NCBI GenBank assembly: GCA_945889005.1
Contig: CAMDBI010000020.1
Location: 1 to 64,000, forward strand
Direction of reading: 5' to 3'
Length of the DNA stretch: 64,000 nucleotides
Source: Bacteroides fragilis
Lineage (GTDB): Bacteria > Bacteroidota > Bacteroidia > Bacteroidales > DTGW01
The notes under the pieces were generated by a model. It was not told where the DNA came from. It saw only the letters and a list, made by a program, of their open reading frames with translations, and searched no databases. The position numbers were made by a program, and so were the translations under genes. Numbering within the stretch: the stretch's first letter is position 1; every line of letters begins with the position of its first letter. This document shows, one piece after another, positions 1-64,000 of the stretch.

Positions 1-258
1 CCTGTCGGGCTAGTGCCATGTCAAGCTTCAACTTTTAGAACAAACTGTGCCGGTAATTATAATTCGGCCAATAGAAAAGTGTAGAAATTATCCTGAAATG
101 AAAAACAAAAAAACAACAGTATTTCATAAAGGCGCAACATCTAAGATCACCGTCTATCGATGATTTGTATCATCGAAAAATTGTAAACCCTCTGTTTGTA
201 ATTGCGCAACATTAGAGGGAGTTTTTTAAACTAAATCTAACTTTCAAACAATTCAATT

Positions 259-3200
259 ATGAAAACAAGTTTATCAGAAAAACAGAGAGCATTCCTCAAA
301 TTACTATTAAACACATTATTTATACTAATGGTTGGTTTAATTAGTTTGAATGCACAAAGTGTTTCAAATGAAAATTTTGGAAAAATTGTAACATACCCTG
401 TTCCGGAATGCTACTCATCAGGCACCGGTTATACCATGACTATTAATGGTATAAATGTACCTTTAGTAAAACACGAATACAAGCCTTATGGCACTGCAGT
501 TTTTAATTTGCTTTTCAGCAGTTTTTACTTTGATGGTATTGCAGTAATTGAAATAAAAAAAACATCAGGCACTATTGATAAATATGACATTAGCCCGAAA
601 AAATTCAACATTACTCCTGTAGAAACGAGCAATTCAATAAAATTTGCAATTGACCAGCCCAAACATTTGTACTTAAATATAAATGGTACTGAAATTTTAA
701 TTTTTGCAGAAAGCATTCTAACAAACCAGCCGCCAAGCTCGGGTACAGGTATTTTCAATATAACCAATTCTAAGTATGGTGCCAGCCCAAGCAATAGCAG
801 CACTAACAACCAAAGAGCTAAAATTCAAAAAGCTATTGATGAAGCCTCAACTTATGGCAAGAGCAACAATACCCGTGGAACAGTATATGTACCCGCTGGC
901 GTGTATTATACCACAGATTTGTTGTTAAAAGACAATGTAAACCTTTACCTTGAAGGTGGTTCTGTGTTGCGCGGAACCGGAAGATCAAGCGATTATGGGT
1001 CGGATACTGAAAGAAAAACGGTTTTGTTGTTAGCAGGTACATCGAGCGACCGTGTTGAAAACGTTAGAATTTATGGACCCGGTTTTATCGACGCAAACGG
1101 AATAACAACTGCACAACCGGCCAAAACATCTGATTTGACTGACAGAATAGAAAACTGCACCGGACGTAAAATGCGATGCATCGATGCCGAATATATCCGC
1201 AATATTAAAGTCGAAGATGTTATTGCATTGGAAGGCACCTCATGGCAGGTAAGTTTTCACGAAGGAAACAACCTATCTGTTGAAAGGGTAAAAGTTGTAG
1301 GCCACCGCTTTATGAAGCACAACGATGGTATTGATGTGAGTGCATGTCAGGATGTAGTTATCCGTAATTGTTTTTCAATTGGTGTTGATGACAACTTCTG
1401 TATCAAAGACGATGCGTTTCAGCCTTCAATAAACATCTTGATCGAAAATGTTGTTGGATATTCATACTCACGCACCTTTAAAATCGGTATGCAGGCATAT
1501 AATGCAGTGCGCAATTGCACTATCCGCAACGTAGATGTGATTCGTTCGCGTAATGCCTGCCACCTTCAGCAAATCAGGGGCAAAAATGCAATTTGGGAAG
1601 GCATCTTGATTGAAAATTTTGCCATTGACTATAACCTCCAGTATGCTGAGTCTGGCGAAACTATGCCCCCAGCACCGTTTCGTATCCAGCTGGATATGCC
1701 CGGCGGAAAAGCAAGGAATATTACCGTTAAAAATTTCACATACCATGGCGACAACTGGGCTCAGGACGAGTGGGACAGCGACCTTGACAACATTGGTAGC
1801 AATACCTCGATAAGCAACATTTTGTTTGTTAATTTTAAATTAGGCAACAGCGATTATGCTGATAATGAAATTGAAGCCAATATGGATATTAATCAGGCTA
1901 CAATTGTTGACTTTATTAGAGACCCTAACAATGAGGCGCCTATATATAAAAACGTACCAATTCCCGATATCCAAAACAAAACTCCGACAGCAAGGATCAC
2001 TTATACTGCCAATAATTTGGCAGTAAGTTTTGATGGTTCTACAAGTTATGATACTGATGGCACTATAGTTTCTTATGTATGGAACTTTGGTGATGGAACC
2101 GTCGGAAGCGGCCAAAAAACAAGCCATACGTATGCTGCAGCAGGCACCTATAACGCCTCCCTTACAGTTACCGACAACAAAAATGCAAGCAATAAAAATA
2201 CAACTGCTGTAACCGTGTCGTCAGACAATGTTGAGGTTAAAAGTCTCGACATAGAGGCTGAAAAAGCATCGAGTCAAAGTAAGTTTAGCCCGTTTGTTGT
2301 TGTTAATGACCCTTCTGCTTCCGGTGGACAATATATTGTTAATACAATTAGCACTTCTACTATAGATGAAAATAATGGTGGTTTAGCCAACTATTTTTTT
2401 ATACTAAGTGGAACAGCAACAATCACCTTCAGTGTAAATGCTAATTTCCCAGGGGGAAGCGACGACTCGTTCTTTTACAGAATAGACAATGGTCCATGGC
2501 AGGTACAAAACGGCCCCACTACTGATGGCTGGCAAACGATTCCAATCACCAATTTTACAGACCTTTCACCTGCAAACACTCATACCCTTACAATTCTACG
2601 TCGGGAAGATGGTGCGAAAATAGATAAAATCACTTTAAGCACTACATCTAATGTAACCATATCTGAACCAAGTGATATTGTGAATGTAACTAGCATCAAT
2701 TTACCTACAACTACATTAGCTTTAGAAGCTGGCAAAACCAGTCAGTTAACAGCAAAGGTATCACCTACCAATGCCACAGACAAAACAGTAACTTGGTCAT
2801 CAAACAATAGCGCAGTTGCAACAGTTGATGCCAACGGATTAGTGACTGCAATAAGTGTTGGTTCGGCTACTATCACAGTTAAAACAAATGATGGCGGATT
2901 TATAGCTACTTGTACAGTAACAGTTTCCAAAATTGATAACAATTTATATGAAGCCGAACTTGCCACCTATACAAATGGTATTGTGAAAGCAGGTGGTACC
3001 GGTCAGTATGTTGACATTGAAACGGGCGGCAAAATAAGCTGGAACATAAATTCTACAAGCAATACCACATCAAATCTAACATTTAGTATAGCATCGCCTT
3101 CGGACAACAGAAGCATGGGCGTATATGTAAATAATGTTAAAAAAGGTGTAATTTCTACATCACTATCAGCATTTTCCAATAAAACTGTTATTACAAACCT

Positions 3201-3987
3201 TAATGCTGGTAACAATGTAATTGAATTAAGAGATTCTGAAGGAACGCGTGAGTTAGATGTTGATTATGTAAGTGTTGAAAATATAACAACTACAAAGCTT
3301 ACCCTATCGTACAACAATGTAGCCACCAGTGGTTGGGCAAATCCGGAATATACGTTAGATGGAGATGTTTTAACACCTGCTACAAAATCGGGTAGTACTG
3401 CTGCATATATTGAATACAATTTAGGTGGCACATACATGCTTACATCGGCTCGAATCAATGAAGATAATGCCGGAAACTGGCAATTGGATTCATGGAAATT
3501 GCAGTATTACAATGGATCAACCTGGGTCGATGCATTTGCTTATACCAATTCAACAACTGCCGGATGGAACGAGGTTGCCATAAATGGTGTAGAAACCGAT
3601 AAAATAAGGGTATATTTCCAGGAAGACAGCTATATAGAAGTATTTGAAGTGGAAGTTTATGGCTACACGTTTTCAAACAAATCAGGAAGAGAACAGAACA
3701 CTTTACCTAGCAACAACACCACTGAAATAGATGTTAAAACATACCCAAATCCTTTTATAACTAACCTGTATGTTGATATAAATATTCCTGAGCAGTCTGT
3801 ATTGACTGTTTCCATAATGGATGTATCCGGAAAACAGGTGAAATTTATTTACATGGAAAACATGCCCGAGGGAACACGAACAGAAGAAATCAATTTAACC
3901 GAACTTCAAAAAGGGATTTACTTTGCCAAATTTATTATTTCATCAAATAACAATGTAACAACAAAAACAATTCAAATTATTAAATAG
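259..3987 (+). CDS. Secreted GH28-like (polygalacturonase-type) parallel beta-helix protein with PKD, Big_2, discoidin-like C-terminal region and T9SS sorting tail
   Basis: N-terminal hydrophobic signal; beta-helix/GH28-like text (NNTRGTVYVPAGVYYTTDLLLKDNVNLYLEGGSVLRGT, NDGIDVSACQDVVIRNC, GVDDNFCIKDD); PKD domain (SFDGSTSYDTDGTIVSYVWNFGDGT); Big_2 (VTWSSNNSAVATVDANGLVTAISVGSATITV); C-terminal YPNPF...KTIQIIK typical of T9SS tails. Confidence 0.85.
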   Translation: MKTSLSEKQRAFLKLLLNTLFILMVGLISLNAQSVSNENFGKIVTYPVPECYSSGTGYTMTINGINVPLVKHEYKPYGTAVFNLLFSSFYFDGIAVIEIKKTSGTIDKYDISPKKFNITPVETSNSIKFAIDQPKHLYLNINGTEILIFAESILTNQPPSSGTGIFNITNSKYGASPSNSSTNNQRAKIQKAIDEASTYGKSNNTRGTVYVPAGVYYTTDLLLKDNVNLYLEGGSVLRGTGRSSDYGSDTERKTVLLLAGTSSDRVENVRIYGPGFIDANGITTAQPAKTSDLTDRIENCTGRKMRCIDAEYIRNIKVEDVIALEGTSWQVSFHEGNNLSVERVKVVGHRFMKHNDGIDVSACQDVVIRNCFSIGVDDNFCIKDDAFQPSINILIENVVGYSYSRTFKIGMQAYNAVRNCTIRNVDVIRSRNACHLQQIRGKNAIWEGILIENFAIDYNLQYAESGETMPPAPFRIQLDMPGGKARNITVKNFTYHGDNWAQDEWDSDLDNIGSNTSISNILFVNFKLGNSDYADNEIEANMDINQATIVDFIRDPNNEAPIYKNVPIPDIQNKTPTARITYTANNLAVSFDGSTSYDTDGTIVSYVWNFGDGTVGSGQKTSHTYAAAGTYNASLTVTDNKNASNKNTTAVTVSSDNVEVKSLDIEAEKASSQSKFSPFVVVNDPSASGGQYIVNTISTSTIDENNGGLANYFFILSGTATITFSVNANFPGGSDDSFFYRIDNGPWQVQNGPTTDGWQTIPITNFTDLSPANTHTLTILRREDGAKIDKITLSTTSNVTISEPSDIVNVTSINLPTTTLALEAGKTSQLTAKVSPTNATDKTVTWSSNNSAVATVDANGLVTAISVGSATITVKTNDGGFIATCTVTVSKIDNNLYEAELATYTNGIVKAGGTGQYVDIETGGKISWNINSTSNTTSNLTFSIASPSDNRSMGVYVNNVKKGVISTSLSAFSNKTVITNLNAGNNVIELRDSEGTRELDVDYVSVENITTTKLTLSYNNVATSGWANPEYTLDGDVLTPATKSGSTAAYIEYNLGGTYMLTSARINEDNAGNWQLDSWKLQYYNGSTWVDAFAYTNSTTAGWNEVAINGVETDKIRVYFQEDSYIEVFEVEVYGYTFSNKSGREQNTLPSNNTTEIDVKTYPNPFITNLYVDINIPEQSVLTVSIMDVSGKQVKFIYMENMPEGTRTEEINLTELQKGIYFAKFIISSNNNVTTKTIQIIK
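2240..3660 (+). repeat. About 1.42-kb direct repeat, copy 1 (pairs with 9901-11321)
   Basis: Segment from GCTGAAAAAGCATCGAGTCAAAG to GTATTTGAAGTGGAAGTTTAT recurs at a constant +7661 offset at both ends, implying no net indel. Confidence 0.9.
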
Positions 3988-4021
3988 AGTTTTAGTAAAT
4001 AATTCTTGTAACCGTTCTTAT

Positions 4022-4056
4022 GTGGGAGACATTTATTTTGTGTCTCCCACTTGTTT
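4022..4056 (+). terminator. Rho-independent-type terminator downstream of the first GH28-like gene
   Basis: Perfect 10-bp stem GTGGGAGACA / TGTCTCCCAC (4022-4031 / 4041-4050) followed by TTGTTTT. Confidence 0.75.
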
Positions 4057-4153
4057 TAGAGTTTAATTTTCGAAAATAACACGATATTAACGGATATAAT
4101 CAAATCGTTTCAATTCACAAATTGATATAAAGTAATTAACTTAAAACAATAAA

Positions 4154-7081
4154 ATGAGAATATTACAGATAAAAAACAGGATTAAAGGAACAGTATATTT
4201 TATAGTGCTTCATGCTTTTTTTTTAGTGAATTTAACATCACAAACTATTACAATAAAACCAACGGAAGACTCTTACACAAGAGGAGGGGAATATAAAAAC
4301 ACAAATTATGGCAATGAAACGGAATTAATTGTAAAAAAATCATCAAACGAATCATTTGCCCGTAAATCATTTGTAAAATATGACTTATCAACCATCAATC
4401 TGCAAAATGCCGATTCTATAGTTTTGCAGTTTTATGTTACTGATATAACGGGCAACATGAGCATAGCGTTGTATGAATGCTCCGATAACTGGCAGGAATC
4501 TAACCTTACATGGTCAACAAATCCATTGCCAGGTAAAGAAATTTACATACGCAATCTGGATGCATCACTTATTGGCACGCATTTAACTTTTGATGTAACA
4601 TCTTATATTTTTAGCCGGGCACTTTCCAATGGAATAGTATCATTTATGCTGACCGATCCGGCATTTAATGTTCAGCAGTTAATGCTTAACAGTTCCGAAG
4701 CCATACAAAACACACCCGGATTAGTCATTGATACTTCAGGGGCATCGGCTCCTATAGCCGCTTCAGCATTAAAGGGCGAACCGCTTGATACCGGAAGTAT
4801 TACATTAACCTGGACTGACAATTCTCACAACGAATTGTATTTTTTAATAGAACGAAAAACAACCGAAAGCGATTATGACAGCATAATGGCAATAAATTTT
4901 GATGAAACGGAATATACCGATAAAGGACTTATAAGCGGAATAGAATATACTTACCGGATTAAAGCGGTTGGAACAATTCCAACGGATGTATATTCTGAAA
5001 TAACCACAGTTAAAACTAAAAAAGTGCCAACCGGGTCTCCGGCTATACCTACAAATCTTGTTGCCAAATCAGCTGGAATAAATTTTGTAAACCTTTCGTG
5101 GATCGACAATTCTGATGACGAAGAATATTTTATATTGGAACGCCAAACTAACAATGAATACGTAGTTGTTGATACAGTTGAAGCAAATACCACATGTTAT
5201 TCCGATATTGGTGTTTTTCCATTAACCACCTATACCTACCGGATTTTTGCTTCCAATATTTATTTTGTATCAGGGCCATCCAACGAATTGACCGTATCTA
5301 CAGACTCAACCGGAAAAACCTATTACATAGACCAAATAAATGGTAACGATAGTTTTAGCGGATTATCTACCGACAGCGCCTGGAAGTCGATTGAAAGAGC
5401 AAATGAACAGGTTTTTTCAGCCGGGGATTCTGTTTTGCTGGCACGTGGATCTGTATGGACAGGAATGCTAAGCCCTAAAGGATCGGGACTTATTGGATTT
5501 CCAATTTATTTAGGTACCTATGGTGAAGGAAATCGTCCTTTAATTCATGCCGAAGGTTTAAACCAGGCCGGACTATTACTGCACAATATTGAATTTTGGG
5601 AAGTAAATGGGCTGGAGATTACGAATACAAATGGAACAGATACTGATCAGGGTGCTTTATTTGGTATATATGTGTTGGCAGATGAAGGTGAGGGTATTTA
5701 TGACCATGTTTACATTAACGATTGTTATGTAAGAGAAATAAATGGTCATGTAGAAGGTAAAGAAAGGGGGGGCATTCATGTGCACATCAAAAACCTTAAC
5801 AAATCTATTTTTAACGATTTACGAATTACAAACAACAAGCTGAAAAGAATAGGTGGTGTTGGAATAGGGAACACTTCATCATGTGGAAGTATTGAATTCA
5901 AGACAGATAGTGTGGTTTTGCATAATTTATGGACCAATGTGTATGTTGCCTTCAACCACCTCGACCATACCGGACGTAACAGCATAATTGCAAGGGTTAG
6001 CAAAGATGCTGTTTATGAATACAATATAATGGCATATAGCAGTAGGCACAGCACCGGACATAGCATCTTCTGTTTTAATACTTCGGGCATAAAAATACAA
6101 TATAACGAAGCGTATGGAAATACTGGCGAAGGTGGTATGGACCGCGGAGGTTTTGATGCCGATTATAATTGTGTAAATACGTTTATTCAATACAATTACA
6201 GCCACGACAACCTTTGGTTTTGCGGTATTATGAAAAAGGTTAACCGGAATGTTGTAATACGTTACAATATTAGTCAAAACGACCACGAGGGAATATATTT
6301 TTATGGATTCGACAATGAATCGAAACTTGAAAACATACACATATACAACAATACACATTATGTATCTGCCGGTCATAATGTTCAGGTGTTTCCGGAAAAC
6401 CGGCATCCAAGAAATACTATTTTCGAAAACAACATTTTTTATTTTGAAAAGGCCGGCAGTTGGGGGCCATACCCACAAGGAGAAAATGTGGTTTTTAACA
6501 GAAATCTATACTACAATATTAAGCCTCATCCGGGCGATACAAATGCCATAATCGGTAATCCCGGATTTATTGACCCCGGAAGTGCCGGCAATGGAATCGA
6601 AACGGTTATGGGTTATAAAATTAACGCTTCTTCGCCAGCAATAGATAATGGTAATGTTATTGGCAACAATGGAGGAATTGATTTTTGGGGAGATACCCTT
6701 TACAGGCGAAAACCTGATATTGGTGCGCACGAATTTTTTGAAATTCCCAATACAACATCATCAACAGGAGTTTTTGAACATAAGACACAAACAGATATGC
6801 ACGATTTGTGTATTATTCCAAACCCTATGGTTGATAATGTTACTATTTCATTTAAATTGGAAAAAGAAAAACAGATTTTGATTGAAATATTTAATATTCA
6901 AGGCAGTAAAATAAAAACCTTATTTAATAGCAATCTAAAGGCCGGTAATCAATACATTCATTGGAATGGTAAATGTGATATCGGGCACTCCCTGCCAAAT
7001 GGCTTGTATATATGCAATTTGCGGCTCTTTGGTGAAGTTGGATCAGATGTTTTAACGCGTTCAATCATAATTAACAGGTAA
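4154..7081 (+). CDS. Secreted DNRLRE/CBM-like + fibronectin type III + right-handed beta-helix protein with T9SS tail
   Basis: N-terminal DNRLRE-like region (PTEDSYTRGGEYKNTNYGNETELIVKKSS...SFVKYDLS), two FN3-like repeats (LTWTDNSHNELYFLIERKTTESDYDS / LSWIDNSDDEEYFILERQTNNEYVV), beta-helix with DIGAHEFFE end, C-terminal IIPNPMVDNVTISF. Confidence 0.8.
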   Translation: MRILQIKNRIKGTVYFIVLHAFFLVNLTSQTITIKPTEDSYTRGGEYKNTNYGNETELIVKKSSNESFARKSFVKYDLSTINLQNADSIVLQFYVTDITGNMSIALYECSDNWQESNLTWSTNPLPGKEIYIRNLDASLIGTHLTFDVTSYIFSRALSNGIVSFMLTDPAFNVQQLMLNSSEAIQNTPGLVIDTSGASAPIAASALKGEPLDTGSITLTWTDNSHNELYFLIERKTTESDYDSIMAINFDETEYTDKGLISGIEYTYRIKAVGTIPTDVYSEITTVKTKKVPTGSPAIPTNLVAKSAGINFVNLSWIDNSDDEEYFILERQTNNEYVVVDTVEANTTCYSDIGVFPLTTYTYRIFASNIYFVSGPSNELTVSTDSTGKTYYIDQINGNDSFSGLSTDSAWKSIERANEQVFSAGDSVLLARGSVWTGMLSPKGSGLIGFPIYLGTYGEGNRPLIHAEGLNQAGLLLHNIEFWEVNGLEITNTNGTDTDQGALFGIYVLADEGEGIYDHVYINDCYVREINGHVEGKERGGIHVHIKNLNKSIFNDLRITNNKLKRIGGVGIGNTSSCGSIEFKTDSVVLHNLWTNVYVAFNHLDHTGRNSIIARVSKDAVYEYNIMAYSSRHSTGHSIFCFNTSGIKIQYNEAYGNTGEGGMDRGGFDADYNCVNTFIQYNYSHDNLWFCGIMKKVNRNVVIRYNISQNDHEGIYFYGFDNESKLENIHIYNNTHYVSAGHNVQVFPENRHPRNTIFENNIFYFEKAGSWGPYPQGENVVFNRNLYYNIKPHPGDTNAIIGNPGFIDPGSAGNGIETVMGYKINASSPAIDNGNVIGNNGGIDFWGDTLYRRKPDIGAHEFFEIPNTTSSTGVFEHKTQTDMHDLCIIPNPMVDNVTISFKLEKEKQILIEIFNIQGSKIKTLFNSNLKAGNQYIHWNGKCDIGHSLPNGLYICNLRLFGEVGSDVLTRSIIINR

Positions 7082-7502
7082 TGGTATACTACATCTGGAA
7101 CAATCAGTGCAAAAAAGGCAGTTAATACTTGTAATTATTACAAATAGAAAGACTCTAACTTATTTACAACAATACTCCGTTATAATGTTTTGGTCTAATG
7201 AAGCCGCTTTATAAAAATCTGCAATAATTTGGTTCTGATAATAATTAATATTTCCTTCCTGTTAAATCTGGATTAAATAGCTTTTCATTTCATATTATAA
7301 TCATAGGTTGGCAATGTGTAGTTTTAAGCCCTGTTTGCACTCATGTAACATTATGTTATATAAATACAAATTATGTAACATTAGTAAGCCCATATTGTAA
7401 TAAAAGTACAAATCAGCACAAATATTTAATACTACCTTTCAACAATATTCTTTTATAAGGATATAAAACTAAACAACTAATTATCATTTAAATTCATTAA
7501 TT

Positions 7503-10500
7503 ATGAAAAGAAAAACTCAGCAAAATCCGATTTTGCAATCAATTCGCTTTTTTAGCGTATTGCTATCTTTTTTCCTTCTTGTAGGCTTAGGAAATGTTGT
7601 AAATGCACAAGTTACAGCAATTACTAAAAGCACTACTGATGTATTTAGTACCCAAATAACTTCGGTTACTGTGGGTGGTGTAAATGTCGATTGTGTAAAG
7701 GATGCCGATTGTAAATTACAATTTGCACACTTTATGTACAATTCTTCTACCAGAGTTGTTGTAAAAGCAGCAGCCACTATTACTTCGCACAGTATCCACC
7801 CTGTAGGTCGTGGCATTCAGGGCACAGTATCGGGCAATACATTAACCTTTGACATTGCACCGGTTGCCAACAAAGCTACTTACCTGCTAGTTAAAATTAA
7901 TGGTTACGATCCATTGGTAATTTTAGGTGACAAACCTGAAACCAATGTACCTATTCCTAACGGCAGCAGTATTGTTGATATTACAAAACCTCCATATAGT
8001 GCGGCCAACGATTACAGTCTAAATGTAACAAGTAAAATTCAAAAAGCCATTGATGATATGAGTAGTCGTTCAGGTGGCGGTACGGTATGTTTCCCTAAAG
8101 GTACATACAAGATATTCGAAGAATTGGAAATGAAATCGAATGTTGCCATTTATCTGGCTCCTGGTGCCCATATCGAATCGGACCCAACCAAGACCTACAC
8201 ATCTGGCAATTTTACTTACCCATTAATATGGTTGCGCGGACAGAAAAACGTGAAATTTTATGGTCGTGGTACTTTAAATGCAAAAGGTATGAAGATCATG
8301 GATCCCAAATCGGACTCCGAAAGACGTGGTGTTATTAAAGGCTCGGAAAATTATGCTACACAATCATCAAATGTTGTTATTGATGGTATTGTGCTAAGAG
8401 ATGGCACAACCTGGACCTGCGATATTAAATATGCCGACGGAGTAAATATTTCTAATGTTAAAGTATTAAACCACTGGGATCAAAACTATATATTAAAAAT
8501 TCAAAACGATGGTATAAACCTGTGTTCATCAAAAAATGGTAACGTATGGAATAACTTGGTAATAACAGGTGACGATGCATTTTGCGTAAAAGCCCAGGAC
8601 GAAGTAGACGGAGGCACAAGAAAGTGTTATAATATCCGTAACCACGATAATGTAATATTTAACATGGGTGCTGCTAATAAAATTGGTATGAATGCCAAAG
8701 CCGAAATTTACGATGTAACATTTGACAATAATGAAGTTATTGCCTGTCGCCGTGGTGTTGTTGTTGAATCAAAAATAAGCGGAAATTCTGACGCTAATTA
8801 CCATCCATTACACGACATTACCTTTTCAAATATCCTGATTGAAAATTATCAGGGATATGCAGGCTTTACACAACGTATTTTCGAGTTTTGGGCTTCCAGA
8901 TCTGCTATTAGAAACATTACAGTAACTAATGTTGAGTCACTAAAAGTACCTATAAGTGGTGGCGATGCCTATTGCGATGGTTCAAACAAAATTGATCGAC
9001 TTACATTTAATTGTTTAAAAATTGCCGGAAAAGAAATTACTCAAAGTAATTATGCAGCTAATGGTCTTGATTTTACTCCGTGCGTGAGTAATGTTACTTT
9101 TAATACCGGCTGCATACCTGTTCCTATTCCGGTTACCAGTGTCAATGTTTCTCCAAGTTCCTTAACCTTAAAAGTAGGCCAAACCAGTCAATTAACAGCA
9201 ACTGTTTTACCTACTAATGCTACAAATAAAACAGTAACCTGGACATCGAGCAATACTACTGTAGCAACAGTTAATGCCAGCGGATTAGTAACTGCAATAA
9301 AAGCAGGTTCGGCTACTATCACAGTTAAAACAAATGATGGCGGATTTACAGCTACTTGTGCGGTTACAGTTACTGACGACATTCCTGTTACCGGTGTCGG
9401 TGTTTCTCCAAGTTCTTTATCCTTAAGCAAAGGTGCAACGGGTCAATTAACAGCAAATGTTTTACCTGTCAATGCTACAAATAAAACAGTAACCTGGAAA
9501 TCGAGCAATACCACTGTAGCAACAGTTAATACCAGCGGATTAGTGACTGCAATAAAAGCAGGTTCGGCTACTATCACAGTTACAACAAATGATGGCGGAT
9601 TTACAGCTACTTGTGCGGTTACAGTTACTGACGACATTATTTCTGTTACCGGTGTCGGTGTTTCTCCAAGTTCTTTATCCTTAAGCAAAGATTCAACGGG
9701 TCAATTAACAGCAAATGTTTTACCTGCCAATGCTACAAATAAAACAGTAACCTGGAAATCGAGCAATACCACCGTAGCAACAGTTAATACCAGCGGATTA
9801 GTGACTGCAATAAATGCTGGTTCGGCTACTATCACAGTTACAACAAATGATGGCGGATTTACAGATACTTGTGCGGTTACAGTTACTTCAGATCCAATCT
9901 CAATACTCGATATCGAAGCTGAAAAAGCATCGAGTCAAAGTAAGTTTAGCCCGTTTGTTGTTGTTAATGACCCTTCCGCTTCCGGTGGACAATATATTGT
10001 TAATACAATAAGCACTACTACTATAGATGAAAATAATGGTGGTTTAGCCAACTATTTTTTCATACTAAGTGGAACAGCAACAATCACCTTCAGTGTTAAT
10101 GCTAATTTCCCAGGGGGAAGCGACGACTCGTTCTTTTACAGAATAGACAATGGTCCATGGCAAGTCCAAAACGGACCCACTACTGCTGGTTGGCAAACGA
10201 TTGCAATCACCAGTTTTACAGACCTTTCACCTGCAAACACTCATACACTTACCATTCTACGTCGGGAAGATGGTGCGAAAATAGATAAAATCACTTTAAG
10301 TAATACATCTAATGTAACCATATCTGAACCAAGTGATATTGTGAATGTAACTAGCATCAATTTACCTACAACTACATTAGCTTTAGAAGCTGGCAAAACC
10401 AGTCAGTTAACAGCAAATGTATTACCTACCAATGCCACAGACAAAACAGTAACCTGGTTAACAAATAATAGCGATGTGGCAACAGTTGATGCCAACGGAT

Positions 10501-11636
10501 TAGTAACTGCAATAAGTGTTGGTTCGGCTACTATCACAGTTAAAACAAATGATGGCGAATTTATAGATATTTGTACAGTAACAGTTTCCAAAATTGATGA
10601 CAATTTATATGAAGCCGAACTTGCAGCCTTTACAAATAGTAGTGTGAAAGCAGGTGGTACCGGTCAGTATGTTGACATTGAAGCGGGCGGTAAAATTACC
10701 TGGAACATTAATTCTACAAGCAATACCACATCAAAACTAACATTTAGCATTTCATCGCTTTCGGACAACAGAAGCATGGGCGTATATGTAAATAATGTTA
10801 AAAAAGGTGTAATTTCTACATCACTATCAGCATTTTCCAATAAAACTGTTATTGCAAACCTTAATGCTGGGAGCAATGTAATTGAATTAAGAGATTCTGA
10901 AGGAACGCGTGAGTTAGATGTTGATTATGTAAGTGTTGAAAATATAACAACTACAAAACTTACACTATCGTACAACAATGTAGCCACTAGTGGTTGGGCA
11001 AATCCGGAATATTCGGTAGATGGAGATGATTTAACACCTGCTACAAAATCGGGTAGTACTGCTGCATATATTGAATACAATTTAGGTGGCACATACATGC
11101 TTACATCGGCTCGTATCAATGAAGATAATGTAGGAAACTGGCAATTGGATTCATGGAAATTGCAGTATTACAATGGCTCGACCTGGGTCGATGCATTTGC
11201 TTATACCAATTCAACAACTGCCGGATGGAACGAGGTTGCCATAAATGGTGTAGAAACCGATAAAATAAGGGTATATTTAAAGGAAGACAGCTATATAGAA
11301 GTATTTGAAGTGGAAGTTTATGGCGCAGTTGTAACTTCAAAATCAGCAATGATTGAAACTAAACAACAAAATATTTCGGTTGGCAGTTCAACAAATGTTT
11401 ATCCTAATCCAATTAAAGATGAGCTAAATGTAGTATGCAATGGCAATGAAAATATCATTTCAGTTGCCTTATTCGATGTAACTGGCAAAAAACTGAATGT
11501 CAGCACTAAGAATAGCATTAATGTACAAATGAATACTCTAAATACTTCTGGCATAAGCAGGGGCACATACTTTTTGCAAGTAGTAACCCAATGTGAAGGA
11601 ACAGAAAAATCTCAGGTATTTAAAGTAATCAAGTAA
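7503..11636 (+). CDS. Secreted GH28/pectate-lyase-like beta-helix protein with several Big_2 domains, discoidin-like region and T9SS tail
   Basis: GGGTVCFPKGTYKIFEELEMKSNVAIYLAPGAHIES beta-helix entry; tandem Big_2 repeats (9132-9890) plus one more near 10350-10590; C-terminal VYPNPIKDELNV...FKVIK. Confidence 0.85.
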   Translation: MKRKTQQNPILQSIRFFSVLLSFFLLVGLGNVVNAQVTAITKSTTDVFSTQITSVTVGGVNVDCVKDADCKLQFAHFMYNSSTRVVVKAAATITSHSIHPVGRGIQGTVSGNTLTFDIAPVANKATYLLVKINGYDPLVILGDKPETNVPIPNGSSIVDITKPPYSAANDYSLNVTSKIQKAIDDMSSRSGGGTVCFPKGTYKIFEELEMKSNVAIYLAPGAHIESDPTKTYTSGNFTYPLIWLRGQKNVKFYGRGTLNAKGMKIMDPKSDSERRGVIKGSENYATQSSNVVIDGIVLRDGTTWTCDIKYADGVNISNVKVLNHWDQNYILKIQNDGINLCSSKNGNVWNNLVITGDDAFCVKAQDEVDGGTRKCYNIRNHDNVIFNMGAANKIGMNAKAEIYDVTFDNNEVIACRRGVVVESKISGNSDANYHPLHDITFSNILIENYQGYAGFTQRIFEFWASRSAIRNITVTNVESLKVPISGGDAYCDGSNKIDRLTFNCLKIAGKEITQSNYAANGLDFTPCVSNVTFNTGCIPVPIPVTSVNVSPSSLTLKVGQTSQLTATVLPTNATNKTVTWTSSNTTVATVNASGLVTAIKAGSATITVKTNDGGFTATCAVTVTDDIPVTGVGVSPSSLSLSKGATGQLTANVLPVNATNKTVTWKSSNTTVATVNTSGLVTAIKAGSATITVTTNDGGFTATCAVTVTDDIISVTGVGVSPSSLSLSKDSTGQLTANVLPANATNKTVTWKSSNTTVATVNTSGLVTAINAGSATITVTTNDGGFTDTCAVTVTSDPISILDIEAEKASSQSKFSPFVVVNDPSASGGQYIVNTISTTTIDENNGGLANYFFILSGTATITFSVNANFPGGSDDSFFYRIDNGPWQVQNGPTTAGWQTIAITSFTDLSPANTHTLTILRREDGAKIDKITLSNTSNVTISEPSDIVNVTSINLPTTTLALEAGKTSQLTANVLPTNATDKTVTWLTNNSDVATVDANGLVTAISVGSATITVKTNDGEFIDICTVTVSKIDDNLYEAELAAFTNSSVKAGGTGQYVDIEAGGKITWNINSTSNTTSKLTFSISSLSDNRSMGVYVNNVKKGVISTSLSAFSNKTVIANLNAGSNVIELRDSEGTRELDVDYVSVENITTTKLTLSYNNVATSGWANPEYSVDGDDLTPATKSGSTAAYIEYNLGGTYMLTSARINEDNVGNWQLDSWKLQYYNGSTWVDAFAYTNSTTAGWNEVAINGVETDKIRVYLKEDSYIEVFEVEVYGAVVTSKSAMIETKQQNISVGSSTNVYPNPIKDELNVVCNGNENIISVALFDVTGKKLNVSTKNSINVQMNTLNTSGISRGTYFLQVVTQCEGTEKSQVFKVIK
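9132..9890 (+). repeat. Three tandem Big_2-domain-encoding repeats, about 255-258 bp each
   Basis: GTTACC(A/G)GTGTC..GTTTCTCCAAGTTC units start at 9132, 9387 and 9645, with nearly identical sequence between units 2 and 3. Confidence 0.9.
9901..11321 (+). repeat. About 1.42-kb direct repeat, copy 2 (pairs with 2240-3660)
   Basis: Same sequence as 2240-3660 with scattered substitutions; offset 7661 at both ends. Confidence 0.9.
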
Positions 11637-11651
11637 TAAAATTTTGAAATA

Positions 11652-11794
11652 GAAACTGTGTAAAAAAGTCAGCTACTGAGACTGTTTGAGCGAAAAGTGA
11701 CAATTCACTAATTTACAGCGATAGATTATAAACTATCGTTCATAATACAAATTCAGCTCAGCTTCTCAACCTTTCTGACTATTTACACAGTTTC
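11652..11794. mobile_element. MITE-like 143-bp element with terminal inverted repeats
   Basis: Left end GAAACTGTGTAAAAAAGTCAG; right end CTGACTATTTACACAGTTTC (reverse complement GAAACTGTGTAAATAGTCAG); no ORF inside; no clear target-site duplication. Confidence 0.6.
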
Positions 11795-11900
11795 TTTTCA
11801 ATTAACTACTAATTTTTTTTGAAAAGTATTGAACCAAACCAACTATTTATAAATGGTTTTTAAAATAATAATAAATTGGTTGTATAAAAATTTACAAGTT

Positions 11901-12902
11901 ATGAAATGCAGAATGATTAAGTACTTTGTTGTGGCATTTATTTTTATTTCGATCTCTTGCAATTATGAGAAGAAAGTAAAAATAGCCTTTTTGTTGCCCC
12001 ATATGAAAATTGAAAGGTACGTAAAAGAGAAGGAATTTTTCGGGAAACGCATTCAGGAACTTGGGGGAGAGTATTATTTTGCAAATGCAGAGTACGATCA
12101 GGGTCTACAATTGAAACAAGCAAAAGAGTTTATTGAAAATGGAGTTACGGTTATTGTTATTAGCCCTGTAAATTCGATGCTTGCAGGCGAAATTTTACGT
12201 TTAGGTCATAATAACAATGTTACTATAATATCATACGACAGAATGATACTAAATGCAGATGTTGACTATTGTATTACATTCAGGTATCAAAAGGTGGGCG
12301 AGGATATGGTTAAATACTGCACCCAAATAAAACCCCAAGGAAAATATGTAGTACTTGGTGGCGATAAGAGCGATTTTAACGCAATGCAAATAAACATAGG
12401 TCAGCAAAGAATATTAGAACCCTTAGTAAAAAATGGCTCTATTAAAATTTTGTATAACTCGTTTATTGAAGAATGGAATTCTGAAAATGCATACGATTCT
12501 ATGGAAAGTATTCTTAGGCTGAGTAACGAACATCCTGAAGTTGTTATTTCTTCTGGCGAAAAGCTTACTGTTGGAGTTACAAAAGCACTAGGAGAGTATA
12601 ATTTGTTGGGGAAAACCCTTGTAACCGGTATGGATCCCGATAAAGAATCGTGTAAACGGATGCAAACAGGGGCACAAACCATTTCTATTTTAAAACCTAT
12701 AAAAAAACTAGCAGTAAGTGCTGCTGATTTTGCTTTTTCATGTGCCACTCAAAAGAATATGCCCGAAATTACAGAAACTCTTAATAATGGTAAGTTTGAT
12801 ATCCCTACAATTTTTCTTGACCCAATAATAACCGATAAGAACAATGTTAAATCTGCACTGATTAACGAGGGAATTTATTCCGAGGCGGACTTTACAAACT
12901 AA
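11901..12902 (+). CDS. Periplasmic sugar-binding lipoprotein, XylF/RbsB type
   Basis: Track ORF begins at 11853, but ATG at 11901 (MKCRMIKYFVVAFIFISISC) gives a proper lipobox; KVKIAFLLPHMKIERYVKEKEFFGKRIQELGGEYYFANAEYDQGLQLKQAKEFIENGVTVIVISPVNS is type-1 periplasmic binding protein-like. Confidence 0.8.
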   Translation: MKCRMIKYFVVAFIFISISCNYEKKVKIAFLLPHMKIERYVKEKEFFGKRIQELGGEYYFANAEYDQGLQLKQAKEFIENGVTVIVISPVNSMLAGEILRLGHNNNVTIISYDRMILNADVDYCITFRYQKVGEDMVKYCTQIKPQGKYVVLGGDKSDFNAMQINIGQQRILEPLVKNGSIKILYNSFIEEWNSENAYDSMESILRLSNEHPEVVISSGEKLTVGVTKALGEYNLLGKTLVTGMDPDKESCKRMQTGAQTISILKPIKKLAVSAADFAFSCATQKNMPEITETLNNGKFDIPTIFLDPIITDKNNVKSALINEGIYSEADFTN

Positions 12903-12972
12903 TTTCATTAAATGCCAAAGTTGTTCGGCAAAACGTAAAAAGCAATTTATAAATTAAAATATAACAAATTTT

Positions 12973-13398
12973 ATGAAAACACCTTCTTCAGAATGTTTGT
13001 ATTGTCAGAATAATGAAAAACTACAACAATTAATGATTAAAATATGCGATTTAGAAGTGTCGCAACTCTTTTTATTCAAAGAGCAAACGCATCCGGGGCG
13101 TTGCAATGTAGTTTACAATAATCATTCTGTTGATTTTCATGAACTAAGCGACGAACAGCGAAATGCATTTATGCGTGATGTTGCAGTTGTGGGCAAAGCT
13201 ATTCAGGATGCTTTTAACCCTGACAAAATTAACTATGGTGCTTATGCCGATACTATTTCTCATTTACATTTTCATGTGGTACCGAAATACAAAGATGGAT
13301 ACGGGTTTGGAGGTGTTTTTGAGATGAATCCACAAAAAGTAACCTTATCCGATGCTGAATACGAAGATATAATTAAAAAGATAAAAGATAAATTATAA
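12973..13398 (+). CDS. HIT family protein (histidine triad hydrolase)
   Basis: HIT motif SHLHFHVVPKYKDG. Confidence 0.9.
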   Translation: MKTPSSECLYCQNNEKLQQLMIKICDLEVSQLFLFKEQTHPGRCNVVYNNHSVDFHELSDEQRNAFMRDVAVVGKAIQDAFNPDKINYGAYADTISHLHFHVVPKYKDGYGFGGVFEMNPQKVTLSDAEYEDIIKKIKDKL

Positions 13399-13462
13399 AG
13401 AAAAATATTTAAAAGTGGAAAAACCATAGAATGAATATTATACAAAAATCCACTTTGACAAT

Positions 13463-16400
13463 TCAGCTTAAGTATTGTTTCATTAATACCAATAATGATT
13501 CTCGATTGATTGGTTTACAAATATAATTTACACATCCCGCTTCAATTGATTTATTGTGATCGGCACTTGCAGCGTTTGCAGTTTGTGCAATAATTTTTAT
13601 GTTTGGATTTATTTTCAAAATTAACTTTGCAGCCTCATATCCTGTAATATCGGGCAAGCAAATATCCATTAGTATAACATCTATTTTTTGCTGCTCAACT
13701 ATTTTAATTGCCGACAATCCATTTGTAACAGTAATAATGTTATGTGCCACATTTTTAAGGATTTCTTTTAAATATTGAGCATTATAAAAATCGTCTTCAA
13801 CAATAAGAATTGTATTATTTGAAGAATATTCTTGTATTGGCCCAATGGTTTGCAGATTATTTGATATTGTATCGACACTCAAATAGTTAATTGAAAAATA
13901 AAAGGTAGTACCCTTGTTACATTCCGAATCTAACCAAATGTTGCCACCCAAAAGCCTTACTAATTCTTTAACAATTGACAAACCCAAACCTGTACCCCCC
14001 AAATTTTGATTGGTTGGGTGTGCAATTTTACTAAACCGATCGAAAATATACTCGAATTTATCTGCAGGAATGCCAATACCTGTATCGCGAACCAGAAATA
14101 GAAGTTTTCCGTTTTCATATTTACATTCACATATAACCGACCCGTTTTCTGTAAATTTAATTGCATTACTAACAAGGTTAATTATTATTTGTTTTAATTT
14201 GAGTTTATCGGTTTGAGCAGTTAAAATTGAATCATTTGGCAAAATTTGAAACAACACATTGATATGCTGTTTATTAAGTCGCACTTTATATCCATCAAAA
14301 AACTGGTTCAATTCAATAAACAGTTCATTTATATTGCACGGTTCAATATTTAATGTGTTATGTACCGAATCAATAATAGAAATATCGAGTATATCGTTTA
14401 TTATATCGAGCAAATCATTGGAACGCTTATCAATGATTTTTGAAAAATCTTCAAGTGTTTTCTTATTATCGAAATTTTCTGGCAATAAACTTGAAAAACC
14501 CACGATGGCATTCAAAGGCGTGCGTATCTCGTGACTAATATTCTGAATAAATGAAGTTTTTAAGTGGTCCGATTCTTCTGCCTTTTCTTTTGCCAGTTTT
14601 AATTCGTTTGTTCTCTCTTCGACAAGTTCTTCGAGGTTATTCCGATGTGTCTGAAGCTCGGTATTTTGCCTAACTATTAGATCGTTTTGCTTGGCATTTT
14701 CTTCGTTCTGAGCAGTAATCTCTTCATTTTGTGCCGAAATTTCCTGATAACTCTCTTCAAGAAGATTGGTTCGTTCTTTTACAAGTTTTTCAAGATCATT
14801 ACGTTGCTTTGTTAGTATTTTTAAACGCACTTTATAAATTGCCCATACTAAACCCAAAATAAAAAGAAAGAGTGTTGCTTTAAAAAACCATGTTTTTATG
14901 AATGGGGGGTGAACAATAATGGTTAATTTTCGTGTTTCGTCAAGCCAATTTCCTTGAATATCTGACGATTGCACCATAAAAATATATTTTCCGCCTTCCA
15001 GTCCTGTGAATGTTGCTTTTCTATCATCGCCAGCTACTATCCAGTCTGAACTGAAATTTTCTAGTTTGTAGCGGTATTTAATTATGTTTTCCATTAGAAT
15101 ATTTGGAACTGCAAAACCAATTGAAAACATTTTGTTTTTTTCGTTAACATGAATGGTACTCACGGAATTAATATGTTTTAATATTCCATTCTCGAGTATA
15201 AGGGAGTCTTTGTTAAATATTTGAAATGAGGTAAACCTTATTTTTGGATTGTGCCAAATATCCTCAACACTGTCCGGATGAAAACGGTGGAATCCGCTAT
15301 TTCCGCCAAAATATATGTACCCGTTTTGGTCGTACAAAGAAGATGTTATATTTGGAGCATTATTATACATTAAAGGCATTGGTTGCCAAAGCTCAATACT
15401 TTTTTGTATATGGTTTAATTTGCATATTCCGCCTAAAGTACTCAGCCAAATTCGGTTTTTATTATCAATTACAATGTCCTGAACAAAGTTAAATTTGTTT
15501 CCTGCATTCGAATAATATACAGTAATTTCGAAAGTTCTAATATTTAGCATATTAACTCCGTTTTCTGTTCCAATCCATAAATTACCATTCGAATCGGAAA
15601 CCACAGATTTTAAACTGTTATTGCTTAATGCCGGTGTTGTTGAAGTATTAATAATTGCTAACGAATCTGTTTGTTTGAAATACATGTGTAAACCGGCATT
15701 TTTTGTAGCAAAACAAATAACCCCATTTACTTCTGTAATGTCATATACTTTGTAGTCGTTGAGTTTAAATAATTCTTTTTTGATTTCTGTTAATTCAAAA
15801 AAACTATCCGAAATTAAATCAAGCTTTTGTATGCCACTCTCCAGAAAGCTTATCCACAGCATACTATCGGCCGATCTGTGAAAAGCCCATGCTTTGTTAG
15901 ATCCCGGACAATTAGAACAATTTGGTGTGTTTCTATAATTCTTTGCTTGTTGGGTTATGGTGTTATAAATGGTAAATCCCTCTTGAAAAGAAGAAATATA
16001 CAAATTGTTAAAATTGTCTGCATAAACAGCAGAAATAAAATCGCCATTAATAGCATAGCTTTTTTGAGGATAATAAAACCTTTTTATTTCTTTTGTTTTA
16101 GAGTTAAAGGTATTTAGCCCGTTTCCCTGGGAAGCTAACCAAATTGTACCATCGGTTGTCGTAGCTATATCTGCCACGTTTATGTTTCTAATTCCGGATT
16201 TTCTGACTGAAGTTTCATAAAAATATTCCAGCCGGTTAATAGCCTTACTGTATATATCAATACCTGCATCAAAAGTACCTACAAATAGATTGCCTTCTTT
16301 ATCGGTGTGCAGCTTATAAATTCCATCGCTAGACAGTGCGTTTTTATCGAACTGATTTGCTTTGAGGAAATGAATATTTCCGGTATTATCCATAATATTT

Positions 16401-17293
16401 ACACCGCCATTGTTAGTAGCAATCCATAGTTGTTTATCATAAACAATTATATCGTGTACTGCATTGTATGCTATTTTCACTTTACTACTTGTAGAATAGT
16501 GGACAAACTCTTTATTTATGAGGCTGTATGACCATAATCCCTTTGTTTCGCTGCCAATCCACAATTTTTCTTCAGTTGATTGATAACCCAAGTGCTTTAA
16601 ATCAAGAAAAAAATTTTCGGATGCTATGCTTTCTAATTCAGGAATGGGAATTCTTTCAATAGTTGCAGATTGCAGATTAAATTTATCGATGTAACATGAG
16701 GCCGTAGCCAGCCAAATACTACCTTTAGCATATATCAATGAACGAATACAATTACTGGATATAGTATTGGAGTCGTTTTCAGAATGAAAAAAATAATTAA
16801 AATCATTTGAATCGGGCAGATATTGTATAAAACCACTATTTTCGGTGGCAAAATACAATATATTATCTACTTCTAATATATCAAAAACAGTTGAAAAACT
16901 CAATTCGCTATTTTTGCAATCAGCGGATATATCTATTTTTTTAAATCCATCAATCTCGGGTATATAAACGCATACCCCGCCTCCGGATGTGCCAATCCAT
17001 ATTTGCCCCCTGCTGTCTTCAAATATTTTAAGTATTTGGTTTGAAGTAATAGAACTTGTTATATCGGGGTTGTGCAAGTATGTTTTTGTATTGTAGCCAT
17101 TGTACACATTTATACCGGCATTGGTAGCTATCCATAACAATCCGTTAGAGTCGCGGTAAATATCAAAAATCCAATTGCTTGAAAGACCATCTTTTGTGCT
17201 AAGGTTAACAAAGTTGCAATTTGCAGCTTTTGCTTTGCAGGTAAATGCAATGAGTAGAATTGATGTTATAATTAATTTATACATTATGTTCAA
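13463..17293 (-). CDS. Hybrid two-component sensor: two-component-regulator propeller, Y_Y_Y domain, HisKA, HATPase, terminal REC domain
   Basis: Repeated propeller motifs (DSNGLLWIATNAGINVYN, DSRGQIWIGTSGGGVCVY), SFIQNISHEIRTPLNAIVGFSS H-box, GTGLGLSIVKELVRLLGG G-box, REC ILIVEDDFYN...VILMDICLPDITG...CKPI; protein ends at the REC domain. Confidence 0.95.
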   Translation of the reverse strand: MNIMYKLIITSILLIAFTCKAKAANCNFVNLSTKDGLSSNWIFDIYRDSNGLLWIATNAGINVYNGYNTKTYLHNPDITSSITSNQILKIFEDSRGQIWIGTSGGGVCVYIPEIDGFKKIDISADCKNSELSFSTVFDILEVDNILYFATENSGFIQYLPDSNDFNYFFHSENDSNTISSNCIRSLIYAKGSIWLATASCYIDKFNLQSATIERIPIPELESIASENFFLDLKHLGYQSTEEKLWIGSETKGLWSYSLINKEFVHYSTSSKVKIAYNAVHDIIVYDKQLWIATNNGGVNIMDNTGNIHFLKANQFDKNALSSDGIYKLHTDKEGNLFVGTFDAGIDIYSKAINRLEYFYETSVRKSGIRNINVADIATTTDGTIWLASQGNGLNTFNSKTKEIKRFYYPQKSYAINGDFISAVYADNFNNLYISSFQEGFTIYNTITQQAKNYRNTPNCSNCPGSNKAWAFHRSADSMLWISFLESGIQKLDLISDSFFELTEIKKELFKLNDYKVYDITEVNGVICFATKNAGLHMYFKQTDSLAIINTSTTPALSNNSLKSVVSDSNGNLWIGTENGVNMLNIRTFEITVYYSNAGNKFNFVQDIVIDNKNRIWLSTLGGICKLNHIQKSIELWQPMPLMYNNAPNITSSLYDQNGYIYFGGNSGFHRFHPDSVEDIWHNPKIRFTSFQIFNKDSLILENGILKHINSVSTIHVNEKNKMFSIGFAVPNILMENIIKYRYKLENFSSDWIVAGDDRKATFTGLEGGKYIFMVQSSDIQGNWLDETRKLTIIVHPPFIKTWFFKATLFLFILGLVWAIYKVRLKILTKQRNDLEKLVKERTNLLEESYQEISAQNEEITAQNEENAKQNDLIVRQNTELQTHRNNLEELVEERTNELKLAKEKAEESDHLKTSFIQNISHEIRTPLNAIVGFSSLLPENFDNKKTLEDFSKIIDKRSNDLLDIINDILDISIIDSVHNTLNIEPCNINELFIELNQFFDGYKVRLNKQHINVLFQILPNDSILTAQTDKLKLKQIIINLVSNAIKFTENGSVICECKYENGKLLFLVRDTGIGIPADKFEYIFDRFSKIAHPTNQNLGGTGLGLSIVKELVRLLGGNIWLDSECNKGTTFYFSINYLSVDTISNNLQTIGPIQEYSSNNTILIVEDDFYNAQYLKEILKNVAHNIITVTNGLSAIKIVEQQKIDVILMDICLPDITGYEAAKLILKINPNIKIIAQTANAASADHNKSIEAGCVNYICKPINRESLLVLMKQYLS

Positions 17294-17716
17294 TAATTAA
17301 AATGTAAGAAATTACGAACAATATTATATTCTTCAAGCTTCAATAGGTATAAATTATTTTTTTGTAGCATTCATGTTTATGCTGCACAATTACAAATTTA
17401 AAGCAATAATCAGAAATCTGCAATTTGATCATTTTCAATATGTCTACCTATATTTCAAGAAGTTAATGCAACACACTCGAAAAAGATACCTATTGGTATT
17501 ATAAATTTAAGTTTATCTTAGGACTTCTGGTAATATTTTGCTTGAAATTTTTTGAAATTAAAGTATAGTCTGAGCAAGCAATAATAAGAATTAAACTATC
17601 TCTGGTATCGATATAATTCGACGCATTATTTAATTAATTAATTACCGATCAATAGTAACACAACAGCAGTAAATAGTTTTTTCATTTGTTAAATTTTAAG
17701 TGTTTTAATATAAAAA

Positions 17717-17756
17717 AAATCGTGTATGATTTCCTTGTAGGCATCATACACGATTT
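17717..17756 (-). terminator. Rho-independent terminator of the hexuronate operon
   Basis: 14-bp perfect stem AAATCGTGTATGAT / ATCATACACGATTT with A-run on the plus strand (U-run on the minus-strand transcript), 20-60 bp after the uxaC stop. Confidence 0.85.
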
Positions 17757-17778
17757 CAGTAATGTTTAATACAATAAT

Positions 17779-19179
17779 TTATAGTTTCAAATAGTTTTTG
17801 GCATTGTTATAACATATATCCTCAACCATTCCCCCAACCAAATTCATATCAGAAGGAATTAAACCTTTTTCCATTTCATTACCTAAAATGTTACACAAAA
17901 TGCGCCTAAAATAATCGTGTCGTGGAAACGATAAAAAGCTTCTGGAATCGGTAAGCATACCAACGAATCGACTTAAAAGGCCTTGGGTTGATAATGCATT
18001 AAGCTGTCGTTCCATGCCATCTTTCTGATCTAGAAACCACCACCCCGATCCAAATTGTATTTTACCGGGAATACTACCATCCTGAAAATTACCAATCATT
18101 GTAGCCATCATTTCATTGTCTTTTGGATTGATATTGTATAAAATGGTTTTGGCAAGTTTATTTTCACTATCTAAACGATCTAAAAATTTTGACATATCCT
18201 GAGCCAGGTTAAAATCGCCTATTGAGTCGAAGCCTTTATCGGGTCCTAACTTTTTGAATAGCCTTGTGTTATTGTTTCTAATAGGACCAACATGAAACTG
18301 CTGAGTCCAACCCATTTTATGGTTCATTATTCCCAATTCGTATAGCATTGCCGACTTAAACATTTTTATTTCGGCCGGGAATAATTGAGAACCACCTCTT
18401 ACCTTTTTAAAAATTGTGTCTGCTTCAAATTGAGTACAATCGGATGCATAAAACACATCTAGACCATGATCGGATAATTTGCAACCAACCGAAGCAAAGT
18501 GTTCCTGACGTTTTAGTAATGCTTCTATTAATGCTGTGAATGAAGTAATCTCGGTATTTGTTACCTCTTCGAGTTTTGCAATATACTGGTTGTAGGTTTC
18601 GGTATTTTCTACAGCCATTGCTTTATCGGGTCTCCAAGTTGGTAGTACTTTCACCTTGGAGCCCGATTTAACAATAACTTGATGATATTCAAGGGAGTCA
18701 ATAGGATCGTCGGTTGTACAAACCAATTCAACATTCATCTTATTTAGTAAGCCTCTTACGCTATATTCATCAGTTTTTAGCATTTGGGAAGTTTCTTCAT
18801 AAATGCTTTCAGCTGTTTTAGGGCCTAATAAAGTTGTGATTCCAAAATAACCCTTCAGCTCCATATGAGTCCAATGATATAGGGGGTTACGTAAAGTAAA
18901 CGGAACCGTTTCTGACCACTTCTGAAACTTTTCCCAATCACTTGCATTGCCGGTGCAAAACTTTTCATCAACACCATTTGCACGCATTGCCCTCCATTTA
19001 TAGTGATCGCCATATAGCCAAGGCTGTGTGATATTGTTGTATTTTATATTTTCGGCAATTTGTTGAGGATCCAGGTGACTATGATAATCGATAATTGGCA
19101 TTTTGGCCGCATGATTATGATAGAGCTCTTGCGCCGACTTTGTTTCCAGAACAAAATTTTCGTGAATAAAAGATTCCAT
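17779..19179 (-). CDS. uxaC: Glucuronate (uronate) isomerase
   Basis: IDYHSHLDPQQIAEN; FYASDCTQF; MQFHVGPIRNNNTRLFKKLGPDKGFDSIGD; GSGWWFLDQKDGMERQ; GMLTDSRSFLSFPRHDYFRRILC - all characteristic of UxaC. Confidence 0.97.
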   Translation of the reverse strand: MESFIHENFVLETKSAQELYHNHAAKMPIIDYHSHLDPQQIAENIKYNNITQPWLYGDHYKWRAMRANGVDEKFCTGNASDWEKFQKWSETVPFTLRNPLYHWTHMELKGYFGITTLLGPKTAESIYEETSQMLKTDEYSVRGLLNKMNVELVCTTDDPIDSLEYHQVIVKSGSKVKVLPTWRPDKAMAVENTETYNQYIAKLEEVTNTEITSFTALIEALLKRQEHFASVGCKLSDHGLDVFYASDCTQFEADTIFKKVRGGSQLFPAEIKMFKSAMLYELGIMNHKMGWTQQFHVGPIRNNNTRLFKKLGPDKGFDSIGDFNLAQDMSKFLDRLDSENKLAKTILYNINPKDNEMMATMIGNFQDGSIPGKIQFGSGWWFLDQKDGMERQLNALSTQGLLSRFVGMLTDSRSFLSFPRHDYFRRILCNILGNEMEKGLIPSDMNLVGGMVEDICYNNAKNYLKL

Positions 19180-19183
19180 AGTA

Positions 19184-20509
19184 CTATTTATTAATTAAGT
19201 TAAGGTTTTCATCAAGTGGTGTCATTTTAGGCATAATAATATGTAGCAACCCAAGAATTATTGGATACGATAAACCAGCAACCAAGAATGCCCAGAAAAA
19301 CCCTATTTCTGAAGCATCGTCTAAAACTGATCCTAAAATAAAAGTGAATACAATACTTGCCATTGCACCTACCATACCACCGATACCAGTTACAGAGGCT
19401 ACAGCTTTTTTAGGAAATACGTCAGATACAATTGTAAAAATATTTGCCATCCATGCCTGATGCCCTGCAGCACCCAATGCAATTAGGAATATCGCAACCC
19501 ACTTATTATCAGTAAAAGCTACGCCACACACAGGAAGAATTATTAAAGCGCAAATTAGCAAAGTTATTTTTCGGGCTTTATTAATTGTCCAACCCATACG
19601 TAAAAATTTTCCAGACAACCAACCTCCAAAAACGCTTCCCAAATCGGCAATTAGGTATATAACAAGAAATGGCAATCCCATATCTTTTATATTAAGTCCA
19701 AATTTTTCTGACAAGAAAATGGCTCCCCAAAATAAATAAAACCACCAAACAGCATCAGTTACTTTCGCCAATGAAAATGCCCATGTTTGTTTTTTGGGAA
19801 ATACCTTGCTCCATGAAATTTTTTCAGAACTCTCTACATCAGAGTCACTATCAATATATTCAAGTTCTTCTTTAGAAACTTTTGGGTGCTCTTCAGGTTT
19901 TTTATATGTACTTAACCATAAAAAAACCCAAATTGAACTAAGCGCTCCAGTAATTAAGAATGGGACTCTCCAATTCATTAAATCGCCGGATCCTCTTTCT
20001 CCTCCGGTCCAAAAAACAACCCAACCAATTACAAATGGAGCTGCAATTGCTCCAATACTTGTTGCCGCGTTAAAAATACCTGTAGCAAATGCCCTATCTT
20101 TTTTGGGAAACCATTCAGCTGTAGTTTTAATTGCAGCCGGAAAGTTACCAGCCTCACCAAAACCTAACCCGAATCGTGCTATTAAAAAACCAATAAAGCT
20201 ATACCCTTTACCAATAGCTGCATGAAGCATTCCAAAAGTACTCCATAATCCGATAGCTAAAACATAGCCTTTTTTTGTACCAATTTTATCGATTATACCA
20301 CCCATAGTCAGAAGCCCAATGGCATAAGCTATCTGAAAAGATATTAAGATATATGAATAGTCCATTTTTGTCCAACCAAACCATTCGATTAAATCTGGCG
20401 ACAAAATTCCCATTAAGCTCCTGTCGAAATAGTTTATTGTTGTTGCCAACATTAAAAGTGCTAATATCCTATAACGATAATTTCCCTTTACTGATTTAAT
20501 AGTGCTCAT
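19184..20509 (-). CDS. exuT: MFS hexuronate transporter, ExuT-like
   Basis: ATTINYFDRSLMGILSPDLIEWFGWTKMDYSYILISFQIAYAIG; multiple TM helices; adjacent to uxaC. Confidence 0.85.
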   Translation of the reverse strand: MSTIKSVKGNYRYRILALLMLATTINYFDRSLMGILSPDLIEWFGWTKMDYSYILISFQIAYAIGLLTMGGIIDKIGTKKGYVLAIGLWSTFGMLHAAIGKGYSFIGFLIARFGLGFGEAGNFPAAIKTTAEWFPKKDRAFATGIFNAATSIGAIAAPFVIGWVVFWTGGERGSGDLMNWRVPFLITGALSSIWVFLWLSTYKKPEEHPKVSKEELEYIDSDSDVESSEKISWSKVFPKKQTWAFSLAKVTDAVWWFYLFWGAIFLSEKFGLNIKDMGLPFLVIYLIADLGSVFGGWLSGKFLRMGWTINKARKITLLICALIILPVCGVAFTDNKWVAIFLIALGAAGHQAWMANIFTIVSDVFPKKAVASVTGIGGMVGAMASIVFTFILGSVLDDASEIGFFWAFLVAGLSYPIILGLLHIIMPKMTPLDENLNLINK

Positions 20510-20534
20510 AATTTATAATTAAGTTCTAAATTTC

Positions 20535-22001
20535 CTATACATTATATGTTGATGATGCTGTATTTCCGCCCTGACCTGTCCAATTAGTATGAAAAAACTC
20601 TCCTCTTGGTTTATCAATTCGTTCGTAGGTATGAGCACCAAAATAATCTCTTTGTGCTTGAAGTAAGTTGGCCGGAAGGCGATCGTTTCTGTAACCATCG
20701 AAATAATTTAATGCCGAAGCAAAAGCTGGAACCGATATTCCGTTCGTCATTGCCGTTGTTACAACTTTACGCCACGATTTTTGAGCCTGCTCAACTTTTT
20801 GTTTGAAAAATGGATCCAAAAGTAGGTTCGAAATATCTACATTATTAATGAATGCATCTTTAATTTTTCCCAAAAAGGCAGATCTGATAATGCAACCACC
20901 ACGCCACATAAGAGCTATACTTCCATAGTTTAAGTTCCATCCATATTCCTTGGCAGCCTCTCTCAATAACACAAAACCCTGTGCATATGAAATAATCTTA
21001 GAAGCGTACAATGCCTGACGAATATCTTCAATAAATTCTTCTTTATTTCCTTCGAAATTGATTTCGGGCCCTGAAATATTTTTAGCTGCTTCAACCCGTT
21101 CTTGTTTTTGAGACGAAAGGCACCTGGCAAAAACAGCTTCGCCGATTAATGTTAAAGGTACCCCGAGGTCAAGCGCTGTAACTCCTATCCATTTACCTGT
21201 GCCCTTCTGACCAGCAGTATCAAGGATTTTCTCGACCAAAGGTTCGTTATCTTCTTTATAAGCTAGTATTTCACCAGTAATTTTAATAAGGTAACTCTTT
21301 AATTCGCCATTGTCCCAATTCTTAAAAATTTCACTCATTTTATCACTGCTCAGGCCCAGCAGTTGTTTCATTATCTGGTACGATTCGCAAATCAATTGCA
21401 TATCGCCGTACTCAATGCCATTGTGAACCATTTTTACAAAGTGGCCTGCGCCGTTTTCTCCTACCCAGTCGCAACAAACCTCTCCGTCTTCTGTTTTTGC
21501 TGCAATAGCTTGAAAAACCGGTTTCACTTCCGACCAGGCTTTTATTGATCCACCAGGCATAATTGAAGGGCCGTTCAATGCTCCTTCTTCACCACCTGAC
21601 ACTCCGGCACCAATAAAAAGCATCCCTTTTGATTCAACCAATTCTGTTCTACGCGATGAGTCTGGAAAGTATGTATTACCACCATCAATAATAATATCAC
21701 CTTTATCAAGAAGAGGCAATAACTGATCAATTAACTGGTCAACAGGTTTACCTGCCTTGACCATCATCATTATTTTTCTTGGCCTTTCAAGGCTCATTAC
21801 AAATTCCTTAAGATTTGAGGTGCCATAAAAATTTTTATTCTTGCCTCGGCCCAAAATAAATCTTTCTACAACCCCTTCTTCAACTCCAGGTACGTTTCGA
21901 TTATATACAGACACCTTAAATCCCTTACTTTCAATATTTAGCGCAAGGTTTTCACCCATTACTGCCAAACCAATCATTCCAAAATCTGAATATTGTCTCA
22001 T
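20535..22001 (-). CDS. gnd: 6-phosphogluconate dehydrogenase, decarboxylating
   Basis: GMIGLAVMGENLALNIESKGF; GGNTYFPDSSRR; GAGHFVKMVHNGIEYGDMQLICESY; GTGKWIGVTALDLGVPLTLIGEAVFAR. Confidence 0.97.
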   Translation of the reverse strand: MRQYSDFGMIGLAVMGENLALNIESKGFKVSVYNRNVPGVEEGVVERFILGRGKNKNFYGTSNLKEFVMSLERPRKIMMMVKAGKPVDQLIDQLLPLLDKGDIIIDGGNTYFPDSSRRTELVESKGMLFIGAGVSGGEEGALNGPSIMPGGSIKAWSEVKPVFQAIAAKTEDGEVCCDWVGENGAGHFVKMVHNGIEYGDMQLICESYQIMKQLLGLSSDKMSEIFKNWDNGELKSYLIKITGEILAYKEDNEPLVEKILDTAGQKGTGKWIGVTALDLGVPLTLIGEAVFARCLSSQKQERVEAAKNISGPEINFEGNKEEFIEDIRQALYASKIISYAQGFVLLREAAKEYGWNLNYGSIALMWRGGCIIRSAFLGKIKDAFINNVDISNLLLDPFFKQKVEQAQKSWRKVVTTAMTNGISVPAFASALNYFDGYRNDRLPANLLQAQRDYFGAHTYERIDKPRGEFFHTNWTGQGGNTASSTYNV

Positions 22002-22178
22002 TTTATTAAAAAAAAATTTTCTTGCAAAAATATATCACGTATTTCACTTGCTTTCATTTGTATTAAACTTAAAAAATGTTATCTAGCTGTCATATTTTAT
22101 TATTAAAGTAACATATGATATCCATTTAAAGAAATGTAAGATCGTGAAATTTGGTCCTTGAGTTTCTTTTTCAATATT

Positions 22179-23450
22179 TTAAACGAATTTATCTCTTGTG
22201 GCCCATAATCCGAGAGCCGGATTTGAGATATAATAAATTTCTTCGCCATTCGAAAGAATATTATAACCATCATTAAGATTTTCAATTGGGTATTTCTTCA
22301 TCATATCATTGAGGCTAGCGTAATTAAAATTCACTGCCTCAATTTCCTCTTTAGAAATATTTCCCGGGCAATATGTAATACTAAATCTACCTTCAGAACT
22401 TCCATGAATTAAGTGAGCAGCAGCTCCCAAATTATCCCTTAAATCTTTGTTCTCATTTGTTGCTTTTAAGGTTGCCGGAGTGCCATTGTACCCATATTTT
22501 CTTATCAGCGAATCAATTGTTGAGTCTTCTCCAAATTCTTTCAAACCAGGAGCAAGTATTATTAGTTCAGCATTATCAGCAAGTGCCATACGTGTACGGT
22601 ATATAGCTTTGTTTCCCAACCAAGTGCTTTTAAACTCTGAAGGATCCAGATAAACAACTGCCTTTTTAATTGGGCGGTCAAGCATGGTAAAATTTACCTT
22701 CAGCGACAAATCTGCAGCTTCGGTATATACATCCTCGCCACTACCAATATATAAACCACGGATAACCAGATTGCCCTCATTGTTCTTGCTCATAACGGTA
22801 TGCATATAAACAATAGGGAGGTGATTAGTAAAATTGGCAGAAGCGTAATTTAATACGCTACGCACAGGATTATCTGCTCTTCCCATAACTTTTTCCATGC
22901 CATACGCAGCACCTATAAAATGGCTTTTGTTAATACCTTCAGAACCACCGGTACCAACAAACAAATTTTTATTGTAGTTTGCCATACCCATTACTTCATG
23001 AGGAACTACCTGTCCAACAGATAAGATTAAATCATGGCCTCCACTGGCGATTAATTTATTAAGTTGTGCGGGCCACGAATAATCAATAGTTCCTTTGGTA
23101 ATTTCCTTAACCTTTTCACCCGGAATTTCACCAATAGTAATTACATCATTTCTCCAATCGTGAACTCTAAAAAGTTTTTGAGGAATTCCGGGAAACATAA
23201 TTTCTAATTCCTCTGCATTCATAGGAGCATGAGTTCCAAGTGCAGGCAGAATATCGGAGACTGCATTTCCGTAATACTCATATATATAAGTAGTTATTTC
23301 GCCTGCACGAGAATGAAAGCGGGTAAAATCGGGAGGAACAATTAATACTTTATTGCGTGGGCCTATTTTGTCTAAAGATTCCCAAACATATCTTTTTAAC
23401 TCCTCCGATTTTATTACAGTATCTTCGGATCCTTTCTTAAAATAATTCAT
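22179..23450 (-). CDS. LarA-family nickel-pincer-dependent racemase/epimerase (DUF2088); candidate mannonate/gluconate 2-epimerase
   Basis: VPPDFTRFHSR (D72/R75-type), GTHAPM (H108-type), VPHEVMGMANYNKNLFVGTGGSEGINKSHF, in which H-10-K-16-H spacing matches H174/K184/H200 of lactate racemase. Confidence 0.85.
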   Translation of the reverse strand: MNYFKKGSEDTVIKSEELKRYVWESLDKIGPRNKVLIVPPDFTRFHSRAGEITTYIYEYYGNAVSDILPALGTHAPMNAEELEIMFPGIPQKLFRVHDWRNDVITIGEIPGEKVKEITKGTIDYSWPAQLNKLIASGGHDLILSVGQVVPHEVMGMANYNKNLFVGTGGSEGINKSHFIGAAYGMEKVMGRADNPVRSVLNYASANFTNHLPIVYMHTVMSKNNEGNLVIRGLYIGSGEDVYTEAADLSLKVNFTMLDRPIKKAVVYLDPSEFKSTWLGNKAIYRTRMALADNAELIILAPGLKEFGEDSTIDSLIRKYGYNGTPATLKATNENKDLRDNLGAAAHLIHGSSEGRFSITYCPGNISKEEIEAVNFNYASLNDMMKKYPIENLNDGYNILSNGEEIYYISNPALGLWATRDKFV

Positions 23451-23471
23451 CTTGGTTGTTTTTTTAAGTAA

Positions 23472-23501
23472 CGGGCAGCACTTTATATATAATGCTGCCC
23501 G
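23472..23501. other. Intercistronic hairpin between the PfkB kinase and LarA-like genes
   Basis: CGGGCAGCA - 12 nt loop - TGCTGCCCG perfect 9-bp stem. Confidence 0.6.
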
Positions 23502-23581
23502 GCTTTTTTTCTAAAAGCAAAGTATCTAACTTTAGATTTTTAAAAACACTAATCTTTAATTCTTAGCGTTTTTAAAAATAA

Positions 23582-24661
23582 TTATCTTTTTACGCGAGCA
23601 TTACCTTCCCATATACTCCATACCATGTTCTCGTCAGCTGGTTGTGCATAATCGGTTAAGAAAGTTGTAGCCATAGCACCAGTTGCCCATCCAAATTGAA
23701 TCCACTTTTCAGGCTCCCATTGCTTTAGAATTCCATATAACATACCGCCAACAAAGCCATCGCCACCGCCGATACGATCAAGTACATGTATATCGCGTGG
23801 TTTAACAACATGCCATGTGTCGTTGTTAAGCATAATAGCTCCCCACATATGGTGATTAGCGTTTATAACCTGACGCAATGTTGTAGTGAAAACAGATGCG
23901 TTAGGAAAAGAACTTTTCACTAAGCCCATCATTTCTTTAAAGTTTTCAATTTTGCTATCGATATCTTTACCTCCAGCTTCGGGGCCCTTAATGCCTAGAC
24001 AAAGCTGAAAATCTTCTTCATTTCCGATTAAAATATCAGAAACTGAAGCTATTTCTGTAAAAATATCGCGTAGTTCTTTCTCACGGCCTTCCCAAAAAGT
24101 GGCACGGTAATTTAAGTCAAATGAGATAATCGTTCCGTGCTTTTTAGCAGCCCTGGCAATTTCTAGGCAAAACTTGCTTGATTGCTGCGAAAGTGCTCCA
24201 ATTAGACCTGATAAATGCACAATTTGCACACCCTCTTCGCCAAAAATGCGTTCCAAATCAAAATCCTTAACATCCAGGATTCTGCCTACTTCACCAGCAC
24301 GATCGTTATGTACACGTGGTCCGCGAGATCCATAACCACTGTCGGCAATATTAAACTGGTGCCTATAGCCCCATGGTCCTCCTTGTGCTACCTCAGGACC
24401 TTCGAAGTCCATGTGTCTGTATTTAAGGCTACTCTTTATAAACTGAGCAACCGGACTATCTTTAACAAAGGCAGTTAATACCTTTACCGGTAAGCCCAAG
24501 TACGATGAAACACTCGCAACATTTGTTTCAGCACTAGTTGCCTGTAATTTATACTCATCGCTACAATGTACTGGTTGTCCGTTTAAAGGAGTAAGTCTTA
24601 CACCCATGCTTGTAGGTACAATAAGCGAATACTTGAATTTGTCTTTTAGTTTAAGGCTCAT
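23582..24661 (-). CDS. PfkB-family sugar kinase (KdgK-like; candidate gluconate kinase)
   Basis: PfkB fold motifs: ISFDLNYRATFWEG, DILIGNEEDFQLCLG, DRIGGGDGFVGGMLYGIL (active-site Asp loop). Confidence 0.9.
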   Translation of the reverse strand: MSLKLKDKFKYSLIVPTSMGVRLTPLNGQPVHCSDEYKLQATSAETNVASVSSYLGLPVKVLTAFVKDSPVAQFIKSSLKYRHMDFEGPEVAQGGPWGYRHQFNIADSGYGSRGPRVHNDRAGEVGRILDVKDFDLERIFGEEGVQIVHLSGLIGALSQQSSKFCLEIARAAKKHGTIISFDLNYRATFWEGREKELRDIFTEIASVSDILIGNEEDFQLCLGIKGPEAGGKDIDSKIENFKEMMGLVKSSFPNASVFTTTLRQVINANHHMWGAIMLNNDTWHVVKPRDIHVLDRIGGGDGFVGGMLYGILKQWEPEKWIQFGWATGAMATTFLTDYAQPADENMVWSIWEGNARVKR

Positions 24662-24785
24662 ATTATTTACTTATATAAATTTATTATTTCACTTTTCTAT
24701 ACAATCTATTTAATCACTTAACATTCTGCTATTCTATAATATGCAATATTTTCGAAAAGCCTGTACTGTCTTTTTATTCAAAAAA

Positions 24786-25634
24786 TTACACACCACCGAA
24801 AGCACTAAATCCACCATCTACGGGTATGCAAATGCCTGTTACAAATTTCGAAACATCAGATAACAAATACAACACTGTACCTTGTAGTTCGTCTACTTCT
24901 CCATAGCGTCCCATTGGGGTATTTGATATAATTTTTCCACCTCTTTCTGTAGGCGCACCTGTTTTTTCATCTACAAGTAAAAACCTGTTTTGATTAGTTA
25001 AGAAAAATCCGGGAGCAATTGCATTAACTCTCACTCCTACTTCGGCCAAGTGTACAGCTAACCACTCGGTAAAATTATTTACTGCAGCTTTAGCGGCTGA
25101 ATAAGCCGGAATTTTAGTTAAAGGTTTAAAAGCATTCATTGATGAAATGTTCACAATAGCACCCTTTCTGTTCTTGAGCATGTCCAAAGAAAACACCATT
25201 GTAGGCAAAAGGGTTCCTTTAAAATTTAAATCGTAAACCCACTGAAAACCTTCCATTTGCAATCCGTAAAACGTTTTATCGAGTTTATCAATAACCGAAT
25301 CGTTTAGCTTTTCAACCTGTGTAGTCGCTTTGGGCGAATTGCCACCAGCACCATTAATCAGAAGCGATATTTCGCCTAATTCGGCATTAATTCTAGCCTT
25401 CGCTTCTTCAAGCGATTCTTTATCTAGAACATTTGCTTTATACCCTCTGGTAATTGTACCTGTTTTTTTTTCTATAGATGCAGCAATTGAAGCCGCCATC
25501 TCCTCATTAATATCAAGAATGGCGGTTTTTATACCTACTGAAGCTAAACCTTCGGCCAATGCAGCCCCTATTACACCTGCTCCACCTGTAATAACACATA
25601 CCTGATCTTTTAAATCGTCAAAACCTATTTTCAT
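24786..25634 (-). CDS. SDR-family D-mannonate oxidoreductase / gluconate-5-dehydrogenase-like (UxuB-type SDR)
   Basis: VITGGAGVIGAALAEGLA Rossmann motif, NISSMNAF...YSAAKAAV catalytic motif, NGAGGNSPKAT; likely start is MKIGFDDLK at 25634 rather than 25661. Confidence 0.85.
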   Translation of the reverse strand: MKIGFDDLKDQVCVITGGAGVIGAALAEGLASVGIKTAILDINEEMAASIAASIEKKTGTITRGYKANVLDKESLEEAKARINAELGEISLLINGAGGNSPKATTQVEKLNDSVIDKLDKTFYGLQMEGFQWVYDLNFKGTLLPTMVFSLDMLKNRKGAIVNISSMNAFKPLTKIPAYSAAKAAVNNFTEWLAVHLAEVGVRVNAIAPGFFLTNQNRFLLVDEKTGAPTERGGKIISNTPMGRYGEVDELQGTVLYLLSDVSKFVTGICIPVDGGFSAFGGV

Positions 25635-25644
25635 AATATTTCTA

Positions 25645-26709
25645 TTAGTTATAATAATCAATATTTTCTTTTAACATTATTTCAATTACACTGCTATTGT
25701 ATTTTTCTACCTTTTTTCCGGCTACTACGTGGTTAAACAAGCAATGAATACTTTTGTACCCTTGTTCTTCGGGCTTCTGATTAATCAGAAAATCTATGGT
25801 ACCAATTTTAAGGTGTTCCACATTCTGTTCAATCATATCGTAACCCAATAAAAAGAGTTTAGTATTCAGCTTGCTATTTTTCAACCAATCTGCAAGCAAG
25901 TATATTCTAGAGTTGGGAACAAATATTCCAGAAATTCCGGCCTGTTCGGTAATTTCATTATTAAATTCCTTTTCGGGCTGTCCCTTTTCATTTATATCAA
26001 TATTAATAGCCTCAATTTTATAATTACCGTTTTTTATATGCTGGAAATATTCAAGGAAACCAAGTTCCCTTTTGTACAATTGATTTGAAATAACTCCGCC
26101 ATTAGTTAATTTCAAAATAAGTAGTTTAGAGTTGCTTGGAATCGAATGATGAAAAAGCCTTGCCGAAACTACTCCGCTTTGAAAGGCATTTTGGCCAAAA
26201 TATGCTATATTTTCACTCCTATCCTGATCTATATCAATAAACACATAAGGAATCTTTTCTTTGTCGAGTTGTAACACGAATGTATATGCAGCTTCTTTAA
26301 ATACGGGAGCAAGCACTATACCTGAAGGATTAGCGGTTAAAGCTTGCATACACACTTTATTAAATTCCTTTTCACTTGATATTTCAAATGTAATGAATTC
26401 GACTTTAATATTAAAATCTTTAAGTTCGGCCGCCCCTTTTTTTATACCCTCCATTGGTTTGTACCAATAAGGAGCATTTTCATGGGCTGTTGGAATAACT
26501 GCAATAAAGTTATATATTTTCTTCGATGCCAAAGATTTTGCCAATAAGTTTGGGGTGAAACCCATTTGATCGATAATAGCCATTACATTGCGGCGAGTCT
26601 CATCTTTTACCTCACCACGATTATTTATAATACGATCAACAGTACCCATCGATGTTTGGGCCATATCGGCTATGTTTTTTATTGTTACTTTGGTTTTGGT
26701 TTTTAGCAT
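25645..26709 (-). CDS. LacI-family transcriptional regulator
   Basis: N-terminal HTH VTIKNIADMAQTSMGTVDRIINNRGEVKDETRRNVMAIIDQMGFTPN; sugar-binding-like effector domain; ORF track starts at 26730 (MRKRCNI), internal ATG at 26709 possible. Confidence 0.92.
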   Translation of the reverse strand: MLKTKTKVTIKNIADMAQTSMGTVDRIINNRGEVKDETRRNVMAIIDQMGFTPNLLAKSLASKKIYNFIAVIPTAHENAPYWYKPMEGIKKGAAELKDFNIKVEFITFEISSEKEFNKVCMQALTANPSGIVLAPVFKEAAYTFVLQLDKEKIPYVFIDIDQDRSENIAYFGQNAFQSGVVSARLFHHSIPSNSKLLILKLTNGGVISNQLYKRELGFLEYFQHIKNGNYKIEAINIDINEKGQPEKEFNNEITEQAGISGIFVPNSRIYLLADWLKNSKLNTKLFLLGYDMIEQNVEHLKIGTIDFLINQKPEEQGYKSIHCLFNHVVAGKKVEKYNSSVIEIMLKENIDYYN

Positions 26710-26907
26710 TATATTGCACCGTTTACGCACACGAAAAAAATTAAAAAAATATGGACTATTTTAAATTATATTGGTAATATTTTGCAATATATCCATATTA
26801 TTTTGTTATTTTTAGATAGTTCAAACCAATCTAATAAAGCCCAAATTTACACTTCAAGAATGATTCTTAATGTAAACATTGTAACCTAATATTTGCAAAT
26901 TTGTTCC

Positions 26908-26973
26908 ATATTTTAAACTCATGTTCCAATTTGGAACATGAGTTTAAAATATAAGCTTTAAAATAAAGCTTAT
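26908..26973. promoter_or_regulatory. Twin adjacent perfect palindromes upstream of the LacI-type regulator
   Basis: 22-bp arms ATATTTTAAACTCATGTTCCAA/TTGGAACATGAGTTTAAAATAT around one T (26908-26952), then ATAAGCTTTA-AAA-TAAAGCTTAT (26951-26973). Confidence 0.6.
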
Positions 26974-27220
26974 GATAGCACAATTTGATAATCTTTTATG
27001 CCAAATCATTTATAGGAATATACTCAAAAAAGATATTTTTATGGGCTTCTCTGACTGATATACACTCGTCTATTCTTTATATCTGACCACATGCTATTTA
27101 AATTGCAAGTATATTTTAGATTCATTAGACCACAAAGACTTTAATAGATTTTGGTTTATGCTACATAAATAAATATTTTATTAGTATTGCTAACAATCGT
27201 ATTTTATTATATAATCCAAA

Positions 27221-28993
27221 TTATAGCTTTATCAACTTTCCCTTTTGAATATTATTATCGGACTCAATAAAGTAAATATAAATACCACAATTCATCTCTA
27301 CACCATTAATATTTCTCGCATCCCATTCAATAACTTCATCGGCACTATCAAAAATATTAAAAAACAAAAGATTTCCTTGTATTGAATAAACAGACAATCG
27401 AATTTTTGAAGTTAATCTATTATTAATAGCAAAAGTTACTTTCGATTTAAAAGGGTTTGGATAAATACTAAAATTTGAGACCGAGGTTGAACTTATATCA
27501 CTTGTCATATTGGCAACCGTAATAGATATTTTTTTTTCAAAAAGAGTATCGGGATAATGATACGAAAAAACGTTAAAACTAATATTATATAAACCGGGTG
27601 TTAAAGCATTTGCCGGAACCTTGAAACTTATATCTATACCCTGCAATGGTTTAATAAGCATTTTTCTTAAAACCTTAAACTGAATATTACTTTTGGAAGA
27701 ATCCCCTTCTAATGTATATGTAACAGTAATTGAATCGCAAAAATTAGATTTGTTTAAAATAGAATAAATTCTGTTTAATTGTTCGTCTTTATTAATAACA
27801 ATATTTTCAGCACTATCATTAAATACGATATTTGAAGAATAGTCATTTGCTAAATAAGGCTTGTAATTAATAGCATACATTCCATCATTAATTCCTAAAA
27901 AAAGTGTATCGCCCAAAATTATTGGAGATGATTCACTTGCATTGTTTAAAAAAATTTGATTTATTATATTTCCATTTTTACAATTAATAAAATATAGTGC
28001 ACCAATATTATCTCTAAAAGGGTCTGTACTATTTATTACCAAAATACTATCGTTAATAATTTCTGGCTTTACAAAAAATATTCCCTTCACTTTTGTACTC
28101 CAAATAACTGCTCCATCAGATACATTTAAGCAGTGAATTTTGTTTGAATTTAAGGTTGTTCCGATGATTATTTTATCATTATAAAAAACTGGTGTTGATG
28201 GCATATAAGTATTTTCATCTGTAAATGTCCATCTTGGAACTCCTGTTTTTATATCTAATGGACTAAACAGATTGTTGTATCCCCCAATATATATAGAACT
28301 ATCCCTTATAATGACTTCCGAAACCAATGAGCCATCATATTTTGGAGAAGTTATTTTATGTATCCATTTTTCCGAAAAATCTAATAATGATATTGCATAA
28401 ACATTCGACCCATAATCGCCAAAATATATAATATTATCAAGAATTGCTGGTTTAGTTCTTATGTTGTAATCACTTGCCTTTGCATAAGAAGCTTTTATTG
28501 TATATTGAAAAATCAATTTTCCAGTAGATATTTCAACACCGTTTAAATTCCCCCACTCGTCACCATAAAAAGCAGTTTTATTATATATTAAAGGAGACGA
28601 GTGGTGATAGTTTGTAGTTTGTCCAGGAGTAGGCGTTTTACTTGAAGCAACATAGCTCCAAAGTAACTCACCTGTAAGCGCATTAAGTCCATATAATTTA
28701 TTGCCTGACTCAAAACAAACAATATCGTTATTTATTGCGGCAGTTGAGGTAATCATATAATCAGATTTAAAATGCCATATTTCACTACCTGTTTTAGCAT
28801 TAATGGCATAAAAAGTATTATCCATACTGCCACAAAATATTACCGAGTCTTTTAGTATCGGAGCATTGCAGTAAGCTCCCGAACTAAACTTCCAATACGT
28901 AAAATCTTTTGGTATTTGACAAAAACTAAAAAAAATAAAAACAACCAATAGACTTAAAGTAAAAAATGATTTTAAAAAAGTATTTGTTCTCAT
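27221..28993 (-). CDS. Secreted PQQ-type beta-propeller repeat protein with T9SS sorting tail
   Basis: Repeated FYAINAKTGSEIWHFKSDYM, LYGLNALTGELLWSYVAS, VYAISLLDFSEKWIHKI motifs; C-terminal IYPNPFKSKVTFAI...KGKLIKL. Confidence 0.85.
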   Translation of the reverse strand: MRTNTFLKSFFTLSLLVVFIFFSFCQIPKDFTYWKFSSGAYCNAPILKDSVIFCGSMDNTFYAINAKTGSEIWHFKSDYMITSTAAINNDIVCFESGNKLYGLNALTGELLWSYVASSKTPTPGQTTNYHHSSPLIYNKTAFYGDEWGNLNGVEISTGKLIFQYTIKASYAKASDYNIRTKPAILDNIIYFGDYGSNVYAISLLDFSEKWIHKITSPKYDGSLVSEVIIRDSSIYIGGYNNLFSPLDIKTGVPRWTFTDENTYMPSTPVFYNDKIIIGTTLNSNKIHCLNVSDGAVIWSTKVKGIFFVKPEIINDSILVINSTDPFRDNIGALYFINCKNGNIINQIFLNNASESSPIILGDTLFLGINDGMYAINYKPYLANDYSSNIVFNDSAENIVINKDEQLNRIYSILNKSNFCDSITVTYTLEGDSSKSNIQFKVLRKMLIKPLQGIDISFKVPANALTPGLYNISFNVFSYHYPDTLFEKKISITVANMTSDISSTSVSNFSIYPNPFKSKVTFAINNRLTSKIRLSVYSIQGNLLFFNIFDSADEVIEWDARNINGVEMNCGIYIYFIESDNNIQKGKLIKL

Positions 28994-29097
28994 AAAATAA
29001 TTTTTAAATTAATAATGAGACAAAATTACGCCTATGAGATGGTCAATATGTTCCAAATCATGAAATGAAACTTATTTTCTTGCAAAAAATTGATTAG

Positions 29098-30159
29098 TTA
29101 ATGACTTTTTTTGAATTCAAGTGGAGTACATCCTACTTTTTTTTTAAAGCTGTTATTGAATGTTGTTTTTGAATTAAATCCCGATTCAAATAAAATATAA
29201 AGCATGGTTCTGTCTTTATTTTCGGGATCCCTCAGCAATTGCATTGCATAAGTAACCCTATAATTATTAACAAATTCTGAAAAATTTTGAGATTTTTGTT
29301 TGTTTATAGCTTCAGAAATATATTTTTCTTGTGTATTTAAAACAACTGATAAGCTTTTTAAGCTTAGCTCGGGATTTAAGTACAATTTATTATGTTGCAT
29401 CTGAACTTCAATTTGTTCAATTATCTTATCGTAAATTTTTATATTTAATGACGACTTCTTGTATTTTTCAATACTAATAATTTTATCGGTAATTGTTCTA
29501 TTTATAATTGCAACATATAGCAAAATTGTAAAATATATCAAAAATGTGCTCATTCCAATTAGAAACCAATTTAATGATTTAAAAAAATGCAAGTTTCCAA
29601 TTAGTACAATAAAACATGAGATTGCAAAACCCAAAACCGAAAATTTAACCCAAATACTTAAAGAATTTGTATTTGATAATGAATTTGTATTTTCTGTCGT
29701 TTTACAATAGCTGTAGAACTTGAGCATAATAGCTATGTTGTAAGAAATTATGAGAACATTAAAAAAAACATTCAGAAAACTATTTAAACCATAAAAAATC
29801 CACAAAAATTGTTTCTCATATAAATTTGACTGATTAACTAAAAGTATAAATACAATTAATGCAGGAATGAAGTGACAAATTGTTTTATATTTAAAATTGA
29901 ATCTCGGTTCAAATAAAGCAGAAATGAAAAAGTAAAACAAAGCACCCCAAGAATAACAGATAGCTTGCCCCAATAAAAACAAAAAATGATTTGATGGTTT
30001 AAAGAAAAACGTTAAAATGCCAGCTATTTGTGAAATAAAATAAATAGCTAGATAAATATTTGATTTTGTATGCCTCCCAATATGTAGTAACAAAAGTGTG
30101 AACATAATTAGGACAAAAATCATTATAATTGTAATAATCGAATTTATGTCTAAACTCAT
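29098..30159 (-). CDS. Membrane-anchored AraC-family transcriptional regulator
   Basis: Multi-TM N-terminal half; C-terminal LSLKSLSVVLNTQEKYISEAINKQKSQNFSEFVNNYRVTYAMQLL...ILFESGFNSKTTFNNSFKKKVGCTPLEFKK. Confidence 0.9.
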   Translation of the reverse strand: MSLDINSIITIIMIFVLIMFTLLLLHIGRHTKSNIYLAIYFISQIAGILTFFFKPSNHFLFLLGQAICYSWGALFYFFISALFEPRFNFKYKTICHFIPALIVFILLVNQSNLYEKQFLWIFYGLNSFLNVFFNVLIISYNIAIMLKFYSYCKTTENTNSLSNTNSLSIWVKFSVLGFAISCFIVLIGNLHFFKSLNWFLIGMSTFLIYFTILLYVAIINRTITDKIISIEKYKKSSLNIKIYDKIIEQIEVQMQHNKLYLNPELSLKSLSVVLNTQEKYISEAINKQKSQNFSEFVNNYRVTYAMQLLRDPENKDRTMLYILFESGFNSKTTFNNSFKKKVGCTPLEFKKSH

Positions 30160-30479
30160 ATTGTTTTAGCCTGTTAATATGCAAAGATAAAGAATCGAAA
30201 TACCAAATAAATCGTATTTCTAAAAAGATAAATTTAAGAAATATCATGCTTCATCAAAAGTCAATATTTTTGGTATAAAGCATATTGCACCCAACAAATA
30301 AATAAACATTACTATTGAGAATACCCCCCAAACAACTATAACCTAATTAAGGAAATTAATGTATTTCATCGTTTTAAGTACAAAATTAATTTGTAAACCA
30401 GTATAAATTTTATTGATGAAGGTTTCGAGATTAGGTTCTGCCTGTTGGATAACAGTTTTTTCAATAAAATTTAATGCTT

Positions 30480-32138
30480 TCAAATCACTTCCGGAATTGC
30501 CTCTATCAACCGCTTAGTATAATCGCTCTTTGGATGCCGATACAATTCTTCAGCACTTGCATGCTCTTCTATTTGTCCTTTATTCATTACATACACCCTG
30601 TCCGACATATATTTGACCACAGACAAATCGTGTGAAATAAACAAATAGGACAATCCACGTTGTTTCTTCAACCTGTTGAGCAAATTCAACACCTGAGCTT
30701 GCACCGATACATCGAGCGCCGCCACCGACTCGTCGCAAATAATAAGCTCAGGCTCCAACGCCAACGCACGTGCTATAACGACACGTTGGCGTTGGCCGCC
30801 CGACAATTGATGCGGGTAACGACTCAGATACTCGCCCGATAAACCAACCTGAAGCAACAATTCTTTTACTCTTAATTCAATTTCGGCTTTTTTTGAAGCC
30901 AGCTTATGAACAATAATAGGCTCGGCAAGAGTATCGTATATAGTTTTGTGGGGATTGATCGAAGAATATGGGTCTTGAAACACATATTGTATTTTTTTTC
31001 TCAATTCTTTAAGTGCCTGTCCCTGCAAACCACTTATATTCTTTCCTTTAATAAAAACACTTCCGTCGGTTTGATTAGTCAAGCGCATAATGGTGCGCCC
31101 AAGTGTAGTTTTTCCACAACCCGACTCGCCTACCAGACCCACCGTTTCGTTGCGAAAAACCTCAACCGAAACATTGTTTAAAGCCTTAAACGCCTTGTCT
31201 GACGACGAAAAACCTCTCCCATCGCGAAATTCGACCGACAGATTTTCGACTTTTAATATGGGATCATTTTTATCTAAATTTAATATTTCTTGATGCAGTT
31301 GAGGAATTTGAACACTCACAAAAGCCTCTTCTATTGTAGGCAATACATCAGGATTATGATCCATCTTAGGTTTGCATGCAATCAACAACTGAGTATATAG
31401 TTCTTTTGGATTACGAAGTATATCTGATGTTTTACCAGTTTCAACTACCCTACCCTGTCGCATTACAAGCACATTGTCGGCTATTTGATTGATAACACCC
31501 AAATCGTGCGAGATAAAGAGCATTCCCATTTTATACCTTTCTTGCAACGATTTTAATAGGCGAAGAATTTCTTTCTGAACAGTAACATCGAGTGCTGTTG
31601 TGGGCTCATCGGCTATTAAAAGCTTGGGTCTCGATGCTATAGCCATTGCAATCATTACACGTTGTCGCTGACCACCAGACATTTGATGAGGATATTTATT
31701 GAGTGCGTCTTTAGGATTGGGCAATAACACTTCGTTAAATAATTCTTCAGCATAACAAAGCGATTCAACTTTTGACAATCCTGAAAAACGTTTGATCACT
31801 TCGAGCAATTGACTACCGCATGTACGAACAGGATTGAGCGCCGTCATGGGTTCCTGAAAAATCATAGACACTTGTTTTCCTCTCAAAATGCGCTGTTCAG
31901 CTTCAGAAATATGATTTACAACAATAGTTTCGCCATTTGGAGAAAATATGACCTCCCCTTTACTCAATATCAATTCTTTTGGCAACAATCCCATAACAGA
32001 GAGACCGGTAAGGGTTTTGCCCGAGCCCGACTCGCCCACAATTCCTAAGGTGCTCGAATGTTCTAAACTAAAGCTTATATCTGAAACCAACTCTTTTTCT
32101 CGATTGGCAATGCAAAGATGTTGAACAGAAAGCAACAT
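30480..32138 (-). CDS. ABC transporter ATP-binding protein, tandem-fused DppD/DppF (oligopeptide) type
   Basis: Two Walker A (GESGSGKTLTG, GESGCGKTTLG) and two signature motifs (MSGGQRQRV, LSGGQRQRV); ORF extended to 32192 in track but MLLSVQHLCI at 32138 is the likely start. Confidence 0.93.
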   Translation of the reverse strand: MLLSVQHLCIANREKELVSDISFSLEHSSTLGIVGESGSGKTLTGLSVMGLLPKELILSKGEVIFSPNGETIVVNHISEAEQRILRGKQVSMIFQEPMTALNPVRTCGSQLLEVIKRFSGLSKVESLCYAEELFNEVLLPNPKDALNKYPHQMSGGQRQRVMIAMAIASRPKLLIADEPTTALDVTVQKEILRLLKSLQERYKMGMLFISHDLGVINQIADNVLVMRQGRVVETGKTSDILRNPKELYTQLLIACKPKMDHNPDVLPTIEEAFVSVQIPQLHQEILNLDKNDPILKVENLSVEFRDGRGFSSSDKAFKALNNVSVEVFRNETVGLVGESGCGKTTLGRTIMRLTNQTDGSVFIKGKNISGLQGQALKELRKKIQYVFQDPYSSINPHKTIYDTLAEPIIVHKLASKKAEIELRVKELLLQVGLSGEYLSRYPHQLSGGQRQRVVIARALALEPELIICDESVAALDVSVQAQVLNLLNRLKKQRGLSYLFISHDLSVVKYMSDRVYVMNKGQIEEHASAEELYRHPKSDYTKRLIEAIPEVI

Positions 32139-32140
32139 GG

Positions 32141-32596
32141 CTATTGCTTTTTGGCTATTACAACCCGGTTGCCAACAATGGTTTTGCTCCATTTGCTATT
32201 GATGTATCGTTGTGCAAATTTCAGATAGAGTCGTGTACGTATGCTGGCTTCTTTAGTATCGTTTTTATCTTTGTGCTCTCCCGAAAATTCGTAGCTGTTG
32301 GTAAGTGGGTGCTGCTGGTGAAACATGCAAAGCACTTCAATAACGGTTGCAATTACCGGATACATTTCCCCCCTATTGGTTACTGGATATTCATGATCAA
32401 ATTCGTCGCCAACTACGCTAAAATTGAGTATCATTGCCAATGAATTTTCTTTTCGGGCAAATTGCACTTCGTACAACAAACATGATGTGGAATAAAATTT
32501 ATATTCAAAACCAGTAGGAATGGCAGGAGGAATCACTTCATACGTTGGTGCAAAGGGCTTGTAATCGGCAATCAATATTTCAGTTTTTGAAGACAT
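32141..32596 (-). CDS. Conserved hypothetical protein
   Basis: 151-aa ORF between radA and ABC ATPase with tight spacing and no antisense conflict; family not recognised. Confidence 0.7.
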   Translation of the reverse strand: MSSKTEILIADYKPFAPTYEVIPPAIPTGFEYKFYSTSCLLYEVQFARKENSLAMILNFSVVGDEFDHEYPVTNRGEMYPVIATVIEVLCMFHQQHPLTNSYEFSGEHKDKNDTKEASIRTRLYLKFAQRYINSKWSKTIVGNRVVIAKKQ

Positions 32597-32599
32597 ACA

Positions 32600-33961
32600 C
32601 TATCCGAAAAGTAATTTTACCAACTGGTCAATTTTACTGATGCTTGCAATTTCAATGCCAAACTTAGCTTTATTTATCGATTTTTGGTTGTACTTCGATA
32701 TAATTATTTGAGAAAAACCGAGCTTTTCAGCTTCTCCAATACGCTGTTCGATACGATTGACAGGACGTATCTCGCCCGAAAGCCCTACTTCTCCCGCTAA
32801 ACAAATATTGTGATTAATAGCTATATCGACATTCGACGATAATATCGACGCAACTACCGAAAGGTCAATTGCTGGATCGTCGACCCTAATACCTCCGGCT
32901 ATATTGAGAAACACATCTTTCATACCCAAACGAAAGCCTGCTCTTTTCTCCAATACAGCCAACAACATATTGAGTCTTCGGCTATCGAAGCCTGTTGCCG
33001 AACGCTGTGGGGTTCCATATACTGCTGTACTTACGAGAGACTGAGTTTCGATTAGAAAAGGTCTGATTCCATTGAGTGTTGCCGAAACCGATATACCACT
33101 CAGCTTATCTTCGTTCTGTGTAATGAGTATTTGAGAAGGATTACTCACTTCCATAAGCCCTTTACCGGTCATTTCGAAAATACCAATTTCGGAGGTCGAA
33201 CCAAATCTATTTTTTATCGACCTAAGAATTCGATACATATAATGTTGATCGCCTTCGAACTGAAGCACAGCATCTACGATATGTTCCAGCACCTTTGGAC
33301 CGGCAAGACTTCCGTCTTTTGTAATATGACCAATAATAATAAACGGCGTTTGGGTGCGTTTGGCATAACTCAACAATCGTTGTGTACATTCCCTGATTTG
33401 AGTTACAGAACCAGCCGACGACTCCACAGCTTCGGTATGCAGGGTTTGAATTGAGTCGATTACAACAAGCCCTGGCGAGCAATTGCCCGTATGCTCGAGT
33501 ATACTCTCCAGATTCGTTTCGCAAAGGAAAAGGCAATTGTCATTTTCTACTCCAAGCCTTGTTGCCCTAAGCTTCACCTGCGACGCACTTTCTTCGCCCG
33601 ACACATAAAGCACAGTAAGCTCTTTCAATTCCAATGCAACTTGCAGTGCAAGAGTCGACTTACCTATACCCGGCTCTCCTCCAATAAGAATAAGCGACCC
33701 GGGCACTATACCTCCTCCAAGTGTTCGGTTTAACTCATTGTTTCGGGTATCAATCCTTACTTCGGTAAAATTGACAATCTCTTTTAAGGTTACAGGCTTG
33801 TTGCCCAACGATAGCGACGACGACTTTTGTTTCAGATCGGTTTTAGATACTATTTCTTCCTGAAGCGTATTCCACTCGTTGCAATTGTTGCATCGACCAA
33901 GCCATTTGCCCGACTCGGCGCCACAATTCTGACAAACAAATATGGTTTTTGTTTTTGCCAA
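32600..33961 (-). CDS. radA: DNA repair protein RadA/Sms
   Basis: FVCQNCGAESGKWLGRCNNCNEWNT zinc finger, GGEPGIGKSTLALQ Walker A, KNRFGSTSEIG motif, C-terminal Lon-like domain. Confidence 0.97.
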   Translation of the reverse strand: MAKTKTIFVCQNCGAESGKWLGRCNNCNEWNTLQEEIVSKTDLKQKSSSLSLGNKPVTLKEIVNFTEVRIDTRNNELNRTLGGGIVPGSLILIGGEPGIGKSTLALQVALELKELTVLYVSGEESASQVKLRATRLGVENDNCLFLCETNLESILEHTGNCSPGLVVIDSIQTLHTEAVESSAGSVTQIRECTQRLLSYAKRTQTPFIIIGHITKDGSLAGPKVLEHIVDAVLQFEGDQHYMYRILRSIKNRFGSTSEIGIFEMTGKGLMEVSNPSQILITQNEDKLSGISVSATLNGIRPFLIETQSLVSTAVYGTPQRSATGFDSRRLNMLLAVLEKRAGFRLGMKDVFLNIAGGIRVDDPAIDLSVVASILSSNVDIAINHNICLAGEVGLSGEIRPVNRIEQRIGEAEKLGFSQIIISKYNQKSINKAKFGIEIASISKIDQLVKLLFG

Positions 33962-33962
33962 T

Positions 33963-34448
33963 TTATTTCATTTTTTCAATCGTACTGGTTGTCGAAAAAC
34001 CATCGACAAAAGGAATGGTAAGCACTTTACCGCCTCGGGCTGTAACAATGTCGTTACCAACAATTTCTTCGACTTTCCAATCGCCACCTTTGATCAATAC
34101 ATCGGGTTGAATTTGTTTAATAAGCTCATAAGGCGTATCTTGTTCGAAAATTACAACATAATCGACATACTTGAGCGAAGCCATAACTATTGCCCTTGAT
34201 TGCTGGTCGTTGACAGGGCGTGTTGGGCCTTTGAGACGGCGTACCGAAGCATCGCTGTTTAAGCCTACAATCAACATATCGCCACAATCCGATGCTTGTG
34301 CCAAATATTCGACATGCCCCCGATGCACAATATCAAAACAACCATTGGTAAATACAATCTTTTTTTCTTTGTGTCTTGCAAATGCCAATACTCTCTGGAG
34401 CTGTGTCGTATCAAGTATTTTCGTTCCTAAAAATTCAATATGGTTCAT
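33963..34448 (-). CDS. rfaE2: D-glycero-beta-D-manno-heptose 1-phosphate adenylyltransferase-like (RfaE2 domain)
   Basis: KIVFTNGCFDIVHRGHVEYLAQASDCGDMLIVGLNSDASVRRLKG...RPVNDQQSRA. Confidence 0.9.
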   Translation of the reverse strand: MNHIEFLGTKILDTTQLQRVLAFARHKEKKIVFTNGCFDIVHRGHVEYLAQASDCGDMLIVGLNSDASVRRLKGPTRPVNDQQSRAIVMASLKYVDYVVIFEQDTPYELIKQIQPDVLIKGGDWKVEEIVGNDIVTARGGKVLTIPFVDGFSTTSTIEKMK

Positions 34449-35476
34449 TGCTGTTGTGTATTTTCTATGTTTTTATTTTTCTTTGAAGCAAAATACAAGT
34501 AAAAAAACGAGTAAGATCCGGCAACAATGCACAACAACGCTTGCGACTCGTGGGTAATAACGGCATACACAAGCCCCTCGTCCTCATACGATATTCCAAA
34601 TAACATAAGAGCAGATGCTACTATTACATGAAACACCCCAAAACCGCCTTGTACAGGAGCCGACATACCCAAAGAACCTACAACCAGTATAAATAAACCA
34701 TCGACCGGGCTTAAATGACTGGTAGCCGGCAACGAGAAAAACATAAGATAACCCATAAGGTAGTACATAAACCAAATAAGTAGGGTATATAAAATAAACT
34801 CTAGTTTCCTTTTCATCTTGAAAACGCTCAAAATACCTTCGAGAATGCCCTTTGCAAGCTTCCCAATTTTTTTAACTAACGTTATTTTTTTGAGGCGTTG
34901 TTTAAAAACAACAATGAGATACACTGTTAAAGCAATAAAAGCTGCAGCCAACAACCAAAAAATATACGAAATACCCGACAATATCTGAAACTTCAAAGCA
35001 ATTGGCTGAACAACCCGGGCATTGATGAACGATCCAAAAAAATCGAATTTTATAATCAAAACTGCAAACAAACACAGAAACAACATTACCAGATCAATAA
35101 TACGCTCTGTCATAACAGTTCCGACCAACTTGTCGACTGGAATATTTTTGGTTTTGCTCAGTGTACCACATCTAACAATTTCGCCTATTCGGGGAAAAGC
35201 AAAGTTTGCAAGGTAGCCAATGGCAACTGCATGATAGTTGCTCCAAGTATCGGACTTATAGCCCATAGGCTCCAACAGCAAGTTCCAACGATGTGCCCTC
35301 AGCAAAAATGCAACCCAACCAACTACCAATGTTATTGCTACCCATGTATAATTCGCACCTTTGATCGACTCCCAAAAGGTCGAAAAATTGATCCCCTTGA
35401 ATGCAAAGTAAAGAAGTGCAATTCCAATAGAAAAGAAAACAATAAATTTCAATATATTAATGAATGTTTTTTTCAT
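34445..35476 (-). CDS. Flippase-like / lysylphosphatidylglycerol synthase TM-region protein (UPF0104)
   Basis: Multi-TM; LLRAHRWNLLLEPMGYKSD...ANFAFPRIGEIVRCGTLSKTKNIPVDKLVGTVMTERIIDL. Confidence 0.85.
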   Translation of the reverse strand: MKKTFINILKFIVFFSIGIALLYFAFKGINFSTFWESIKGANYTWVAITLVVGWVAFLLRAHRWNLLLEPMGYKSDTWSNYHAVAIGYLANFAFPRIGEIVRCGTLSKTKNIPVDKLVGTVMTERIIDLVMLFLCLFAVLIIKFDFFGSFINARVVQPIALKFQILSGISYIFWLLAAAFIALTVYLIVVFKQRLKKITLVKKIGKLAKGILEGILSVFKMKRKLEFILYTLLIWFMYYLMGYLMFFSLPATSHLSPVDGLFILVVGSLGMSAPVQGGFGVFHVIVASALMLFGISYEDEGLVYAVITHESQALLCIVAGSYSFFYLYFASKKNKNIENTQQQ

Positions 35477-35563
35477 CCAAATTAAAATTTTATTTATAAT
35501 TGTTCATTATTAAGCTCTTTACAACACATCATTTGCACATTTGTAAATTTGCAAATTAGGCAT

Positions 35564-35917
35564 TTATTTAATTAATTTATTAGTTGCGGTATCGGGGAAA
35601 ACGACATAAGGTTTAAAACTTTTTGCTTCTTCAAACTCCATTTGCGCATACGACATTATAATAACAATATCGCCAGCTACTACTTTACGAGCAGCCGGAC
35701 CATTCAAGCAAATTTGACCCGAGCCTTTTTCGCCTTTTATTACATAAGTTTCTAAGCGCTCGCCATTGTTAATATTGACAACCTGCACTTTCTCGCCTTC
35801 AATAATATTGGCTGCATTCATTAAATTCTCGTCAATAGTGATACTCCCCACATAGTATAGGTTTGCCTCAGTAACTGTAACCTGATGAATCTTCGATTTT
35901 AAAACTTCTATCAACAT
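35564..35917 (-). CDS. panD: Aspartate 1-decarboxylase
   Basis: [29 protein letters not shown] with G-S self-processing site; [27 protein letters not shown]. Confidence 0.97.
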
Positions 35918-35931
35918 TTTTTCTAAATATA

Positions 35932-36771
35932 TTAAAAAAGTACATTATCTATCAATCTAACATTGCCAGCTTTAACAGCAATACAGCCAACAATGTTTAT
36001 TGTTTGCTCCCAGTTATCGATACTTTTCAAATATGTATCGTCGACCATGTCGAAGTATTCGACATCAAGACAATCATTTTTATTAATTGTTTGTACAACC
36101 CACTCTTTAAGCTGTGATACAGGCAACAGACCTTTTTGGCTACACGCTTCGAAAAGTGTTCGCGATATTAGTACAGCGTTTTTCCTATGTTCAGGACTCA
36201 ACAACATATTTCGCGAACTCATAGCCAAGCCATCGGGTTCGCGTACAATATTACACGGAACAATATTAATTGGCAACTTCAATTGCAACACCAATTGCTT
36301 AATAATAGCCAATTGTTGAAAATCTTTTTGTCCGAAATAAGCATTACTGGCAGGCACAATATCGAACAATTTGCTCACCACCTGCGCCACTCCATTAAAG
36401 TGACCTGGCCGATGCGCTCCTTCCATTACTTTGTCTAAATCGCCGAAATCGAAAACCCTATGATCCTCCTCGGGGTACATTTCATCGACTGTTGGGTAAA
36501 AAATAAGATCGACACCGGCATCGTCGAGCATTGCTCTATCGGCGTCAAAGGTCCGAGGATAATTCTTCAGATCGTTTTTATCGTTGAACTGTGTTGGATT
36601 TACAAATATACTAACTACCGTAAAGTCGTTTTCTTGTTTCGATCGCTCTACAAGCGATATGTGCCCCCTGTGCAAGGCTCCCATGGTTGGCACAAAACCC
36701 ACAAGTTTCCCTTGTACTTTGCACGTTTCGACTATCGACCGACATTCCTTTTTACTTTCCGAGATCTTCAT
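35932..36771 (-). CDS. panC: Pantothenate synthetase
   Basis: [50 protein letters not shown]. Confidence 0.97.
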
Positions 36772-36908
36772 ATATTCATCTAAAAAAAATACAAACCTAT
36801 ATGTTTTTTTTTAAACTTTTTCGATAAAGACAAAGAAACTGTCACAATAAATAGCAATACAAATTTTGAGTTAGATTTTTTTATCGAGACTATATTTTAG
36901 CGGCACGC

Positions 36909-38657
36909 CTAATCTTTCAAACAGCGCACCGAGTAGCCGGCAAGTTTTGGAGTTGCTGCTTTATAAATACTGCTATTGTCGTATCGGACATAAATGCCTC
37001 TGGCATTCGACGCATCGACCTGACTTTCAGTCCACATATACATTATATCGTTTATGTGTTGATACGCCCCTCCAGCGCCGACTCTCATGCCCCCAGGAAG
37101 TCCATAAAACTCGGCACTATTGGAGGCTCCGGTATTTGGAGTTTTCCACACCTCAGAAACTTCTTTCATTTTTCCCCCGGCTACAGCAGTACCGCCCAAA
37201 TAAGCGATTAAAACATCAAAATCGGCTTCTGTAGGCACATGATAACCAACAGGACAAATTTTATTACTATTTACTACCGTGTAGTAATTGTACAACAAGC
37301 CGAACGTATCCTTTTTAGAATCAGTATTTAGATACACACAAAATGCACCATCGGTCTGATCGTCCCAACTACCAAACAAATCAACTCTTGGAATAGTAAC
37401 TCCATTTGAATATTTGGTTGTTTTCATATTTTCTTTTAACCAAATCTGTGTACCAACAAGTACAGTATTATAAATGTTGCCATCAAAATCATTAACTATC
37501 AAGCCATTGGTAGCTTCAAGCTTTTCGATTCGTGCTAAAAGCGCATCGACATAAGCTTTTGTTGCAGCGTCGGCAGCCAAAACAGGAGCCGACAAATTAG
37601 TAATTTTCTGATTGCCTGCATCAATACCTTTAGTAGCATAAATTTTTGAATTAAAATTTATGGTATCTTCAAAAGTTTTTTTTGCCCCAATAACTTGAAC
37701 CGAATTCAAAGTTACATCGTTTGTACTGTCTTTGTCGTACATAGACAAGTCTGGGTTTTGCGACAAACTTGTATACTTTCCATCAAAACCATAACTTAAA
37801 ACAGAATCTTTAATACTAGGCACTCCAGTAAGTTCACTATAAATACCTGAAAACAAAACAGGTGCATTAGTCAGATCGTTGTAACTACCCGAATATGATA
37901 TTTTTGCCAAAGAAAGTGAATCCGCTTTTTTATTTAGCTCCGAATTTATTTTATCTGAAGTCCAGGTCTTGTCGATCGATATTTCAGAATTATTAAATGC
38001 AATACCAGGATCGCCCTGATCGCCTTTGAGTCCAATATCACCTTTATCGCCTTTCAAGCCTTGTGGGCCTATGGCTCCGGTATCGCCCTTTTCTCCTTTA
38101 TCGCCTTTCAAGCCTTGTGGACCAATATCTCCAATTTCACCCTTATCACCCTTATCACCTTTTATTCCTGGTAGACCCGCATCGCCCTGATCGCCTTTAG
38201 GCCCGGGAATACTGCTGCCCGAGGAGTGTGCATATAAAGCAAAAGGCACACTCAACAACTGACTAGTACCAGTTATTTGAAAATTACTTCCTCCTTGTAG
38301 ATCTACTTCTGTTTTGATAAAATAACTCCCTTTACCCCAACTTATGGTATCGAATCCATTACCATTTCCAATCTCTATAGTAAACAGGCCATTTAAATTG
38401 GTTTTAGGATTAAACACTTCACTATATACAACCGACCCATTTGCACTTCCAGACAGAATAGATATTTGAGCACTTACTTCTTTATTCGTCACAAGATTAT
38501 TAGAGGCATCACGAACAACTGCCTGATAACTCATCTTCTGTGGTGTTTGAGAGTTTGCTATTAAAGAAAAGAGCATAATTGCACTCAACACTAAACGACT
38601 CTTCAATGAAAAATGATTAATTTGTTTTTTGCAATAGTACATAAAGGACATATTCAT
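36909..38657 (-). CDS. Secreted protein with collagen-like Gly-X-Y repeats and C-terminal Fibrobacter succinogenes major paralogous (FISUMP) domain
   Basis: 23 uninterrupted G-X-Y triplets ([13 protein letters not shown]...GDPGIA); C-terminal [24 protein letters not shown]...GYSVRCLKD typical of FISUMP. Confidence 0.85.
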
Positions 38658-38758
38658 TTTTTTTAAATTTATCAGTTAATAAGACTTACAACTCAATACA
38701 CCGAAAAAATGCAATTATAATTTATTACTAATAACCGGCTAATATTAATATTTGATAT

Positions 38759-38903
38759 GAGGCTCTTCGCTTCACTACGTTACGCTCAGAATGACAACGA
38801 TTTAGTGCGTTAATGAGGGGGTAAGCGGCGGTTTCGCCGCTTACCCCCTCATTAACTGTTTCTAACTGTAAAGACTGTCATTCTGAGCGAAGTGAAGAAT
38901 CTT
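38759..38903. mobile_element. MITE/REP-like intergenic inverted-repeat element
   Basis: Outer arms CTTCGCTTCACTACGTTACGCTCAGAATGACA / TGTCATTCTGAGCGAAGTGAAGAATCTT (imperfect) around a 22-bp perfect stem GTTAATGAGGGGGTAAGCGGCG-GTTT-CGCCGCTTACCCCCTCATTAAC (38809-38856). Confidence 0.7.
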
Positions 38904-39211
38904 AATCTTTTAACCGGACAGTAGTGATAATTTATTACATTTTCCATTGTTAGATTATACAAATATAATCTAATTACAATATAAAAAACACATACCATTA
39001 ATTTTCACATCGTAAAACAAAAAAGAGCCAACAATTTATACAGTGAATTAACAAACAATATGTATGCGACTAATTTTCATGCAAATACAACTATGCATAA
39101 TAAATATTTCATTATATTAAACCTTTTTATAACTTTACATTTTAAAAAAAACATATTTTATCAAACAAACACTTCTAAATCTATTGTAAATCAAACCAAT
39201 AATTTATATTT

Positions 39212-41602
39212 ATGAAAAAGATTCTCATATTATTATGCTTAGCATCTACCATGCTATACTCACAGGAAACTATGGTTCCAACATGGGTCAACAACAAAAT
39301 ATATATAGACCCCAACTTCTCCGGCACTGAAAAAGGAACGCAAAGCGAACCATACAAAAGTGTTTTCTCAACAGGCTTTTCATGGAATAAGAAAAACGCC
39401 TATTTATTCAAACGAGGAACAAGTCAAAAAATAAGTGAACAAATAAAATTTGCTCAAGATTCTATCGTTATTGGAGCTTATGGAACGGGCAGCCTCCCTT
39501 TTCTGGAATTCAATGTACTAAACACCTCGCTTGAAGTAAGTGGTACAGGTACTATTATTAACGACATTTCTGTAAGAGCAAAGATGGATTTAAAAGCACA
39601 TGGAATCGGCTTATCTGGCGATTACGTGATAATAAATAATTGTAAAATCAGAGGTGGACACAAAGGCCTTATAGGCGGCAATAGCCTGCATCTGAAAATA
39701 CAAAACTGCGATATTGGTGGCAATATATACGACGGTATTTATGTCGATGGTACCGATACTGTGACAATATACAATACATACGTACACGACCAGGTTTTGT
39801 TAGACGATTTGTCAAATCAAGGATCAATTGACAATATTCAGATTGAAAATGCCAAAATGGTATATATCGACAAGGTAAAATCGGATCACTCCAATTTCCC
39901 AGGCAAATATTGTTTAATCATCAATAAAAGCGACTCTGTTTCAATAAACAATAGTATATTTGTAGGACACGACGGCAATGGCGCTATTTATCCCGGCACT
40001 TCTTCTAAAGGTTGGAGTATTACAAACTGTTGGTTCGAAAAGGGTTATTACGGTATCCAGAACAACACCAAGCTTCGAATCTATGGCTGTGTATTCAGAG
40101 GGCAATTGGAAAATGCAATTTACGAGGGTGGCGACAAATGGATTTACAACTGCACATTTATAGACCAAAACAATGCCATTCGAAACTGGTCGGGCAAAGT
40201 AAAAGAAATGCAAAATTGTATTTTTTACAATTTCAACTCTACCATAGCCGGTTTGTCGGAAACAGTTACCAACAATTGTTTTTTCGATCCATCTGCAACC
40301 AAGTATACAAAAGGCACAAACTACATCACTTCCGATCCTCAATTTGCCGATTTTGCAAATCACAATTTCACTTTAAAAAGCTCATCGCCTTGTATCAACC
40401 AGGGAGTCGACAATCCGAAAATACTAAAGGACATACTTGGCAATACCCGACCTAATGGCACTAAACTCGATTATGGTGCTTATGAATATTCATCGGCATC
40501 TCTACCTTCAATATTCAAACTTGAATCTAATGTTACTGGATGCGAGGACGATACAGCAATAATCAACCTTAGCGGAAGTCAAACCGACGTTATTTACAAA
40601 CTACGTCGCAACCATATCGATATTGATTCGATCTATGGCAACGGCAATGAGATTTCATTTGTTCCACAAAGCAGAAAGGGATATTATTCGGTTATAGCAA
40701 TAAACAAAACCACCAACAACACAAATACGATGGATGGCATTTACGGGGTTATGACCAATCCATTGCCAAGCAAACAATTTCTGATTGGTGGCGGATATAT
40801 CAGTTCAAAATATGGCGGCCCACAAATTAACTTGTACTCATCTGAACCCGGTATCAAATACCAATTGTACCTCAACAACGTGCTTTTTGGATCTCCAATA
40901 TTTGGCGATGGCGACAGTATTAGTTTTGGCAAAACCAAATCTGTAGGATCATACACAATGGAAGCAACAAATCCAAGCACCAATTGCTCGATAAAAGCTC
41001 TTAATAATGTATTGGTAATGGACTACAATACCCGAACTGCAAGCGAGGTTTTCTTGCCATGTGGAGACAAAATACTTATAAATAACCAAGATATCAGAAC
41101 TCCTGGGGTATATGTTGATACATTAATTTCTATAGCTGGCTTCGACAGTATTGTAACCAAAATCATTAAGATTCAACCAAGTATTACATTTCAAAATATT
41201 TCGATCAGTGCTAATGCATCCTATACTTCTCCAAAAGGACGTATTTACACAAAAACCGGCATATATTACGATACCATTCAAATCTTAAACAGTTGTGATT
41301 CTGTTATAATTACCAATCTTCTGGTCGGAAATGCAACCAATATCGATCAGAGTTCAAAAACTTCAACTTTGAAAATTAGCCCTAACCCTTCAAAAGGTCT
41401 TCTAAATATAAGCTCATCAGATACTGAAGCGATAGACCATATACATATCTACAATACATCGGGCATACTGGTGTATAAGAAAGTCCAAATAAAAAACAAG
41501 GCATTGTCTATTGATGTTGATATCCCCAATGGGCTTTACACGATTATTGCACTGACCACTCAAGGCAAAACCATCGTAGACAGATTGCTTATTATGAAAT
41601 AA
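39212..41602 (+). CDS. Secreted right-handed beta-helix protein with T9SS tail
   Basis: Signal peptide MKKILILLCLASTMLYSQ; beta-helix repeats; DYGAYEYS; C-terminal ISPNPSKGLLNIS. Confidence 0.82.
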   Translation: MKKILILLCLASTMLYSQETMVPTWVNNKIYIDPNFSGTEKGTQSEPYKSVFSTGFSWNKKNAYLFKRGTSQKISEQIKFAQDSIVIGAYGTGSLPFLEFNVLNTSLEVSGTGTIINDISVRAKMDLKAHGIGLSGDYVIINNCKIRGGHKGLIGGNSLHLKIQNCDIGGNIYDGIYVDGTDTVTIYNTYVHDQVLLDDLSNQGSIDNIQIENAKMVYIDKVKSDHSNFPGKYCLIINKSDSVSINNSIFVGHDGNGAIYPGTSSKGWSITNCWFEKGYYGIQNNTKLRIYGCVFRGQLENAIYEGGDKWIYNCTFIDQNNAIRNWSGKVKEMQNCIFYNFNSTIAGLSETVTNNCFFDPSATKYTKGTNYITSDPQFADFANHNFTLKSSSPCINQGVDNPKILKDILGNTRPNGTKLDYGAYEYSSASLPSIFKLESNVTGCEDDTAIINLSGSQTDVIYKLRRNHIDIDSIYGNGNEISFVPQSRKGYYSVIAINKTTNNTNTMDGIYGVMTNPLPSKQFLIGGGYISSKYGGPQINLYSSEPGIKYQLYLNNVLFGSPIFGDGDSISFGKTKSVGSYTMEATNPSTNCSIKALNNVLVMDYNTRTASEVFLPCGDKILINNQDIRTPGVYVDTLISIAGFDSIVTKIIKIQPSITFQNISISANASYTSPKGRIYTKTGIYYDTIQILNSCDSVIITNLLVGNATNIDQSSKTSTLKISPNPSKGLLNISSSDTEAIDHIHIYNTSGILVYKKVQIKNKALSIDVDIPNGLYTIIALTTQGKTIVDRLLIMK

Positions 41603-41738
41603 AACCAATAGCTACGACAATTTACAACTTCAAGTTTATAGAAAAAAAAACAGATTGTTCGAGAATATTTCGAAGTAGAGATTTGAAATTTATGCACAAA
41701 ACATTCTCTAATCACTGCAAAAAAAGTAGGACAAAATT

Positions 41739-42416
41739 TTATTTTGTAAAAATTTGTAGTTTAAATGGGTTGGGCAATGCTACGGAACACACATATTGCC
41801 TTGTACAAGATGTTTTTACGTGCATAGTAACATAGCCTTGATCACTTAAAAATTGGATTTCGCATTCGTCATATTCCAGACGAGTTTCAATCTTCTTAAG
41901 CTGTTCTGTCAAGCCAGTTCCCTTGGCTTTCAGAACAGCTTCTTTTCTTGTCCAGCATTTCAAAAATGCAATATACTGTTGAGCTTCTGAGCAATTGTCA
42001 ATATACCATTTTTCGGCATCAGAAAAATAATTTGGCACTATCTCCTGCCAATTCCTCACGGGTGAAGTAGATTCGACATCGACCCCAAGTTCAGAATCGT
42101 ACGAGAAGGCCATAGCTACCCACTGGTTGCTATGACTAAGATTGAAAAACACATCGCCCGACTCGAGCATGGGCTTCCCATTATCACCTATTGCAATATT
42201 CACATTTTTGGCATCTTGCCCAATCTGTCGGCCTAGCTTTTCCCTCAACAACCCGTGAGCTATTATATATGTATTTCGGTCTCTATCAAACACGAAACGT
42301 TTGCATCGCTCAAGTTCAATCTCAGAAAGCATCTTTTTTAGTTCATCCAATTGCTCGAAATAATGAACTATATTGAAAACATTTAATATTACATGAGCGT
42401 TTTTATCTAACAACAT
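41739..42416 (-). CDS. 4'-phosphopantetheinyl transferase, Sfp type
   Basis: NLSHSNQWVAMAFSYDSELGVDVEST...FLKCWTRKEAVLKAKGTGL. Confidence 0.93.
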   Translation of the reverse strand: MLLDKNAHVILNVFNIVHYFEQLDELKKMLSEIELERCKRFVFDRDRNTYIIAHGLLREKLGRQIGQDAKNVNIAIGDNGKPMLESGDVFFNLSHSNQWVAMAFSYDSELGVDVESTSPVRNWQEIVPNYFSDAEKWYIDNCSEAQQYIAFLKCWTRKEAVLKAKGTGLTEQLKKIETRLEYDECEIQFLSDQGYVTMHVKTSCTRQYVCSVALPNPFKLQIFTK

Positions 42417-42538
42417 TCTTCTAATTTATATCTACACACAACAATTCAAAGTAACAAACTGTTAGTTTTAATAAATGATAAATTTAACTATAAATATTTT
42501 ACTATATTTAGCAACTAAATTTATCTTATAAAAAAAAA

Positions 42539-43954
42539 TTGACATCAATGACACGACTTTTTCATCTATTGAGCTACAAAAAATCGTACCCCAAGATTGC
42601 AATACCCACTTTTCTGCTTTTGGTCTTATTGGCCAGTTGCGTAAAAGAAGATGAATTGACGGCCCAACCAAATATTTCAAGCGCGGTTGAAGCCGGACTC
42701 AAACCCCTTAACCTATGGGAGCCCGATTTAGCAGAAGATATTATTTATATCGACCCCCATTACACTTCAAGCCCTCAACAAGGAACCATCGAGAAACCTT
42801 ACACCAATTTCAGACAAGTAAACTGGAAAAACAAACAAGTAATTGCCTTAAAAAGAGGCACACGCCTCAAAAGCGAACCAATAGTGATCACGGCCAACGA
42901 CATTACATTGGCAAGCTATGGAACAGGAAGCAGACCGGTAGTAGTCATCAACAGTCAAAAAGCGCATGCCATATCGCTCAACTGGACTGGAAGCAGCAAT
43001 GTTACAATTCGAGATATCGAAGTAATAGCCAACGATTGTGTAAGTGCCCTCATTGTCCGCGACAATAGTCAAAATGTTCAAATAATTAATTGCAAAATGA
43101 GTGGTTCTACTTGGGGAATTCGTGTTTTAAATCATATTCAACAAATTAGCATTGACAATACAGAAATATTCAATATTCTCGACGATGGTATATTTATCAA
43201 AAACACCAACCAGATAGAAATAAAAAACTGTTACATCCACCATGTAAACCAAAACTGGAGGCCACCATCGACCCCCGAAGAACAAGCCGGAGGCGATGGT
43301 ATACAGCTCGAACTCTGCGACAACTGGCATGTACATCACAATGTGATAGACCGTTCGGACAATGGAAATAAATTTTGCTTTATTGCCAATAACGATAACC
43401 AAAAGAATGGAATACTGGAATACAATTTTCTGAAAGGACCCAATCAAAGTTTCGCAGTATACCTCGGAAGTGGCAGCAACCTCATTGTCAGATACAATCA
43501 CATAGCAGCTCCTGCTTCGTCGCCAGTTTACTCACATAGCAAGGCTCTCAAGGTCTATTACAATATTTTCGACCAGGTTTCGGGGCCTCTGTTTGCCGAC
43601 GATGCCGTAGTTTACAACAATTTGTTTTACCTAATGGGAACGCCTGCCATTCAAGGCAAAACAATCGTTGCAAAAAACAACATATTCGACCTTAATACTT
43701 CTAGAACAGACCGTTTTAAAGTTTCGCAAGAAATAATTGAAGAACAAAACTTAATAGTGAAAGGACTACCAACACCTGGCTCTGCCAATGGAAAACCCTT
43801 CTATGCAGATGAAGCAAAATCAAATTATCGAATCACAAAAGAATCTGCTTGTATTGACAAAGGAACGCCAGTAGGCATAAGTAAAGACATTGATGGAAAC
43901 CCAGTGCCTACCGGAACATCACCAGATATTGGGCCCTACGAATATCAACCCTGA
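42539..43954 (+). CDS. Beta-helix lipoprotein (choice-of-anchor/pectate-lyase-like)
   Basis: Lipobox LLVLLASC; YIDPHYTSSPQQGTIEKPYTNF entry motif; beta-helix repeats; ends DIGPYEYQP. Confidence 0.82.
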   Translation: MTSMTRLFHLLSYKKSYPKIAIPTFLLLVLLASCVKEDELTAQPNISSAVEAGLKPLNLWEPDLAEDIIYIDPHYTSSPQQGTIEKPYTNFRQVNWKNKQVIALKRGTRLKSEPIVITANDITLASYGTGSRPVVVINSQKAHAISLNWTGSSNVTIRDIEVIANDCVSALIVRDNSQNVQIINCKMSGSTWGIRVLNHIQQISIDNTEIFNILDDGIFIKNTNQIEIKNCYIHHVNQNWRPPSTPEEQAGGDGIQLELCDNWHVHHNVIDRSDNGNKFCFIANNDNQKNGILEYNFLKGPNQSFAVYLGSGSNLIVRYNHIAAPASSPVYSHSKALKVYYNIFDQVSGPLFADDAVVYNNLFYLMGTPAIQGKTIVAKNNIFDLNTSRTDRFKVSQEIIEEQNLIVKGLPTPGSANGKPFYADEAKSNYRITKESACIDKGTPVGISKDIDGNPVPTGTSPDIGPYEYQP

Positions 43955-43975
43955 TATTCAATTTATTTGGTTTAG

Positions 43976-44974
43976 TTATTTTCCAGATTTGTTTACCATG
44001 TTGCTTATATACGAAAAATTGCCATTTAATATTTCGTAAACCTTCGTGAAATACTTTTCCAAAATTATTGCAAGTCCTGTTATTGCAAAAAGACCAAGAA
44101 CAGGATAATATGGCCTTATTGTCAACAATATTTCAGACGAAAACAATCTCAGGAGAATAAAATCAAAGAAATGAAATAACAAAAGATGGTACAAATAAAT
44201 AAACAATGAATATTTTCTCCCCCAATTGCTAAACAATGTATTCCCAACATGTACACGAGTTAGATAAATAAAACCCGGCACCAACAACACGATTGTTCCA
44301 ATTAATATTGAATGTTCATACCTTGAATAATTAAAAAGTTTTTCGAACATATAAACTTCAGCATACTGAAGTATAAAACCCACCATAATAAAAACAAGAA
44401 GTACATTCTTTGATAGTACTGGCTTGTCAATTAATGAAATCCTATATCCTATATAAATAAACGGTATCGATTGCAAAAAGCGAAAAAATTGATAATCGAT
44501 ATTTAGACCCAAAAACTGATCGTATGAATCACTAATGATAACGAAAAACAGTATCGATATAGAGATAATCCACATTAAACGATGAAGTCTCAGGTAAAAT
44601 ATATACCAAATAAAAACAAATCCAAAAATCATGGAGCCTAGAAACCATAAATGCCAGTATGCCCCTAACAATAATGCTCTTACATCGAGCTGCACCCAAT
44701 GGAAAAAGAAATAGACAATACTTGAAATGAACAATACAGAGATAAGATTTACAATATTTTTCTCTATACATTTGAAATCGAAGATGTTATTACTTTCGAT
44801 TTTGGACTTTAAAAAATAACCTGAACACATGAAGAAAAATGGAACAGCCCACCTGGCTCCCACGCGAATATTTTCTACAATTTCGCTACTTACATTGCCA
44901 TAATAATTATGCAGACACAAAATAAAAAAAGCTGCAATGAATCTAAAAAGATCAATAGTCTGATTCCTGTTCAT
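43976..44974 (-). CDS. Acyltransferase family 3 (OafA-like) membrane protein
   Basis: NRNQTIDLFRFIAAFFILCLHNYYG; multi-TM pattern. Confidence 0.85.
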   Translation of the reverse strand: MNRNQTIDLFRFIAAFFILCLHNYYGNVSSEIVENIRVGARWAVPFFFMCSGYFLKSKIESNNIFDFKCIEKNIVNLISVLFISSIVYFFFHWVQLDVRALLLGAYWHLWFLGSMIFGFVFIWYIFYLRLHRLMWIISISILFFVIISDSYDQFLGLNIDYQFFRFLQSIPFIYIGYRISLIDKPVLSKNVLLVFIMVGFILQYAEVYMFEKLFNYSRYEHSILIGTIVLLVPGFIYLTRVHVGNTLFSNWGRKYSLFIYLYHLLLFHFFDFILLRLFSSEILLTIRPYYPVLGLFAITGLAIILEKYFTKVYEILNGNFSYISNMVNKSGK

Positions 44975-45365
44975 TTCAAATTCTTAATTCCACTAAACAC
45001 TCAACATTATTTGTTGATAAGCGATAAAAATACGAATATATATTTTTTACCATGTTAAAAACCAATTAAAATTTGCAGAAATCTGAGAACACAAGGCTTG
45101 TCAGTGAAAATAAATAGATCAAATTCTATTTCATTTCACTGATAACTCGATAGTTACAATAATGCTTTCAATTTTTGCAAGTAGACAACAAAAAATAAGG
45201 ATTCCGAAAACCGACTTTCAAAAAAAATGTTTATTTTTAAACCGATTGTAGGCTTCATTTTAACCAATTAAGAACATGATGGCAATGTAAAAAGATAAAA
45301 TCTCACGACTTGCCCTGTAGTATAGTTTCAAACAAAAAATAAACCATTAAAAACAAAAAAACACT

Positions 45366-46907
45366 ATGAATCTTTTAAGTAACTTATGGAAGAAAAAACA
45401 GGCATTTTTATTAAATCCGCTGTTCCTGTCATTGATTGTATTTGGCATCCTATGTTTAATCTTTATTTTCGAAATGCTAAAAAGCAATTTCGCAATTTCG
45501 AGTGGGTATAGTTACGAAACAATAGCAATGTCAATAATTAAAGGACAAGGTTTTTCAAATCCATTTTCGCCTGCCGATACCGGACCAACTTCGTGGATGC
45601 CTCCTTTTATTGTTTGGATTTACACGCTTTCTTATGCCATTTTTGGGATTAATTTAAAATCATTTATATTTCTAAAAATTGTCGATTTTTTATTTATTAG
45701 CTCTGGCATCTATTTAGTATTAAGAACACTCAAAAATATTTTTTCGCCCAAAATATACTTAATATTTCTACCATTAGTTTTATTGTTTTTATATTATTAC
45801 CGCGGAAATACCACAAGTGTTTTTGAAGATTTTGGCATATATACTTTAGCATTTGGAGTTTATATAAGCCTAGCTTACATTCTCACTCATTCCCAAAAAA
45901 TACCATTGGTATATTATCTTCTTCTATTTGTAATTGGTTTGTCGTGCCCATCCTTATTTTTACCACTGTTACTATTGTTTATAGTCGCATTGTTTCACGA
46001 ATTAAAAAACAAGTATCGCGAAAACAACAAGACCTTCAATTTCAACATATACCTAAAGTCATTTTATAAATATTTCTTTTTAGGTCTCCCGATATTGATA
46101 GCCACATTTGGTTGGGGCTACAGAAACTATGTGGTTTTCGATAAATTTATTATTTCAAAATCAAATATCTGGTTCGAATTTTATCAAGCCAATGCCGAAA
46201 GTTCCAATGGCTTGAGTTCGGCTGTAATAACTGCAAAAACTCATCCAAATGAAAATAAAGCTCTATGTGACACCATTATCAAATACGGAGGAGAACAACA
46301 GTGGCTCGATACTTATAATCAAAAAAGCAAGTTGTATCTCGAAAATGAATCTGACGACTATCTAATCAAAATAAAAAAGAGATTGTTTTTTTCTTTTGTA
46401 TTTACTTATTATCCTTACGATAAGGTTAAATCCAAAGCAATTGCCGGATTAAGTAACAAAGAGAAAGAAATCCTGAACAAATATAATATTATAAGAAGCA
46501 ATTACTGGCTTACCATTTTTTCAAAAAACGACGATACTAAAGTAATTTTGGACACATACCTCCCCGAAAAGTCTACATTATTAATGAAAGATTTGGAAGA
46601 ATGCAGACAGGAATATCGTAGTCAAAACATGAAAAAATCATATCTTTTTAAAGGCTTTTTGATGTCTGGGATTCCATTTTTATCAGCATTATTGTTATTA
46701 TTTTTGAGGGGACGCAACATCTATATACTGGTTTTAATCATCGGCTATTTTTCATACGAATTACCGTATGTATTAATTTCTACTTATTTCAGATATCAAG
46801 CGGTCAAATTTTTACTTGACTCTGTCATTATTTCGATTTTAATTTATTACATTTTTCAGTTTTTTCGAAAAAAAAATAGATATTTCAACCATAAACCCAT
46901 TTTATAG
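45366..46907 (+). CDS. Multi-TM protein, GT39/ArnT-like glycosyltransferase candidate
   Basis: SYETIAMSIIKGQGFSNPF...PTSWMPPFIVWIYTLSYAIFG is characteristic of dolichyl-mannosyltransferase-like membrane GTs; many hydrophobic segments. Confidence 0.6.
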   Translation: MNLLSNLWKKKQAFLLNPLFLSLIVFGILCLIFIFEMLKSNFAISSGYSYETIAMSIIKGQGFSNPFSPADTGPTSWMPPFIVWIYTLSYAIFGINLKSFIFLKIVDFLFISSGIYLVLRTLKNIFSPKIYLIFLPLVLLFLYYYRGNTTSVFEDFGIYTLAFGVYISLAYILTHSQKIPLVYYLLLFVIGLSCPSLFLPLLLLFIVALFHELKNKYRENNKTFNFNIYLKSFYKYFFLGLPILIATFGWGYRNYVVFDKFIISKSNIWFEFYQANAESSNGLSSAVITAKTHPNENKALCDTIIKYGGEQQWLDTYNQKSKLYLENESDDYLIKIKKRLFFSFVFTYYPYDKVKSKAIAGLSNKEKEILNKYNIIRSNYWLTIFSKNDDTKVILDTYLPEKSTLLMKDLEECRQEYRSQNMKKSYLFKGFLMSGIPFLSALLLLFLRGRNIYILVLIIGYFSYELPYVLISTYFRYQAVKFLLDSVIISILIYYIFQFFRKKNRYFNHKPIL

Positions 46908-47044
46908 AGTGTAATATAGCACATCTGAAAATCACAACAACCAGTATTTGAACTACATATTGTAAATTTGACTTAAAATGAACATCTCAAGTAAACTAAA
47001 ACTAATAAATTTTGTTTATTTTTGAATAAAATACTTATAGACCA

Positions 47045-48001
47045 ATGACTAGAAAAAACGCATTACAAACTTTACATATCACCTGTGCCATTGATGATTC
47101 ATTTTGGTTTCCACTTTCAGTTGTGTTGGTTTCACTCTTTGAAACAAACAAACAAAATAAACTTCATATTCACCTTTTTAGTGCATCGTTAAGTTCAGAA
47201 AATGTTAACAAGTTTGAAAATCTATGCAAAAAACATGAACAAGACTTTAGTTTTTATCAGTTACAACTCAAAGACTTTGAAGGATTCCCGGTAACCAGCC
47301 GAATAAGCCTTGCTACTTATTACCGCATAATCATGCCTCAATACCTTAGTAAAGATATCGACAAGTATCTTTATATTGATGCCGACATTATCGTATTACG
47401 CGACTTATCGCCTATGTTCGACACAAACCTCGATGAATATGTAATTGGAGCCATTAATGATGCCACTGGAATAGACTGCAACATGCACTCCAAACATGAG
47501 ATACCGGAAACACATCTGTATTTCAATGCCGGCATATTGCTTATCAACAGAAAAAAATGGATTGAAGAAAACGTTACAGAAAAAACGTTGAACTACATTA
47601 AAAGCAATCTTGAAAAATGCCAATTTCACGACCAAGATGCCCTCAATGCAACAATCTTCAATAGACGATTAAAGCTTCCGCCAATTTGGAACAACCAAAT
47701 TGCATTGTATTTTCTGCCTAAACAAACCTTAAGCGAAATATATGGTCCAGATTACATAGAGGCTCTCAGAAAGCCTGCCATAGTACATTTCAACGGCATA
47801 GAAAAGCCATGGCACAGCGAGTCTGGCCACCCCTTTCGAAGTAAATTCGATAAATACGTGAAACTATCAGGATTTAAAAAACCCAATAACAAGACTGAAC
47901 TTAAGAAATGGATTAAGAAAAATATCATATATAAACTTTTGGGCTGGGGAACTGTTAATGGGTATTACTACCAAAAAACCAAAAAAGTATATCAAGCTTG
48001 A
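47045..48001 (+). CDS. Glycosyltransferase family 8
   Basis: YLYIDADIIVLRDLSPMF DxD region; HFNGIEKPWH C-terminal motif. Confidence 0.92.
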   Translation: MTRKNALQTLHITCAIDDSFWFPLSVVLVSLFETNKQNKLHIHLFSASLSSENVNKFENLCKKHEQDFSFYQLQLKDFEGFPVTSRISLATYYRIIMPQYLSKDIDKYLYIDADIIVLRDLSPMFDTNLDEYVIGAINDATGIDCNMHSKHEIPETHLYFNAGILLINRKKWIEENVTEKTLNYIKSNLEKCQFHDQDALNATIFNRRLKLPPIWNNQIALYFLPKQTLSEIYGPDYIEALRKPAIVHFNGIEKPWHSESGHPFRSKFDKYVKLSGFKKPNNKTELKKWIKKNIIYKLLGWGTVNGYYYQKTKKVYQA

Positions 48002-49164
48002 TGAAAACTGAAAAAGATAGAAAATTACGTATTGTATTTCTTACAAACCGTAACGCAAAAGACAAACGCGAATGGTCTGGCACACTGTATTACATGGCAC
48101 AAGCTATGAGCAAATACGGTTGCGAGGTGAGTTATGTAGGTCCGTACCAACCCAAATTCGTACTTTTCTTTTTAAAAACAGTACGAAAACTAAGCGAAAC
48201 CATACTCCACAAGAAATATAACATTGCGTATAGTATTGTACTTGCATATTTTCATAAATGGTTTTTCACTAAGAAAATTAGAGAAATAAACCCTGATGTA
48301 ATTTTTGCTGGATCATCATCGTCGGAACTTAGTCTAATAAACCTAAAAATACCAAAAGTATTTTTGGCCGATGCCACCTTCGAATTGTTGATAAACAATT
48401 ATCCCAACTTTACCAATCTCACCAAGTTGTCGCTAAAAGAAGGCGACTATATTGAACGAAAGGCATTGTACAATGCAGATGTATTGGTATTTTCGTCGCA
48501 ATGGGCAATAGACTCTGCACGCGACTTTTACAAAATCCCAACTAAACGACTGCATTTAATATCTTATGGAGCCAACCTTGATCAAGAGCCCGAAAGAGCA
48601 CAAGTGATTGGAAAAAAAATCGACAAGCAAATAAACCTTCTGTTCTTGGGAGTCGATTGGATTCGAAAAGGAGGCGCGGATGTTTACCGGGTTTTTAGCG
48701 AATTGCTTGCCAGAGGAATAAATGTACAACTTACTGTATGCGGTTGCCAACCACCAGTAGACGCTCACCCACAACTGATTGTACATAAGTTTTTAAACAA
48801 AAACAAAGCAGAGGATTTCCAGATATTATATAAAATTTTGCTCGAAACACATTTTCTTTATGTTCCCTCTCGATCGGATTGCACCCCAATTGTTTTCTGT
48901 GAAGCAAGTGCATACGCTATTCCTGTTCTAACTACCAATGTTGGTGGCATACCTTCTGTTGTTGTCGAAGGCATCAATGGTCATACATTTCCTCTTGACA
49001 AGCCAACAGGAGAAATAGCAGACCTTATTTGTAGTTATGTAGACAATCCTCATCGATACACATCGCTCTCGGAGAGTAGCCGAAATTTCTACGAATCAAA
49101 CCTCAACTGGAATATATGGGGCGAAAAGATGAGTAAAATTTTCAGAAACCTTGTGAACAACTAA
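48001..49164 (+). CDS. Glycosyltransferase family 4 (GT1/GT4 superfamily)
   Basis: LLFLGVDWIRKGGADVYRVFSEL; VPSRSDCTPIVFCEASAYAIPVLTTNVGGIPSVVVEG; ATG at 48001 overlaps the upstream TGA. Confidence 0.92.
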   Translation: MKTEKDRKLRIVFLTNRNAKDKREWSGTLYYMAQAMSKYGCEVSYVGPYQPKFVLFFLKTVRKLSETILHKKYNIAYSIVLAYFHKWFFTKKIREINPDVIFAGSSSSELSLINLKIPKVFLADATFELLINNYPNFTNLTKLSLKEGDYIERKALYNADVLVFSSQWAIDSARDFYKIPTKRLHLISYGANLDQEPERAQVIGKKIDKQINLLFLGVDWIRKGGADVYRVFSELLARGINVQLTVCGCQPPVDAHPQLIVHKFLNKNKAEDFQILYKILLETHFLYVPSRSDCTPIVFCEASAYAIPVLTTNVGGIPSVVVEGINGHTFPLDKPTGEIADLICSYVDNPHRYTSLSESSRNFYESNLNWNIWGEKMSKIFRNLVNN

Positions 49165-49184
49165 AAATTAATTCATTATAACAC

Positions 49185-50099
49185 TCATAATCTATCATTT
49201 AACTTTTGCTGCATTTGCTTTTTATCATTTATAGATATCGTATCCAAAATCAATCCGATAGAAAATGTTAAAAAAGAAAGAAGCATCAATCCAGAAGCCA
49301 ATATTGCCAAGGGTACCCGATATACATAATTATATTTAAAGTATTCAATAATTGCGGGCAAGCCAGATATAATTGACAACAAAAAGAATACAAGAGCAAT
49401 AACCCCAAAAAACTGGAGAGGTTTGTAATGTCTGAATAGATTCAGAATGGTAAGAAGTACTTTTCGCCCATCTGACAGTGTATTGAGTTTCGAAAAACTT
49501 CCTTCGGGTCTATCTTTAAAATCTATCGGAACTTCGGCAATAGACAAATAGTTGTTCAGTGCAAAAATCGTCATCTCTGTTTCTATTTCAAAACCTTTGC
49601 ACAAAACAGGGTAAGATTTCACAAAACGCTTAGAGAAAACACGATATCCACTCATGATATCGTTAAGTTCCGACTTAAAAATGAAATTTATCAATGATTT
49701 TACCAAATTGTTGCCAAATCCGTGAAAATTTCTTTTGTTTTCTTTTCTGTAAGTACCGTTGCTCAATCTGTCGCCCACAACCATATCGCAATTGCGTTCG
49801 AAAAAAATATTTAAAAGCTTTTTAACCTCATTGGCGGGGTAGGTATTATCACCATCTACCATTATATAGACGTCGGCATCTATCTGCCAAAACATAGATC
49901 TCACTACATTCGCTTTCCCTTGCTGAAATTCTTTCTTAACAATGGCACCGTTCTCAATAGCAATTTGATAGGTATCGTCAGTAGAATTGTTGTCATATAC
50001 ATATATCGAAGCTTCGGGGACTTGTTCACGAAAGTCCGAAATTACTTGTTTTATTGTTAAGGCTTCGTTATAACAAGGTACTAAAATGGCGATTTTCAT
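49185..50099 (-). CDS. Glycosyltransferase family 2 (polyprenyl-phosphate sugar transferase-like)
   Basis: ILVPCYNEALTIKQVISDFRE; YDNNSTDDT; VDGDNTYPA; DIMSGYRVFSKRFVKS; two C-terminal TM helices. Confidence 0.92.
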   Translation of the reverse strand: MKIAILVPCYNEALTIKQVISDFREQVPEASIYVYDNNSTDDTYQIAIENGAIVKKEFQQGKANVVRSMFWQIDADVYIMVDGDNTYPANEVKKLLNIFFERNCDMVVGDRLSNGTYRKENKRNFHGFGNNLVKSLINFIFKSELNDIMSGYRVFSKRFVKSYPVLCKGFEIETEMTIFALNNYLSIAEVPIDFKDRPEGSFSKLNTLSDGRKVLLTILNLFRHYKPLQFFGVIALVFFLLSIISGLPAIIEYFKYNYVYRVPLAILASGLMLLSFLTFSIGLILDTISINDKKQMQQKLNDRL

Positions 50100-50158
50100 G
50101 GTTTAGATTTATTTAAAAAGTTGAAATTTGATTCAAATTTACTATTAATATATTAAAT

Positions 50159-50335
50159 ATGCGAATTAAGGGTTAAAATTGCCGTTGACTTTAGTCAACG
50201 GACTTAAATGCAATAATATTAAGGCTTTAGCCGAAATGTTTTATATAAATTTTGGCTAAAGCCCAATATTAATCAACATTATATCCGTCCGCTAAAGCAG
50301 ACGGCAATTGAAAAATCTCAACTCTTAATTCGCAT
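50159..50335. mobile_element. MITE-like 177-bp intergenic element
   Basis: Ends ATGCGAATTAAGGGTTAAAATTGCCGT and ACGGCAATTGAAAAATCTCAACTCTTAATTCGCAT are inverted repeats; internal CCGTTGACTTTAGTCAACGG and GGCTTTAGCC...GGCTAAAGCC palindromes. Confidence 0.7.
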
Positions 50336-50515
50336 TAAATATAAATAAATCTTCAAAAAACATATTTCAATGTCTAATTGTTATGATTGATGGACTAATG
50401 CCAAAGGCAAACATCGTTTCGAAAGTAATCGGCATTAATTGTACTTTTAAAAATTAATTCAATAATTTTATCCTGTTCAACAAAACGATATGTAATATTT
50501 TAAAAAACATAGTTT

Positions 50516-51316
50516 ATGAAAAGTCTCGCAATAATCACATTCATACTCATTATAGGAATAGTTTCATTTCTTATTTTCAAATGGTACAGAGCCAACGAGA
50601 TAATCTATAATTATAACCCAGCCAAACATAGATCTGAAAATTTTTCGAACACTCTACCGTATCGCTATTTTATTCCCGCTATTGAATCCAATAAAAAATA
50701 CCCTTTAATGGTTTATTTACATTCAGCATCGGGGCGAGGAACCAATAATCGAAAACAATTAGAACAAGCGGCAATATTTTATAGCTCTATACCCTTTCAG
50801 AAACAATTGCCTATGTTTGTTTTAGCACCACAATGCCCTACCGGAACCCAATGGCTCAATACCAAGTTTCCAAACCTTCCGTATGTACTTTACAATCAGG
50901 ATGCAATTCCGGAAAGCCCGATAATGAAACAAACAATGACACTCATAAAGGAATTTATAAAACAACACCCAATAGATACAAGTCGAATTTACATTTCGGG
51001 ATTTAGCATGGGTTCTTCGGGTTCGTGGGATATCATCACCCGATACCCGGGCACTTTCGCGGCTGCAATACTTATTTCGGGCACAAAAGACACAAGCAAA
51101 ACCTCACTAGCCAGCAATACTTCATTTTGGCTATTTCATGGGTCGAACGACAAGATTTGCTCCCCTATGACTACCCAATCGGCCGCTAAGGCTCTTATTG
51201 AAATAGGAGCTGATTGCAAAATTAATCTTTACGAAGCTGGCCACAATTGTGTAAAAGAAACACTACAAGAGCCAGAACTTATCAGCTGGCTTATGTCAAA
51301 AAGTTTAAAACATTAA
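50516..51316 (+). CDS. Alpha/beta hydrolase (PHB-depolymerase/esterase-like)
   Basis: YLHSASGRGTNNRKQLEQA; GFSMGSSGSWDIITRYPGTFAAAILISG nucleophile elbow; DKICSP...GHNC. Confidence 0.85.
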   Translation: MKSLAIITFILIIGIVSFLIFKWYRANEIIYNYNPAKHRSENFSNTLPYRYFIPAIESNKKYPLMVYLHSASGRGTNNRKQLEQAAIFYSSIPFQKQLPMFVLAPQCPTGTQWLNTKFPNLPYVLYNQDAIPESPIMKQTMTLIKEFIKQHPIDTSRIYISGFSMGSSGSWDIITRYPGTFAAAILISGTKDTSKTSLASNTSFWLFHGSNDKICSPMTTQSAAKALIEIGADCKINLYEAGHNCVKETLQEPELISWLMSKSLKH

Positions 51317-51339
51317 AAAGTAGTGAAAAAACTTGAATA

Positions 51340-52203
51340 TTAGCCTTTAACAGCTTCAACAAAAATCATAATTTTTTGAAAATAATTGTCGAAGTAATTG
51401 AGATTTCGCATTGGTGGAGCAAAGCTTTGCCCTGGGCACGATTGCATAACATTGTTAAAGCCTGTTTCGCCAAGTTTACGTTGATATTTTTCAAAATTCC
51501 ACCAATTCCGGTGGCTTCTTCTATTCTTTAGGTGGTACTCAGGGTCACAAAGTGCCGTAATTTTATCCATTGCCTTATCAAATGGGTATTCTTTTAACAA
51601 TTGTGCTAACTCCTCGTCCGATACAAATCTACTACCTTCTCTGGCATTATGTTTTGCTACACTACCAGCAAAGTGATCGATATACAATTGTGCAATGGAA
51701 GCATTAGCAAGGCTTACATGGTCTTTTCGAAAATAATAGAAATGATAATCGTTGTGAAGAAATGCTCGGTAGTATAAATCTGAGTTTGGCGAAATAAACC
51801 TTACAATACCCCCGGGTTTTAAAATTCGATATATTTCGCGAAAAAGATTTTCACATGCCTCATCTGTAATATGTTCGACTGTAAGTTTTGAGTAAACCAA
51901 CTCGGCAGAATTACTCTCTATGGGTAATTTTTCGAGCCGGGCAGCGTCAAAAGCTATATCTTTAGAGGAATCGTAATTTCGGTCTTTTTTATTCCATGGT
52001 CTATTTACATCGGCTGTTGTCCAATATGGATGGTTAAATTTTCCACCGAACTCGAAATGCCCCCCTGCACATATATTATAAAACCTTCGATTTGCAATAC
52101 TATCTTGCGGGTACAGTTCATTATATATTTCAAAATCATTTAAACCTTTCTTGAAATTTATCTCGATTCCTACTTTGTCCAAAAGCGTTTTAATCATTCT
52201 CAT
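51340..52203 (-). CDS. Class I SAM-dependent methyltransferase
   Basis: FDAARLEKLPIESNSAELVYSKLTVEHITDEACENLFREIYRILKPGGIVRFISPN. Confidence 0.85.
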   Translation of the reverse strand: MRMIKTLLDKVGIEINFKKGLNDFEIYNELYPQDSIANRRFYNICAGGHFEFGGKFNHPYWTTADVNRPWNKKDRNYDSSKDIAFDAARLEKLPIESNSAELVYSKLTVEHITDEACENLFREIYRILKPGGIVRFISPNSDLYYRAFLHNDYHFYYFRKDHVSLANASIAQLYIDHFAGSVAKHNAREGSRFVSDEELAQLLKEYPFDKAMDKITALCDPEYHLKNRRSHRNWWNFEKYQRKLGETGFNNVMQSCPGQSFAPPMRNLNYFDNYFQKIMIFVEAVKG

Positions 52204-52242
52204 ATCATCCTTGTATATTTATCCATAAATGTAATTATAGAT

Positions 52243-55200
52243 TTAAAATTTTTCAAGATGTTTCTGATATTTTTCTATAATATATTGCATAGTATCGCTT
52301 TTACGAAGAATTGTTTCATGATTGCCTTCAACCTCAATCAATTCCTCGATATGATCGGCATACTTATCCCACCCCAAGTATTTCATGTCCGAAATATTCT
52401 CGCTGGCTTTAAAAACAAAAAGTTTGCCATTAAATTTTGAGTCTATTCGATACTTTAACGACAAGTTGGTATAAATATCGTACACATATTTGCGTCGAAA
52501 ATCGACAGGCAACTTTTTGAATATCAAAAAGTATGCATCCCTAATCATTCTTATACTTTTATAATAGATTTTATAATAATATTTAAGAAAGAAATAAACA
52601 ATTGTTTGAAAAACTCGAGGCATTTCAGAAGCGTTTTTCTTGGCATTTTTATTGTCGTAACTAACTCTGGCTTCGGCAGTACCACAATCCATTATAAAAA
52701 GCAATGGAACCTGTTGACCCATTTTCTGCAACTGAAGAGCCATTTCAAAAGCGAGAATTCCACCAAACGAAAAACCTGCTAAAATATATGGTCCATTGGG
52801 TCTGTATTGAATCAATTGCTGCAAGTAATGAGCTGCCATTTCTTTAGCTGTCCTGAAAGGAATTTTGCGCCCGTCGGCCGATAAGTGCAAATATCCTAAA
52901 TACGGTCTTTTATTACCCAAAACTTTTGGCAAGTGGGTGTCTAAATCGTCGCCATGAACCATTACCAGGGGAATAGCTGCTCCCTCGGTTTGAAAGGGGG
53001 TAAAATTGAGAAGGTATGGTTTTTTCTGAAACGAAACCATGCGAATAGTATCATTAACTGTCTGATTAGCCTGAGAAGAATTTGTTTTCAAGCTATCTAA
53101 ATAACCCGATATAGCCTCAATACTGGGATAATCATACACCAACTTGCGAAACTCGATTATTTGACCTGTTTTTTTCTCCAAAGCAGCCGCGTACCTTGCA
53201 AGAAACAACGAATCGAACCCAAGATCGATAAATTTTTTATCGTTGGCCAAATCTGAATCTCCATAGCCAGACATCTCACACAACAGATTCTTGACTATGT
53301 CTAAGCTCGATTGCGCAGCTATAGGCTTACTAGACGACTCGGTTATTTCGTTTACCTGCGTCGAAACCGGGGGAGTTGTTTTTCCGGACAGTTTAAAATC
53401 GACCCAATATCTTTTGTGATCAAAAGCATATAAAGGCAAATTGGCAATGTCGGGCATTTGATTGCCCGTGAAAGTTATAAAGTCGATATCTACACCTCGT
53501 ATCCACAGTTCGCCCAAAGACTTTACAAAATGATCATGTTCTTTGGCAATATCGGCTTTGCCAAGCGAATGAACAATGCTACTTTTAACTTCTACTGAAT
53601 TGTTTTGCAATACTAAACCCGAAAGATGGGTATTAGGGCCTGTTTCGAGAAATACCACATTCGAATTGGCTGCAATGGTTGAAATGCCTTCTTTGAAACG
53701 AACCATTTCCCTCAACTGACGAGCCCAATAACGAGGCGACATTGCATCTGCATCTGCTATCCAACTACCTGTAAGACATGAAATAAAAGGAATTTCGGGC
53801 TTATTCAATGAAAATTGCGCTACAAACTCTTCAAACGCTTGCAATATTGGATCAAATGCCTTGGAATGAAATGCATGTGAAGTTTGCAAGCGAATACAGC
53901 GGATTTTTCTAAGTTCAAAAATCTTTTTCACCTCTTCCTCGTTTTCGAGCGCTAGAGAAATTGTACACATCGACTGGGAGTTGTCGGCAGCAATTTCGAA
54001 CAAATCGCTATTGATAGATTTCAGCTCATCGACACTTGTTGTAACAGCCATCATGCATCCGGCTGGCATAGTTTGCATTAGTTGACCACGTTTGACAACC
54101 ACAGCCATTGCCGATTTCAGATCAAAAACACCCGAAAGACATGCAGCCGTATACTCTCCAATACTATGCCCGACAAGGTAATTGGGGCGCAAGCCATAAT
54201 GAATATACAGCCTTGCCATACTATATTCGATCATAAATAAAGCCGGCTGAGTGTACTGTGTTTGTGATATTAGTTTTGCAGAATCTGAACCTTCGTCGGC
54301 AAATAGAATATTTCGAAAATCGTCGCCTGTAAGTTGCTCATAATGCTTGAAACACAATTCAATATTTTCTTTAAAAACGGGCTCGGCTTTCATTAGTGTT
54401 CGTCCCATATTTACAAACTGAGCCCCCTGCCCGGGAAACATAAAAGCCAATTCGCCCGGCAATGCATCATCGGTAGCAGTAACAAATGCATCTTTATTCA
54501 ATTCCTCGCTATTGTTTGCAACTGCAAAAGAACGAAAAGGGAAATGATTGCGCCTGTGCAACAAGGTATATTCGGCACTTTCTAAGCTCGTTGCACTTTT
54601 GTTGAGATGGTTGACCAGGTTTGCATTCATACTCCGAAGCGAGTTGACAGATCGAGCCGAGAGTAGCAGGAGCTTTGGTCGCTGAAGTTCAATTTTTGTG
54701 GGCGAAGTTTGATAATCGGACACAACCAAATGAGCATTTGTCCCTCCCACTCCCAACGAGCTAATTCCCATTACAATAGATTCATTTTCTGCGAAATGAA
54801 GATTTTTATTGAGAACATAAAAAGGAGTATTGTCAAAATTGATTTTTGGATTGGGTTCTTTGTAATGCAGCGTAGCCGGAACAGTACGATGATAAGCAGA
54901 AAGAGCAAGCTTTATAAGTCCGGCAACACCTGCAGCCACATCGAGGTGACCAATATTGCTTTTGACAGAACCTAAAGCACAGAATTTTTTTTGGTTTGTA
55001 GTATCGCGAAAAGCCCTCGAAAGAGCCGTAACTTCTATTGGATCGCCCAGTGGGGTGGCAGTGCCATGTGCTTCAACGTATTTAATCTGGTCGGCACTAA
55101 GCCCCGAAAACTTTAAAGCCGAAGCAATTGCTTTGTACTGACCTTCGATACTGGGTGCAGTAAATCCAATTTTTTGATACCCATCGTTATTAACTGCCCA

Positions 55201-56031
55201 ACCACGAATAATGCTATAAATACGATCGTTGTCGGCTATAGCGTCTTTCAATCGTTTGAGAATTACTGTTCCGACACCATTGCCAAAGATAGTCCCCTTG
55301 CTGTCCTTATCGAATGGTCGACAATGTCCGTCGGAAGAACCAATAGCCCCTTCTTGATATATGTAACCTGTTTGCTGAGGCACCATAATGGTTACCCCAC
55401 CCGACACACACACATCGGACTCGTACGAAAGCAAACTGCTACATGCCTGTGCAACAGCAACCAGCGAAGTCGAACACGCAGTTTGAATATTGATGGCTGG
55501 CCCTTTTAAATTGAAGTGATAAGCAGTTTTTGTTGCTAAAAACATAGGATCGCTATGGATATAGGTCTGAAAAATCTCTTGAGTACGATTTCGAAAATAT
55601 TGCTCGTACTTAAGTGGGTCGCGCAAAACATTGTTGAGCAAATACGAATTGTAAAACGACCCGGCATATACACCGATATTTCCTTTGTACTTAAATGGAT
55701 TGATACCTGCATCTTCAAACGCGTGCCAGGTATTTTCGAGCCACAATCGTTGCTGTGGATCCATGTTTTTGGCTTCGGAAGGCAACACATTGAAAAAGGG
55801 CGCATCCCATTGGTCAATATCATCTAGTATTGCTTTGGCTCCAATATAATTGGGATTTTTCCGGAGATTGTCGAAATCTAGTTCATACTCTGCCAATTCC
55901 TCATTGGTAAAAAAAGTCACCGATTCTTTATTGGCAATAAGGTTTTCCCAAAACTCATTTTTGTTTCTTGCTCCCGGAAACTTACATGCAATACCTACTA
56001 TTGCTATACTATCTTGCAAAGGATCTACCAC
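52243..56031 (-). CDS. Type I polyketide synthase module: KS-AT-ACP-TE
   Basis: KS: TACSTSLVAVAQA, VEAHGTATPLGDPIE, KSNIGHLDVAAG; AT: GHSIGEYTAACLSG and HAFH (malonyl-type); ACP: DLGFDSLFLARYA; TE: GFSFGGILAFEMA; no KR/DH/ER motifs seen. Confidence 0.95.
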   Translation of the reverse strand: MVDPLQDSIAIVGIACKFPGARNKNEFWENLIANKESVTFFTNEELAEYELDFDNLRKNPNYIGAKAILDDIDQWDAPFFNVLPSEAKNMDPQQRLWLENTWHAFEDAGINPFKYKGNIGVYAGSFYNSYLLNNVLRDPLKYEQYFRNRTQEIFQTYIHSDPMFLATKTAYHFNLKGPAINIQTACSTSLVAVAQACSSLLSYESDVCVSGGVTIMVPQQTGYIYQEGAIGSSDGHCRPFDKDSKGTIFGNGVGTVILKRLKDAIADNDRIYSIIRGWAVNNDGYQKIGFTAPSIEGQYKAIASALKFSGLSADQIKYVEAHGTATPLGDPIEVTALSRAFRDTTNQKKFCALGSVKSNIGHLDVAAGVAGLIKLALSAYHRTVPATLHYKEPNPKINFDNTPFYVLNKNLHFAENESIVMGISSLGVGGTNAHLVVSDYQTSPTKIELQRPKLLLLSARSVNSLRSMNANLVNHLNKSATSLESAEYTLLHRRNHFPFRSFAVANNSEELNKDAFVTATDDALPGELAFMFPGQGAQFVNMGRTLMKAEPVFKENIELCFKHYEQLTGDDFRNILFADEGSDSAKLISQTQYTQPALFMIEYSMARLYIHYGLRPNYLVGHSIGEYTAACLSGVFDLKSAMAVVVKRGQLMQTMPAGCMMAVTTSVDELKSINSDLFEIAADNSQSMCTISLALENEEEVKKIFELRKIRCIRLQTSHAFHSKAFDPILQAFEEFVAQFSLNKPEIPFISCLTGSWIADADAMSPRYWARQLREMVRFKEGISTIAANSNVVFLETGPNTHLSGLVLQNNSVEVKSSIVHSLGKADIAKEHDHFVKSLGELWIRGVDIDFITFTGNQMPDIANLPLYAFDHKRYWVDFKLSGKTTPPVSTQVNEITESSSKPIAAQSSLDIVKNLLCEMSGYGDSDLANDKKFIDLGFDSLFLARYAAALEKKTGQIIEFRKLVYDYPSIEAISGYLDSLKTNSSQANQTVNDTIRMVSFQKKPYLLNFTPFQTEGAAIPLVMVHGDDLDTHLPKVLGNKRPYLGYLHLSADGRKIPFRTAKEMAAHYLQQLIQYRPNGPYILAGFSFGGILAFEMALQLQKMGQQVPLLFIMDCGTAEARVSYDNKNAKKNASEMPRVFQTIVYFFLKYYYKIYYKSIRMIRDAYFLIFKKLPVDFRRKYVYDIYTNLSLKYRIDSKFNGKLFVFKASENISDMKYLGWDKYADHIEELIEVEGNHETILRKSDTMQYIIEKYQKHLEKF

Positions 56032-56056
56032 GTTTCTTCTTTTTTTTCAAATTAAA

Positions 56057-59000
56057 CTATTGTCGTCGTCGAGCTACTACTTGGTTAAATCTGTTGTTTC
56101 CAACCGGTTCTTCAGCTTTCCCAACACCAAACGACAAGGCGCTAGCTGCCAAATAATTACTCAAACTGCCGACTGTCGGATATTCAAACAAATATAACAT
56201 TTCAATTTCTTTTCCCAACAAATTATTGATTGCACTCGACACCTGCATCAACAACAAGGAATTGCCACCTAAATCGAAAAAATTGTCGTTAATTGTAATT
56301 CTTTCGTTTTTAAGAATATGTTTCCAAATTTCCAAAATCGACTTTTCCAATTCTTTCAGATTGAGAGGTTTTGCAGGAAAATTATTTTGAGAAACTTCAG
56401 TTACAATTTCATCGATTATCAATGCCTTTTTATCAATTTTCCCATTGGGTGTTCTTGGAAAATCTGACATTACCTTATAATGCATAGGAACCATATAATC
56501 TGGCAAATTCTCTTTCAGTCGATTGCTTATTTTTTCGGCATCTAATAGAAAATGATCTGTTACTTTTAAAAATGCAACCAATCGTTGATCGAGGTCTCCA
56601 AATGACTGAACTTTTACAACTGCTTCCGACACCCCTTCGATTTTACACAATTGCACTTCAATTTCTCCGGGCTCAATTCGAAAACCTCGCAATTTGATTT
56701 GGTTGTCTATTCTACCGAACAGCTCTATCTGACTATCGGGTCGAATTTTCCCCAAATCGCCTGTTTTATAAACTAATTCACCCGACTTTAAATTAACGAA
56801 ACGAGATTTTGTGAGATCATCTCTGTTGTGGTATCCTTTGGTAACTCCTAAGCCTCCAATACAGACCTCGCCAGTATTGCTATTCTCGAGCACTTCGTTT
56901 GTTTCCGAAAGTATATACACGCTCGTGTTGTTAATCGGTGTTCCAACTAAAATGGGAGGTTCGGCAGATGAAATCTGGCAACAAGTCGACCAAACGGTTG
57001 TTTCGGTGGGGCCATACATGTTCCATATCTGAGAAACCAAAGGCAATAACTGTTTTATCAGACTGCCGGGAATTGGCTCGCCTCCACACAATGCCTTCAA
57101 TGACAGATTTCCTTGCCATCTACTGTGCAGCAATAAGCTCCAAGTTGCGGGGGTTGCCTGTAACATGGTAACTCCGTACTTTTCCATAAGAGAAATCAAT
57201 GCCAAACCATTAATGACTTCGTGCTTTTGAGCCAAAACAACCAAGCCCCCTTTGTATAAAGGCAAAAAGATTTCCAATACCGAAATATCGAACGACAAAG
57301 TTGTAACCGCCAGTAGTCTGTCATTCTCCGAAAAGCCTGGGGTTTCGGCCATACTCTCTACGAAATTGACAACTGCGGCATGATGCACTTTTACCCCTTT
57401 GGGCATACCGGTAGAACCGGATGTATAAATCAAATATGCCAGTGAATCGGAAGTTATATTTGCATCAATTTTCTCGACTGGCTTATGTTTTATTTCATTG
57501 ACTAACTGATCGATAAATATTTTTCTTACACCAGTTTCGATATTATGAGTCAGGGAGGTTTCTGTAATCAAAAACTTCGATGAAGAATCGTCGAGCATAT
57601 ACGACAATCTATCGTTGGGAAACGATGGATCGAGAGGAAGATAGGCAGCTCCGGCTTTAAGTATACCAAGGGTGCATGCCACCATCAGTATAGACCTGTT
57701 GAGACTCAGGCCGACGATATCGTTGCCCGAAACACCCATTTCCTTTAAGTACAAAGCAATCTGACTTGAAAGTAATTCTAACTCGGCGTATGATATGGAC
57801 TCGTTATTGCAAATTACAGCCTGTTTTTCGGGTATTTTAACAGCCTGCTTTGAAAACATCTCGTGAACAAAAGAGTTTTCAAGATTTACAGCCCTGTAAT
57901 AGCCCGATTTGTGGTCAATTCCATCAGATTGCCTTACAACTTGCACATCGCCAACAGTAACACAATGCCCCGAAAGTATAGACGAAACAACAACTTCGAA
58001 ATTGCCGAGCCATTGTTTGGCAGTCGACTCTTTGAACAACTCGCTCGAGTACTCGAAATATCCATGAAACATAGACTGGCTATGCCACATGGTAAGAAAC
58101 AAATCTAACTGCGCGCCGTCTCTTTCTACAGGGATACTTAAGCCAATATTTTCGCCAAGTTCGAGATTCATAGGAGGCTCGAAAGTAAAACCGGTTTGAT
58201 AATATGGATTAATTGCAGTATTTCTTTTGTTTGTTGATGCAGCTACCAAGCTTGTAAATGGAATTTCTTGCCGACGATGGTTCATCAACATTTGATTTCT
58301 TATAGCTTTGAATATTTCTGCCAAAGTTGTCGAAGCATCTACATCCACAACCACAGGCAATGCATTGACAAACGGACCAAAAGCATCCTTACTACTCACT
58401 TCTTTACGGTTCGAATATGGAACCCCGATTATTATTTTGCTTTGCCCCGAAATTTTGTGCATTAATATTGCATAACAGGAAAGCAAAAACAAGAAATTGC
58501 TAATCGACTGCTCTTTAGAGTATAGCTCAATTTTCTTGCTTAATTCAAGCTCGAAACTAAAGTACAATCTCTTTCCCAGTAATCTTGAAAATCGGGGTCT
58601 CTCGTAATCCAATGGAAGTGTGAGCGAGGTATTGATATCGGGCAATTCGCCGACCCAATTATGTGTTTTTTCGATACATTTTTCGGTTTTGAGCCATTGA
58701 TTGTGCCAACAAGAAAAATCGGCATATTGCACTTCAATTGGCTTCAAAAAAGGGTCTTTTCCTTTACTGAGCGACAAATAAATTTCCGAAATTTCAGATT
58801 CAAATAAACCCTTGGAATGTAAATCGACCACGATATGATGAAAAACGATGCAAAGAAAGCCTTTATTGTTAGCCGAATTTGTATAATACGAACAACGAAT
58901 CAATGGTGGGTTATCGAGTACAAATGGTTTATTTATATCTTTTTCTAAAATATACTGAACAAGGTCACTTTCGTTTTCGTAAGTAACAACTTCTATTTTG

Positions 59001-59275
59001 AGATTTACAAAATTTTCGTTGGCAGCATGCACAATTTGGGTCAATAATCCATCGGCAAAACTATAGCTGCTACGCAGAATCTCGTGTCGGTTCACGATCG
59101 TGTTTATTGCAATTTCGACCCACTTTGTATTGAGCTGCCTATCGAACCTGACCAAAGCAGGAATGTTGTATGCTGCACTTTTGGGAGACATCATATTCAA
59201 AAGCCAAAATTGCTCTTGAAACTTCGATACTTCTTGACATTTCATATTAATAACTGTCTTTACGTACTTCGTCAA
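56057..59275 (-). CDS. Non-ribosomal peptide synthetase module: C-A-PCP, glycine-like A-domain code
   Basis: C: NRHEILRSSY, HHIVVDLHS; A: YLIYTSGSTGMPKGVKVHH, FDISVLEIF, NMYGPTETTVW, YKTGDLGKIRPD, NGKIDKK; PCP: NFFDLGGNSLLLMQ. By-eye code DILQLGMVWK. Confidence 0.95.
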   Translation of the reverse strand: MTKYVKTVINMKCQEVSKFQEQFWLLNMMSPKSAAYNIPALVRFDRQLNTKWVEIAINTIVNRHEILRSSYSFADGLLTQIVHAANENFVNLKIEVVTYENESDLVQYILEKDINKPFVLDNPPLIRCSYYTNSANNKGFLCIVFHHIVVDLHSKGLFESEISEIYLSLSKGKDPFLKPIEVQYADFSCWHNQWLKTEKCIEKTHNWVGELPDINTSLTLPLDYERPRFSRLLGKRLYFSFELELSKKIELYSKEQSISNFLFLLSCYAILMHKISGQSKIIIGVPYSNRKEVSSKDAFGPFVNALPVVVDVDASTTLAEIFKAIRNQMLMNHRRQEIPFTSLVAASTNKRNTAINPYYQTGFTFEPPMNLELGENIGLSIPVERDGAQLDLFLTMWHSQSMFHGYFEYSSELFKESTAKQWLGNFEVVVSSILSGHCVTVGDVQVVRQSDGIDHKSGYYRAVNLENSFVHEMFSKQAVKIPEKQAVICNNESISYAELELLSSQIALYLKEMGVSGNDIVGLSLNRSILMVACTLGILKAGAAYLPLDPSFPNDRLSYMLDDSSSKFLITETSLTHNIETGVRKIFIDQLVNEIKHKPVEKIDANITSDSLAYLIYTSGSTGMPKGVKVHHAAVVNFVESMAETPGFSENDRLLAVTTLSFDISVLEIFLPLYKGGLVVLAQKHEVINGLALISLMEKYGVTMLQATPATWSLLLHSRWQGNLSLKALCGGEPIPGSLIKQLLPLVSQIWNMYGPTETTVWSTCCQISSAEPPILVGTPINNTSVYILSETNEVLENSNTGEVCIGGLGVTKGYHNRDDLTKSRFVNLKSGELVYKTGDLGKIRPDSQIELFGRIDNQIKLRGFRIEPGEIEVQLCKIEGVSEAVVKVQSFGDLDQRLVAFLKVTDHFLLDAEKISNRLKENLPDYMVPMHYKVMSDFPRTPNGKIDKKALIIDEIVTEVSQNNFPAKPLNLKELEKSILEIWKHILKNERITINDNFFDLGGNSLLLMQVSSAINNLLGKEIEMLYLFEYPTVGSLSNYLAASALSFGVGKAEEPVGNNRFNQVVARRRQ

Positions 59276-59373
59276 ATATTACCATAATACTTCAAAGCAT
59301 ATTTTATTTTTTGCAATCGAAAGCACTACCAGATTGCTTTGAATAAGTACTACTTTTATTATATTGTTTACAT

Positions 59374-60411
59374 CTACGAAGGCTTCAACATTGAATCGTC
59401 TATTTTAAGCTCAGCCATTGCATATTTTATTTGATCGATGGGCTGATCGAACAATTTTGCCAAGGCTTCTTCCCTATCGAGCAAATTTTTTCGTATGAGG
59501 TGACTCAACTCCAACTCGTAAGGACTGTACCCATACCTTTTAATATGCACATAATTGTTGAATGAATTGATTCGGCAATTGGTAGAGCAACCATCGACAT
59601 CGGCAGGTTTTACCCAACCCAATGGGAGAATTTGTTGAACAATTTCATTTTCTGTAATATCTTCCATGCACAGAAGGTTGATATTGTGAGGATAATGTTC
59701 TGTATTACGAATCAAATCGTCCGATATCTCGAGATACTTGCTTACATCGTTGCCCAATTCCGATTTCAACTTATCTAAAACCGGCTTGCGACTTTCCTTA
59801 AAAAACTCGTAATTGTTTTGGTAATAAATTGTGTTTGAAGGAATTTGCCCCAAGGTAAAACCAGCGAGAATAAACGGGATTTTTTTCTCAAGTGCAATTT
59901 TGAGCGAAACTATATTAACTATCGATATACAAGAATTGCAATTGGCCGAAATTCGGGTAAGAGACTTGGGATTGTATATATTTTCGAGAGAACTGAACCT
60001 ATACAAACCTTTCATAAACTTGTAAGAAGGCTTAAATGTATAATGGTCGATTCCGAGAGCTTTAACAACTTTGTCGATATTAGTAAAAGCAACTGGCGAT
60101 ATAAAACCATTGTCGAGGGTAAAAGATAGTATTTTGAGGCCATACTTTTCGACAGCCAGTTTCAGAGTATAGGTACTATCTTTTCCGCCACTGTAACACA
60201 CTATGGCATCGTATTCCGACAATCCACGTTTTTGTTCAAAAAGCTTGACAACTTCTTTGGTGGCTTGGTCTATGTTATCTTTTTCGGTGGTATGTAGCAA
60301 TTCGTTGTTACAAAAATTGCAAACACCATGCTCGTCGAATTTGATGCGCGGGAAATTTACAGACAATATACATTTTGTGCACCTTTGCACTTTCAACTGT
60401 TCCATTTTTTT
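59374..60411 (-). CDS. PP-loop ATPase, N-acetyl sugar amidotransferase/WbpG-like (AANH superfamily)
   Basis: QRCTKCILSVNFPRIKFDEHGVCNFC zinc-finger-like N-terminus, VCYSGGKDSTYTLKLA PP-loop, C-terminal DVDGCSTNC; likely start MEQLKVQ at about 60405 within the track ORF 59374-60444. Confidence 0.85.
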   Translation of the reverse strand, partial: KKMEQLKVQRCTKCILSVNFPRIKFDEHGVCNFCNNELLHTTEKDNIDQATKEVVKLFEQKRGLSEYDAIVCYSGGKDSTYTLKLAVEKYGLKILSFTLDNGFISPVAFTNIDKVVKALGIDHYTFKPSYKFMKGLYRFSSLENIYNPKSLTRISANCNSCISIVNIVSLKIALEKKIPFILAGFTLGQIPSNTIYYQNNYEFFKESRKPVLDKLKSELGNDVSKYLEISDDLIRNTEHYPHNINLLCMEDITENEIVQQILPLGWVKPADVDGCSTNCRINSFNNYVHIKRYGYSPYELELSHLIRKNLLDREEALAKLFDQPIDQIKYAMAELKIDDSMLKPS

Positions 60412-60477
60412 AAATTTAAATTTTAAAAACTGTATTCGATACAACTCCCTTTGTAAAAATTGAAGTATTGACCAAAT

Positions 60478-60744
60478 CTATTCGAATTTCATTTTGTGAA
60501 TAAAGTCGACCAATTTTAGCACCGAACCAAAATTGGCACGGTTCATTTGCTCATTCTCAACTGTAAAACTGTATGTTTTCTGAATATATGAAGCAATTTC
60601 GATAAGGCCCATGGAGTCGATAATGCCGGTATCGACCAAACTTTTGTCGATTTCAATATCCTCAACATCGACAAAAAACTGGCGGCACAGAAATTCGAGC
60701 AAATCTTTTTGAATTTGTTCTTTTGTAATTACAGGGTTTTCCAT
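60478..60744 (-). CDS. Free-standing acyl/peptidyl carrier protein
   Basis: 88 aa; LVDTGIIDSMGLIEIASYIQKTYSF contains the DSM phosphopantetheine attachment site. Confidence 0.88.
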   Translation of the reverse strand: MENPVITKEQIQKDLLEFLCRQFFVDVEDIEIDKSLVDTGIIDSMGLIEIASYIQKTYSFTVENEQMNRANFGSVLKLVDFIHKMKFE

Positions 60745-60753
60745 ATTTTTTTA

Positions 60754-62730
60754 TTATTTATAATCATCGATAAAATTTGTAAGTTTATTTTCGGGCAAAG
60801 TTAGTTTTTTGGGATTCTTTGCCCAGTAATTGGCTATTTGAGTTGAAAGCAGAAAAGTAACAATCATATTGTCGCGATAGCCAATATTATCGGGAATTCC
60901 GCTGCTAAATTTGGCAAGAAAACGTTCGACCCATTTGGGGTTGAATATTTGATAACTTTTAATAAGATCTTCGCTTAAAAAATACCCGGCACGCTCGGTG
61001 AGTTTTCCATTTCTGATAAACGATCGCAAATCGGGCGACATATAGGGGCGTTTTGGACGGTTAATAATCTCTGAAGGAATATCGTTTTCAAAACCCTTCT
61101 TGAGCATATATTTCTGATCGAAGCCATTAAGCTTGTAGTTTTCTTTCATAAAAAAAAGCATATCGATAACCCTATAATCGAGAAAAGGGTATCGACCTTC
61201 AACGCCATGAGCTAGCGACATACGGTCTCCCTGCGACGACAACAGGTAACCGGCAAGCAGTGTGCGCATTTCTACATACTGGCTTTTTTGAAGAATTGAC
61301 CAACTGTTATAATCGGCTGGTACTTGCTTACGAAATTCAGACAAGAAGTTTTCTTTATTGTAATTGACACCATGCGATTTCTCAAAATAGTTTTGAAGAA
61401 TCATGTTGTTGTGAACACGAATATTTGCCGATGCCAGCTCGTTGTTTACTTCGCCCAAAAAACCTTCGTAGAACATACGCATCATACCGTACTGTTTGTC
61501 GTCGGAGTAATGATTGAGGTGTGGATATAGTTTCTTGATAAGAAGCGGACGGATTTGAGAATCGGGAAACTTGCTCCAGAATTCGAGCAATTTTACCTCT
61601 TTAAACGAATCGTAACCCCAAAGGACTTCATCTGCGCCTTCTCCAGTGAGAACTACTTTTATGCCTTCTTCCCTAACCTTTTTTGATAAATGATAGAGGG
61701 GAGTTGGTGCAGTACGAAACACAGGGCGTTCGGTATGGTATATAACATCTGCAAAAGCCTCGTCGACATTGTCGTAAGTAATATTTACAGCATGGTGTTC
61801 GGTGTTTATGCGATCGACCATAAGTTTTTGGTAATACGATTCGTCGTATTCTTTATCTTCAAATGTAACCGAGAAAGTTTTATAGACATTCGAAGTGTGT
61901 TTCGATATCAGAGAAAGAATAACTGAGCTGTCGATTCCTCCGCTCAAATATGCCCCAACAGGCACATCACTCCTGAGGCGCAAACGAACAGCATCGTTGA
62001 GCAAATCTTTAAAAGCAAGTTCAGCTTCGGCATACGAGCTGTATTTGTATTGATGGGCTTGTCCGAATTCGTAATATCGACCTGTACGGGCTATTGTACC
62101 TTCGCTAAATACAGCATAAGTACCACCCGGCAATGAGCGTATGCCGTTGTAAACAGTTTTGTCGCCGGTAGTGTTCCAAAGCAAGCCATGTTCAAAAAGG
62201 TTAGTTACGTGAAAAGATCTTTGATAACCGGGTATTTGGTCAAAAGCTTTCATTTCGGAACTAAAAAAGTACTGACCATCGTGCTGCATATAATACAATG
62301 GCCTTACCCCGTATCGATCGCGTACAACCAACAGTTCTTTGGTGCGTTTGTTCCAAATAAGAACAGCAAATTGCCCATTGAATTTCGAAAAACAATCGAC
62401 CCCGTATTCGATATATGCTTTAAGCAACACCTCCGTATCGCTGGTAGTTTCAAACTTTACGCCACGAGCTCCAAGTTCTTCTTTAAGCTCAATATAGTTA
62501 AATATTTCGCCATTATACACAATTACATATTCTCCACTGGTCATAGGCTGACTACCTCCCGCCAAATCAACAATCGACAAACGCGTTTGTCCCAAAACAA
62601 CTTCGGGCGATAAAAAACAACCCCAACCATCGGGACCACGATGCTGGAGAGTCGACACCATTTGCCTAATCAGCTGTTTTCTAGCATCTTTACTCCCTTT
62701 ATCCCCATAAAATCCAACTATTCCGCACAT
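60754..62730 (-). CDS. asnB: Glutamine-hydrolysing asparagine synthase (AsnB family)
   Basis: MCGIVGFYGD N-terminal Cys nucleophile; RHRGPDGWG-type motif; GAYLSGGIDSSVILSL synthetase PP-loop; VLTGEGADEVLWGYDSFKE. Confidence 0.93.
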   Translation of the reverse strand: MCGIVGFYGDKGSKDARKQLIRQMVSTLQHRGPDGWGCFLSPEVVLGQTRLSIVDLAGGSQPMTSGEYVIVYNGEIFNYIELKEELGARGVKFETTSDTEVLLKAYIEYGVDCFSKFNGQFAVLIWNKRTKELLVVRDRYGVRPLYYMQHDGQYFFSSEMKAFDQIPGYQRSFHVTNLFEHGLLWNTTGDKTVYNGIRSLPGGTYAVFSEGTIARTGRYYEFGQAHQYKYSSYAEAELAFKDLLNDAVRLRLRSDVPVGAYLSGGIDSSVILSLISKHTSNVYKTFSVTFEDKEYDESYYQKLMVDRINTEHHAVNITYDNVDEAFADVIYHTERPVFRTAPTPLYHLSKKVREEGIKVVLTGEGADEVLWGYDSFKEVKLLEFWSKFPDSQIRPLLIKKLYPHLNHYSDDKQYGMMRMFYEGFLGEVNNELASANIRVHNNMILQNYFEKSHGVNYNKENFLSEFRKQVPADYNSWSILQKSQYVEMRTLLAGYLLSSQGDRMSLAHGVEGRYPFLDYRVIDMLFFMKENYKLNGFDQKYMLKKGFENDIPSEIINRPKRPYMSPDLRSFIRNGKLTERAGYFLSEDLIKSYQIFNPKWVERFLAKFSSGIPDNIGYRDNMIVTFLLSTQIANYWAKNPKKLTLPENKLTNFIDDYK

Positions 62731-62751
62731 CTTAAATTTATTTATAATTTT

Positions 62752-64000
62752 CTACTGCGTTCGTTCTATTTCTGAAATATATTTCCCCAGCGAGCGTATT
62801 GTAGGAAATTCGACAAGTGTAAGCATATCTAATTCCAAATTAAACTCTTTTTTAAGCTGCAAGCCCATTTGAACCAACATTAGCGAATTACCACCCAAAT
62901 CAAAAAAATTGACTTCAGGATTAATATTACTCTTGTTGAACAACTTACACCACAAATCTTTTACTTTCTTTTCATAGTTTATAGTTTCTTGATTTGTTTG
63001 CTCCAACACAACATCAGTATTATGATCCAAATATCTTAAAAGAACTTTCTTATCGAGTTTCCCATTGCTAGTCAATGGCATTTCGCCTACTACCTGAAAT
63101 TTTGTTGGTATCATGTAGTCTGGCAGCTTACTCTGCAAAAAGTTTTTAAGATACAATCCATCGATGTTGTTGTCCGTAGCTACATAGAAACAAGCAATAA
63201 AGGCATTTTGTTCTTTCTCATTGTTAAGAATGCAACAACATTCTGCTATTTGGACATTACTTAGAAGCACATTTTCAATCTCCTCTAATTCAATACGAAA
63301 ACCTCTCAATTTAATTTGCCGATCCATCCGACCTTTATAAATAATATCGCCACTTGAGCTCACATACGCAAGGTCTCCGGTTTTATATGCCCTTATTATT
63401 GTGTCATTCACGTTTATTTGAATAAACTTTTGATTTGTTAAGTCCTTGTTTTGTATGTAACCACGAGCCAAGTTTACACCGCAAAGAGCAAGCTCACCTT
63501 CCATATCTGCTGACTGCACTTCGTTTTTATCGTTTAGAATATAAACTTGCGTGTTATATATTGGCTTTCCGATAGGCACTACCTGGCCAATATTCTTAGG
63601 GCAAGTATAGTAGGTAACATCTACAGTTGCTTCGGTGGGGCCGTAGAGATTTACCAATGTAGAATCGGAATTTGCAATTTCGTTCAGTGCATAAAACTTA
63701 ATAACAGAACTTTGCAGCAACTCTTCGCCACTACAAAACACCCATTTAAGACCACTAGGGCACGATAGTGATGGCAAAGTACTCAAATATGAAAGGTATG
63801 TATTGAACATCGAAGGTACAAAATGCACAACACTTACCCCATTATGTCTAATGCACTCGACAAGTTTCGATGGCTCTTTTTCGTGATTAGGAGGCAATAG
63901 CACCAACGAGGCACCTGTAAAACTCCACCAAAATAGTTCCCAAATCGATACGTCGAACGCTATAGATGTTTTTTGAAGCAACACATCGCTCGAGTTTATA
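62752..64000 (-). CDS. NRPS A-PCP, truncated by the window edge; serine-type A-domain code
   Basis: FDVSIWELFW, HFVPSMF, VFCSGEELL, NLYGPTEATVDVTYY, YKTGDLAYVSSSGDI, NGKLDKK, PCP FFDLGGNSLMLVQM. Reading frame stays open (INSSDV) from 63984 to 64000, so the listed start is not the real start. Confidence 0.93.
   Translation of the reverse strand, partial: INSSDVLLQKTSIAFDVSIWELFWWSFTGASLVLLPPNHEKEPSKLVECIRHNGVSVVHFVPSMFNTYLSYLSTLPSLSCPSGLKWVFCSGEELLQSSVIKFYALNEIANSDSTLVNLYGPTEATVDVTYYTCPKNIGQVVPIGKPIYNTQVYILNDKNEVQSADMEGELALCGVNLARGYIQNKDLTNQKFIQINVNDTIIRAYKTGDLAYVSSSGDIIYKGRMDRQIKLRGFRIELEEIENVLLSNVQIAECCCILNNEKEQNAFIACFYVATDNNIDGLYLKNFLQSKLPDYMIPTKFQVVGEMPLTSNGKLDKKVLLRYLDHNTDVVLEQTNQETINYEKKVKDLWCKLFNKSNINPEVNFFDLGGNSLMLVQMGLQLKKEFNLELDMLTLVEFPTIRSLGKYISEIERTQ

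Follow-up and report, generated by a model that had tools for sequence, protein, structure and literature searches.

Genes at the locus

The stretch of DNA analysed, referred to as the window, comprises 64,000 nt (positions 1-64,000 of contig CAMDBI010000020.1, assembly GCA_945889005.1). Genes for an AsnB-type amide synthetase, a free carrier protein (ACP) and a PP-loop protein lie next to each other near its end (Table 1). The first-pass annotation had described two PP-loop ATPases, with the motif SGGIDSS in AsnB and SGGKDS in the other protein, on either side of a standalone carrier protein and between two NRPS genes. Both motifs read as described, and all of these genes were found in place.

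Table 1. Features of the window and interrupted adenylation (A) domains of related loci (positions within each locus)
Feature	Position	Strand	Code, basis or relatives
asnB, class II glutamine amidotransferase/amide synthetase, 658 aa	60754-62730	-	Pfam, NCBIfam, residues
Free acyl/peptidyl carrier protein, 88 aa	60478-60744	-	Pfam PP-binding 2.2e-7; Ser in GIIDSMGLIE
CtaC-like PP-loop (AANH) protein	59374-60444	-	Motifs, relatives, fold
NRPS A-T, 614 aa	62752 to contig 64596	-	A code DVWHFSLVDK (Ser)
NRPS C-A-T, 1072 aa	56057-59275	-	A code DILQLGMVWK (presumably Gly-like)
PKS KS-AT-ACP-TE, 1262 aa	52243-56031	-	
SAM methyltransferase	51340-52203	-	Relatives adjoin module in L003, L004
Alpha/beta hydrolase	50516-51316	+	Relatives adjoin module in L002, L005/L097, L122
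Sfp-type phosphopantetheinyl transferase, 225 aa	41739-42416	-	Assigned by eye; blastp relative beside module in L002, another in L094
L077 (Bacteroidota) interrupted A domain	8521-12540		DLTKIGEVGK
L011 (Roseovarius plasmid) interrupted A domain	9370-17463		DLTKVGEVGK
L121 (Pseudomonadota) interrupted A domain	6568-10800		DLSKIGEVGK
L130 (Pseudomonadota) interrupted A domain	4746-7727		DLTKIGEVGK

AsnB matched the Pfam models Asn_synthase (E 9e-83) and GATase_7 (E 5e-43) and scored 466.5 bits against TIGR01536, above the cut-off of 267.1. The score against TIGR03108 (XrtA/PEP-CTERM amidotransferase) was 381.7 bits, below the cut-off of 816.9. As judged from conservation across 17 sequences, the protein is intact with respect to the Cys2 nucleophile, the glutaminase residues, SGGIDSS, GEGADE and the K449-equivalent lysine. 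The PP-loop protein gave no match in the Pfam search. Its gene probably starts with the ATG at 60405, resulting in a protein of 343 aa, as the 13 extra residues given by the listed TTG start have no counterpart in the relatives. An N-terminal CxxC...CxxC region is followed by SGGKDS (residues 72-77), C156xxC159 and STNC277.

The surrounding genes form an NRPS-PKS hybrid cluster, with C, A, T, KS, AT and TE domains in adjacent genes on the same strand; the A-T gene extends 596 bases beyond the end of the window. The A-domain codes were read by alignment, and the code of the C-A-T protein was taken as Gly-like. Positions 330/331 of the A-T code were corrected by eye, giving a code that is assigned to Ser (PMC3795760). 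HisH/HisF-like partners had not been visible at the first inspection, and none were recognised among the genes from 50.5 kb to the contig end at 74.1 kb, which were assessed partly by eye. A phage origin was rejected, as the phage comparison gave no match.

Cysteine signature and fold of the PP-loop protein

Two lineages of relatives, I and II, are described below; in both of them, as well as in the fused forms, the cysteines C156, C159 and C277 (the last within STNCxxN) were invariant. The classical WbuX clade (12 rows) was without equivalents of these residues, and all three were also absent from the controls L124, L125 and L127, which are WbuX proteins annotated beside HisH and HisF. A similar cysteine trio occurred in some other WbuX-like groups of unassigned function. 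In the tree, lineages I and II were grouped together (96/94), apart from classical WbuX.

CtaC carries the residues D77/S78 and C154/C157/C284, requires a [4Fe-4S] cluster and is active only on PCP-bound substrate (PMC6772006). The PP-loop protein of the window has D76/S77 and C156/C159/C277, at nearly the same positions; this kinship was judged from the published residue positions. When profiles were aligned with E. coli TtcA (93.5% probability), C156 and C159 fell on TtcA C122 and C125, while the third cysteine was unaligned. A structure was predicted from 8 sequences only (pLDDT 72, pTM 0.76), and a search with the predicted fold returned 8wex first (TM 0.66), then [4Fe-4S] LarE, NcsA, TtuA and the 6-thioguanine enzyme YcfA. 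The latter four had low TM-scores and serve as supporting evidence only.

The designation WbpG-like in the first-pass annotation thus holds at the level of the fold, with 8wex as the best match, but not at the level of the family: the score against the WbuX model TIGR03573 was 145 bits, under the cut-off of 203.2. Membership in WbpG/WbuX was rejected on this score, the lack of recognised HisH/HisF genes between 50.5 kb and the contig end, and the different cysteine pattern. A WbpG-like amidination, in which the PP-loop protein would activate an amide and ammonia from the AsnB glutaminase would attack it to give an amidine, nevertheless has some points in its favour, since the best fold match is an N-acetyl sugar amidotransferase, the WbuX model does respond and an ammonia-generating protein adjoins. 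We regard it as rather improbable. Apart from the low WbuX score, HisH/HisF-linked enzymes do not have the three extra cysteines, AsnB retains a complete synthetase site of its own, and the NadE-like partners that occur in lineage II (322-366 aa) are covered over their full length by ammonia-dependent NAD synthase models, so that a glutaminase domain would not fit.

Conservation of the three-gene order

The order asnB-ACP-PP-loop was kept in all nine loci of lineage I (the window, L002-L008 and L117) at 50-77% identity. These loci span three phyla: Bacteroidota (window, L002, L003, L004, L008, L117), Pseudomonadota (L005, L007) and Desulfobacterota (L006). A scan of species genomes yielded seven relatives, and the family search added G1375; L005 and L007 are closely related, and G1295, which is the genome of L004, was not counted separately. 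Scores at the level of lineage I were rare: a single genome reached them in each of three samples, which comprised 197 genomes of the order, 396 of the phylum and 399 of Pseudomonadota; Actinomycetota and Bacillota were sampled through plasmids only.

The free ACP gene was located directly upstream of the PP-loop gene in 9/9 loci, and in L006 and L007 the two reading frames share four bases. In the complete loci a condensation domain or a C-A-T module comes next, with one acyltransferase between in L005/L122. In L008 and L117 the triplet is directly followed by a C domain alone, without a C-A-T module. The lineage I genomes contain about 2-5 asnB-type genes each, and together with the conserved order this argues that the adjacency is not due to chance. 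The source genome of the window also has further asnB-type genes; the copy in the triplet is not its sole asparagine synthase. The triplet is a genuine tailoring unit, and the earlier proposal of a tailoring submodule is supported by the order conserved in the nine loci that the search of other genomes brought together.

The first-pass annotation had named co-occurrence with surface-sugar genes only, and never with NRPS genes, as evidence against such a unit. The triplet was found in the company of NRPS genes. Many of the copies are at the same time situated in loci that look like exopolysaccharide loci (L003-L008 and L117; gene names by eye). Some lineage II copies are located near exosortase-like genes, likewise by eye except for the annotated records L010 and L011. 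These surroundings would be accounted for by a polysaccharide-modification set that lies beside NRPS genes by coincidence, with no joint function. This explanation is hardly credible, given the free ACP adjoining in all lineage I loci, the condensation domain that follows in the complete ones and the fusion of the PP-loop domain into NRPS proteins.

Upstream of the triplet in L006 (3950-7699) one protein has condensation and carrier domains, and the part between them looks by eye FkbH-like (glyceryl loading). In L008 (2312-11017), as in the corresponding part of L117/L118, the triplet is accompanied by a ligase, two small ACPs and KASIII-like and FemAB-like genes (by eye).

Lineage II and other relatives

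A full-length PP-loop sister was present at 190-330 bits in about 20 of 247 genomes of Desulfobacterota. The PP-loop genes of lineage II are neighboured by an A-type ligase of about 500-535 aa and often by an ACP gene, mostly without C domains. These ligases are similar to acyl-CoA ligases and to TIGR03098, a model associated with exosortases, but score below the cut-off of the latter. An amide-forming partner was AsnB in 8 of the 15 loci and a NadE-like protein in 3; the NadE-like proteins match ammonia-dependent NAD synthase models end to end (PRK00876, above cut-off). In the remaining 4 loci the fetched region contained no AsnB and no NadE. The generalisation that lineage II always has AsnB was therefore rejected, and the four loci were counted against the thioamide reading proposed below.

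PP-loop enzymes are chemically diverse, and in lineage I loci no A domain is evidently reserved for the free ACP. Another chemistry might accordingly be considered, such as a QueC-like ATP-driven dehydration to a nitrile or the loading of an acid onto the ACP. We give this little credence, because the TtcA-type cysteine triad would not be needed for it and the ligase of lineage II could already load the ACP.

Streptomyces L012 has a fusion of the PP-loop domain with a condensation domain; asnB and an NRPS gene adjoin. L016 (1501-3945) encodes a NifS-type cysteine desulfurase, a TusA-like protein and a PP-loop relative (157 bits) in one run, possibly a dedicated sulfur relay. L092 (6454-16615) encodes LarE, MnmA and a PP-loop protein of the same kind, as well as a protein of 1881 aa with formyltransferase, A, carrier and nitroreductase domains. 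A radical SAM/B12 protein directly precedes the PP-loop relative in L091 (7634-10321), which comes from the same Desulfosudis genome as L006. In L009 (8497-12126) a large protein with near-identical tandem repeats (FTLGATASSGL...) is encoded beside the cluster at the contig end.

Interrupted A domains

In L077, L011, L121 and L130 the PP-loop domain interrupts an A domain at a site flanked by motifs A8 and A9. All four interrupted A domains have a complete A core with an Asn-like code (Table 1), which we take to be of the asparagine type; as they form one related group, they count as one piece of evidence and not as four. AsnB was absent from the fetched surroundings of three of these loci, L130 being on a short contig and outside the comparison. 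An acyl-CoA dehydrogenase-like gene was seen near the interrupted A domains of L077, L011 and L121.

Free-standing PP-loop genes usually have an amide synthetase gene adjoining. Considered together with the Asn codes of the fused forms, this makes a primary carboxamide the simplest common substrate. Alternatively, the PP-loop protein might act on the growing Ser-Gly chain and thioamidate a backbone (secondary) amide there, AsnB having a separate role such as the supply of an amide building block or of a terminal amide. CtaC acts in this way on backbone amides on a PCP (PMC6772006), and most loci of lineage I contain NRPS modules. However, L008 and L117 have a C domain alone downstream of the triplet, lineage II dispenses largely with C domains yet keeps the A-type protein, the ACP, the PP-loop protein and often an amide synthetase, and this reading does not explain why the interrupted A domains have an Asn code. 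The backbone target is for these reasons considered unlikely.

Proposed function of the triplet

Our preferred reading, held with slightly less than even confidence, is that the triplet is an on-carrier amide-to-thioamide unit, in which AsnB makes a primary amide that the PP-loop enzyme converts to a thioamide. AsnB would transfer ammonia from glutamine to the free carboxylate of an ACP-bound acyl unit (e.g. malonyl-ACP), giving a primary carboxamide; the AsnB-like OxyD is held to do likewise for malonamate. The PP-loop protein would adenylate the carboxamide oxygen with ATP, and sulfur from a [4Fe-4S] cluster, with C156, C159 and C277 as its ligands, would replace the oxygen, so that the carrier would then bear a primary thioamide. 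From there the following condensation domain would hand the thioamide unit on, here into the Ser/Gly/malonate assembly line. In L008 and L117/L118 the lone condensation domain after the triplet may transfer the unit to polysaccharide. The analysis shows the gene content, order and conservation, the intact catalytic residues, the cysteine signature and the fold relatives; a carrier-bound substrate, sulfur as the nucleophile and a primary rather than a backbone amide as the target are inferred.

The amide-to-thioamide reading is suggested by the amide-forming partner (AsnB in 9/9 loci of lineage I and 8/15 of lineage II, NadE-like in 3 more), by the order conserved across three phyla, by the insertion of the PP-loop domain into Asn-code A domains and by the further asnB-type genes of the genome. 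The cysteine triad, the controls, the TtcA alignment, the folds and the neighbours in L016 and L092 together favour sulfur over nitrogen chemistry. The first-pass annotation had offered either amidation by ammonia from AsnB or an AANH-type sulfur transfer on a carrier-bound intermediate. The second option is favoured by the CtaC/TtcA-type cysteines, which the HisH/HisF-linked WbpG proteins lack, and instead of being alternatives the two steps probably occur in succession, amidation first and thiolation second. A gene for sulfur mobilisation was looked for in the cluster of the window and none was seen, which was counted against the thioamide reading; the closthioamide cta cluster is likewise without one (PMC6772006). 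Also counted against it were the unaligned third cysteine in the TtcA comparison, the use of published positions for the kinship with CtaC and the relatedness of the four interrupted A domains.

With distinctly more reserve, a portable primary-thioamide module can be envisaged, consisting of AsnB or a NadE-like protein, the ACP and the PP-loop protein, that would serve in NRPS-PKS lines and in exopolysaccharide loci; inside Asn A domains the PP-loop domain would have become a tailoring domain of a new type that produces thio-asparagine residues. Thioamides are rare in nonribosomal peptides. Closthioamide was called the only bacterial thioamide-containing nonribosomal peptide identified by 2019 (PMC6772006). 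If the proposal is true, a fixed pair of amide synthetase and thioamide synthetase on a carrier would open a way to primary thioamides that can be tested, and would offer a handle for genome mining. The A-domain insertion ties the PP-loop enzyme to asparagine and makes the question of the substrate directly testable, and the exopolysaccharide loci raise the possibility of surface polymers bearing thioamides.

In the literature searched, which consisted of main texts mostly from outside the subscription journals, no account was found of the coupling to an amide synthetase, the interrupted-A form or the link to exopolysaccharides. Nothing relevant was found there on WbpG with NRPS, N-acetyl sugar amidotransferase with AsnB and ACP, PP-loop proteins with adenylation domains, exosortase with AsnB and ACP, or primary-thioamide NRPS clusters.

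Comparison with known systems

The WbpG/WbuX proteins (TIGR03573, 8wex) have the closest fold and share the N-terminal four-Cys region. They differ in that the window protein falls below their family cut-off, no HisH/HisF were seen and the HisH/HisF-linked members are without the three extra cysteines. The tRNA thiolases TtcA, TtuA and NcsA likewise combine a CxxC and a third cysteine with a PP-loop, although in the comparison with E. coli TtcA the CxxC alone aligned, and are neighbours in fold; their substrate is tRNA, no carrier protein is involved, and TtcA lacks the N-terminal double CxxC. The exopolysaccharide amidotransferase (TIGR03108) and acyl-CoA ligase (TIGR03098) of the XrtA/PEP-CTERM systems have relatives in AsnB and in the acyl ligase of lineage II, which lie in similar-looking loci but score well below the curated cut-offs; those models include no PP-loop partner. 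L077, L011, L121 and L130 resemble the interrupted adenylation domains (PMC8150014) in carrying a tailoring domain between A8 and A9. The part of that source consulted names E, F, KR, methyltransferase and oxidase domains as insertions, in contrast to the PP-loop ATPase found here.

A close parallel is CtaC, the AANH-type thioamide synthetase of the antibiotic closthioamide with a [4Fe-4S] cluster, of which many homologs beside NRPS genes, mostly in anaerobes, were reported in 2019 (PMC6772006). Common to both are the PP-loop D/S and three cysteines at near-identical positions, a carrier protein encoded in the cluster and an NRP-type context. CtaC acts on backbone beta-alanyl amides and its described pathway has no AsnB, whereas the triplet has AsnB as a fixed partner, a canonical NRPS-PKS line and relatives with A-domain insertions. 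The description that suits the triplet best is that of a CtaC-type variant coupled to an amide synthetase.
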